Source of the DNA: Anaerolineae bacterium CG2_30_57_67
GTDB taxonomy: Bacteria; Chloroflexota; Anaerolineae; Anaerolineales; Villigracilaceae
DNA length: 44,073 bases
Assembly: GCA_001872455.1 (NCBI GenBank)
Contig: MNXJ01000080.1
Span: 1-44,073, forward strand
Direction of reading: 5' to 3'
Part shown: positions 1-44,073 of the stretch, piece after piece
Layout: every line of letters begins with the position of its first letter
How positions within the stretch are numbered: position 1 is the stretch's first letter
Translations under genes and position numbers: made by a program
Notes under the pieces: model-generated
Told to the model about the DNA's origin: nothing
The model's input: the letters and a program-made list of their open reading frames with translations, nothing else
The model's database searches: none

Positions 1-99
1 GGTGATGGCCGCTGTCAGGGTCGTCTTGCCGTGGTCGATGTGTCCCATCGTCCCTACGTTCAGGTGCGGTTTGGAACGGTCAAACTTTTGCTTCGCCAT
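1..99 (-). CDS. tuf: Elongation factor Tu, N-terminal 33 residues (runs off the window)
   Basis: EF-Tu is the GTPase that brings aminoacyl-tRNA to the ribosome A site. Only the first 33 codons are inside the window; they read [16 protein letters not shown] followed by the P-loop GHIDHGKT, which is diagnostic. An AAGGAG ribosome-binding sequence lies 9 nt before the ATG. The gene follows fusA by 36 nt on the same strand, as in the classical str operon (rpsL-rpsG-fusA-tuf), so it is probably co-transcribed. The rest of the protein cannot be judged. Confidence 0.95.
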
Positions 100-135
100 G
101 AATAATTACTCCTTGTGCAAGTGATGAAAAGAATC

Positions 136-2208
136 TTACGCTTTGATAATTTCCTGCGCCACGGCGTCACTAACAGGCGCATAATGGTTAAATTCCATCG
201 AAGAAACACCCCGTCCTTGAGTGGCAGAGCGCAAGTCGGTCGCATAACCGAACATTTCACCCAAGGGTACCATGGCGTTAACTGCCTGGGCGTTGCCCGG
301 GCGGACTTCCATGCCCTGAATCATGCCACGGCGACTGTTAATTTGTCCCATGACATCACCCAGATATTCTTCGGGGGCAACAACTTCAACCTTCATAATG
401 GGTTCCAGCAAAACTGCGCCGCCGCGATGAACACCTTCCTTGAAGGCCATGGACGCTGCTGTCTTGAAAGCCATTTCGTTGGAGTCGACTTCGTGGTAAG
501 AACCATCAATTAGGGTGACTTTCAGGTCAACCACAGGATAACCGGCCAAAACACCGCTTTCGGATGCTTCTTTGATACCTTTTTCTACCGCCGGTATATA
601 TTCTTTCGGAATGGTGCCGCCAACAATTTTGTTCTCAAAAATAACGCCAGATCCACGTTCTCCGGGTTCCATAGCAATGACCACATGACCATATTGTCCA
701 TGGCCGCCGGATTGTTTGGCGTACTTCAGATCAACCTTCTCGACGCGGCGGGTAATCGATTCGCGGTAAGCAACACGCGGTTTACCTACATTCGCCTGAA
801 TTTTGAACTCGCGCAAAAGACGATCTACCAGAATATCGAGGTGGAGTTCGCCCATGCCCGAAATCACCGTTTGTCCGGTAACTTCATCAGAGCGCACCCG
901 GAAGGTAGGATCTTCTTCCGAAAGTTTTCGCAGGGCTTCGCCCATTTTTTCTTGGTCGCCAGCGGTTTTGGGTTCAATGGCTATTGCAATCACGGGTTCA
1001 GGGAAAGAAATACTTTCCAGCACCAGATTGCGAGTATCGCACAGGGTATCTCCGGTAAATGACTCTTTGAAACCGAGCGCGGCGGCGATATCACCAGAAA
1101 GAACTTCGCTGATATCTTCACGACGGTCAGCGTACATACGAATCAACCGTCCAATGCGTTCGCGTTTACCCTTGGTGGAGTTTTGAACGGTGGTTCCCTG
1201 GATTAATTTACCAGAATAAACACGGAGGTAGGCCAAACGGCCAACGTAAGGATCGGTCACGATTTTGAAGACCAGCGCGGTTAACGGTTCATCATCGTTT
1301 GTTTTGAGTTCCACAAATTGGTCGGGGAAGTCAGGGTCAGTCGCATGTACAGTCAGAATGTCTGCTGGGGAAGGCAGGTAATCAATCACCGCATCCAGCA
1401 CAGCCTGAACGCCCTTGTTTTTGAGGGAAGAGCCACAAAAAGCCGGGTACGCGCGGCCAGAGATAACGGCTTTGCGCAAAGCGGCCTTCAGTTCAGGGAC
1501 GGTAATCTCATCACCTTCAAGATATTTAAGGGTCAGATCATCATCCGTTTCAGCAATTTTTTCTACCATTTCGTGGCGAGCGGCCGCAACTTCGCTTGAC
1601 ATATCGGCAGGCACTTCGGCGTAGCGAGGCTCGACACCCAAGTCGTCTTCCCAAAAAATGGCCTGCATTTCCATCAAATCAACAACGCCTCTAAAAGTCG
1701 CTTCCGAACCAATCGGCAATTGCATGGGAATCGGATGAGTACCTAAGCGCTGGCGGATGGTTTCAAGTGAGCGTTCATAGGAAGCACCAACGCGATCCAT
1801 TTTATTAATGAAGCAGATGCGTGGTACACCATAACGGTCGGCTTGACGCCAAACCGTTTCGGATTGCGGCTCTACTCCTTGAACGGCGTCAAAAATAACC
1901 ACGCCGCCATCCAAGACGCGCAAAGAACGCTGAACTTCAGCAGTAAAATCAATGTGACCGGGGGTATCAATCACATTGATTTGATAGCCCTTCCACTCTG
2001 CGGAGACTGCCGCAGATACAATAGTAATACCCCGCTCACGCTCCTGGGCCATCCAGTCGGTGACAGTAGTACCATCATCAACAGAGCCAATGCGGTGGGT
2101 TTTACCAGTATAAAAGAGAATACGCTCTGTGGTAGTCGTCTTACCGGCGTCAATATGAGCAATGATGCCGATGTTGCGGTACTTTTCGAGCGGGTACTTA
2201 CGGGCCAT
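136..2208 (-). CDS. fusA: Elongation factor G
   Basis: EF-G is the translocation GTPase that moves tRNA and mRNA through the ribosome and also helps recycle ribosomes. The 690-residue product has the usual full length. It starts [20 protein letters not shown] with P-loop AHIDAGKT at about residues 17-24, the switch II motif DTPGH at 81-85, the guanine motif NKMD near 135, and the domain IV/V sequences expected of canonical EF-G ([27 protein letters not shown]). A GAGG sequence lies about 8 nt before the ATG. It sits 21 nt after rpsG and 36 nt before tuf, so it belongs to the str operon. Confidence 0.98.
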
Positions 2209-2229
2209 TCAGGTTACCTCTACAAAAAA

Positions 2230-2697
2230 CTACATGCGATAGTGGGAGAAGGCGCGGTTGGCTTCTGCCATTTTATGGGTCTCTTCGCGTTTGCGAATGG
2301 CCGCGCCTTGGTTTGTGGCAGCGTCCATTAACTCGGCGGCCAAATTCTCCGGGAAAGATTTCCCAGAACGGGCACGCGCCGCGGTAAGGATCCAGCGAAT
2401 GGACAGCGCCGCTCGGCGCGCCGATGAAACTTCCATCGGCACCTGATAGGTGGCGCCACCGACGCGGCGGGGGCGGACTTCCATGGCAGGACCAACATTC
2501 TTCATGGCCTGCTCATAGATTTCGATACCCGGTTTTCCCGTTTTTTCCTGAATCAAATCCAGGGTTTGGTACATCAAACGATAGGCCAGGCTTCTTTTAC
2601 CACTCAGCATCACATGCTGAATAAAAATGGACAGGCTCAGGCTGTTGTAGCGCATGTCCGGGGCAAGGGGGCGTTCTTCGGGCTTTCCTCTACGCAT
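2230..2697 (-). CDS. rpsG: 30S ribosomal protein S7
   Basis: S7 nucleates assembly of the 30S head by binding the 3' domain of 16S rRNA. The 155-residue product has the family hallmarks: MRRGKPEERPLAPD at the N-terminus, the RPRRVGGATYQVPMEV beta-ribbon in the middle, and the C-terminal HKMAEANRAFSHYR helix. GGAG lies about 9 nt before the ATG. It is the second gene of the str operon, 16 nt after rpsL. In E. coli S7 is the operon's translational repressor; no such site is obvious in this short spacer. Confidence 0.98.
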   Translation of the reverse strand: MRRGKPEERPLAPDMRYNSLSLSIFIQHVMLSGKRSLAYRLMYQTLDLIQEKTGKPGIEIYEQAMKNVGPAMEVRPRRVGGATYQVPMEVSSARRAALSIRWILTAARARSGKSFPENLAAELMDAATNQGAAIRKREETHKMAEANRAFSHYRM

Positions 2698-2713
2698 GTT
2701 CTATCTCCAGAAA

Positions 2714-3163
2714 TTACTTCTTGCCTTTGGCGGCGCCAGCGGCTTCAGGCTTGGGACGTTTGGCGCCATACTTCGAACGGGATTGACGACGCTTGGCAAC
2801 GCCAGTTGTATCTAACGAACCACGGACGATGTGATAGCGCACACCGGGCAGGTCTTTGACACGACCACCACGCACCAGCACCACAGAGTGCTCTTGCAAC
2901 TGATGGCCTTCGCCAGGGATATAAGCGGTCACTTCGAGGCCGTTGGTCAGACGCACACGAGCAATCTTACGCAACGCGGAGTTAGGCTTCTTAGGCGTCA
3001 TCGTGCGCACGACCGTACACACGCCACGCTTTTGGGGCGCGCCACTGGCCTGACGAACTCGGCGCTGGCGCATCGAGTTCAGGGTGAACTGAAGCGCTGG
3101 AGCCTTGGACTTGACCTTTTTGGACTGGCGGCCCTTGCGAATTAATTGGTTAATTGTTGGCAC
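2714..3163 (-). CDS. rpsL: 30S ribosomal protein S12
   Basis: S12 sits at the decoding centre and controls fidelity. The 149-residue protein has [11 protein letters not shown] (the streptomycin loop with Lys) and [13 protein letters not shown], whose Asp is the residue beta-methylthiolated by RimO; rimO itself is at 42359-43711 in this window. The start is GTG (residues P-T-I-N-Q follow), with GGAGG 5 nt upstream. A Lys/Ala-rich tail extends the C-terminus beyond the E. coli protein. It is the first gene of the str operon, driven by the promoter at 3306-3334. Confidence 0.98.
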
Positions 3164-3218
3164 ATTCGCCTCCGAAACAAGATACAGATTGTTGATAAAA
3201 CAATTGATGGCAGTGAAA

Positions 3219-3256
3219 GTGTGAGGCCATCTTTTTCTTGCCAGATGACCTCACAC
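3219..3256 (-). promoter_or_regulatory. Long hairpin in the rpsL leader
   Basis: Between the str promoter and rpsL is a 14-bp stem (3219-3232 with 3243-3256, one G-U pair, 10-nt loop). It lies about 55 nt before the rpsL start and only a short T run follows it, so it is not a convincing terminator. It may be a processing site or an autoregulatory ribosomal-protein target; the sequence alone does not decide. Confidence 0.5.
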
Positions 3257-3305
3257 GGCTGACGCAAGGAACGGAATAACCTTACCTATTGCATAACGAA
3301 GTGCG

Positions 3306-3334
3306 ATTTTATCACACGCCGTTTGTGTCGTCAA
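3306..3334 (-). promoter_or_regulatory. Sigma-70-type promoter of the rpsL-rpsG-fusA-tuf operon
   Basis: On the minus strand TTGACG (3329-3334) and TAAAAT (3306-3311) are separated by exactly 17 nt. The -35 box begins just after the rpoB stop codon, giving the str operon a promoter independent of rpoB. Transcription would start near 3299, leaving a leader of about 135 nt. Confidence 0.75.
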
Positions 3335-3337
3335 GCG

Positions 3338-6300
3338 CTACACAATAGTATCCAGGTCGGAGCCGATGCCCATCAGACCTGTAGAAAGTTTGGGCGGGTG
3401 AGCCTTTTCCTCGTCTTTTCCAAACTTAACCACGTCACCGGTTTCGTTGATGGCTTCAACCGCCAGTCCCAGGCTTTGTAATTCTTTAACCAGCACGCGG
3501 AAAGATGCCGGGATGCTTGGCTCCTCAATTGGCTCGCCTTTGACGATGGCTTCGTAAGCATTGACACGTCCCTGAACATCGTCGGACTTGACGGTGAGCA
3601 TTTCTTGCAGGATATGGGCAGCGCCGTAGGCTTCCAGCGCCCATACTTCCATTTCGCCAAAGCGCTGACCGCCAAATTGCGCCTTGCCACCCAGCGGTTG
3701 CTGTGTCACCAGCGAGTATGGGCCAGTGGAACGGGCGTGAACCTTATCTTCGACCAGGTGATGCAGTTTGAGCATAGTCATCACGCCAACAGTAACAGGT
3801 TGGTCATAAGGTTGGCCGGATTTACCATCACGCAGATATTGTTTTCCCAGGGTCGGGATCGGATGACCCGAGGCGATCATGGCCTCTTGAGCGGTGGTCA
3901 TCAACGCTTCGGCAGGGACATCATCGTGACCGAGGTTGTGTAACCACAAGCGCAGGCAGACTTCAACGGCGCGGACATCTTTTGGTTCTTCAAAGTGCCG
4001 GGACGGAGCATCTGTGAATGAGAAAACTCCTTCGGGGTCGTACCCTTGCTCTTTAAGCCACTGGCGCGCAGTCATCATGCGGGCGTAGTAGGGATCAATC
4101 GCCATTTTGTTGATGTCGTAATCTTTATCGCCCAGCCAGTGTTCAAGGTAAAGCATACGAACTTCATCATCGTCGCGGATGCTTTCGGGGTCAAATTCTT
4201 GTTCGTAAAGCCAATCCCAGGCAACCAAGCCAATCTGACGCCAGGCTTCATCCACCAGCCAGGCGCGCGCCAGCTCGGCTTCAATTTCTTCCTCGTGCGC
4301 GCCATCAAATACCGGTGTAATCGCGCGGAAGCCAAGACGTTTGGCAGCCCAGCCGAGGTGAATTTCCAGCACCTGACCGATGTTCATACGGCCTGGCACG
4401 CCCAGCGGGTTAAGGATGATGTCAATAGGCGTACCGTCTTCGAGAAAAGGCATATCTTCGACAGGGACGACGCGCGACACGACGCCTTTGTTGCCGTGGC
4501 GGCCGGCCATCTTATCGCCCGCAGTGATTTTACGGCGTTGGGCAATTGAGACGCGCACCATCGTATCCACGCCAGCAGAGAGGTCAGCGTTATCTTCGCG
4601 GGTGAAGACTTTGACTTCCACTACTTTACCGCGCTCGCCGTGAGGCATGCGGAGCGAAGTATCCTTGACATCGCGCGATTTTTCGCCAAAAATGGCTCGC
4701 AACAGACGCTCTTCAGGCGTAAGCTCTTTTTCACCCTTGGGTGTGATTTTTCCAACCAGGATGTCATTCGGGCCAACTTCCGCGCCAACACGAATGATGC
4801 CGCCTTCGTCCAGATCTTTGATGGCTTCTTCACCCACGTTGGGAATGTCGCGGGTAATTTCTTCGGGGCCGAGTTTGGTGTCGCGGGCTTCCACTTCATG
4901 TTTTTCGATGTGAACCGAAGTGAAGCGGTCATCCTGTACCAAGCGTTCTGAAAGAAGGATGGCGTCTTCAAAGTTGCCGCCTTCCCATGAAAGGAACGCC
5001 ACTACCGGGTTTTGCCCCAGCGCCAAGCGACCGCCATCCGTGGAGGACGAGTCGGCGATGATGTCATCTTTTTTGACAATTTGGCCTTTGGTTACCGCCG
5101 GACGTTGGTCAATGCAGGTGGATTGGTTGGAGCGCTGATATTTGCGCAAGGTGTAGACATGCATTGTGCCATCGTTATCGCGCACGGTAATGTCTTTGCC
5201 CGTCACTGAAACGACCTCGCCATCCGCCTCGGCCACAATCACCTGGCCGGAGTCTTTGGCGGCATACGATTCCATGCCCGTCGAAACGGTGGGAACTTCA
5301 GGACGCACCAACGGCACGGCCTGCGCCATCATGTTCGAGCCCATCAACGCGCGGTTGGCGTCATCGTGTTCGAGGAATGGAATCAGGGCGGCGCTGATGC
5401 CCACAACCTGATGCGGGGCCACGTCCATGTAGTCCAGGCTTTCAGGGTTATTAAAAACAAAGCCGGAATGATAGCGGCAGGAAATACGCCCGCCAATATA
5501 TTCTTGATGTTCGCTGAGCGGCGCGTTGGCTTGGGCAATGACAAATTTATCTTCCGCATCGGCGGAGAGATATTCCATGTGTTCGGAAACGAATGGCACA
5601 ATCAAAATTTCACGTCCGAGGTCGGCCAGTTTAGCCGCCAGGGTGGCGTCAATGCGGTCTCCTACATTGGCAATGACGGCATCGCCATGACGAATTTCTT
5701 CGCGTAAAGCGCGGCCTACCAGCGCTGCATCGTCGCATTTCATACTTTTGATGACACGACGATACGGAGTTTCGATAAAGCCGTATTCGTTGACGCGCGC
5801 AAAAGATGCCAGGCGGCCAATCAGGCCGATATTCGGGCCTTCAGGCGTTTCAATTGGGCAGATGCGGCCATAGTGCGAGTGGTGAACATCGCGCACATCA
5901 AAACCGGCGCGCTCACGTCGCAAACCGCCAGGGCCGAGAGCCGAGAGCGTACGCTTATGACGAAGTTCAGCCAACGGGTTGGTCTGGTCCATAAACTGGC
6001 TCAGCTGGCTGGAACCGAAGAATTCACGCAAAGAAGCCACCACCGGGCGGATGTTGACCAGCGTTACCGGCGAGAGTTGCTCCTGGTCACGAATGGACAT
6101 GCGCTCTTTGATGACGCGTTCCATGCGGCGCAGGCCGATGCGCAGTTTGTTCTGAATCAGTTCACCGACAGTTTTGACGCGGCGATTGCCGAGGTGGTCA
6201 ATATCATCGGGCGGTTCAACTTCGTTGTTGATTAAAATCATGCGGCGCACCAGGCGAATGATATCTTGCTTGCTAATGGCGCGGTGCGAGACGGAAATAT

Positions 6301-7234
6301 TCAGGTCAAGCTTTTGGTTGAGCTTGTAGCGGCCCACCCGCTCCAAGTCATAGTGCCGCTGGTCAAAGAGTTGCTCAATCATGAAGGCGCGCGCATTATC
6401 GAGCGTAGCCGGGTCGCCGGGGCGCATACGTTTGAAAAATTCAATCAACGCAGCGTTGGCAACGGTTTGATGGCCGCTCAAATCCCATTCCGGCTCCTGG
6501 CGCAGGGTTGATGGAATGAACATGCGCTCAGGGTTGGTGTCAACATCCTGAAACAGAGAAATGATTTCTTCGTCAGTGCCAAATTTAAGCGGCGAATCGG
6601 CAATGCCATCATCCACAGCGGCCAGTGCACGCAAGAAAACCGTTATCGGCACGGTGCGTTTGCGGTTGAATTTCAGAATGATGTAGTCGTTTTTGCGGGT
6701 TTCAAACTCCATCCACGCGCCACGGTCAGGAATGAGTTTCGCCATCGCCAGGCGGCGGTTGGTGGAGCGGTCTACCGGCGCTTCGAAGTAGACGCCAGGC
6801 GAGCGAATTAACTGCGAAACGACCACACGCTCTGTTCCATTAATGATAAATGTGCCCTTATCGGTCATTTCGGGAAAATCGCCCAAGAAAATATCTTGTT
6901 TGATGGGTTCCGGCACATCCGGCCCAGCCAAAAGTACGGAGACGTACAACGGGGTGGAATAGGTCAGATCGCGCTCGACACATTCTTCAATGTCATGCTT
7001 GGCTTCGCCAAACCAGTATTTCAAGCCCCACTGCTGGCTTTCGGGGCCGCGACTGGGAAAGTACAGTTTCATGCCCTTGTTGTAAGACTCAATCGGCGAA
7101 ATTTCGTGCAACAGGTCGTCGAGCCCTTCACGTTTGAGGCGCTCAAACGAATCTAATTGAATTTCTATCAGATTAGGCAGTTTAAGGTCTACTGCAATAC
7201 GCGCGTAATTCTTGGTGTGCAAAACAGGCGACAT
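3338..7234 (-). CDS. rpoB: DNA-directed RNA polymerase subunit beta
   Basis: This is the beta subunit of RNA polymerase, which forms half of the active-site cleft. The start is placed at 7234 ([13 protein letters not shown]) because TAGGAG lies 6 nt before it; an upstream in-frame ATG at 7270 has no such signal. The 1298-residue protein contains the rifampicin-pocket stretch [17 protein letters not shown], the [13 protein letters not shown] block, [11 protein letters not shown] and the C-terminal clamp region; it is not fused to beta'. Opposite the E. coli R529 position it carries Thr ([12 protein letters not shown]). The gene is monocistronic here: rpoC does not follow, and rplL does not precede it. 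Confidence 0.98.
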
Positions 7235-7274
7235 GATTACTCCTACGAGATGGGATGTCCATAAATACATAAAA

Positions 7275-7298
7275 CCACCATGCTACGCTGCATGATGG
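7275..7298 (-). promoter_or_regulatory. Hairpin in the rpoB 5' leader
   Basis: A 9-bp stem (7275-7283 with 7290-7298, one G-U pair, 6-nt loop) lies immediately after the predicted transcription start and about 40 nt before the rpoB start codon. A 5'-terminal hairpin of this kind can stabilise mRNA; no T run follows, so termination is unlikely. Confidence 0.4.
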
Positions 7299-7307
7299 CG
7301 AGGGGAC

Positions 7308-7336
7308 ATTTTACACGAGTTACGGAAATTGGTCAA
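7308..7336 (-). promoter_or_regulatory. rpoB promoter
   Basis: TTGACC (7331-7336) and TAAAAT (7308-7313) on the minus strand are spaced by 17 nt. The -35 box overlaps the stop codon of the upstream gene. The predicted start near 7301 gives a leader of about 67 nt that ends in a good ribosome-binding site. Confidence 0.75.
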
Positions 7337-8322
7337 TCTTTTTGCAACGCGACCGCCAGATATTTTTCAAACGTCTGCCGATACGGCGAGCGCAAACGCA
7401 TTTCGCTTTCAGTTCGCAGCAGATGGAGTAAGTTCGTGCCAATGGAAATCTCGAGGTGGCTGGAAATAATTTGCAACATTCGGCGGTAGACTTCAGCGGC
7501 CTGTTGCGGCGAGGAGAAAACGGCCTGGTCTGTAACGCTGGTAGGTGTCAGGCTAATGTTCCAACCGTGCGCCGAGGCTGAGTAATTCATTTCACGAATA
7601 AGCGCGTTGAGCAAAATACGGCCCGTCAGTTCTTCAAAACGTGAAAGCAGGCGTGCCACGGTTACCACAAAAGCATGGTGTAAAACATACTCTTCCCAGG
7701 CGGGCGACTCTGATAGGAAGTGGTGACCACTCAACTGCTGGAGCGGCTCGCGCCAACCGTAGAGCGCCACCATACTTCCGGCGCTGTGCAAAATCTGGTC
7801 AGCGGCAATGAACAGGCTATGGCGCGGCGGGCGGCCTGCGCCGGGAAGCAACGCCAGGGCTTCAGCATTTTTCCAGGAAAAGTGAAGCAGGCTCGGCTGA
7901 GGCAGGTTTCCCATCTGCGCCACTTGCTCTTCCAGCGTCACGTTTTCCGCTTTTAGCGTTTGGCCGGTTTCCATCTGTTCCACCAGAATTTTAACCAGCC
8001 GCACCGTTTGCGGGGTAAGCGACAAGGCGCGAACGATAAAATCCTGTTCGCCTGGCAGCAGGGACGCAGGCCAGGTTTCAGGAGCGATCTGCTGGAGCCG
8101 CCCATCCAGGCGATAGACGTTGACAACCTGGCCGTGCGCCATCAGGGCAGCATAACGTTCGGCATTCGGGCGAAAAAACTCAATCAGACCAGTTTGAAAA
8201 TCGCTTTCGCAGGCCTGAATAAAGGTTTCGAGACCACGGCGCGTCTGACGCTGGTTTTCAATATTAGCAGATTGGAAGAGCAAATCAGAAAGAATCACGG
8301 TGCAAGGGTAGCACAAGGACAC
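7333..8322 (-). CDS. Conserved-looking protein of unknown function
   Basis: I do not recognise this 329-residue protein. It is soluble, without signal peptide or membrane segment. The N-terminal half contains a stretch (ESDFQTGLIEFFRPNAERYA, then LMAHGQVVNVYRLDG) that loosely resembles DUF4388/PATAN-type domains, which sense or dock rather than catalyse; this is a weak impression. The C-terminal half is helical, with no catalytic motif visible. The start is uncertain: GTG at 8322 and GTG at 8298 are both in frame, neither has a ribosome-binding sequence, and the latter has a TACCCT box 6 nt before it. It occupies the place upstream of rpoB where rplL is usually found, but it is not ribosomal L7/L12. 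Confidence 0.75.
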   Translation of the reverse strand: MSLCYPCTVILSDLLFQSANIENQRQTRRGLETFIQACESDFQTGLIEFFRPNAERYAALMAHGQVVNVYRLDGRLQQIAPETWPASLLPGEQDFIVRALSLTPQTVRLVKILVEQMETGQTLKAENVTLEEQVAQMGNLPQPSLLHFSWKNAEALALLPGAGRPPRHSLFIAADQILHSAGSMVALYGWREPLQQLSGHHFLSESPAWEEYVLHHAFVVTVARLLSRFEELTGRILLNALIREMNYSASAHGWNISLTPTSVTDQAVFSSPQQAAEVYRRMLQIISSHLEISIGTNLLHLLRTESEMRLRSPYRQTFEKYLAVALQKD

Positions 8323-8419
8323 TTTGATAACCGTACAAGGTCATTTCAACAGCAAGCGCGTTACAGTTGAGTTAGTGCTAGTGATTGCCCACAAGCCGAC
8401 AATTTTTATCCTGCGGACA

Positions 8420-8467
8420 AAAGCGGCATAAATGTCGCGCTACGTTGTGCGATATTGATGCCGCTTT
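8420..8467. repeat. Imperfect 19-bp inverted repeat
   Basis: Arms 8420-8438 and 8449-8467 match at 17 of 19 positions around a 10-nt loop; the outer 10 bp (AAAGCGGCAT with ATGCCGCTTT) are perfect. It has no T-tract. It is either a REP-like element or the remnant of a mobile end; it lies about 50 bp from the MITE-like element. Confidence 0.6.
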
Positions 8468-8510
8468 GCAGGGTGGAGCAAAGAGATGGGTAATCACCAG
8501 AGTTAACGCT

Positions 8511-8621
8511 CTTGTAAGTGCAATACTGTTTAGATAAGGAGTCCAACGTCGCCCGACTTTGGCGCCAACGGGGAGACGTTGGACCCCGAAACCGCTAACT
8601 AAACAGTATTGCTTGTAAGTG
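8511..8621. mobile_element. MITE-like element (91 bp) with 10-bp target-site duplication
   Basis: The element spans 8521-8611. Its ends are perfect 13-bp terminal inverted repeats (CAATACTGTTTAG at 8521-8533 and its complement at 8599-8611). Immediately outside, with no gap, the 10-mer CTTGTAAGTG occurs on both sides (8511-8520 and 8612-8621), as expected for a target duplication. Inside is a second palindrome: GTCCAACGTC (8541-8550) with GACGTTGGAC (8575-8584), then CCCG/CGGG, then the palindrome TTGGCGCCAA (8559-8568). No coding capacity exists, so mobilisation would need a transposase in trans. The family cannot be told from the sequence; a 10-bp duplication is compatible with IS4- or ISAs1-like enzymes. 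Confidence 0.75.
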
Positions 8622-8651
8622 GATGTATTTTGTCGAAAAGAGTGGCTTTTC

Positions 8652-8715
8652 AAAAATTCGTGACTCTTTGTGACCTTTTGTGGTTAATTTTCTTACTTTT
8701 TGTACAAAGATTTAA
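8652..8715. repeat. Partial copy of the CTTTGTGGTTAA interspersed repeat
   Basis: The stretch TTCGTGACTCTTTGTGACC and the following TTTTGTGGTTAATTTTCTTA closely match the 3' half of the longer copies at 24111-24245 and 43811-43936. The region is markedly AT-rich compared with flanking genes. No ORF is associated with it. Confidence 0.7.
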
Positions 8716-8807
8716 CTTCCAAGTTCCTAAAAATGGAAAACTGGTAAACTACAAACTGTGTCAAAAAGTCTTGACCTCAGCGGTATTTACAACTTTCGAA
8801 AAGCGCT

Positions 8808-8897
8808 GACTTCATCCTCTTCTACCGCGCCCACGTCACGGGCGGGGTGTTGCTGGCAGGCGATGACGCCGGGGCGGCGGAATGGTTTCCGCGCTAG
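8808..8897 (+). pseudogene. C-terminal remnant of a Nudix hydrolase
   Basis: Reading from 8808 to the TAG at 8895-8897 gives DFILFYRAHVTGGVLLAGDD and then AGAAEWFPR. This closely resembles the tail of ADP-ribose/MutT-type Nudix proteins, in which an RA-x-GG-x-L-x-AGDDA-x-E-x-WF block follows the catalytic box. No Nudix box (GX5EX7REUXEEXGU) or start codon is found upstream; the upstream 150 bp are AT-rich repeat sequence. I infer that an older gene was truncated by insertion or deletion, perhaps linked to the repeats at 8420-8715. Confidence 0.6.
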
Positions 8898-8956
8898 CGT
8901 TTCAATCCACCCGTTTCCTGCCCAGCCGTCAGTAGAGTCAGAAAGGATTTCTACCA

Positions 8957-9811
8957 ATGCCTCCCGTTTCGTCCATTCGACCCTCCCCCATTGCTGGAAC
9001 CTGGTACGAGGCCAATCCGCAGCTTTTGGCGCGTCAGATAGATACTTTTTTAGGTGACGCGCCCGCGCTGAAAGATGTCGTGGCGCTGATTGCACCGCAC
9101 GCCGGGCATCGCTATTCCGGCGCGGTCGCCGGCCCCGCCTACGCCGCCGTGCGCGGATGCACCCCGCAAGTAGTCGCCATTCTCGCGCCCATGCACGCCT
9201 ATCACCCCGCGCCCTTGCTGACCAGCGCCCACGCTTTTTACAGCACGCCGCTGGGAAATGTGTCTGTGGATACCGCGCTGGTGGATGTTTTGAACCGCGA
9301 GCTGGTCTCGCGCCTGGAGATTGGCCTGACGCCGGTTGCCAATGACCCCGAACACGCGCTGGAGATTCAACTTCCCTTTGTCTTGCGCGCCATCAAAACA
9401 GAGTTTACGCTTCTGCCGGTTATGCTCCGCGCCCAAACCCGTCTGCTGGCGCGCGCCCTTGGCGAAGCGTTGGCCGCCACGCTGAAAGGCAAAAACGCCC
9501 TGCTGATTGCTTCCAGCGACCTTTCACACTTCTACCCGCAAGCGATTGCCCGTCGGCTGGATGATGCCATGCTGGAGACTTTGGCCCGGTTTGACCCCGA
9601 CGGTTTGTTCGACCTGGAAGAAAGCGGGCGCGGCGAAGCCTGCGGCTTGGGTGCGCTGGCGGCAGTGCTGTGGGCTGCGCGCGCGCTGGGCGGCGAAAAT
9701 GTTCACGTGCTGGCGCGCGCCACCTCCGGCGATGTCACCGGCGATTATGAGCGGGTGGTAGGGTATGGCTCAGCAGTCGTCTGTAAGGCGCAGAAAACAA
9801 GCGTGGCGTGA
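8957..9811 (+). CDS. amrB: MEMO1-family protein (AmmeMemoRadiSam system protein B)
   Basis: The 284-residue protein is the MEMO-like partner of the AmmeMemoRadiSam trio, thought to act with an AMMECR1-domain protein and a radical SAM enzyme; the reaction is not firmly established. MEMO resembles extradiol dioxygenases and binds metal. The conserved metal-pocket residues are visible: PHAGHRYSG (His48), APMHAYH (His80), SSDLSHF (Asp188, His191) and GEACGLGAL (Cys229), matching His49/His81/Asp189/His192/Cys244 of human MEMO1. A purine-rich AGAAAGGA sequence precedes the ATG. The other two system members are not nearby; the gene stands alone, convergent with a glycosyltransferase gene. Confidence 0.88.
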   Translation: MPPVSSIRPSPIAGTWYEANPQLLARQIDTFLGDAPALKDVVALIAPHAGHRYSGAVAGPAYAAVRGCTPQVVAILAPMHAYHPAPLLTSAHAFYSTPLGNVSVDTALVDVLNRELVSRLEIGLTPVANDPEHALEIQLPFVLRAIKTEFTLLPVMLRAQTRLLARALGEALAATLKGKNALLIASSDLSHFYPQAIARRLDDAMLETLARFDPDGLFDLEESGRGEACGLGALAAVLWAARALGGENVHVLARATSGDVTGDYERVVGYGSAVVCKAQKTSVA

Positions 9812-9877
9812 TTTACGTTTCTCACGCCCGTGATACAACATGCGCGGGTTGCCAAAAGGCTTCCGTGTACTGAGGCA

Positions 9878-9890
9878 GGGCTTCCAGCCC
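9878..9890. repeat. Small palindromic repeat GGGCTTCCAGCCC
   Basis: GGGCT-TCC-AGCCC forms a small hairpin, extended by GGC/GCC on the outside. The same motif in inverse orientation (GGGCTGGAAGCCC) occurs at 11188-11200, so the glycosyltransferase gene is flanked by an inverted pair. It is part of the genome's REP-like family. Confidence 0.5.
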
Positions 9891-9930
9891 GCCGGTACGT
9901 GTTTAGAGACAAGATGGCTGAACAGTTACA

Positions 9931-9952
9931 AAAAAAGGTTCTTTGCTTTTTT
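9931..9952. terminator. Weak hairpin between convergent amrB and the glycosyltransferase gene
   Basis: AAAAAAG (9931-9937) can pair with CTTTTTT (9946-9952). The stem is A-T rich and weak, but it lies between two converging genes and carries T tracts on both strands, so a bidirectional terminator is possible. Confidence 0.3.
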
Positions 9953-9989
9953 GAAAAGATACCAACGTAAGGCAGGTTGCTGATTCGGC

Positions 9990-11144
9990 TTAAATTTGCG
10001 CGTAGAACACTTCCACGCGCCGCATATTTTCTGCGTAGTCGCCTCTTTCGGCAATCAGGGCGGCATTTTGTGCGGCGGCGCGCGCGCGCAAATCGGCGTC
10101 GCGCAGGCCGCGCAGCATGGCCTGCGCCAACGCTTGCGGGGCGGCGGCATTGACCAGCAGACCATTTTCGCCGGGGGTAATCCATTCCCGAATTGACTCC
10201 AAATCACTAGCCACGGGCAGACAGCCGCAGGCCAGCGCCTCCAGCAGGGTGTTGGGCGTGCCGTCGTGCGTGCTGGGTGAAACCATCACCTGCGCGGCGC
10301 GGAAAGCGTCGGCCATTTGCGCGGGCGAAAACACCGGCAGCAGTTCCAGCGCAGATTCGATTTTCAGCCGCTGCGCCCATGCGCGCGCGCGCGGTTCATC
10401 GGCCATGCCAACACAGCGGAATTTTGCCTGCGGCATTTCTCGCAAAACCAGCGGAATGGCGCGAAAAAAGGTGTCGTTTCGCACATAGGCGCGGAAGCCG
10501 CGCGGGTTGAGAATCACCGGTTCGGCGGGCGGTGTGGCGGCTGGAAAAAACACATCGCGCCGGATGCCGCCGTTACCGGGCGTCACCAGCGTGGGTTTTT
10601 CGACGGCGAAACCCCAGGCGCGCGCCAGGCGAATGTCGCGCGCGCAATCGGCCAACAGGGCGTCGGCGCGGCGCAAAGTTTTGGTGGTAAAGAAACGCAT
10701 CAGCGGCGTGGCGGGCGCGTGCAAGGTGAAGTCGTTGCCCCATACCGAAACGACCAGTGGAATGTCTTCCGCCGCCTGAGCGGCCAACATGCCCTCGTAG
10801 GGAATGCGCAGGGCGTGAATCAAATCCGGGCGGATTTCGCGCTGGAAGGCGCGCAAGGCTGAGGCGGCGGAGGCGAGCGTCAGCGGGCCGAGCCACTGCC
10901 GCAGCGCGGTCCGCAAATTCAGGGCGGATGCGCCCCAAATTCCCCGCCGCAGGCTGCCCGCCGCTGCCGGAGCCTTTTTCGCCCCGCTGAAAGCGACCGG
11001 TATCCAGCGAAATCCGGCCAACCCGGGCGGCGGGGCGCAGTCGAAGGTGGACGCCAGGAAAACCTGGTGGCCGCCTTCGGTGAAGTGTCGCAGCCAGTTG
11101 AGCGTAATCGGGGAGCGGCCATCGGCCACGAAAAGAATTCGCAT
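9990..11144 (-). CDS. Family 4 glycosyltransferase
   Basis: The 384-residue protein is a GT-B fold glycosyltransferase that would transfer a nucleotide-sugar-derived sugar to a cell-surface glycan or small acceptor; the substrate is unknown. The N-terminus MRILFVADGRSPITLNWLRH is the typical acceptor-domain start of GT4 proteins. The C-terminal half has VMVSPSTHDGTPNTLLEALA followed by CGCLPVASD, the GT4 sugar-nucleotide site with the conserved Glu. The start is placed at the ATG at 11144; an in-frame TTG lies two codons earlier. It is transcribed alone on the minus strand, and it is flanked by copies of a GGGCTnnnAGCCC palindrome. Confidence 0.88.
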   Translation of the reverse strand: MRILFVADGRSPITLNWLRHFTEGGHQVFLASTFDCAPPPGLAGFRWIPVAFSGAKKAPAAAGSLRRGIWGASALNLRTALRQWLGPLTLASAASALRAFQREIRPDLIHALRIPYEGMLAAQAAEDIPLVVSVWGNDFTLHAPATPLMRFFTTKTLRRADALLADCARDIRLARAWGFAVEKPTLVTPGNGGIRRDVFFPAATPPAEPVILNPRGFRAYVRNDTFFRAIPLVLREMPQAKFRCVGMADEPRARAWAQRLKIESALELLPVFSPAQMADAFRAAQVMVSPSTHDGTPNTLLEALACGCLPVASDLESIREWITPGENGLLVNAAAPQALAQAMLRGLRDADLRARAAAQNAALIAERGDYAENMRRVEVFYAQI

Positions 11145-11187
11145 GGGCAAAATATACCATATTGGATGGTCCAGCCATTTTTTCGGC

Positions 11188-11266
11188 GGGCTGGAAGCCC
11201 GGCCTCAGCCCAACCAAGTCCGCTTAAGCGGACTTTTACGACGAAATCAGGCCGGACTTCAGTCCG
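11188..11266. repeat. Cluster of three palindromic (REP-like) repeats
   Basis: Three perfect hairpins lie in the divergent spacer: GGGCTGGAAGCCC (11188-11200), the 20-bp palindrome AAGTCCGCTTAAGCGGACTT (11216-11235), and CGGACTTCAGTCCG (11253-11266). Related motifs occur at 9878, 14918-14979, 24068 and 37560. No gene is present between the glycosyltransferase start and gatC. Confidence 0.65.
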
Positions 11267-11330
11267 CGCCGCGTGCATATCGCAGGGTTGGAACGAGGAG
11301 TTTTCAAACGCTCCCAGTTAAAAGCGCGGG

Positions 11331-11336
11331 TATAAT
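11331..11336 (+). promoter_or_regulatory. gatC -10 box, leaderless arrangement
   Basis: TATAAT is followed by 7 nt (TCGCGCC) and then the gatC ATG at 11344. No ribosome-binding sequence is present and no clear -35 box is seen. With the normal -10 to +1 distance, the mRNA would begin at the start codon itself. Confidence 0.6.
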
Positions 11337-11343
11337 TCGCGCC

Positions 11344-11655
11344 ATGTCCCTTTCCCTGCAAGAAGTTGAACATATTGCCCAGCTGGCGCGCCTCGATTTA
11401 AGCGAGGCCGAAAAGGCGCGTTATCGCCTGCAGCTTTCCGCCATTCTTGATTACGTCGCGCAATTGCAAAAACTGGACACGGCCAGTATTCCGCCAACGG
11501 CAAGCATTTTCGGCGCGGCCAGCCCGCTGCGCCCCGACGAGCCGCGCCCCGGCCTGACGCGCGACGAACTGCTCAAAAATGCGCCCGAGCGCGAAGCCGG
11601 ACAATTCAAAATCCCGCCGGTGTTTGGCGATGGGACGCCGTCTGCCGAAGAATAA
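11344..11655 (+). CDS. gatC: Asp-tRNA(Asn)/Glu-tRNA(Gln) amidotransferase subunit C
   Basis: GatC is the small chaperone-like subunit of GatCAB, wrapping around GatA in the enzyme that amidates misacylated Asp-tRNA(Asn) or Glu-tRNA(Gln). The 103-residue product has the family pattern: SLQEVEHIAQLARLDLSEAE at the N-terminus, the AILDYVAQLQKLDT helix, then a Pro-rich region with RPDEPRPGLTRDELLKNAPE and a C-terminal FKIPPVF. The ATG at 11344 lies 7 nt behind TATAAT; a longer open frame upstream is not coding. gatA starts 3 nt after its stop. gatB is not in the window. Confidence 0.95.
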   Translation: MSLSLQEVEHIAQLARLDLSEAEKARYRLQLSAILDYVAQLQKLDTASIPPTASIFGAASPLRPDEPRPGLTRDELLKNAPEREAGQFKIPPVFGDGTPSAEE

Positions 11656-11658
11656 GCC

Positions 11659-13119
11659 ATGTCGCTCGCCACTCTTTCCCTGACCCAAGCCAGCCGTCTG
11701 TTGCAGCGCGGAGAAATTTCCAGCCGCGAGCTGACGCGCGCGGCGCTGGATTCCATCGCCGCGCAAAATGGGCGGCTGAATGCGTTTCTCTTCGTCGACG
11801 AGCCCGGGGCGCTGAAACAGGCTGACGCTGCCGATGAAAGCCGAAAAAGAAAAGCCGCGCCCTCGCCGCTGAGCGGGATTCCGCTGGCAGTGAAGGATGT
11901 GCTGACGGTGGCGGGCATGCCCTGCACCTGCGGCTCAAAAATTTTGGAAAACTACATCCCGCCCTTCACGGCGACAGCCGTCAAAAAATTGCAAGAGGCC
12001 GGAATGGTTGTGCTTGGCAAAACCAATACCGATGAATTTGCGATGGGTTCCAGCACCGAAAATTCGGCTTATGGCGTGACGCGCAACCCCTGGGATTTGT
12101 CGCGCGTGCCGGGCGGTTCTTCGGGCGGTTCGGCGGCGGCGGTGGCCGCGCGCATGGCCTGCGCCGCGCTCGGTTCGGATACCGGCGGCAGCGTGCGCCA
12201 GCCCGCTTCGTTTTGCGGCGTCACCGGGCTGAAGCCAACCTATGGGCGGGTTTCGCGCTACGGGCTGGTGGCCTACGGCTCCTCGCTCGATTCGGTCGGG
12301 GCGTTTGGCCGCTCGGCGCAGGATGTAGCCGCAATTTTCAGCGCCATGCAGGGGTCAGACCCGTTGGACGCGACCGCGCAAAATCTTCCAGCCGGGGAAA
12401 TTTCGCTTGAGGCGCCGGACAACTTGCAGGGAGTCCGCATCGGCGTGCCGAAGGAATATTTCATAGACGGGATTCAGCCCGCAGTCGAGAAAAAAATCCG
12501 CGAGGCGATTGCTCTTTTTGAACAATTGGGCGCAGAAATTATCGAAATTTCGCTGCCGCATACCGAGTACGCCCTGCCCGTGTATTATCTGATTGCCCCG
12601 GCGGAAGCCAGTGCCAATCTGGCGCGGTTTGATGGCGTGCGCTACGGCCCGCGCGCCGAGGCCGAGACGATGTGGGATGTTTTCACCAAAACGCGCGGCG
12701 AAAAATTCGGCGATGAAGTGCAGCGCCGCATTATGCTGGGGACGTACGCGCTTTCGGCGGGCTATTATGACGCTTTTTACGGCCAGGCGCAGAAGGTGCG
12801 CACGCTGATAAAGCGTGATTTTGAGCAGGCTTTTTCGCTGGTGGATGCGATTGCCTGCCCGGTGGCGCCGACCACCGCCTTTCCGATTGGGGCGCACGGC
12901 GACGACCCGCTGGCGATGTACCTGGAAGATGTTTTTACGCTGCCCGCCAACCTGGCTGGGGTGCCGGGGCTGGCTTTCCCGGTGGGCTTTGACGAAAATC
13001 AGCTGCCGGTTGGCATGCAGTTGATGGGGCCGCATTTTGCCGAAGCGGCTCTGTTGCGCCTGGCGCACGCCTATCAACAGGCTACGGAATGGCATCTGGC
13101 GATTCTTCCGCCGCTGTAA
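11659..13119 (+). CDS. gatA: Asp-tRNA(Asn)/Glu-tRNA(Gln) amidotransferase subunit A
   Basis: GatA is the glutaminase subunit, releasing ammonia that is channelled to GatB. It is an amidase-signature enzyme with a Ser-cisSer-Lys triad, seen here as Lys79 (PLAVKD), Ser154 (PGGSSGGSAAA) and Ser178 (SDTGGSVRQPA). These are the same residue numbers as in the Staphylococcus aureus enzyme, and the length (486) is typical. The GGSxRQPA form is the standard GatA version, in contrast to the second copy at 38687. It follows gatC by 3 nt in a two-gene operon. Confidence 0.96.
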   Translation: MSLATLSLTQASRLLQRGEISSRELTRAALDSIAAQNGRLNAFLFVDEPGALKQADAADESRKRKAAPSPLSGIPLAVKDVLTVAGMPCTCGSKILENYIPPFTATAVKKLQEAGMVVLGKTNTDEFAMGSSTENSAYGVTRNPWDLSRVPGGSSGGSAAAVAARMACAALGSDTGGSVRQPASFCGVTGLKPTYGRVSRYGLVAYGSSLDSVGAFGRSAQDVAAIFSAMQGSDPLDATAQNLPAGEISLEAPDNLQGVRIGVPKEYFIDGIQPAVEKKIREAIALFEQLGAEIIEISLPHTEYALPVYYLIAPAEASANLARFDGVRYGPRAEAETMWDVFTKTRGEKFGDEVQRRIMLGTYALSAGYYDAFYGQAQKVRTLIKRDFEQAFSLVDAIACPVAPTTAFPIGAHGDDPLAMYLEDVFTLPANLAGVPGLAFPVGFDENQLPVGMQLMGPHFAEAALLRLAHAYQQATEWHLAILPPL

Positions 13120-13158
13120 CGATTCAGCCGTTTTTCATCTTTTTTTTCAGGAGTTTCT

Positions 13159-14136
13159 ATGAACATTTTTATCACTGGCGGGGCGGGCTACATTGGCTCG
13201 GCCACCGCCCAGGCGCTGATTTCAGCCGGGCACAGCGTCACCGTCTATGATTCGCTGGTCACCGGGCACCGTCAGGCGGTTCCGGCGGGCGCCGAATTTA
13301 TCCACGCCGATTTATCGGACAGCCATTCGCTGGCGCTGGCGCTGACCGGCAAAAAATATGACGCCGTGATGCACTTCGCCGCCTTCATCGAAGCGGGCGA
13401 AAGCATGAAAGACCCGGGAAAATTTTTCCGCAATAACACCGTCAATTCGCTTTCGCTGATGGATATGGCCGTGCGCGCGGGCGTGCGGCGCTTTGTGCTT
13501 TCCTCCACTGCCGCCGTTTACCAGTCGAGCGAAGAACCCATCCGCGAAGATTCGCCGCTGGGGCCGACCAACACCTACGGCTTCACCAAACTGATGGTGG
13601 AGCAATCGCTGGATTGGTATCGCCAGATTCACGGCCTGCACTTTGCCGCGCTGCGCTACTTCAACGCCTGCGGCGCGCGCCCCGGTCACGGCGAAGCGCA
13701 TCAGCCCGAATCGCATCTCATCCCGCGCGTGTTGGCGGTGGCGCAGGGCAAAGCCGAAGCGGCCACCATTTTCGGCACCGACTACCCCACGCCCGACGGA
13801 ACCTGCATCCGCGACTATATTCACATTCTCGACCTGGTTTCGGCGCATTTGCTGGCGCTGGACGCGCTGGGCGAGCATGACAAATTGATTTACAACGTGG
13901 GTTCTGGCAACGGCTACTCGGTGCGCGAAGTCATCGAAACCGCGCAAAAAGTCAGCGGAGTGAAAATTCCGGTGATTGAAGCGCCGCGCCGCCCCGGCGA
14001 TTCGGCGCGGCTGGTGGCTTCCTCCGCCAAAATTCGGCGCGAGCTCGGCTGGCAGCCGCAGCACGACAACCTGGAAGAAATCCTGGCTTCGGCCTGGGAC
14101 TGGCACACCAGTCATCCGCAGGGTTACGAGGCATAA
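13159..14136 (+). CDS. galE: UDP-glucose 4-epimerase
   Basis: GalE interconverts UDP-glucose and UDP-galactose using tightly bound NAD. The 325-residue short-chain dehydrogenase-type protein has the NAD motif GGAGYIG (7-13), the catalytic SSTAAVY (Ser/Thr near 117) and YGFTK (Tyr140, Lys144), and the substrate-domain RYFNACGA and GDSARLVASS motifs. CAGGAG lies about 6 nt before the ATG. It follows gatA by 39 nt and precedes a membrane protease gene by only 2 nt. Related epimerases acting on other UDP-sugars cannot be excluded. Confidence 0.92.
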   Translation: MNIFITGGAGYIGSATAQALISAGHSVTVYDSLVTGHRQAVPAGAEFIHADLSDSHSLALALTGKKYDAVMHFAAFIEAGESMKDPGKFFRNNTVNSLSLMDMAVRAGVRRFVLSSTAAVYQSSEEPIREDSPLGPTNTYGFTKLMVEQSLDWYRQIHGLHFAALRYFNACGARPGHGEAHQPESHLIPRVLAVAQGKAEAATIFGTDYPTPDGTCIRDYIHILDLVSAHLLALDALGEHDKLIYNVGSGNGYSVREVIETAQKVSGVKIPVIEAPRRPGDSARLVASSAKIRRELGWQPQHDNLEEILASAWDWHTSHPQGYEA

Positions 14137-14138
14137 AC

Positions 14139-14786
14139 ATGGTCACATTTTTGGTGGTTTTGCTGGGCTGGCTGTTTTCGCTTTCGCTGCACGAATTTTC
14201 GCACGCGCTGGTGGCCTACAAGGGCGGCGACATCACCGTCAAAGAAAAAGGCTATCTCGATTTCGACCTGTTCAAATATACCCACCCGGTGTATTCGATT
14301 TTGTTACCAATGCTTTTTCTCATTATGGGCGGGATTGGCCTGCCAGGCGGCGCGGTTTACATCGAAAGTTGGCGGCTGAAAAATCGCTGGTGGGAAACGG
14401 CGGTTTCCATCGCCGGGCCAAGTTCCAACCTGATTGTGGCGATTGTGCTGGCAATCATTCTGCGCTTCGACGCGGTAGTTTCCTCGCCGGTTGGGCCGGG
14501 GCTGGCTTTTTTGGCGCTGCTGCAGGTGACGGCCTTCTTTTTCAACCTGCTGCCGGTGCCGCCCTTTGATGGCTACGGTGCGCTGCGTCCGCACCTCAAC
14601 GTTCCCCTACGCGCGCAAATGGATTTCTTCGGCCAGTTTTCGATGTGGATTGTGATTTTGCTGTTATGGTATGTCCCCTTTGTTTCTGACTCGTTTTGGA
14701 TGGTGATTGACCTGTTCGCCATGCTATTGGGCATCCCGCTCGATGCGGCTTACATGGGCTATAGCCTGTTCCGTTTTTGGCAATAA
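14139..14786 (+). CDS. M50-type membrane zinc protease (site-2 protease family)
   Basis: The 215-residue protein is polytopic. The first membrane segment carries HEFSH (His18, Glu19, His22), the zinc-binding HExxH of site-2 proteases. A later segment has NLLPVPPFDG (136-145), giving the third zinc ligand (Asp144), typical of M50B/Rip-like proteases. There is no PDZ domain or CBS domain, so it is a minimal version. The family cleaves substrates within the membrane; the target here is unknown. GAGG lies 8 nt before the ATG and the gene is translationally close to galE (2-nt gap), but no functional link is evident. Confidence 0.88.
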   Translation: MVTFLVVLLGWLFSLSLHEFSHALVAYKGGDITVKEKGYLDFDLFKYTHPVYSILLPMLFLIMGGIGLPGGAVYIESWRLKNRWWETAVSIAGPSSNLIVAIVLAIILRFDAVVSSPVGPGLAFLALLQVTAFFFNLLPVPPFDGYGALRPHLNVPLRAQMDFFGQFSMWIVILLLWYVPFVSDSFWMVIDLFAMLLGIPLDAAYMGYSLFRFWQ

Positions 14787-14917
14787 TTCCTTCAGGCCGG
14801 GCAACCGGGCGAGCGCCCAACCGTTGACTAGAAAATGCAAAAGCACGCCCGAAAAGGTGGGTTTGGATCGATGGCGTCAGACTGCAGATGTGCACGTAAA
14901 GATTGTCAAAGTAGAGT

Positions 14918-14979
14918 GGGCGCTTCGCGAAGCGCCCTGCCAATGGCCTGATTTTGCTCGAAAGTCGGGAGACTTTCGA
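14918..14979. repeat. Two adjacent palindromic repeats in the 14787-15068 spacer
   Basis: The 20-bp perfect palindrome GGGCGCTTCGCGAAGCGCCC occupies 14918-14937. A second hairpin, TCGAAAGT-CGGGAG-ACTTTCGA, occupies 14958-14979; its AAGTCGGGAG core recurs in the hairpin at 24068-24111. The rest of the spacer holds nothing I can identify except the TetR promoter. The palindromes may terminate transcription from the protease gene, but no T run follows. Confidence 0.6.
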
Positions 14980-15023
14980 CTCCATCCCTGACCTGATTTG
15001 CGTGCGCACCCAGCAGAAACCAC

Positions 15024-15074
15024 TTGATTTTTTAACGTCTTTACTTTACAATGTGACCAGCAGGTCATATGACC
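15024..15074 (+). promoter_or_regulatory. Promoter and probable TetR operator
   Basis: TTGATT (15024-15029), a 17-nt spacer and TACAAT (15047-15052) form a good promoter. Directly downstream are TGACC-AGCA-GGTCA (15054-15067) and the overlapping 12-bp palindrome GGTCATATGACC (15063-15074), followed by another GTCATA. Three half-sites of the same TGACC/GGTCA type at the transcription start are what an autorepressing TetR protein would use. The operator assignment is inference. Confidence 0.6.
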
Positions 15075-15089
15075 ACGAAGTCATACTTT

Positions 15090-15731
15090 ATGCCAAAGCA
15101 AACCTTTCTCAACCTCCCCGAAGCAAAACAACGCAAAATCATCGCAGCCGCCAGCGACGAATTTTCAGCATACGGATTAGAAAACGCATCCACCAACCGG
15201 ATTGTCGCCAACAGCGGCATCTCAAAGGGTAGTTTCTACCAGTATTTTGAAGACAAGCGCGACTTGTTCAATCATCTGATGCGTATTTTAGAAAACGAGA
15301 AGACAGATTTTTTCCGCGATAAACATCCTCCAAATACAGGGCTGGATACATTTGCCTACTTTCGCTGGGTGATTAAGACTGGCATGGAGTTTAATTCGGC
15401 CTACCCGCGTTTGGCGCAAGCAATCAGCCGCGTATTGTTTACCGATGGGCTGTATTTTGGCCCCATTTTTGCCGATTTACGTCAGCGTAGCCGCGCAGCG
15501 CTAACCGCCATGGTCAATCAGGCGCGCGCACAAGGTGAACTGAACCCAAAAGTAGATATTGAGATGGCTGTTTTGGTCATGGAAACCTGGAGCAATGTCA
15601 TTACCAATTCCATGCTACAACCAATCAGCCAGCAGGAAGATGTGACAACCTGGGCGCACTCGCCCGAAGCGAAAAAAATGATTGACCAGACTCTTTATGT
15701 GATGGAATACGGTTTGCGTAACGTGGCCTGA
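15090..15731 (+). CDS. TetR/AcrR family transcriptional regulator
   Basis: TetR-type repressors bind DNA with an N-terminal helix-turn-helix and release it when the C-terminal domain binds a small ligand. The start MPKQTFLNLPEAKQRKII is typical; the HTH is at about residues 30-52 (STNRIVANSGISKGSFYQYF, then EDKRDLF). I chose the ATG at 15090 because the family usually begins this way; an in-frame ATG at 15069 lies inside the operator palindrome. The protein has 213 residues. It precedes the export operon by 38 nt on the same strand, so it probably controls both itself and the transporter, whose substrate would be the inducer. Confidence 0.9.
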   Translation: MPKQTFLNLPEAKQRKIIAAASDEFSAYGLENASTNRIVANSGISKGSFYQYFEDKRDLFNHLMRILENEKTDFFRDKHPPNTGLDTFAYFRWVIKTGMEFNSAYPRLAQAISRVLFTDGLYFGPIFADLRQRSRAALTAMVNQARAQGELNPKVDIEMAVLVMETWSNVITNSMLQPISQQEDVTTWAHSPEAKKMIDQTLYVMEYGLRNVA

Positions 15732-15769
15732 ACGCATTGAGCGCAGGGCCTGCAAGAAAGGACTTTCTC

Positions 15770-16999
15770 ATGCAACTTTACCTGCGCCTGGCGTGGCGCA
15801 ACATCTGGCGGCACAAACGCCGCACGGCGACCATTCTCATTTCAATTGTGCTGGTTCTCGGCCTGATGATGTTTTACGATGGGCTGATGACCGGCTTCGA
15901 ACAAGCCATTTACGGCAATGCCATTCAGGTTTTTGGCGGCAACGTGCAGGTTCATGCCCCCGGCTATCAGGAAAAAAGTGATACAACCCCGCTTCTGCCG
16001 CTGGAAAATGATTCCGCCATCGCTGAGTCCGCCCGCGCCCTGCCGCAAGTTGTCTCCGCTAGTCGGCGTATCAACACTGGCGGATTGGTCAGCAGTGCGG
16101 AAGGCGCTTTTCCAGTTGGCATCATCGCCATCGAGCCGGAGGTGGAAGCCCCGGTCAGCGTAATTGCCAAAAACATCCGCGAGGGACGCTTCTTAACCGC
16201 TGCCGACGAAGATGTGATTGTGATTGGGCGCGGACTGGCTGACGCCTTGGGCGTAACACTGGGCGAGCGCATCAGCCTGGCCGGACGCGCGCAACATGAA
16301 CAAATGCGCACGCGCTCCGTCACCATCATCGGCATTTACGACCTGGGTATGGCCGACCTAGAAAAACGCAGCGTTTATATGGCGATAAGTGAAGCCCAAA
16401 ATCTATATCACTTGAGCGGTCAGACGACCGAAGTGACGATTGTTTTACAGCGTATCGGGCAGGAAACCGAAGTCAAAAACGCCTTGCAAGCCAAGTTTCC
16501 ACAGGCCGAAATTGTCTCGTGGGAGACGAGTTTTCCTGAGCTGAAAGCCGCCATCGGCGCCAAAGGCGGCGCAATGGATGTTTTTAGCATTTTCATTTTG
16601 TTGATTTCGGGCATTGGCATCTTCAACCTGTTGATGATGGCCGTCTACGAGCGCACCCGCGAAATTGGAATGCTCGGCGCGATTGGCCTGCGTCCGCGTC
16701 AGATTGGGCTTTTGTTTGTGCTGGAAGGTATCATGATCGGCGTAGTTGGCGTGCTGGCCGGAATTGCTCTCGGGCTGACGATTAATTTTATCGTTGGTCA
16801 GGTGGGCCTGGATTTTAGCCAATTTTCCAACATCACCGAATACATGGCGCTCATCAACGGCAAAGTTTATCCCAGCCTGGGGTTGGAACAACTGCCCAAA
16901 CGCGCCATCACCGTGGCAATTGTTTCAGCACTGGCCTCACTCTACCCGGCCATCGAAGCTGCGCGCCGCGAACCGGCAGAAGCGCTGCACTACGTGTAA
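15770..16999 (+). CDS. ABC transporter permease, FtsX/MacB-like (first of two)
   Basis: The 409-residue protein begins with MQLYLRLAWRNIWRHKRRT and one membrane segment (about residues 20-42), followed by a large extracytoplasmic domain (about 45-270) and three C-terminal membrane segments with the EIGMLGAIGLRPRQI coupling motif. This is the MacB/LolC/FtsX topology. AAAGGA lies about 8 nt before the ATG at 15770, which is preferred over a TTG at 15737. It is the first gene of permease-permease-ATPase-adaptor, controlled by the TetR gene before it. Such systems extrude peptides, lipids or drugs or work mechanically on the envelope; the substrate is unknown. Confidence 0.9.
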   Translation: MQLYLRLAWRNIWRHKRRTATILISIVLVLGLMMFYDGLMTGFEQAIYGNAIQVFGGNVQVHAPGYQEKSDTTPLLPLENDSAIAESARALPQVVSASRRINTGGLVSSAEGAFPVGIIAIEPEVEAPVSVIAKNIREGRFLTAADEDVIVIGRGLADALGVTLGERISLAGRAQHEQMRTRSVTIIGIYDLGMADLEKRSVYMAISEAQNLYHLSGQTTEVTIVLQRIGQETEVKNALQAKFPQAEIVSWETSFPELKAAIGAKGGAMDVFSIFILLISGIGIFNLLMMAVYERTREIGMLGAIGLRPRQIGLLFVLEGIMIGVVGVLAGIALGLTINFIVGQVGLDFSQFSNITEYMALINGKVYPSLGLEQLPKRAITVAIVSALASLYPAIEAARREPAEALHYV

Positions 17000-17094
17000 A
17001 CACGGTTGAACAGTTATCCGGCTAGCCAGTTGACCAACCGATCAATCGGATGGCCGCAGAATTAGCAACTCAGAAACTCGCACAGGAAAAGACC

Positions 17095-18309
17095 ATGATT
17101 CAATTATTCAAAATTGCTTTCCGTGACCTTTTACGGAACAAACGGCGCTCTTTCTTCTCGGCGCTGGCGCTTGGGCTGGGTCTGGGCGTACTTTTGCTGA
17201 TGGCCGCTTTTGTGAATGGGGAAATGCGCGGCGCGCTGGAGAATACGCTGCGCTTTGAAAGTGGACATCTGCAGGTGCGCGTGGCTGATTACAACGCCGC
17301 CAAAACCAGCCTGGCCTGGAAAGACCTGGTGGAAAACCCGACTGAGCTGGCCGCCAAAATTGCATCCTTGCCGCCGGTGCTGGCCGCGACCCCGCGCCTG
17401 TTCGCCAGCGGAATTGTTACGGCTGGGAATGAATCGCGCGGCGTGCGCATCATTGGGATTGACCCGGCCTCGTCTGCCAACGAGATGTACCGCCAGAGCC
17501 TGTTGCGCGGCGAATTTCTCAGCGCCGATGACCGTTCCGGTATTCTGATTGGCCTTGCCCTGGCGGAGAAACTCAACCTGAAAGTTGGCGATTCGCTCAC
17601 CTTGCTTGCCAACACTGCCAGCGGCGAAATCGTCCAACAGCCTTTCAGCGTGCGCGGCATCTTCAGCACTGGCATCAGCGGCTACGACCGCGCGACAGTT
17701 TTTCTGCCGCTCGCCAAAGCGCAGACCCTTGTCGGGACAGAGAATCATGCCAGCATCATCTTTATCCTGCTTCACGACAAAGAGCAGGCTGAAACCGTGC
17801 AATCTGCGCTGACCGGTTCGCAGTATCAGGCCGTCACCTGGCGTGAGATGAACGCCCTGCTGACCCAAACTGAACAGATGGCAGGCGGGTTTATGGTGAT
17901 TTTTTATCTCATCGTTTTGGGAATTACCGCTACTGTCATTACCAACACGTTGATTATGTCGGTTTTTGAGCGCACCCGTGAAATTGGCATCCTTTCTGCC
18001 ATCGGAATGAAATCAGGCCGTATTCTGTCCATGTTTCTGGCAGAATCTTTTCTGCTTGGCATTGGTGGCATTCTGCTCGGTTATCTGATTGGCGGCGCGA
18101 TGGTTTGGTATTACACCACCTACGGCTTTTACATTGGCAATATGGGCATGACTGGCATTCTGATTCAAGATACCATCTACACATCCCTGAACCTCAGCGA
18201 CGCTGTCACCTTGTCTATCGTCGCTCTGATTGTCACCCTGTTGGCGGGCCTTTACCCGTCCCTGTTGGCCGCGCGCATGGAACCGGCTGATGCGTTGCGG
18301 GGAAAGTGA
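17095..18309 (+). CDS. ABC transporter permease, FtsX/MacB-like (second of two)
   Basis: The 404-residue paralogue of the preceding gene has the same plan: an N-terminal membrane segment after FRDLLRNKRRSFFSALALGL, a large external domain, and three C-terminal segments with EIGILSAIGMKSGRI. AGGA lies about 9 nt before the ATG at 17095; an upstream in-frame ATG at 17050 lacks a signal. Two different permeases suggest a heterodimer like LolC/LolE. The gene is 95 nt after the first permease gene, and a tandem repeat separates it from the ATPase gene. Confidence 0.9.
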   Translation: MIQLFKIAFRDLLRNKRRSFFSALALGLGLGVLLLMAAFVNGEMRGALENTLRFESGHLQVRVADYNAAKTSLAWKDLVENPTELAAKIASLPPVLAATPRLFASGIVTAGNESRGVRIIGIDPASSANEMYRQSLLRGEFLSADDRSGILIGLALAEKLNLKVGDSLTLLANTASGEIVQQPFSVRGIFSTGISGYDRATVFLPLAKAQTLVGTENHASIIFILLHDKEQAETVQSALTGSQYQAVTWREMNALLTQTEQMAGGFMVIFYLIVLGITATVITNTLIMSVFERTREIGILSAIGMKSGRILSMFLAESFLLGIGGILLGYLIGGAMVWYYTTYGFYIGNMGMTGILIQDTIYTSLNLSDAVTLSIVALIVTLLAGLYPSLLAARMEPADALRGK

Positions 18310-18350
18310 ACAGGTAAACAAATGAGCAAGCCAGCCAGTAAACGAGTAAG

Positions 18351-18398
18351 CCGGAAAACCGAATAACCGCGCAACCGGAAAACCGAATAACCGCACAA
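18351..18398. repeat. Two tandem 24-bp repeats inside the transporter operon
   Basis: Two units of 24 bp beginning CCGGAAAACCGAATAACCGC (18351-18374 and 18375-18398) differ only in their last bases, and a partial third unit CCGG follows. They lie between the second permease stop and the ATPase start. Similar CCGG-rich spacer sequence follows the first permease (near 17010-17045) and lies between moaD and moaC. There is no coding potential. Confidence 0.6.
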
Positions 18399-18418
18399 CC
18401 GGAGAAAGAGAACTCAAA

Positions 18419-19090
18419 ATGGAAGTCGTCAAAATTGAAAACATTACTCGCCTTTACAAAACTGGCGTTACCGAAACCCACGCCCTCAACGGAGTTAACC
18501 TCAGCATCGAAAGCGGCGAATTTACCGCCCTGGTCGGACCCAGCGGTTCTGGCAAAACTACGCTGCTGCAAATGATCGGCTGCCTTGACCAGCCCACCAG
18601 CGGCGCAGTTTGGGTTAACGGTCAGGAAGTCACCCGCCTCAACCGCGACCAACGCGCGGATATACGCCGCGGCCACATCGGCTTTATTTTTCAATTTTTT
18701 GCGCTCATCCCAACCCTGAGCGCCTACGAAAATGTCGAAATGCCGCTCCTGCTCAACGGTCAAGCGCCTGCCGCCCGCCGCGCCCGCGTTTTGGAACTAC
18801 TCGAATCTGTTGGTCTGGCCGACCGCGCCCAAAACCGTCCCGACCAGATGAGCGGCGGACAGCAACAGCGCGTTGCCATCGCCCGCGCCCTGGCGACCAA
18901 CCCCGCCCTCATCCTGGCTGATGAACCGACTGCCAACCTCGATACCGCCAATGGGGAGCAGGTGATGGAAATCATGACCCGCCTCAACCAGCAAACTGGC
19001 GTCACTTTTGTTTTTGCCACCCACGACCCGCGTGTTATCAAATATGCCCGCCGTGTTATCACCCTGCGCGACGGGCAGATTGTCCTGTAA
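18419..19090 (+). CDS. ABC transporter ATP-binding protein (MacB/LolD type)
   Basis: The 223-residue ATPase drives the two FtsX-like permeases. It contains Walker [10 protein letters not shown] (40-48), a Q-loop at FQFF (91-94), signature MSGGQQQR (144-151), Walker B LILADEP (164-170) and the H-loop ATHD. The sequence belongs to the family of LolD and of the MacB nucleotide-binding domain, in which ATP hydrolysis transmits movement across the membrane rather than lining a channel. A GGAGAAAGAGAAC purine run precedes the ATG. The adaptor gene starts 15 nt after its stop. Confidence 0.93.
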
Positions 19091-19105
19091 CACAAGCCGG
19101 CAACC

Positions 19106-20272
19106 ATGAAAACCAAACTCATCTACATCTTTCTGATTTTCACCCTGACGGCTTGCTCTACCGCGCAGGCTTCTGCCACGCCTTTACCGACCATTGCGCT
19201 GGATGCTGGAACTTCCGCTCCCGCATCGGGTGCGCCGTCAAGGAGCGGAGTTAGCGCCTCGGGCGTTGTCATCGCCGCCCAGGAGGCCGCCCTTTCCTTT
19301 GGCGCGCCGGGCCGTCTGAACGTCATCCGCGTTTCGGCAGGAGATTCTGTCAACGCGGGTGACTTGCTGGCCGAGTTGGAAAACGCCAGTCTGCAGGCTG
19401 ACCTGTCGCTGGCCGAGCGCGCCCTCAAGGAAATGACATCGCCCGCCGCCATCGCCGCTGCCGAGCTGACGCTTGCCAACACTCAGAAGGCGCTGCAACA
19501 AGCCCAAGACAAAGCCGCTGGCATCAACTTTTCGCGCGCTTCCGACACGCGCATTGAAAACCTGCAGGCCGAAATTGACCTGGCGAAACAAAGCCTCAGC
19601 CGCGCTCAAGATACCTACAAAACCGTCGCGCGCCTGCCCGATGGCGATACGCGCAAAGCCAACGCCCTCTACGCCATGACCCAAGCGCAGTTGAGCCTCA
19701 ACGCGCTTCAGGCCGAATACAACTACATCACCGGCAGGCCCTCCGACACTGACGCCGCCATTATCCGCGCCAATCTTGATGCCGCTCAGGCCGCCGCGCA
19801 AGAATCGGCCTGGTATCTGGGTGTTTTGCGTGGTGAGACGCTTCCCCCCGAAGCCACCGGCGCGAGTTTGGTGGCGCTCGAAACTGCCCGCGCCGCTGTC
19901 CAAAGCGCACAGGAACGCCTCGCTGCCTCGCGCATTGTCAGCCCAATTGCTGGTGAAGTTGTCCGTGTGGGGCTGAATACCGGTGAATACGCTCAGCCTG
20001 GCGCACCGCTGATTTTCATCAGCAACACGAACACCCTGCAGGTTGAAACTACCGACTTGAGCGAGAAGGACGTAGTTGGCGTGCGGGTCGGCGATCCCGT
20101 TAGCGTGACAATCAAAGCGCTGGGGCAAACGCTCACCGGCGCGGTCATCAACATCTCGCCGGTTGCCAGCGCCCTGGGCGGTGATGTTGTCTACAAAACT
20201 ACGCTGCGCCTCGACCAACCGTATCCCGCTGGCCTGCGCGCTGGCATGAGCGTGGACGTGAACTTTGAATAA
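19106..20272 (+). CDS. HlyD/MacA-type efflux adaptor lipoprotein
   Basis: The 388-residue protein has a lipoprotein signal peptide ending in the lipobox LTAC (Cys17), then a Thr/Ser/Ala linker, a biotinyl-lipoyl half motif (GRLNVIRVSAGDSVNAGDLL), a long helical hairpin (about 95-215), the second lipoyl half (ARIVSPIAGEVVRVGLNTGE-like) and a C-terminal beta-barrel region. This is the membrane-fusion-protein plan of MacA. It would be anchored outside the membrane and work with the two permeases and ATPase before it. No outer-membrane channel gene is nearby, which fits a monoderm envelope. Confidence 0.88.
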   Translation: MKTKLIYIFLIFTLTACSTAQASATPLPTIALDAGTSAPASGAPSRSGVSASGVVIAAQEAALSFGAPGRLNVIRVSAGDSVNAGDLLAELENASLQADLSLAERALKEMTSPAAIAAAELTLANTQKALQQAQDKAAGINFSRASDTRIENLQAEIDLAKQSLSRAQDTYKTVARLPDGDTRKANALYAMTQAQLSLNALQAEYNYITGRPSDTDAAIIRANLDAAQAAAQESAWYLGVLRGETLPPEATGASLVALETARAAVQSAQERLAASRIVSPIAGEVVRVGLNTGEYAQPGAPLIFISNTNTLQVETTDLSEKDVVGVRVGDPVSVTIKALGQTLTGAVINISPVASALGGDVVYKTTLRLDQPYPAGLRAGMSVDVNFE

Positions 20273-20279
20273 AAACGGG

Positions 20280-20285
20280 TAAAAT
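20280..20285 (+). promoter_or_regulatory. -10 box 7 nt before a GTG start (leaderless arrangement)
   Basis: TAAAAT is followed by TCAGCCC and the GTG start at 20293. The -10 begins just after the adaptor gene stop. No ribosome-binding sequence is present. The -35 region lies within the preceding gene and is not recognisable. Confidence 0.5.
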
Positions 20286-20292
20286 TCAGCCC

Positions 20293-21096
20293 GTGAAACG
20301 AACCATCCCCGACCCCAATCGTCTCAGCGTTTTGCTGGCTTCTGTTTTGCTGGCCTACGTTCTGGCGCGCCTGATTGATACCGGACGTCCCAGCCTCGAT
20401 TGGAATATTCTGGGGGTGGTTTTTTCGATTCCATTCAACTTGAGCGCAGTAACCTCGTTGCTGGCCGCCGGTCTGGCCGCCACTGGAATGGATTGGCTTT
20501 TGCGCGCTCATCCAAACTACGAGCGCGCCTCCAGCCCCGAACACTGGCTTTTACCCGCCCTGACCGCTTTTGCAATTGGCATTCCGCTCTACACACTCAA
20601 CGGCGCGGGCTGGTGGCTGACGTTGGGGCTGGGCGCGGTTTTACTCTTGCTGGTTTTTATTTCTGAATACATTGTGCTGGACGTTTCTGACCCGCGCTCC
20701 CCGGCGGCTTCTGCCGGGCTGGCGGCGCTTTCCTTTGCCTTCTTTTTGGTATTAACCGCCGCGCTGGAATATTCGAATGCACGGCTGGCATTCATTCTAT
20801 TGACAGTTTTCCCCGCCGCCGCGCTGGTCAGCCTGCGCGCCATGCACTTGCGCCTGGAACGCTGGCAAGCGCAATGGGCGCTGGGTATCGGGCTGGTTTG
20901 CGCACAACTGGCGGCAGCCTTGCACTACTGGCCGATTGCGCCCGCGCAATACGGTCTGGCGATTCTGGGCCCGCTCTACGCGCTGACGCAATGGGGCATT
21001 CAACAGGAAGAACAGACGCCGCTCTGGCGCACCAGCATCGAAAATGGGTTGGTTTTGCTGGTGTTTTGGGGTGCAGCGCTCTTCTTGCGTCCGTAG
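20293..21096 (+). CDS. Polytopic membrane protein of unknown function
   Basis: The 267-residue protein begins with GTG and has about eight hydrophobic segments and short loops, with no catalytic motif that I recognise. It resembles small integral membrane families reported mainly in Chloroflexota (DUF5656-like), but that is an impression. It follows the adaptor gene by 20 nt, with its own -10-like box, so it may or may not belong to the transporter operon. plsY follows after 149 nt. Confidence 0.75.
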   Translation: MKRTIPDPNRLSVLLASVLLAYVLARLIDTGRPSLDWNILGVVFSIPFNLSAVTSLLAAGLAATGMDWLLRAHPNYERASSPEHWLLPALTAFAIGIPLYTLNGAGWWLTLGLGAVLLLLVFISEYIVLDVSDPRSPAASAGLAALSFAFFLVLTAALEYSNARLAFILLTVFPAAALVSLRAMHLRLERWQAQWALGIGLVCAQLAAALHYWPIAPAQYGLAILGPLYALTQWGIQQEEQTPLWRTSIENGLVLLVFWGAALFLRP

Positions 21097-21204
21097 GTTT
21101 GTTTTTTAGTCTGGTCTGACGCATTCGCTGGCAACTATCCAGCAAAAGACGTGTTTTCCCTGTCGTAACGAGTTTCTTTGGCATTACAACAAACGGTCTG
21201 CTAC

Positions 21205-21210
21205 TAAAAT
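21205..21210 (+). promoter_or_regulatory. Candidate plsY -10 box
   Basis: TAAAAT lies 35 nt before the plsY start codon; no convincing -35 box at the right distance is seen (a TTACAA is 15 nt upstream). The 149-nt spacer 21097-21245 otherwise shows nothing I can identify. Confidence 0.35.
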
Positions 21211-21245
21211 TTTCAGAGAATCGAATCATCTACGGAGGCAAAAAA

Positions 21246-21941
21246 ATGCAGTTGATGCTGGATGCTGTTCTGGTTATGCTTGGTTATCTTTTGGGGTCGA
21301 TTCCTTTTGGGCTGATTATCGTCAAACTCAAAACTGGCAAAGATATCCGTAACGTGGAAAGCGGGCGCACCGGTGGCACCAACGCTTTGCGCGCCGCCGG
21401 TTTTTGGGCTGGTCTGGCAACTGCCATGATGGATATTCTTAAGGGCGCAGTGGCGGTCTGGCTGGCGCAGGCTTTCACGGCCAATGAGTGGGTACACATT
21501 CTCGCGCCCATTGCGGCAATTTTGGGGCACAATTATTCGGCGTTTCTGCCGGAGTGGGACGAAAAGGGCAAATTCAAGCGTTTGCGCGGCGGTGCAGGCG
21601 GCGCGCCCGCTGTTGGCGGCGCGCTGGGATTGTGGCCGCTTTCTGTTCTCATCATCGTTCCGCTGGGCGCGATGGTTTTTTTCGGGTTGGGTTATGCGTC
21701 AGTGACAACCATGAGCGTGGCTTTTTTTGCCATTCTCGTTTTTGCTGTGCGCGCGGCGCAGGGGCTTTTGCCCTGGTCGTATGTCATCTATGGCCTCGTG
21801 GCCGAAGCCTTGCTGATTTGGGCCTTGCGCCCCAATATCCAGAAATTATTTTCGGGCAAGGAGCGCGTGGTGAACATTACCCTGCATGGCTGGTTACTGG
21901 CGCGGCGTGAACGTCAAAAGGCCGCGAAAAAAGACAAGTAA
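21246..21941 (+). CDS. plsY: Glycerol-3-phosphate acyltransferase PlsY
   Basis: PlsY is the membrane enzyme that transfers the acyl group of acyl-phosphate to glycerol-3-phosphate, the first step of phospholipid synthesis in most bacteria. The 231-residue product has the three cytoplasmic motifs: YLLGSIPFG, then SGRTGGTNALR (usually GSGNIGATN), and the GHNYSAFLP ... RGGAGGAP segment. Around these are hydrophobic helices. GGAGG lies 7 nt before the ATG. The C-terminus is extended by a basic cytoplasmic tail. The gene is followed by a strong terminator. Confidence 0.93.
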   Translation: MQLMLDAVLVMLGYLLGSIPFGLIIVKLKTGKDIRNVESGRTGGTNALRAAGFWAGLATAMMDILKGAVAVWLAQAFTANEWVHILAPIAAILGHNYSAFLPEWDEKGKFKRLRGGAGGAPAVGGALGLWPLSVLIIVPLGAMVFFGLGYASVTTMSVAFFAILVFAVRAAQGLLPWSYVIYGLVAEALLIWALRPNIQKLFSGKERVVNITLHGWLLARRERQKAAKKDK

Positions 21942-21942
21942 C

Positions 21943-21972
21943 AAAAACGCCGGTCAAATGACCGGCGTTTTT
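21943..21972. terminator. Bidirectional intrinsic terminator
   Basis: A perfect 14-bp stem (AAAAACGCCGGTCA with TGACCGGCGTTTTT, loop AA) has T tracts on both strands. It lies 2 bp after the plsY stop and 18 bp from the end of the convergent metalloprotease gene, serving both. Confidence 0.92.
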
Positions 21973-21990
21973 GATTTAAAGATGGAGCGG

Positions 21991-24003
<2,013 letters not shown>

Positions 24004-24067
24004 GAGTTTCCTTTCGATGAGTAATCATTTTACACGATTCCGCCATCCCCCGCCGCGCCTTCAGGCC

Positions 24068-24111
24068 GGAACAAGAACTCCAAAGTCGGGAGGCTTTGGA
24101 GTTCTTGTTCC
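24068..24111. repeat. Perfect 18-bp hairpin
   Basis: GGAACAAGAACTCCAAAG (24068-24085) and its exact complement (24094-24111) flank an 8-nt loop TCGGGAGG. The core AAAGTCGGGAGGCTTT matches the hairpin at 14958-14979. It lies upstream of the metalloprotease gene and next to the interspersed repeat. It may be a REP-like element; it ends in no T tract longer than TTCTTGTTCC. Confidence 0.7.
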
Positions 24112-24245
24112 TAACTCGGACAAGCCGAAAGAGATTTGACCACGAAGGCCACGAAGCAACACAAAGGAAAACTAAAAAACTTCGTGACTCTTTGTGACCC
24201 TTTGTGGTTAATTTCCTTGCTTTTTGTGCAAGAATTTCACTGATA
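24111..24245. repeat. Interspersed repeat, full copy
   Basis: This 135-bp stretch, starting CTAACTCGGACAAGCCGAAA, aligns with 43811-43936 with few differences apart from a 9-bp insertion that duplicates the CCACGAAGG motif. Its 3' half matches 8652-8715. The inside contains near-complementary segments (AACACAAAGG and CCTTTGTGG), so the transcript could fold. It has no coding potential and fills most of the spacer between the metalloprotease and clpC. Confidence 0.75.
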
Positions 24246-24269
24246 CGATACTAAAGATGATTTTGGCGT

Positions 24270-26693
<2,424 letters not shown>

Positions 26694-26785
26694 GTGCGGC
26701 AGTCCTTTCTAAAAATCGGGACAAGATAAATGAGATAAATGGGATAAAAACATTTGGCTGATTTTTGCAGCAAACGAGCATGTTG

Positions 26786-26791
26786 ATTATA
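26786..26791 (-). promoter_or_regulatory. clpC promoter (extended -10)
   Basis: On the minus strand TGCTATAAT is an extended -10 box, with a TTGATT about 19 nt upstream. The start would be near 26779, leaving a leader of about 85 nt that includes a piece of the ATTTATCCC-type repeat. Confidence 0.5.
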
Positions 26792-26904
26792 GCAGGGGGA
26801 TAGTTGGCAAAATCAAAGAAAGACATAAGAAGAGTGTATGAAACCGCCTCCATTTTACGACGAAGCCGTGCCAGATGTGGCGTGGTTTCGCGTCTGGGCT
26901 GGTT

Positions 26905-26910
26905 TATAAT
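26905..26910 (+). promoter_or_regulatory. recQ -10 box, leaderless arrangement
   Basis: TATAAT is followed by CTGCGCC (7 nt) and the recQ ATG at 26918. No ribosome-binding sequence is present, and no clear -35 box is seen. Confidence 0.6.
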
Positions 26911-26917
26911 CTGCGCC

Positions 26918-29113
26918 ATGCCCACGCCCGCCACCATTCTCAAAGAAACTTTTGGCTACGACACCTTCCGCCCGTTGCAGCACGAGGTGATTGAGAATGT
27001 GCTGGCGGGCAAGGATACGCTGGCCGTCATGCCGACCGGCGGCGGAAAATCGCTCTGCTACCAAATCCCCGCCCTGATTTTGCCCGGTCCGACGGTGGTG
27101 GTTTCGCCGCTGATTGCGCTGATGAAAGACCAGGTGGAGCAGATGCGCGCCAGCGGCGTGGCGGCGGTTTTTCTCAACAGCAGCCTTTCGCCCGAAGCCT
27201 ACGCCGAAAACATGCAGGCGGTGCGCGCCAGACAGGTCAAATTGCTCTACCTCGCGCCAGAAACCCTGCTAACCCCGCGCATTTTCAACCTGCTCGACGC
27301 GCTGCAAGTCAGTTTGCTGACGATTGACGAGGCGCACTGCATTTCAGAATGGGGTCACGACTTTCGCCCAGAATATCGTCAGCTGGTGGAAGTGCGCCGC
27401 CGCTACCCGCAAGCCGTCTGCCTGGCGCTGACCGCCACCGCCACCCCGCGCGTCCGGCAGGATATTGCCCGCAGCCTGGGCTTTTCTCAGGCCAACGAAT
27501 TTGTCGCCAGTTTCAACCGCGAAAATCTCTACATCGAAGTCGTCCCCAAGCGCGAGGCGCAGCGTCAGGTGCTGCGCTTTTTGGAACGCTTCAAAGACCA
27601 AAGCGGCATCATCTACTGCTTTTCCCGGAAACAGGTGGACGAGTTGGCCGCCGCGCTGGCGCATCACGGCCTGGCTGTGCGCCCCTACCACGCCGGCTTG
27701 GGCGACGACGAGCGCCGCCGCAACCAGGAAGCCTTCATCCGCGATGACGTCCAAATCATCGTCGCCACCATCGCCTTTGGCATGGGCATCAACAAACCCA
27801 ACGTGCGTTTCGTCATCCATTATGACCTGCCCAAAAGCGTCGAGGGGTACTATCAGGAAATTGGCCGCGCCGGGCGCGACGGGCTTCCGGCACACTGCCT
27901 GCTATTGTACAGTTACGGCGACGCGTCCAAATTGCAATTTTTCATTGACCAGAAGAAAGGCGAAGAACGCCGCGTGGCAATGGCGCACCTCGACGCCATT
28001 GTGCGCTACGCCGAAGATGAACGCCACTGCCGCCGCAAACCACTGCTGGCCTACTTTGGCGAAACCTTCAGCGCTGAAAAATGTGGCAGCTGCGACAACT
28101 GCAACGCCGAACCGCCCGCGCTGGAAGACATCACCCTGCCCGCGCAAAAATTTCTCTCCTGCGTCTGGCGCACCGGTCAGCGTTTTGGCATGGGGCACGT
28201 CATTGACGTGCTGCGCGGCTCCAAAAACGAAAAAGTGCTGCAAAATCAGCACGACCTGCTTTCCACCTACGCCATCGGCAAAGACCTGAGCGAAAAACAA
28301 TGGCAGGGCTTGGCGCGCCAACTGCTGCAGCAGGGCTACTTGGCGCAGAGCGGCGAATTTCGCGTTTTGACTCTCACCGAAAAGGCGCTGACCGCCCTCA
28401 AAAAGCGCGCCGCCATCTACGGGCAGTTACAGGAAGCCGAGGAACGTCCGCGCAACGAAAAGGCCCGCCAAACTGAATTGGAATACAACAATGCTCTGTT
28501 TGCAATTCTGCGCCAAAAACGCAAAGACCTGGCCGACGAGGCCGGAGTACCGCCCTATGTCATTTTTTCAGATAAAACCCTGGTCGAAATGGCCGCCTAT
28601 TATCCACAGTCGCCCAGAAGCCTGCTGATCATTTCAGGCATCGGGCAGGCCAAAGCCGCGCAATATGGCGAAATTTTCCTGTCAATTTTGCGTCCATACT
28701 GTGAGAAACACGGGCTGAAGGAAATTTCCCGCCCGCGTACCGTTTCCAGTTCCACTTCTTCCGCCGGGAGAAAAGCCAAAGACGAGGGCAATCTTTCCGA
28801 GCGCACCCTGCTTGTGGCCGAAGCGTACAACACCGGCGAAAGCGTCGCTACCCTGATGAAACGGTATAACGTTTCGGTGGCGACGATTCTCGACCATTTG
28901 ACGCGTTACGCTGTCGCTGGCAAGCGCCTGCGAAACGGCGTTGACTTGCAGGCGCTGACATCCACCAGTCCAAATGAACAGCAGGCCGTTTTTGCCGCAT
29001 TTGACGAATTCGGTACTGATTTTCTCAAGCCAGTTTTCGATAAGATGGGCGGAAAAGTGAACTATGACGAATTGCGACTCTTGCGGCTGATGGCGTTGGC
29101 GGAAAAAGATTAG
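26918..29113 (+). CDS. recQ: ATP-dependent DNA helicase RecQ
   Basis: RecQ unwinds DNA 3' to 5' in recombination and repair. The start at 26918 gives MPTPATILKETFGYDTFRPL, the true family N-terminus; a longer frame from 26804 is not credible. In the 731-residue protein are motif I MPTGGGKSLCYQ, the DEAH box (TIDEAHCISEWGHDFRPEY), motif VI QEIGRAGRDG, the zinc site with CGSCDNC, the winged-helix RQC region, an HRDC domain (about 515-600) and a C-terminal helix-turn-helix segment (SVATLMKRYNVSVATILDHL). It is divergent from clpC and ends before a bidirectional terminator. Confidence 0.95.
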   Translation: MPTPATILKETFGYDTFRPLQHEVIENVLAGKDTLAVMPTGGGKSLCYQIPALILPGPTVVVSPLIALMKDQVEQMRASGVAAVFLNSSLSPEAYAENMQAVRARQVKLLYLAPETLLTPRIFNLLDALQVSLLTIDEAHCISEWGHDFRPEYRQLVEVRRRYPQAVCLALTATATPRVRQDIARSLGFSQANEFVASFNRENLYIEVVPKREAQRQVLRFLERFKDQSGIIYCFSRKQVDELAAALAHHGLAVRPYHAGLGDDERRRNQEAFIRDDVQIIVATIAFGMGINKPNVRFVIHYDLPKSVEGYYQEIGRAGRDGLPAHCLLLYSYGDASKLQFFIDQKKGEERRVAMAHLDAIVRYAEDERHCRRKPLLAYFGETFSAEKCGSCDNCNAEPPALEDITLPAQKFLSCVWRTGQRFGMGHVIDVLRGSKNEKVLQNQHDLLSTYAIGKDLSEKQWQGLARQLLQQGYLAQSGEFRVLTLTEKALTALKKRAAIYGQLQEAEERPRNEKARQTELEYNNALFAILRQKRKDLADEAGVPPYVIFSDKTLVEMAAYYPQSPRSLLIISGIGQAKAAQYGEIFLSILRPYCEKHGLKEISRPRTVSSSTSSAGRKAKDEGNLSERTLLVAEAYNTGESVATLMKRYNVSVATILDHLTRYAVAGKRLRNGVDLQALTSTSPNEQQAVFAAFDEFGTDFLKPVFDKMGGKVNYDELRLLRLMALAEKD

Positions 29114-29235
29114 GCTCTCGGGGAATCTCCGTGGCAGCGCCCCAAAATATGGCACTTTTCACGGACAATTCTGAAGGCCCAAAGATTAAGTGTCTATCTG
29201 GAAACCTATGGACAGGCAGGCTGGAAAATCATAGG

Positions 29236-29276
29236 GATACAAAAGTCCCGCTCATTGCGAGTAGGACTTTTGTATC
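29236..29276. terminator. Bidirectional terminator between recQ and tRNA-Ala
   Basis: A perfect 13-bp stem, GATACAAAAGTCC (29236-29248) with GGACTTTTGTATC (29264-29276), can be extended by CGC/GCG inside the loop. T tracts occur on both strands. It lies downstream of both recQ (plus) and the tRNA gene (minus). Confidence 0.8.
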
Positions 29277-29311
29277 TGTGCATTCAACGGAATGCTGTCT
29301 GTAAATTATAG

Positions 29312-29384
29312 TGGACCTGAGGGGATTCGAACCCCTGGCCTCCTCAGTGCGATTGAGGCGCGCTCCCAACTGCGCTACAGGCCC
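29312..29384 (-). tRNA. tRNA-Ala, anticodon CGC
   Basis: The 73-nt minus-strand sequence folds as a complete cloverleaf: acceptor GGGCCTG with CAGGTCC and discriminator A, D-arm GCGC/GCGC, anticodon stem CCTCA/TGAGG with loop ATCGCAC (anticodon CGC, reading GCG), and T-arm AGGGG-TTCGAAT-CCCCT. The G3-U70 pair, the alanine identity element, is present. CCA is not encoded. A canonical promoter lies just upstream. Confidence 0.95.
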
Positions 29385-29403
29385 AACATTTTTAGCGGTC
29401 TGA

Positions 29404-29432
29404 ATTCTACCTGACCCAACCAACGATGTCAA
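29404..29432 (-). promoter_or_regulatory. tRNA-Ala promoter
   Basis: TTGACA (29427-29432), 17 nt and TAGAAT (29404-29409) on the minus strand. The predicted start is about 12 nt before the mature tRNA 5' end. Confidence 0.8.
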
Positions 29433-29460
29433 GCCGCTGCAAAAAAAATTCCCGTAAATT

Positions 29461-30708
29461 TTATTTATAACGCCGCACCACCAGCACGGCGTTGTGGCCG
29501 CCAAAACCAAAGGCGTTGCTGATGGCAATTTCTATTTTCTGTTCGCGCGCCACGTTGGGAATGTAATCCAGGTCACATTCCGGGTCGGGCGTTTCATAGT
29601 GAATGGTGGGCGGCAAAATTCCCTCGCGTACCGCCTGCACACAGAAAATGGCTTCCAGTGCGCCGGTTGCGCCCATGATGTGACCAGTCATGGATTTGGT
29701 GGAGGAAATTGGGGTTTTATAGGCCAGCTCACCAAAAGCGGTTTTGATGGCTTTGGTTTCAGACGCATCGTTCATTTGCGTGGCTGTGCCGTGCGCGTTG
29801 ATGTAACCGACCTGCTCCGGGCGAATATGCGCCGATTCGAGCGCCAGCTGAATGGCGCGCGCGCCGCCCGCGCCGTTGGCGTCTGGAGCGGTGACGTGGT
29901 AGGCGTCGGCAGAGGCGGCGTACCCGGCCATTTCGGCGTAAATGGTTGCGCCGCGCGCGCGGGCGTGGCTTTCCGTTTCCAGCACCAGCACCGCCGCGCC
30001 CTCGCCCATCACCAGGCCGTCACGGTTTTTGTCGAAGGGCTGGGGCGTCATCAAATAATCATCGTTGCGGCGGCTCATCGCGCCGATGCGGTCAAACGCG
30101 CCGACGCCGGTGGCACAAATGGTGGCTTCGCTGGCGCCAGCCAGGGCCGCATCCACCACGCCAGCGCGCAGCATCATCATCGCCGTGCCGATGCCATCCG
30201 CGCCCGAAGCGCAGGCCGACGCCACCGAAAAGGACGGCCCTTTCAGGCCAAATTCAATGCCAACGATGCCCGAAGCGCCATTCGGCATCAGCATCGGAAT
30301 CAGAAACGGGCTGACCTTGCGCGCGCCTTCATCCTTGAGGGTGAAAATGGCATCCTGCACCGATTTCAGCCCACCGATGGCCGAGGAGACAATCACGCCA
30401 ATTCGTCCGGCGTTTTGTTCCGTGACCACCAATCCCGACATTGCCAGCGCTTCTTTGGCGGCGGCCACGGCAAACTGCTCAAAACGGTCACGGCGGCGGG
30501 CGTCTTTGGCGTCCATGTAACGCGCCGGGTCAAAATTTTTGACTTCGCAGGCGATTTTAACCGTCCACTCGTGCTGCCAGGTTTCGGTGTTGAAGAGCGT
30601 AATTGGCCCAACACCGGAAACGCCGTGAATGACATTCTGCCAGGTTTCGGCCACCGACAACCCGAGCGGGTTGACGGTTCCCATGCCGGTAATGACGATT
30701 TTTTCCAT
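29461..30708 (-). CDS. fabF: Beta-ketoacyl-ACP synthase II
   Basis: FabF condenses malonyl-ACP with a growing acyl-ACP in type II fatty acid synthesis. From ATG 30708 (GAGG 5 nt upstream) the 415-residue protein starts MEKIVITGMGTVNPLGLSVA. The active-site Cys166 lies in SVASACASGADG, and the two His are in INAHGTATQMND and KSMTGHIMGATG; the C-terminal NAFGFGGHNAVLV is canonical. A longer frame upstream to 30801 is repeat-derived and not coding. No other fab gene is adjacent; it lies at the end of the moaC-moaD-moaE-thrC gene group. Confidence 0.95.
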   Translation of the reverse strand: MEKIVITGMGTVNPLGLSVAETWQNVIHGVSGVGPITLFNTETWQHEWTVKIACEVKNFDPARYMDAKDARRRDRFEQFAVAAAKEALAMSGLVVTEQNAGRIGVIVSSAIGGLKSVQDAIFTLKDEGARKVSPFLIPMLMPNGASGIVGIEFGLKGPSFSVASACASGADGIGTAMMMLRAGVVDAALAGASEATICATGVGAFDRIGAMSRRNDDYLMTPQPFDKNRDGLVMGEGAAVLVLETESHARARGATIYAEMAGYAASADAYHVTAPDANGAGGARAIQLALESAHIRPEQVGYINAHGTATQMNDASETKAIKTAFGELAYKTPISSTKSMTGHIMGATGALEAIFCVQAVREGILPPTIHYETPDPECDLDYIPNVAREQKIEIAISNAFGFGGHNAVLVVRRYK

Positions 30709-30765
30709 AGAACCTCGAGGGAAGGGGGAATGAAGATGAGTAGAAGAGAAGAAGAGAAGTAGCAA

Positions 30766-30814
30766 GTGACCACTGACAACTGACAACTGATTACTGGTCA
30801 CTGATTACTGGTCA
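30766..30814. repeat. Degenerate heptamer array between thrC and fabF
   Basis: Seven consecutive 7-mers fit nTGnnnA: GTGACCA, CTGACAA twice, then CTGATTA-CTGGTCA twice. The last two pairs form a perfect 14-bp tandem duplication (30787-30800 and 30801-30814). The array runs into the thrC stop codon, and a purine-rich stretch separates it from fabF. Confidence 0.6.
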
Positions 30815-31912
30815 CTGGCCGCTCTTCAGCCCGGAGCCGGTCAAAACAGCGACAACCGGAGCGGAGATTTTGGGAAGAATTTGGGCCAGGGCAGGCCAGA
30901 CGACTGCGGAAGTTGGCTCTACATACAACCCCCGCCGGGCGAGTTGGTCACGCCCCGGCAGGATTTCGGCCTCGTCCACGGCGAGGAATTCGCCGTGACC
31001 GCTTTCGACAATTCGCATCAGCGCCGCCGTGCGCAGCGGCGCGCGGACGCGGATGCCCTCGGCAACCGTCGGGCCTTCCATCACCAGGCCATAAGCCGAG
31101 TAACCGGCGTTGGCAAGCGTCCAAAGCGGGGCGCAGGCGCGCGACTGCACACCAATCATGCGCGGCAGCGTGGTAATCACCCCGGCGCGTTGCAGCGCCA
31201 CAAAGCCGCGATACAGCCCCAGGAAGAATCCGCCCTGCCCAACCGGGCAAAGCACCGCCCCGGGCGCGCCGCCAATTTGTTCGACAATTTCGTAGGCGGC
31301 GGTGGCGTAGCCAGGCAGGTTTTGCGGCAGCCAGGCGTGGCTGGCGTAGGCGGTTTTGTTGAAAATTCCGGAGATTTTCGCTTCCAGCGCGCGGGAAACG
31401 TCGGCGCGGGAGCCGGAGATGGGGAAGATTTCTGCGCCGTAGGCGCGCGCCTGCTGAATTTTGGGGCCGGAGGCGGCAACGGGGACGTAGACCCCGGCCT
31501 GGATTCCGGCGCGGGCGGCGTAGGCGGCGAAGGAGGCCCCGGCGTTGCCGGAGGAATCTTCCAGCGCGGAGGTGATGCCCCGGCTTTTGAGAAAACTCAG
31601 CAGGACGGTCATGCCGCGGTCTTTGAAGGAGCCGGTCGGGTTGGCGAATTCACATTTGAAGGCGACCTGCTGCCCGAGGCAGTCGGCCCAAACCAGCGGG
31701 GTGCGGCCCTCGCCCAATGAAACGGGAGCAACTTCCAGCGGGGAGGCGCTCAACGCCTGGCGGTAGCGCCACAGCCCGGGCTGAGAGTCGTCCACCTGCG
31801 CGGGGTCAAATTCTGGAAAGGTTTTCCAATCAAAAAGCCCGCCGCACTTGGGACAGTGGTGGGGCGCGCCTTTTTCGGGGTAGGGTCTGCCGCAGTTGGT
31901 GCAGGCAATCAT
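30812..31912 (-). CDS. thrC: Threonine synthase
   Basis: Threonine synthase converts O-phosphohomoserine to threonine with pyridoxal phosphate. The 366-residue protein has an N-terminal zinc-ribbon (CTNCGRPY, then CPKCGG), as in many bacterial and archaeal forms of the enzyme, the PLP-lysine in NPTGSFKDRG (Lys97), the phosphate loop-type SSGNAGAS, and C-terminal TGSGLK. It begins directly where moaE ends (no gap), so it is translationally coupled to the molybdopterin genes. Related PLP enzymes of unknown substrate share this architecture, but threonine synthase is the best call. Its stop codon lies inside the heptamer array. Confidence 0.88.
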   Translation of the reverse strand: MIACTNCGRPYPEKGAPHHCPKCGGLFDWKTFPEFDPAQVDDSQPGLWRYRQALSASPLEVAPVSLGEGRTPLVWADCLGQQVAFKCEFANPTGSFKDRGMTVLLSFLKSRGITSALEDSSGNAGASFAAYAARAGIQAGVYVPVAASGPKIQQARAYGAEIFPISGSRADVSRALEAKISGIFNKTAYASHAWLPQNLPGYATAAYEIVEQIGGAPGAVLCPVGQGGFFLGLYRGFVALQRAGVITTLPRMIGVQSRACAPLWTLANAGYSAYGLVMEGPTVAEGIRVRAPLRTAALMRIVESGHGEFLAVDEAEILPGRDQLARRGLYVEPTSAVVWPALAQILPKISAPVVAVLTGSGLKSGQ

Positions 31913-32368
31913 TTATTCTCCGGGCTGGGGGTGGTAGTCGCCTTCGACCCATTCGGCGCCGTCGGGTTTGAATTCTTTTTTCCAGACGGGGACGATTTCT
32001 TTTAGGCGGTCAATGCCGTAGCGGGCGGCGTCGAAAACGCCGGTGTCGCGGTGGGCGGCGGTGCAGGCGATGAGAATGGTTGGGGTGCGCGGGTAGAGCC
32101 GTCCGATGCGCTGGACGAGGGCGATGCCTTCGACAACCGGCCAGCGGGCGCGGATTTCATCGGCGACCTGGCGCATTTTGGCTTCGGCCATTGGTTTGTA
32201 GGCTTCGTATTCGAGGTAGGTGGTTTCGTGGGCGTCGCCGCGGGTGGTGACGCCGCGCACCATGCCGGTGAAAATGGCCGCCGCGCCGGTGGAGGTCAAA
32301 GTGATGGCGTCGAGCAGGGCGTTCAGGTCGAGTTCGTCTTCGGTGATGGAGGTGATGGTGGGGAACAT
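31913..32368 (-). CDS. moaE: Molybdopterin synthase catalytic subunit MoaE
   Basis: MoaE inserts two sulfur atoms, delivered by MoaD, into precursor Z to form molybdopterin. The 151-residue product has the family core: GAAAIFTGMVRGVTTRGD, YLEYEAYKPMAE, RIGRLYPRTPTILIA and the substrate-binding RLKEIVPVWKKE (Lys123, Lys130/131). It follows moaD by 35 nt. Its last codon abuts the thrC start. Confidence 0.95.
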   Translation of the reverse strand: MFPTITSITEDELDLNALLDAITLTSTGAAAIFTGMVRGVTTRGDAHETTYLEYEAYKPMAEAKMRQVADEIRARWPVVEGIALVQRIGRLYPRTPTILIACTAAHRDTGVFDAARYGIDRLKEIVPVWKKEFKPDGAEWVEGDYHPQPGE

Positions 32369-32403
32369 GGAGTTAAGAATCTCCTGATTTTTGGTGAAAT
32401 GGG

Positions 32404-32652
32404 CTACCCGCCAGAGACGGGCGGGAAGAAGGCAATTTCGGCAGCGGCGGGGATTTCGTCGGCGTCGAAGCGGTATTCGTGGTTGATGGCAGCCAGGCAG
32501 TGCTGCATCAGTTGCGCGTCGAGGGCGGGAAACTGCGCGATGAGCATTTCCTTCAGGTTGGCGAGGGTGGCGCCGGGGGCGAGTTCCACTTCGGTGGCGC
32601 GGGTGCCGGTTTTGTCACGCAGGGTAGCGAAGAATAGAATTTTCGTTTTCAT
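32404..32652 (-). CDS. moaD: Molybdopterin synthase sulfur carrier MoaD
   Basis: The 82-residue ubiquitin-like protein starts MKTKILFFATLRDKTG and ends in FFPPVSGG, the Gly-Gly tail that is thiocarboxylated for sulfur transfer to MoaE. It lies between moaC and moaE on the minus strand. The activating MoeB and the other moa genes (moaA, moaB) are not in the window. Confidence 0.95.
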   Translation of the reverse strand: MKTKILFFATLRDKTGTRATEVELAPGATLANLKEMLIAQFPALDAQLMQHCLAAINHEYRFDADEIPAAAEIAFFPPVSGG

Positions 32653-32735
32653 ATGTTTTCCTCGGTTCTCCAGTTTTCCGGTTGGCCGATTTTGCTGTTC
32701 AACGGGATTACTGGATTACTCCACTGGATAACCGT

Positions 32736-33212
32736 TCACTCATTGACAATATCTCCACTTTTTCCGCCGTGTTTTTCAACCAGGCGGATGTTTTGAATTT
32801 TCATGGTTTTTTCGGCGGCTTTTGCCATGTCGTAGACCGTCAATGCGGCCACGGAGACGGCGGTCAGGGCTTCCATTTCGACGCCGGTTTTGCCAATAGT
32901 TTTGGCGGTGGCCGAAATTTGTACGCCGGGCAGGCTTTCGTCGAGGCTGAGTTCCACGTCCACTTTGGTCAGCGCCAGCGGGTGACAAAGCGGAATCAGT
33001 TCAGCGGTGCGTTTGGCAGCCATGATTCCGGCAATTTTGGCAACGGCCAGCACATCGCCTTTCTTGATCTGCCCGGCGCGGATGAGTTGAAAGGTGGCGG
33101 GCAGCATGAGAATTTCGCCGCGGGCAATGGCCGTCCGCTCGCTGTCAGTTTTGTGGCCGACATCTACCATGTTGGCGCGGCCCTGTTCGTCGAGGTGGGT
33201 AAGGATGGACAT
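32736..33212 (-). CDS. moaC: Cyclic pyranopterin monophosphate synthase MoaC
   Basis: MoaC, acting after the radical SAM enzyme MoaA, makes cyclic pyranopterin monophosphate (precursor Z). The 158-residue product has [15 protein letters not shown], the active-site [15 protein letters not shown] and [20 protein letters not shown] with the catalytic Lys/Asp region. It is the first of the moaC-moaD-moaE-thrC group. The start has no strong ribosome-binding sequence; 24 bp upstream begins a tandem repeat array, and no clear promoter is seen. Confidence 0.95.
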
Positions 33213-33235
33213 GATTTTCTTTACAGTGAAGATGA

Positions 33236-33366
33236 TTTTTACAGGATAAACGGGATGAAGGGATAAATTTTTACAGGATAAACAGGATGAAGGGGATGAA
33301 TTTTTACAGGATAAACAGGATGAAAGGGATAAATTTTTACAGGATAAACAGGATAAAGGGGATAGA
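33236..33366. repeat. Four tandem ~33-bp repeats
   Basis: Four units of 32-33 bp each begin TTTTTACAGGATAAAC (33236, 33268, 33301, 33334) and end in GGATGAAGGG-type sequence. They have no spacers, so this is not CRISPR. Purine-rich GGATAAA/GGATGAA words appear in inverse orientation on the far side (33386-33454 and 33867-33925). The array separates moaC from the GxxExxY gene. Confidence 0.85.
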
Positions 33367-33400
33367 GGTAAAAGAGCAACAATTCTATCCCATTTATCCC

Positions 33401-33454
33401 CTTCATCCTGTCACATCGCTTCATCCTGTCACATCGCTTCGTCCTGTCATTCTC
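33401..33454. repeat. Three tandem 18-bp repeats overlapping a CDS 3' end
   Basis: Units CTTCATCCTGTCACATCG at 33401-33418 and 33419-33436 are identical; a third (33437-33454) is diverged. The C-terminal residues and stop codon of the GxxExxY protein are read from this array. Confidence 0.75.
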
Positions 33455-33831
33455 TTATGCGGCTTGCGCAAATTGCGGTACTCAATCTTGGGCGTTCCAA
33501 AATTGACCAACAACCCAACTTCAACGCCGGTACCATTGAGATAATTCAGCACCTGCGCAATATGCTGGGGCATCAACTCGGCAACGGCTTTGATTTCCAC
33601 AATTACTTTATCTTCCACCAGCAAATCGGCGTAAAAATAACCCACCGACTGGCCGCGAAAGAGGACTTCCAACGGGAGTTCGGATTGTACCTGTAAATGC
33701 TTTTGCTGCAAGGCAATGATAAGCGCCTTGTGATACACCGATTCCAAAAAACCAGCGCCCAACTCATTGCTGACTTCAAAACAGGCCGCCAAAATCTCAT
33801 GCGTTAATTCAGGGTAAAGCAAATCCACCAT
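33421..33831 (-). CDS. GxxExxY protein (PD-(D/E)XK-like)
   Basis: The 136-residue protein has the eponymous motif GxxExxY (Gly27, Glu30, Tyr33 in AGFLESVYHKAL), then YADLLVEDKVIVEIKA with Asp69 and Glu79-x-Lys81, a nuclease-like PD-(D/E)XK core. The function of the family is not known. ATG 33831 is chosen because AGGAG lies 7 nt upstream. The last residues (MTGRSDVTG) come from the 18-bp tandem repeat, so the natural C-terminus may have been altered. Repeats flank the gene on both sides: a 22-bp perfect direct repeat at 33387-33408 and 33880-33901. This suggests a cassette that moves or duplicates with the repeats. Confidence 0.85.
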   Translation of the reverse strand: MVDLLYPELTHEILAACFEVSNELGAGFLESVYHKALIIALQQKHLQVQSELPLEVLFRGQSVGYFYADLLVEDKVIVEIKAVAELMPQHIAQVLNYLNGTGVEVGLLVNFGTPKIEYRNLRKPHKRMTGRSDVTG

Positions 33832-33866
33832 GAACCGACTCCTATTCAAACATATGCAACGTATTT

Positions 33867-33925
33867 TATCCCAAAAAAATCCCATTTATCCCCTTCATCC
33901 CATTTATCCCATTTATCCTGTCCCA
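33867..33925. repeat. ATTTATCCC repeats between the GxxExxY gene and scpA
   Basis: Short words ATCCCATTTATCC and CCCTTCATCC are repeated; 33880-33901 is a perfect direct copy of 33387-33408. A similar fragment precedes clpC (about 26718-26750 on the plus strand, inverse orientation). Confidence 0.65.
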
Positions 33926-33936
33926 AATTAGCCTGA

Positions 33937-33942
33937 TATAAT
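33937..33942 (+). promoter_or_regulatory. scpA -10 box, leaderless arrangement
   Basis: TGATATAAT is an extended -10 box; TATAAT is followed by TTCGCGC (7 nt) and the scpA ATG at 33950. No ribosome-binding sequence is present. Confidence 0.6.
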
Positions 33943-33949
33943 TTCGCGC

Positions 33950-34723
33950 ATGGATTTAAACATCGCCAGCCACCAAACCGGCAACTACACCGTCCAAATC
34001 CCGGTTTACGCCGGGCCGCTCGACCTGCTTTTGCAGCTGATTGAGCGCGCCGAACTCGACATCACCGCCATCGCCCTGGCAATGGTCACCGACCAATACC
34101 TCAAATACATCCGCGCCATGCAAGATACCAAAGCGGAGGAAATTTCCGCCTTTTTGGTGATTGCCGCCAAATTGATTCAAATCAAATCGGAAGCGTTGCT
34201 GCCGCGCCCGCCAGCACGCGAACCCGGCGAGGAAGACCCCGCCGAGAATCTGGCACGCCAACTGAAAATTTACAAACGCTTCAAAGAAATCGCCACCTGG
34301 CTGGAAGAACGCGAAAAAGCCGGACTGCGCACCCACCTGCGCCTGTCGCCGCCGCCTAAGCTGGAAGGCCGCCTCGACATGAGCGACCTGACCCTGCAGG
34401 ATTTGTTTCAGGCCGCCGAAAGCGTTTTTCTGAACGAAAAAGACAAACAGGCGCTGGGAACGGTCATCTCCGCCCCCAAAGTCACCATCCGCGAAAAAAT
34501 CGCCTTCATTGCCGAGCGGCTCAACAGCGGAGAGCGCGCCTCGTTTCAGATGTTGATTGCCTCGGCGCACAGCCGTCTGGAAGTGGTCGTCACCTTTTTG
34601 GCGATGCTGGAACTGATTAAGCGCTATCGCATCGCCGCCCGCCAGGAAACTCTCTTCGGCGACATCGAAATTGAGCGCGACGAGTGGCAGGGCGACGAAG
34701 AAATTGAGTTGGAATTTGAGTGA
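33950..34723 (+). CDS. scpA: Segregation and condensation protein A
   Basis: ScpA is the kleisin of the SMC-ScpAB condensin, bridging SMC heads. The 257-residue product has the kleisin N-terminus (YAGPLDLLLQLIERAELDIT), the central segment with LVIAAKLIQIKSEALLPRP, and the C-terminal winged helix (VVTFLAMLELIKRYRIAARQ) that binds the SMC head. scpB is not adjacent; the downstream gene metG is convergent. Confidence 0.94.
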   Translation: MDLNIASHQTGNYTVQIPVYAGPLDLLLQLIERAELDITAIALAMVTDQYLKYIRAMQDTKAEEISAFLVIAAKLIQIKSEALLPRPPAREPGEEDPAENLARQLKIYKRFKEIATWLEEREKAGLRTHLRLSPPPKLEGRLDMSDLTLQDLFQAAESVFLNEKDKQALGTVISAPKVTIREKIAFIAERLNSGERASFQMLIASAHSRLEVVVTFLAMLELIKRYRIAARQETLFGDIEIERDEWQGDEEIELEFE

Positions 34724-34774
34724 GGCGAAAGGGGAAGATGAGACGATAAGAAAAGGAGAGGAGAAGATAAAGGA

Positions 34775-34799
34775 ATGGTGAGAAAAATTATCTCACCAT
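34775..34799. terminator. Bidirectional terminator between scpA and metG
   Basis: ATGGTGAGA (34775-34783) pairs with TCTCACCAT (34791-34799) over a 7-nt loop. The stem is extended by a purine-rich run on the left and a pyrimidine-rich run with TTTTTT on the right, so it can work in both directions for the convergent genes. Confidence 0.75.
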
Positions 34800-34825
34800 C
34801 TCTTCATCTCCTCCTCTTTTTTCCT

Positions 34826-36610
34826 CTATACCTTCCCCAACCGCGCCATTTCTTCTTCGGCCACTTTTTCATCCAATTTTTTGAAGAGCGGGGCGGGCGG
34901 GTTGAGCAGCGCGCCAGGCTGAAAATCACTGGGCCGCCACCAGGTTTCCGAAGCCGGGCGGTAGCGCAGGCCAGTATGCGTGCCGAGCGCATCGGGGATT
35001 TCCTGCGTAAATTGTTCACCAAACAGCGGGGAAGTGTAGCCAAAAAAGCCATGCAGGCGGGCACTGGTGAAGGGCAAAAAGGGCGCAAACAATACTTTCA
35101 GCGAGTCAATCGCTTTGAGCGCGGTGAAAATCGTCAGCGCGGCAGAATCGCGGTCGGTTTTGATGGCCGTCCAGGGGGCGTTGGCATCCAGGTAGCGGTT
35201 GACTTCCGTCGCCAGGTGGAAGGCTTCGCGCAGGGCGTCGCGCAACTTCACCGCCTCGAGCAGCCCGCCAACGGATGCGAATCCCGCTTCGATGGCGGCC
35301 AGCAAGGCCCGGTCGGCTTCGCGCAAGTTGGCAGGGTCAATCGTCGGGGCGTGGCCTTCCCACTGTTTGAAGCTGAAGGAAAGCACGCGGTTGGCGAGGT
35401 TGCCCCAGGTTGCCACCAGTTCGCCATTGTTGCGGGCGACAAAATCGTCCCAATCCCAGTCGCTGTCTTTGTTTTCGGGCATGTTCACCGTCAGATAGTA
35501 GCGAATGGCGTCGGGGTCGTAGCGCGTCAGCGCATCGCGGCCCCACACCGCCCAGTTGCGGCTGCCGCTGATTTTTTGCCCCTGCAGGTTCATAAATTGA
35601 TTGGCGGGAACATCATGCGGCAGAGTCAGAGAAACGCCGGGCTCGCCGCTGAAAATTTCGGCAAATTGTTGGCCCACGCCCATCAATTCGGCGGGCCAGA
35701 GCGATGTGTGAAAGAAAATGTTGTCCTTGCCGATGAAGTAATATTGCCGCGCCGCCGGGTTGCTCCACCAATCCTTCCACTCGCCGCCGCTGATGCTGCT
35801 CCACTCGATGGCGGCGGAGAGGTAGCCGATGACGGCCTCGAACCAGACGTACAGGCACTTGCCGTCCCAGCCTTCCACCGGCACGGGAATGCCCCAATCC
35901 AGGTCGCGGGTGATGGGGCGCGGCTTCAGCCCCTCGGCGGTGATTTTGCCGAGCGATTCGCCCAGCACGGTTTCGCGCATGTGGTCAGAACGTTCCTTTA
36001 GAAATTCCACCACGCGCGGCTCCAGCTTGGAAAGATCAATGTAGAAATGTTCGGTTTCGCGCAGTTCGGGGGTCGAACCGTCCACTTTGGAACGCGGATT
36101 GAGTAGTTTCTCCGGTTCGAGCACGTTGCCGCACTTGTCGCACTGGTCAGAACGGGCGCCCTCGTAGCCACACAGGTAGCAGGTTCCCTCCACGTAGCGG
36201 TCGGGCAAAAACTTGCCAGCGGCGGGAGAAAACCATTGCATGGATTTTTGGGTGAAGAGGAAACCGTTCTCTTTTAGCGCCAGAAAAATGCTCTGCGAAA
36301 CGCGAAAGTGATTGGCGGTGTGCGTGCTGGTGAACAAGTCGTAGGTGATGCCGTAGCCCTGAAAAACCTCGAGAAACGAGGCATGGAATTTTTTATAGAC
36401 GGCTTCCACCGGTAAATTTTCCGCATCAGCGCGGATGGTGACGGGCGTGCCGTGCGAGTCGGTTCCGCTGACCATCAGCACGCGGTTGCCCTTCAGGCGG
36501 TGATAGCGGGCGACAATATCGCCAGGCAAATGCGAACCGGTGATATTGCCAACGTGAATTTCGGCATTGGCGTAGGGCCAGGCAATCGCAATCAAGATGT
36601 TTTCGGGCAT
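34826..36610 (-). CDS. metG: Methionyl-tRNA synthetase
   Basis: MetRS charges tRNA(Met). The 594-residue class I synthetase has the HIGH variant HVGN (19-22), a single four-Cys zinc knuckle (CYLCGYEGARSDQCDKCG, about 143-160), the KMSKS variant KISGS, and an anticodon-binding helical domain. There is no C-terminal EMAP tRNA-binding domain, so it is the short form. CAGGAGG lies 7 nt before the ATG. Transcription must pass an intrinsic terminator located only 17 nt before the start codon, preceded by a Met-rich leader ORF, indicating attenuation control by methionine supply. It is monocistronic and convergent with scpA. Confidence 0.96.
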   Translation of the reverse strand: MPENILIAIAWPYANAEIHVGNITGSHLPGDIVARYHRLKGNRVLMVSGTDSHGTPVTIRADAENLPVEAVYKKFHASFLEVFQGYGITYDLFTSTHTANHFRVSQSIFLALKENGFLFTQKSMQWFSPAAGKFLPDRYVEGTCYLCGYEGARSDQCDKCGNVLEPEKLLNPRSKVDGSTPELRETEHFYIDLSKLEPRVVEFLKERSDHMRETVLGESLGKITAEGLKPRPITRDLDWGIPVPVEGWDGKCLYVWFEAVIGYLSAAIEWSSISGGEWKDWWSNPAARQYYFIGKDNIFFHTSLWPAELMGVGQQFAEIFSGEPGVSLTLPHDVPANQFMNLQGQKISGSRNWAVWGRDALTRYDPDAIRYYLTVNMPENKDSDWDWDDFVARNNGELVATWGNLANRVLSFSFKQWEGHAPTIDPANLREADRALLAAIEAGFASVGGLLEAVKLRDALREAFHLATEVNRYLDANAPWTAIKTDRDSAALTIFTALKAIDSLKVLFAPFLPFTSARLHGFFGYTSPLFGEQFTQEIPDALGTHTGLRYRPASETWWRPSDFQPGALLNPPAPLFKKLDEKVAEEEMARLGKV

Positions 36611-36627
36611 GGGAAACCTCCTGCAAC

Positions 36628-36655
36628 AAAAAAGGCCATCCGTTTGCGGACAGCC
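36628..36655 (-). terminator. metG attenuator: intrinsic terminator
   Basis: On the minus strand GGCTGTCCG (36655-36647) pairs with CGGATGGCC (36642-36634) across a CAAA loop, including two G-U pairs, followed by TTTTTT (36633-36628). It stands directly before the metG ribosome-binding site. Its 5' arm contains CTGTCCG, which can pair alternatively with CGGACAG at 36694-36688. Confidence 0.8.
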
Positions 36656-36682
36656 TCCGGGGTGACGTGACGACGCCTTCCC

Positions 36683-36742
36683 TCACTCTGTCCGGGGGAA
36701 AAAACGGGGCATTGCCATCAGCGAAAGAGAAGAAAAAGCCAT
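36683..36742 (-). CDS. Putative metG leader peptide (19 residues, Met-rich)
   Basis: The ORF reads MAFSSLSLMAMPRFFPRTE and stop. Met codons are numbers 1, 9 and 11. The -10 box TAAAAT ends 6 nt before its ATG, so the mRNA would start at or near this codon and the peptide would be translated without a ribosome-binding site. Codons 17-19 (CGG ACA GAG) contain CGGACAG, which is complementary to the terminator's 5' arm. A ribosome waiting at Met9/Met11 would leave this arm free (antitermination, metG on); one that finishes at the TGA would cover it (termination, metG off). That is the logic of classical amino-acid attenuators. No expression evidence exists; the reading is inference from the sequence. 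Confidence 0.6.
   Translation of the reverse strand: MAFSSLSLMAMPRFFPRTE
36688..36694 (-). promoter_or_regulatory. metG antiterminator arm
   Basis: CGGACAG is a perfect 7-nt complement of CTGTCCG (36653-36647) in the terminator. The pairing would exclude the terminator stem. It overlaps the last three sense codons of the leader ORF. Confidence 0.6.
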
Positions 36743-36748
36743 GCGCGT

Positions 36749-36754
36749 ATTTTA
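36749..36754 (-). promoter_or_regulatory. metG -10 box
   Basis: On the minus strand TGGTAAAAT is an extended -10 box, with TTCAAC about 18 nt upstream as a weak -35. The predicted start coincides with the ATG of the leader ORF. The leader to metG is about 130 nt, too short for a T-box riboswitch. Confidence 0.6.
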
Positions 36755-36809
36755 CCAGAACAAGGTCAAACTGTTGAATTTCGATTGGTGCGGGATGTTG
36801 CGAATCACG

Positions 36810-37223
36810 CTATGGCTTTCTGACAGAAACAACTTGTTTCAAATGCTCCAAATGTTCCCTATCCAGGGAAATCAGTTCGGTTGCAAAACGCGTTGCAACT
36901 GCGGCATAGACCGCGTCACTGCCGCGCAGGTGATAGTGCGCGGCCAGATTGGCGGCGGTTTCCGCCAAACTTTCATCCAGAACAATGAGCGTACTGTTCG
37001 GAAATTGACTGACTTGAATGGCATACGCATAACCGAGGTCAGGCTTTCCCTGTCCACGGCCGAAGGCAGCCGCGATTTCGGGAATGACAAGGGTAGGGAT
37101 GATGATAGGCGTATTAGAATCTCTTACGCCGCGCATGAACGTTTTGCTGGTTTCGTGTTCTTCCTCAGAAGGCGTAAATGCACTGATAAAAACACTGGCG
37201 TCAATGGTCACGGGTGAATTCAT
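36810..37223 (-). CDS. PIN-domain toxin (VapC-like)
   Basis: PIN-domain toxins are metal-dependent RNases. The 137-residue product has the four acidic residues of the active site: Asp8 (TIDASVF), Glu49 (IPEIAAAF), Asp103 (GSDAVYAAVA) and Asp121 (SLDREH). Its start overlaps the antitoxin stop by 4 nt (ATGA), typical of translational coupling in toxin-antitoxin pairs. The RNA target is unknown. Confidence 0.88.
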   Translation of the reverse strand: MNSPVTIDASVFISAFTPSEEEHETSKTFMRGVRDSNTPIIIPTLVIPEIAAAFGRGQGKPDLGYAYAIQVSQFPNSTLIVLDESLAETAANLAAHYHLRGSDAVYAAVATRFATELISLDREHLEHLKQVVSVRKP

Positions 37224-37477
37224 CGCCGCATCTCCGAGAGAATTTCGACCGCGCTTTTTTCACTTGTCCAATTTTGGGCAATCTCCTCACCCAAATGTTC
37301 CAGCCGCGCCCAAACTTCGTCCACATCCGTCTTTTTGATTTCCGCGTCAATGGGAATGATGAGCGCAGCGGGTTTGCCATGCTGGGTGATGATGTAACGG
37401 GCGCGGGTTTCTTTCACAGCGCGCACCACTTCCGATACGCGGGCTTTCAACTCTCGAATGCCAATCTCTTCTGTCAT
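37220..37477 (-). CDS. Antitoxin of the Phd/YefM type
   Basis: The 85-residue product begins MTEEIGIRELKARVSEVVRA and continues RYIITQHGKPAALIIPID, the N-terminal DNA-binding fold of Phd/YefM antitoxins; the C-terminal part would wrap the toxin. The start at 37477 is supported by GGAG about 9 nt upstream; in-frame codons further upstream precede or overlap the promoter region. The pair with the PIN toxin is a mixed combination seen often in bacteria. It probably represses its own promoter through the repeat at 37491-37516. Confidence 0.88.
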   Translation of the reverse strand: MTEEIGIRELKARVSEVVRAVKETRARYIITQHGKPAALIIPIDAEIKKTDVDEVWARLEHLGEEIAQNWTSEKSAVEILSEMRR

Positions 37478-37490
37478 TTTGAACACTCCA

Positions 37491-37546
37491 ATTGTGGTTC
37501 CAGATGTGGTCACAATCATTTTACGTTCGCCCTGAACCTTTGTCAA
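37491..37546 (-). promoter_or_regulatory. Toxin-antitoxin promoter and probable operator
   Basis: TTGACA (37541-37546), a 17-nt spacer and TAAAAT (37518-37523) form a near-consensus promoter on the minus strand. Just downstream, ATTGTG (37491-37496) and CACAAT (37511-37516) form an inverted repeat with a 14-nt gap that covers the start region; it is the likely binding site for the antitoxin. Confidence 0.7.
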
Positions 37547-37559
37547 GCAAAATATCATC

Positions 37560-37589
37560 ACATCAGACTTCGGAAGTCTGATGTATACT
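37560..37589 (+). promoter_or_regulatory. cysH promoter with inverted repeat
   Basis: ACATCAGACTT (37560-37570) and AAGTCTGATGT (37574-37584) form a perfect 11-bp inverted repeat with a CGG centre. It fills the space just before the -10 box TATACT (37584-37589), which ends 8 nt before the cysH ATG. It could be an operator for a sulfur regulator, or a REP-like element of the GACTTC/GAAGTC family seen elsewhere in the window. Confidence 0.5.
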
Positions 37590-37597
37590 CCCCGCCG

Positions 37598-38374
37598 ATG
37601 AGCGTCAAACTTTCCCCCACCGAACAGCAGCGCCTCAACACCGCGTTTGAAACCTGCTCCCCGCAGGAAATTCTCGCCTGGGCAGCGCAAACGTTTGCTC
37701 CGCGCCTGGCGCTCACTTCCTCGTTCCAAAGCCAAAGCCTGCCCCTGTTGCACATGATTTCCCAAATCGCCCCGCAAACACCAATTTTTTTTCTAGATAC
37801 CGGCCTGCACTTTTGGGAAACGCTGCTCTTCCGCGAAGAACTCCAGCGCACCCTGGGCCTCAACGTCCAGGATTTGCGCGCTGACGCCTCCTGGCAGCCC
37901 TTTCTGAGCCGATTTGGACGTACCCTGCCGCAGGAAGACCCCGACCTGTGCTGTTTCATCCGCAAAGTGCAGCCGGTCCAGCGCGCCCTGCAGGGCATGG
38001 ACGCCTGGGTCAGTGGCATCCGCCGCGACCAGACGGAAAACCGTAAAAACGCCCAATTTTTGGAAAGCGAACCCGGTGGCCTGCTGAAAATCAATCCCCT
38101 GCTGCGCTGGACGCGCCCCGAGGTGCAGGCCTACATGGACGAACACCACCTGCCGGTTCACCCGCTGCTCCAAAAAGGCTACCGCAGCATCGGCTGCCGC
38201 CCCTGCACGCGCGCCATCCGCCCCGGCGAAGACGAGCGCGCCGGACGCTGGGACGGCAAGAGCAAAACCGAATGCGGCCTGCACACCGAAACCTTCAAAC
38301 AAAGCGGCCCAAATGCGGCAACAATGTTAAAATCATTCATCCTTACCCCCAAAGAGGACTCTTCCCATGAATGA
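37598..38374 (+). CDS. cysH: Phosphoadenylyl/adenylyl-sulfate reductase (APS-type, 4Fe-4S)
   Basis: CysH reduces activated sulfate to sulfite. In the 258-residue product, SSFQSQSLPLLHM is the family PP-loop-like nucleotide site, and the catalytic Cys lies in KTECGLH (Cys226). Two more Cys pairs, CysCys at 118-119 and CxxC at 200-203, supply the 4Fe-4S cluster that marks APS reductases and PAPS reductases of the Bacillus type. The start at 37598 fits a TATACT box 8 nt upstream; the open frame to 37214 is not coding. It overlaps gatC2 by 8 nt. Other sulfate-assimilation genes are absent nearby. Confidence 0.92.
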   Translation: MSVKLSPTEQQRLNTAFETCSPQEILAWAAQTFAPRLALTSSFQSQSLPLLHMISQIAPQTPIFFLDTGLHFWETLLFREELQRTLGLNVQDLRADASWQPFLSRFGRTLPQEDPDLCCFIRKVQPVQRALQGMDAWVSGIRRDQTENRKNAQFLESEPGGLLKINPLLRWTRPEVQAYMDEHHLPVHPLLQKGYRSIGCRPCTRAIRPGEDERAGRWDGKSKTECGLHTETFKQSGPNAATMLKSFILTPKEDSSHE

Positions 38375-38687
38375 CGAAATCACCCCCGACGTGTTTGCCC
38401 ACCTGGTAGACCTGGCCGCCCTGCAACTTTCGGCGCAGGAAAGCGAAACCCTGCGGCGGCAGCTCAACAACCAGCTCAAATCCATCCGCGAAATGCTGGC
38501 CGTCCCGCTGGACGAAAACACCCCGGTCGCCTCGCGCGGCGTGGAATACACCCCGCAAAACTCGCCTGCCCTGCGCCGCGATGTGGCCCATCCGCACCCA
38601 GCGCCCGCCCGCCTGCTGCAAGGCGCACCCGAAGTCGCCGAAGGCTACCTCGTCGTCCCCGAAACCCCGCACCAGGATTTGAAATAA
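38367..38687 (+). CDS. Second GatC-like subunit
   Basis: The 106-residue product (MNDEITPDVFAHLVDLAALQ) has the GatC pattern: N-terminal helices, then a Pro-containing segment with RRDVAHPHPAP that would wrap the partner. It lacks the usual RPDE-type ammonia-channel segment of the first copy and ends in an unusual VVPETPHQDLK tail. GAGGA lies about 8 nt upstream. It overlaps cysH by 8 nt and gatA2 by 1 nt (TAATG), so the three are translationally coupled. It is presumed to be the partner of the diverged GatA that follows. Confidence 0.85.
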   Translation: MNDEITPDVFAHLVDLAALQLSAQESETLRRQLNNQLKSIREMLAVPLDENTPVASRGVEYTPQNSPALRRDVAHPHPAPARLLQGAPEVAEGYLVVPETPHQDLK

Positions 38688-40243
38688 TGGAACTCTTTGA
38701 ACTTTCTGCCCTCGAAATTGCCCGGCGCGTCCGCTCGAAACAGGTTTCCGCGCGCGCCGTACTCGATTCGCACCTGGAGCGCATCGCCCGCGTGGACGGC
38801 CAGGCCGGGACGCTCGGCGGCGACCCGCAGGCCGAACCCCAAAAAATCCACGCCTTCATCACGCTGACGGCAGACCGCGCCCGCGCCCAGGCCGAAGCCG
38901 TGGACGCAAAAATTGCCGCCGGGCAGGAACCCGGCCCCCTGGCGGGCGTCCCGCTCACCGTCAAGGATATTTTCACCGTCGAAGGCACGCCCTCCACCGC
39001 CGCCTCCAAAATCCTGGCCAATTTCATCGCCCCCTACACCGCCACCGCCGTTGAACGCCTCGAAGCCGCCGGGGCCATCACCCTCGGCAAAGTCAACCTG
39101 GACGAATTTACCTACGGCTCCTCCAACGAATCCTCCGCCTTTCAGCCCGCGCCGCGCAACCCCTGGGACACCTCGCGCGTGCCGGGCGGCTCGTCCGGCG
39201 GCTCGGCGGCGGCAGTCGCCGCGTACGAAAGCCCGCTTTCGCTGGGAACCGATACCGCCGGGTCAATTCGCCTGCCCGCCGCCTACTGCGGCGTCGTCGG
39301 GCTGAAGCCAACTTATGGGCGGGTTTCGCGCTACGGGCTGATCGCCTTCGGCTCCTCGCTGGATTGCCCCGGCCCGCTGGCGCGCAGCGTTTCCGATGCG
39401 GCGCTGGCCCTGCAAGTGATGGCCGGCCCCGACCCGCGCGACGCCACCGCCGCCACCGTCGCCACGCCCGATTATCTGGCCGAAATGGAAAAAGATGTGC
39501 GCGGCCTGAAAATTGGCCTGTCGCCCGACTACTTCCGCATCACCTATTTTGACGCGCAAAGCGGCGAACTGGTGGAACGCGCCCTGCCGCCCGAAATTCA
39601 GAACGCCGTCACCGATGCCGCCCAGCGTTTGGCCCTGCGCGGCGCAGAAATTGTGGAAGATATCGCCATGCCGCACACGCAGTACGGCATTCCGGCCTAC
39701 TTCGTCATCTCGCGCGTCGAGGCGGCCTCCAATTTGCACCGCTACGACGGGGTGAAATATGGCTACCGCGCCCAATCGGCGGGCGATTTGCGCGAGATGT
39801 ACCGCAAAACACGCGGCGAGGCTTTTGGCTTGCAGCCGAAATTACGCATTTTGATGGGCATGTACGTTTCGGCGGCGCAGTACAGCGAGCAATATTACAA
39901 CCGCGCGCTCAAAGTGCGCTCACTCATCCGCCGCGACTTTGACGAGGCTTTTGGCCGGGTGGACGCCCTGCTGACGCCCTCCACGCCCGACGCGGCTTTC
40001 GCCATCGGCGGCGTGTACGGCGACTCGGTGCTGATGCAGTACGCCGACCAATTGCTGGTCACCGGCAATCACGCCGGGGTGCCGGGCATGTCTGTTCCCG
40101 CCGGTTTCAACGCGGCGGGGCTTCCGGTTGGGATTCACTTCTTCGCGCCCGATTACCGCGAGGAGATTCTCTTCCGCGCCGGATACGCCTACGAACAGGC
40201 GACCGCCGCCGAAGCGTGGCGCGCTAAAAAACCTGCGCTGTAA
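38687..40243 (+). CDS. Second GatA-like amidase
   Basis: This 518-residue amidase-signature protein retains the full triad: Lys93 (PLTVKD), Ser169 (PGGSSGGSAAA) and Ser193 (TDTAGSIRLPA). It differs from canonical GatA at the signature: AGSIRLPA instead of GGSxRQPA, plus an insertion near residues 37-52 (DGQAGTLGGDPQ). The first copy at 11659 is standard, so this one may amidate tRNA less well or hydrolyse another amide. The position behind cysH is unusual. It has no GatB partner in the window. A tRNA-dependent role cannot be ruled out. Confidence 0.85.
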   Translation: MELFELSALEIARRVRSKQVSARAVLDSHLERIARVDGQAGTLGGDPQAEPQKIHAFITLTADRARAQAEAVDAKIAAGQEPGPLAGVPLTVKDIFTVEGTPSTAASKILANFIAPYTATAVERLEAAGAITLGKVNLDEFTYGSSNESSAFQPAPRNPWDTSRVPGGSSGGSAAAVAAYESPLSLGTDTAGSIRLPAAYCGVVGLKPTYGRVSRYGLIAFGSSLDCPGPLARSVSDAALALQVMAGPDPRDATAATVATPDYLAEMEKDVRGLKIGLSPDYFRITYFDAQSGELVERALPPEIQNAVTDAAQRLALRGAEIVEDIAMPHTQYGIPAYFVISRVEAASNLHRYDGVKYGYRAQSAGDLREMYRKTRGEAFGLQPKLRILMGMYVSAAQYSEQYYNRALKVRSLIRRDFDEAFGRVDALLTPSTPDAAFAIGGVYGDSVLMQYADQLLVTGNHAGVPGMSVPAGFNAAGLPVGIHFFAPDYREEILFRAGYAYEQATAAEAWRAKKPAL

Positions 40244-40266
40244 CCGCGCCGAAACTAAAAATCTGG

Positions 40267-40334
40267 TAAAATACCAGCCCAGAGCGTTGTACCCTTCGCT
40301 CTACATTCCCTACTGCGCCTGGCGCAGTAAATTT
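40267..40334 (+). promoter_or_regulatory. rplI promoter and structured leader
   Basis: TGGTAAAAT (extended -10, TAAAAT at 40267-40272) lies about 90 nt before rplI. The leader has a first hairpin (AGAGCG 40281-40286 with CGCTCT 40297-40302) and a second, perfect TACTGCGCC-T-GGCGCAGTA (40311-40329) followed by AATTTTT. The second is terminator-like and stands before the rplI ribosome-binding region, so it may be the terminator of the upstream genes or an attenuator for rplI. Confidence 0.55.
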
Positions 40335-40359
40335 TTGCCACGAAAGGGCTAGAAAAAAA

Positions 40360-40878
40360 ATGAAAGTACTGCTTATCAAAGATGTTTACAAGCTTGGTCA
40401 CGCCGGAGAAATCAAAAAAGTAGCCGATGGCTTTGGCCGCAACTACTTGCTTCCGCAAAGCATGGCCGTGCTCGCCACCCCCGGGGCGCTGAAACAATCT
40501 GAAAAAATCAAAACTGAAGCCACCAAGCGCCGCGCCATCCTCAACAATGAGATGGAGTCTGTTTCCGCAGTCGTCGCTGGCGTTGCGCTGGCCTTCCCCG
40601 TGAAAGCGGGCGAAACCGGCAAGTTATACGGCTCCATCACCACGCAGCAAATCGCCGAAGCCCTCAAGGCCAAAACCGGTGTCGAAATCAAACGTCAGCA
40701 AATCGAACTTCAACCCATCCGTTCCTTGGGCGAATTTGTCGCCCACGTCCGTTTGACGGTTGATCTCATCCCCGAAATCAAAGTCATCGCCTACCGTGAA
40801 GGCGACGCCAGCCCGATTGCCGAAGCCCAGACCCCTGCGCAAGAACCCACCCCTGCACAAGAACCTGCCGCTGAATAA
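40360..40878 (+). CDS. rplI: 50S ribosomal protein L9
   Basis: L9 binds 23S rRNA at the base of the L1 stalk and reaches out with a long helix. The 172-residue product starts MKVLLIKDVYKLGHAGEIKK with the GFGRNYLLP motif, has the connecting helix and the globular C-terminal domain, and then an extra 20-residue tail of Pro-Ala-Gln-Glu repeats (TPAQEPTPAQEPAAE). It is alone, without the usual rpsF-ssb-rpsR neighbours. The leader carries a terminator-like hairpin. Confidence 0.95.
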   Translation: MKVLLIKDVYKLGHAGEIKKVADGFGRNYLLPQSMAVLATPGALKQSEKIKTEATKRRAILNNEMESVSAVVAGVALAFPVKAGETGKLYGSITTQQIAEALKAKTGVEIKRQQIELQPIRSLGEFVAHVRLTVDLIPEIKVIAYREGDASPIAEAQTPAQEPTPAQEPAAE

Positions 40879-40896
40879 AAACTTCTGCTGAAAGAT

Positions 40897-40949
40897 AAAT
40901 GCAGAATGATGAATGACGAAGCGTATTCTTCATTCACCATTCTGCATTT
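40897..40949. terminator. Long hairpin between rplI and the RodZ-like gene
   Basis: AAATGCAGAATG-A-TGAATGA pairs with TCATTCA-C-CATTCTGCATTT: 19 bp with one mismatch, and GAA/TTC pairs inside the loop. It is followed by TTTTCATTTTT and, 11 nt after the stem, by the ATG of the next gene. It probably ends the rplI transcript, but the very short distance to the next start is unusual. Confidence 0.7.
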
Positions 40950-40960
40950 TCATTTTTCCC

Positions 40961-42355
40961 ATGCCCACTCCCGGCCAAACTCTGCGCGCCGCGCGCGAAG
41001 CCAAAAAACTCAGCCTGAAACAGGCCATGCAGGCCACCCGCATCCGCGTCCACTACCTCGAAGCGATGGAGGCCGATGACCTTTCTGGCCTGCCTTCTGT
41101 TGCCCAGGCGCGCGGGTTTTTACGCGCCTACGCCGAATTTTTGGGGCTGAACGCGGGCGAGTTTCTCGCCGCCCCAGGCGCAAGCCCCGCCCCCGAAGCC
41201 GACTCCAGCGCTTCATCCGCGTTAACGACGCCTCGGCCTGCCTCCGCTGCCGAAACAGAATCCAGCCCTCAGCCGGGCGCTTCTCCACTTCAGCCTGCGC
41301 CGGCTGCCAGAGCCGATTCAAACGTATTCACCACGCCGACCACGCTATCGCCAGATTCGATTGCAGAAGCAGAATCCAAACCCCAGCCGTCGCCCGCTCC
41401 CATCTCCAACGCTCCATCTGATTTGCTGCTGCGCGATATTGGCATTTCGTTGCGTCTACGGCGTGAAGCATTGAGCCTAACGCTGGATGAGATTGAACGC
41501 CATACCCGCATCCGCAAAGCCAACCTGCAACACCTCGAAACCGGGGAATTGGACGAATTACCCTCGCCGGTACAGGCGCGCGGCACATTGAACACTTACG
41601 CTTCCTTTTTGGATATGAATGCCGAAGCCCTGCTCTTACAATTTGCCGAAGCCCTGCAAGCGCGCCGCGCCGAACGCCAACCCAGCATTGCGCCGCGCAA
41701 AAATCGGCCCACTTTTTCGCCGTTTCTGCGTCGTTTTATGAGCCCCGACCTGATTTTTGGCACAACAATGGTTGTCATCATTTTTGCGCTCGTGCTGTGG
41801 GGCGCGGTGCGAATTTCTGAAGCAGGCAATAGCGCTCAGGCCACCACTGGCCCATCCATTTCTGATGTGTTATTGGCAACGCCCAGCGCGCAGGCCGCGC
41901 CGACCAGTCAAAATGCCGCCGGTTTAGAAGAACTGGCGACGCCAATTGTCTCTGGCGCAGAATTTCCAACCGAGGCGCTGACCACGCCCACGCCGTTACC
42001 CGGCACCGTCGTCCAAATTACGTTGTTGATTAGCGAGCGCACGCTGCTACGGGTGCTGGTGGATGGCGAATTAAAACTCAACGAGCGGGTGGTTCCCGGC
42101 GCGGCGCTGACCTTTGAGGGCAACCAGAGCGTGGAAGTGTTGACCGGCAACGGCGCGGCGGTGCAGGTGCTTTTTAATCAACTTGACCAGGGACGCATGG
42201 GCAGTTTGGGCGAAGTCGTCAACCTGATTTACACCCTGAAGGGCGTGGCAACCCCCACCCCCACCCCCAGCCCAACCCCAAGCAATACACCGCGCTTCCA
42301 GCGCACCCCCACCCTTACCCTTACCCCAAGCCTGGCGCCCGTTGTGGAGCCGTAA
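40961..42355 (+). CDS. RodZ-like membrane protein with two HTH domains
   Basis: RodZ-type proteins link MreB and cell-wall growth to the membrane. The 464-residue product has an unusual plan: HTH_25-type domain 1 (residues 1-68), a Pro/Ser/Ala linker (69-155), a second HTH_25-type domain (156-228, LTLDEIERHTRIRKANLQHL), one membrane segment (264-284, LIFGTTMVVIIFALVLWGAV), a linker, a DUF4115-like domain (350-425) and a Thr-Pro tail (430-464). Typical RodZ proteins have one HTH. The start at 40961 lies just behind a strong hairpin and has no ribosome-binding sequence. It is followed after 3 nt by rimO. The role in cell shape is inferred from the family. Confidence 0.82.
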   Translation: MPTPGQTLRAAREAKKLSLKQAMQATRIRVHYLEAMEADDLSGLPSVAQARGFLRAYAEFLGLNAGEFLAAPGASPAPEADSSASSALTTPRPASAAETESSPQPGASPLQPAPAARADSNVFTTPTTLSPDSIAEAESKPQPSPAPISNAPSDLLLRDIGISLRLRREALSLTLDEIERHTRIRKANLQHLETGELDELPSPVQARGTLNTYASFLDMNAEALLLQFAEALQARRAERQPSIAPRKNRPTFSPFLRRFMSPDLIFGTTMVVIIFALVLWGAVRISEAGNSAQATTGPSISDVLLATPSAQAAPTSQNAAGLEELATPIVSGAEFPTEALTTPTPLPGTVVQITLLISERTLLRVLVDGELKLNERVVPGAALTFEGNQSVEVLTGNGAAVQVLFNQLDQGRMGSLGEVVNLIYTLKGVATPTPTPSPTPSNTPRFQRTPTLTLTPSLAPVVEP

Positions 42356-42358
42356 CGT

Positions 42359-43711
42359 ATGCCAACCTCAAAAACCTTTCACCTTGTTTCACTCGGATGC
42401 GCCAAAAATACCGTCGACTCGGATTCGATGGCGCAATTATTATTGGAAGACGGCTTTCGCGCCGTCGAAAAACCGGCGCAGGCCAGTGTGTTGATTGTCA
42501 ATACCTGCGGCTTCATCGGCCCGGCCAAAGAAGAATCGCTGGCGGTGCTGGGCGAACTGGCCGAAAGCAAACGCCCCAATCAGCTGCTGATTGCCGCCGG
42601 ATGTCTCACCCAGCGCTACGGCGAACAGGTCGCCCGCCAGGTGCCAGGCATTGACGGCATTCTCGGCACGCGGCGCTGGATGGATATTGTGCAATTGACG
42701 CGCCAACTACGCGCCACGCCGCACCCCGCGCCCATTTATCACTTGCCCGAAAGTCCCACCGTCGGCGCAGATGAGCACGGCGCGCGGCGCGTTAGCGTGG
42801 CCGGGGCCAGCGCCTACCTCAAGGTGGCGGATGGCTGCCGCCGTCCCTGCGCTTTTTGCGCCATTCCGCTCATCAAAGGCACCGCCGTCAGCCGCCCGCT
42901 GGAAAGTATCGTGGCCGAAGCCCGCGATTTGCGCGCGGCGGGCGTAAAAGAATTAATTTTGATTGCCCAGGACACCACCGATTACGGCCACGACTTGGGG
43001 CTGAAAGATGGTCTGGCGACCCTGCTGGAAGCCATCACCGACAATGTGCCGGAGATGGACTGGATTCGCGTCATGTATTCCTACCCCGGCTACGTCACCG
43101 ACCGCATGATTGACGTGATGGCCGCCCGCCCGCAAATTTTGCCCTACCTCGACATTCCGCTGCAGCACGCGCACCCGGCCACGCTGCGCCGCATGAAGCG
43201 CCCGGCCAACATTGAATGGGTACACGCCACCCTGGCAAAAATGCGCGCCAAAATTTCCAACCTGGCAATTCGCACCACCTTCATCGTCGGCTACCCCGGC
43301 GAAACGAACGAAGAATATCAGACGCTATTGGATTTTGTGCAAGAGATTCGCTTCGACCGCGTCGGCGCCTTCAAGTTTTCCTTCGAGCCGGGAACGACCT
43401 CCGAGCCGCTCGGCGACCCGGTAGCCGCCGAGGTGAAGGAAGCGCGTTGGGCGCGGCTGATGGAAATTCAGCAGGCGATTTCCCTGCAAATCAACCAATC
43501 GTATGTTGGCAAAATCCTGCCGGTGCTGGTGGAAGGCTACGATAACGGCCTTTCGATTGGGCGCTCGTACCGCGACGCGCCCGAAATTGACGGTCTGGTG
43601 CTGGTCGAAGGTCAACTGCCGATTGGAGAAATTGTCCCCGTGCACATCACCGGCGGCATGACCTACGATTTGACGGGTGTACCCGCGCAGGTGGGGTTGA
43701 CAGTCTCGTAA
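42359..43711 (+). CDS. rimO: Ribosomal protein S12 methylthiotransferase RimO
   Basis: RimO is a radical SAM enzyme with two 4Fe-4S clusters that methylthiolates the Asp in the KDLPG loop of S12 (present in rpsL here). The 450-residue product has the N-terminal UPF0004 cysteines Cys14, Cys50 and Cys82 (SLGCAKN, NTCGF, AAGCLTQR), the radical SAM motif GCRRPCAFC (Cys160, Cys164, Cys167) and a C-terminal TRAM domain. SLGCAKNTVDSD is characteristic of RimO rather than MiaB. It starts 3 nt after the RodZ-like gene and is probably co-transcribed. The 43712-43810 spacer has no clear feature. Confidence 0.95.
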   Translation: MPTSKTFHLVSLGCAKNTVDSDSMAQLLLEDGFRAVEKPAQASVLIVNTCGFIGPAKEESLAVLGELAESKRPNQLLIAAGCLTQRYGEQVARQVPGIDGILGTRRWMDIVQLTRQLRATPHPAPIYHLPESPTVGADEHGARRVSVAGASAYLKVADGCRRPCAFCAIPLIKGTAVSRPLESIVAEARDLRAAGVKELILIAQDTTDYGHDLGLKDGLATLLEAITDNVPEMDWIRVMYSYPGYVTDRMIDVMAARPQILPYLDIPLQHAHPATLRRMKRPANIEWVHATLAKMRAKISNLAIRTTFIVGYPGETNEEYQTLLDFVQEIRFDRVGAFKFSFEPGTTSEPLGDPVAAEVKEARWARLMEIQQAISLQINQSYVGKILPVLVEGYDNGLSIGRSYRDAPEIDGLVLVEGQLPIGEIVPVHITGGMTYDLTGVPAQVGLTVS

Positions 43712-43810
43712 GAAACTGCCGTCCACCAATTGACAGGCATCCAGATAAGTTCTGGGCTCATGTGTAAAGAATGTGCAGGCTACAAGACTTGTGGTCATTA
43801 GACCTGTTCC

Positions 43811-43936
43811 CTAACTCGGACAAGCCGAAAGAGATTTGACTACGAAGCAACACAAAGGAAAACCAAAAAACTGCGTGACTCTTTGTGACCCTTTGTGGTT
43901 AATTTCCTTGCTTTTTGTGCAAGAATTTCACCGATA
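43811..43936. repeat. Interspersed repeat, second long copy
   Basis: This 126-bp stretch aligns along its full length with 24111-24245 (which has a 9-bp insertion) and in its 3' half with 8652-8715. The similarity stops at 43936, which probably marks the left border of the insertion sequence that follows. Confidence 0.75.
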
Positions 43937-44073
43937 ACTGATGTTACGCAGCAGGTGCGGAATCCGAGTAAAATTTGTACATGAACAAACAACACTTGGA
44001 ACTATACACAGATTATTTGCTCAGCACATTTGGCTATGCAACAGCAACAGGTCTTTCACGGATGGTTGAAGGG
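43937..44073 (+). mobile_element. Insertion sequence, left end (runs off the window)
   Basis: Sequence shared with the interspersed repeat ends at 43936; the next bases, ACTGATGTTACGCAGCAGG, are the likely IS terminus. It carries the transposase start at 43981. The right end and target duplication are outside the window, so the border is approximate. Confidence 0.55.
43981..44073 (+). CDS. Transposase, N-terminal 31 residues (runs off the window)
   Basis: The reading frame begins MNKQHLELYTDYLLSTFGYA and continues TATGLSRMVEG, which matches the start of IS4/IS701-type DDE transposases (LYTDYLxxSFGxxTATGLS). TAAAAT (43969-43974) ends 6 nt before the ATG, again without a ribosome-binding sequence. 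Only the first 93 nt are visible, so integrity cannot be judged. Confidence 0.7.
   Translation, partial: MNKQHLELYTDYLLSTFGYATATGLSRMVEG

Follow-up and report, generated by a model that had tools for sequence, protein, structure and literature searches.

T-boxes are the usual device for the control of aminoacyl-tRNA synthetase genes, and the locus studied here raises the question of how metG, the gene for methionine--tRNA ligase, is controlled in Anaerolineae bacterium CG2_30_57_67. The window, that is, the whole stretch of DNA that we analysed, comprises 44,073 nt (contig MNXJ01000080.1). The initial annotation had placed a methionine leader-peptide attenuator in front of metG, apparently read from a leaderless mRNA. 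Comparison of the window with its relatives indicated that metG is very probably controlled by a ribosome-mediated methionine leader-peptide transcription attenuator, and that the version carried by the window's family is quite likely leaderless.

A methionine-rich reading frame in front of metG

We read the window sequence directly and found every annotated element on the minus strand at its coordinates. The -10 box, the 6-nt gap, the 19-codon ORF with Met9 and Met11, the CGGACAG arm, the terminator and the metG ribosome-binding site agreed base for base with the initial annotation. The features are as follows.

36757-36749, minus strand: extended -10 promoter element TGGTAAAAT (sequence reading)
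Between the -10 box and the leader ATG, minus strand: 6-nt gap ACGCGC (sequence reading)
36742 (ATG) to 36683 (end of TGA), minus strand: leader peptide ORF of 19 codons, MAFSSLSLMAMPRFFPRTE followed by the stop (sequence and relatives)
36718-36716, minus strand: putative regulatory Met codon 9, within ATG GCA ATG (36710..36718)
36712-36710, minus strand: putative regulatory Met codon 11, within the same ATG GCA ATG (36710..36718)
36694-36688, minus strand: predicted antiterminator arm CGGACAG, within codons 17-19 and complementary to CTGTCCG of the terminator
36658-36631, minus strand: intrinsic terminator hairpin GGAGGCTGTCCG-CAAA-CGGATGGCCTTT (sequence; relatives)
36653-36647, minus strand: terminator 5' arm CTGTCCG, common to terminator and predicted antiterminator
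36633-36628, minus strand: terminator T-tract, six T (sequence reading)
36622-36617, minus strand: metG Shine-Dalgarno site AGGAGG (sequence reading)
34826..36610, ATG at 36610, minus strand: metG, methionine--tRNA ligase, the putatively regulated gene

The downstream gene was identified as metG by a TIGR00398 match above the cut-off, the terminator lies between the leader ORF and this gene, and the transcript is predicted to begin with the leader start codon. In the proposed switch, RNA polymerase would initiate on the A of the leader AUG or right beside it, and the leaderless short ORF would be read by ribosomes. When Met-tRNA is plentiful, the ribosome would reach the stop codon and cover CGGACAG, the terminator would form and transcription would stop short of metG. 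If charged elongator Met-tRNA ran low, the ribosome would wait at the Met codons, the arm would pair with the 5' strand of the terminator, no terminator would form and metG would be transcribed, which would restore the charging of Met-tRNA. We infer the leaderless start of the transcript, the stalling of the ribosome and the response to methionine.

The window by itself is modest evidence for a methionine leader peptide. Its arm is a perfect complement of the terminator 5' arm (7/7), and a 7-nt perfect complement was found in about 1% of shuffled ORF tails. The local fold was no stronger than that of shuffled sequences (z = -0.04), and simple terminator and promoter scans of the leader region gave no more sites than expected by chance. 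Such background values would also suit a random short ORF followed by the terminator of the upstream gene, and the weight of the leader-peptide reading comes from conservation, which is considered below.

Directly upstream of the leader lie a PIN-domain protein (36810-37223, minus strand) and a Phd/YefM-type antitoxin (about 37220-37520, minus strand), which together are a toxin-antitoxin-like pair. The gene before metG in several relatives resembles the C-terminal end of a sigma factor, suggesting that the pair in the window may be an insertion.

We then considered an overlooked T-box or SAM-type riboswitch as the controlling element of metG. T-boxes are common in this family, as they were present in 26/26 genomes tested, and the window's genome contains six, before pheS, thrS, a trpB-like gene, ileS, trpE and valS. 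However, the matches listed for this genome precede other genes, and none of them is on the metG contig. No Rfam match was obtained at metG in the window or in 35 further metG loci, including T-box RF00230 upstream of metG and the SAM riboswitch families, and a loose threshold applied to the local stretch gave no match either. The region, at 130 nt, is also short for a T-box. A riboswitch of either type at metG is thus exceedingly unlikely, and the contrast with T-boxes drawn in the initial annotation holds for this genome. Among leuS, glyS and a hisS-like gene, the only three genes inspected for leader peptides of their own (in three genomes, namely that of the window, G000, and those of G008 and G006), none was seen to be preceded by one.

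Conservation of the leader in the family

We collected metG upstream regions from 90 genomes of the same family as the window and searched them for a -10 box TA[ACT]A[AC]T followed after 5-8 nt by an ATG or GTG that opens an ORF of 10-50 codons. A leaderless-looking short ORF with at least two internal Met codons was found in 82/90 regions, compared with 11/3600 dinucleotide shuffles (0.3%) and 0/90 reverse strands. At least three Met codons were present in 72/90 regions and in 0/3600 shuffles. Beyond these 82, two further regions (L064 and L083) also carry the ORF, with a 9-nt gap. About 5 of the 90 regions have no leader, and some of these may be mis-assembled or truncated. Far from being missing in relatives, the ORF and its alternative stems are thus conserved across the family, and a chance origin was rejected by the comparison with shuffles, leaving it a practically negligible probability despite the background values of the window.

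Met was the commonest residue of the family leader peptides, accounting for 16.0% of 2186 residues. With the strict -10 box and no Met filter it was still the commonest (16% of 1027 residues), indicating that the richness in Met was not produced by the filter. The -10 box was TAAACT (39) or TAAAAT (36) in 75/83 family leaders, and the gap between it and the ATG was 6-7 nt in 80/83. As the -10 box lies 5-8 nt before the start, there is no room for a Shine-Dalgarno site between them. A terminator hairpin with a T-tract was found after the ORF in 81/83 leaders by automatic search, and the remaining 2/83 have the hairpin with a T-poor tail.

Motifs such as MVTMTMAMRMEM in the peptides resemble Met-rich metal-binding peptides, and many leaders end in -AR ahead of the stop. 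Both features would fit a small Met-rich protein with a function of its own, such as copper binding, with the hairpin as the ordinary terminator of its gene. However, the peptides range from 18 to 50 aa, vary widely in sequence and always stand before metG; the codons ahead of the stop are explained by their pairing with the terminator, and a separate gene gives no reason for the near-constant distance from the Met codons to the arm described below. We therefore regard a small protein as very improbable and retain the attenuator as the preferred reading.

Two further observations were made on the family leaders. In L039, L042, L054 and L069, metG has no recognisable leader ORF, and L039 and L042 retain the TAGTAAAAT box. 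A palindrome with the core CACTTGCACCTGGCGCAAGTG lies in frame inside the leader ORF, between Met codons, and leaves the switch unbroken; the core is exact in L029 and L041, variants occur in L010, L040, L073, L076 and L083, and three relatives each carry the palindrome at 3-4 sites in the genome.

Ribosome positions and alternative pairings

The geometry of the leader was assessed with an assumed ribosome footprint that extends from 18 nt upstream to 12 nt downstream of the A-site codon. The results showed that the arm is free in 81/82 leaders when the last Met codon occupies the A site, and is covered in 82/82 when the stop codon does. The distance from the last Met codon to the arm is near-constant across the family leaders. 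The parts of the leader, their conservation, this geometry and the mutually exclusive pairings are all directly readable from the sequences.

The 5' strand of the terminator can pair with the last ORF codons or the stop codon in three forms. Type A1, to which the window belongs, pairs GGACAG or GGGCAG with CTGTCC (25 genomes), and its arm begins exactly 16 nt past the last Met codon in 21/25. Type A2 (40 genomes) pairs TGGAAAGCACGTT(AG) with AACGGGCTGTCCA and has two mismatches inside the duplex, and type B pairs GCCAG with CTGGC and has an entire terminator of different sequence (17 genomes).

We next folded the leaders as they would be before the 3' arm of the terminator is made, keeping the ribosome footprint unpaired. 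In the window, the probability that the terminator 5' arm pairs with the ORF arm was 0.86 with the ribosome at either Met codon and 0.10 with the ribosome at the stop codon. The mean probability fell from 0.83-0.91 at Met to 0.16 at the stop in type A1, and from 0.61-0.74 to 0.07 in type A2. In the absence of a ribosome, pairing with the arm had a probability of 0.85 in the window and means of 0.45 (A1), 0.40 (A2) and 0.16 (B); no clear or strong protector (1:2) stem was seen in the window, and its arm is available without a ribosome. The full-length RNA usually favours the terminator at equilibrium, indicating that the switch must be kinetic.

Without a strong protector stem in the window, where the arm pairs at a probability of 0.85 with no ribosome present, failed initiation would also give readthrough. 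This points to an extension that we consider rather unlikely, in which the leader AUG would itself be part of the sensor and methionine would be sensed at two points, initiation and elongation. MetRS also charges the initiator tRNA, so that a shortage of methionine would both lower initiation on the leaderless leader and stall its translation. Whereas failed initiation leads to termination in classical attenuators, in the window it would lead to readthrough. If true, such a two-point sensor would be possible only for a methionine attenuator.

The initial annotation had suggested a check for co-variation of the Met codons, the complementarity of the two arms and the T-tract. In a MetG tree built by a quick method, A1 and B leaders are close neighbours at several places (L015 with L021, L022, L025 and L028; L004-L006 with L007; L002 with L003), indicating that both sides of the pairing were replaced together, either more than once or by exchange. 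Arm and terminator sequences are replaced jointly between lineages, from the GGACAG-like form of A1/A2 to the GCCAG/CTGGC of B, with complementarity kept. Within type A2, the arms are conserved and do not covary. Sliding the arm dropped A2 pairing from 74% to at most 45%, and re-dealing the arms among genomes was not worse, with 437/2000 re-deals reaching the observed value, so that covariation within A2 was not significant.

A duplex test against shuffled tails gave an only moderate mean z of -1.36 over 81 leaders, and the window was not significant in it. RNAalifold returned no structure for the A2 alignment; a pair of competing pairings is beyond what a nested consensus fold can represent. 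In type B, the pairing came out weak when folding was nested. A strongly conserved sequence, CAGTTC..GCCAG.TGAACTGCGGGACGGTT...GCCGCCT, is found in type B leaders from distant genera (e.g., L007, L011 and L025). In their conserved CAGTTC...GAACTG hairpin, the loop carries GCCAG and the 3' strand contains the stop codon, suggesting that the type B antiterminator might be a pseudoknot. Taken together, the attenuation logic of the initial annotation is supported by the family-wide ORF, its Met codons, the complementarity of arm and terminator and the spacing from -10 box to ATG.

Probable leaderless and leadered versions and their known counterparts

We searched nine relatives for the strict form TAGTAAAMT-N5-8-ATG and found 0-5 matches in each; this strict form had no match in the window's genome, whose box is TGGTAAAAT. 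The other TAGTAAAMT matches in the nine relatives are mostly at the starts of long genes (e.g., those of MutS-like and RelA/SpoT-like proteins), indicating that leaderless starts appear to be nothing unusual in this lineage.

A Met-rich ORF and a terminator before metG recur in further families of the Anaerolineales, and none of 22 regions from outside the order was found to have such an ORF. The ORF begins 6 nt past the -10 box in families f6, f11 and f4. In several leaders of families f8, f14 and f7, read by eye, a TTGACA-type promoter lies 20-35 nt upstream instead, together with a Shine-Dalgarno-like site. Leadered metG switches that combine a TTGACA -35 with a Shine-Dalgarno-like site were observed in the sister families at L119, L124, L125, L137, L171, L172, L173, L175 and L203.

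These promoters and sites would also suit a real switch that is not leaderless in the window's family, with transcription starting further upstream and a Shine-Dalgarno site serving the leader ORF. Against this, the -10 box stands 6-7 nt before the ATG in 80/83 leaders of the window's family (f1), and the same -10 pattern elsewhere mostly marks real gene starts, so that we hold a start further upstream to be improbable and the leaderless start to be the better reading for this family. The leadered versions in sister families indicate that the switch is older than, or independent of, the leaderless start, and that leaderless reading is not essential to it.

The metG leader resembles the trp/his-type attenuators and the pheST attenuator of gamma-proteobacteria in combining a terminator and a competing antiterminator with an ORF that contains codons for the amino acid under regulation, and pheST is also an aminoacyl-tRNA synthetase operon (PMC1262725). 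Unlike these, the metG switch concerns methionine and metG, has a predicted leaderless start and shows no clear protector stem in the window. In Streptomyces lividans, leaderless leader peptides have been proposed before leuS, trpS, thrS and the metNIQ operon, and alaS is likewise proposed to follow a leader peptide (PMC8079986); attenuators at trpS and leuS of Actinobacteria, and none for methionine, were predicted in 2005 (PMC1262725). The leuS, trpS and thrS cases share with metG a predicted leaderless leader peptide before a synthetase gene, and the proposed metNIQ leader likewise contains Met, but the Streptomyces cases belong to another phylum and other genes. No typical terminator is given for metNIQ in PMC8079986, whereas the terminator and its complementarity at metG are conserved in about 80 genomes.

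Leaderless short ORFs in amino-acid-responsive attenuators are also known from the trpL transcript of Sinorhizobium meliloti, which begins at its own start codon (PMC7298713), and from polycysteine ORFs of mycobacteria (Canestrari 2020, as cited in PMC13236596). Both concern a different amino acid, and the mycobacterial case is described in PMC13236596 as translation attenuation, unlike the mechanism proposed for metG. The T-box (RF00230) likewise controls synthetase genes, in the window's genome pheS, thrS, ileS and valS, but it senses uncharged tRNA directly and has no match at metG. In a partial search of the literature, we found no paper on a methionine attenuator at metG or on attenuation in Anaerolineae. 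The type of switch is classical, and judging by this search there seems to be no earlier report of it for metG or for Chloroflexota. The novelty suggested in the initial annotation appears to hold for metG, but it does not extend to leaderlessness itself, as leaderless attenuators have been reported in Streptomyces and mycobacteria.

The metG leader would extend the classical attenuators to methionine, to metG and to a phylum in which hardly any experimental work on RNA exists. As the same genomes use T-boxes for other synthetase genes, two sensors of charging would operate side by side, raising the question of why the ribosome is used for methionine. With leaderless and leadered versions present in sister families, the contribution of leaderless initiation can be tested directly, and the element predicts that transcription and translation are coupled in the Anaerolineales.
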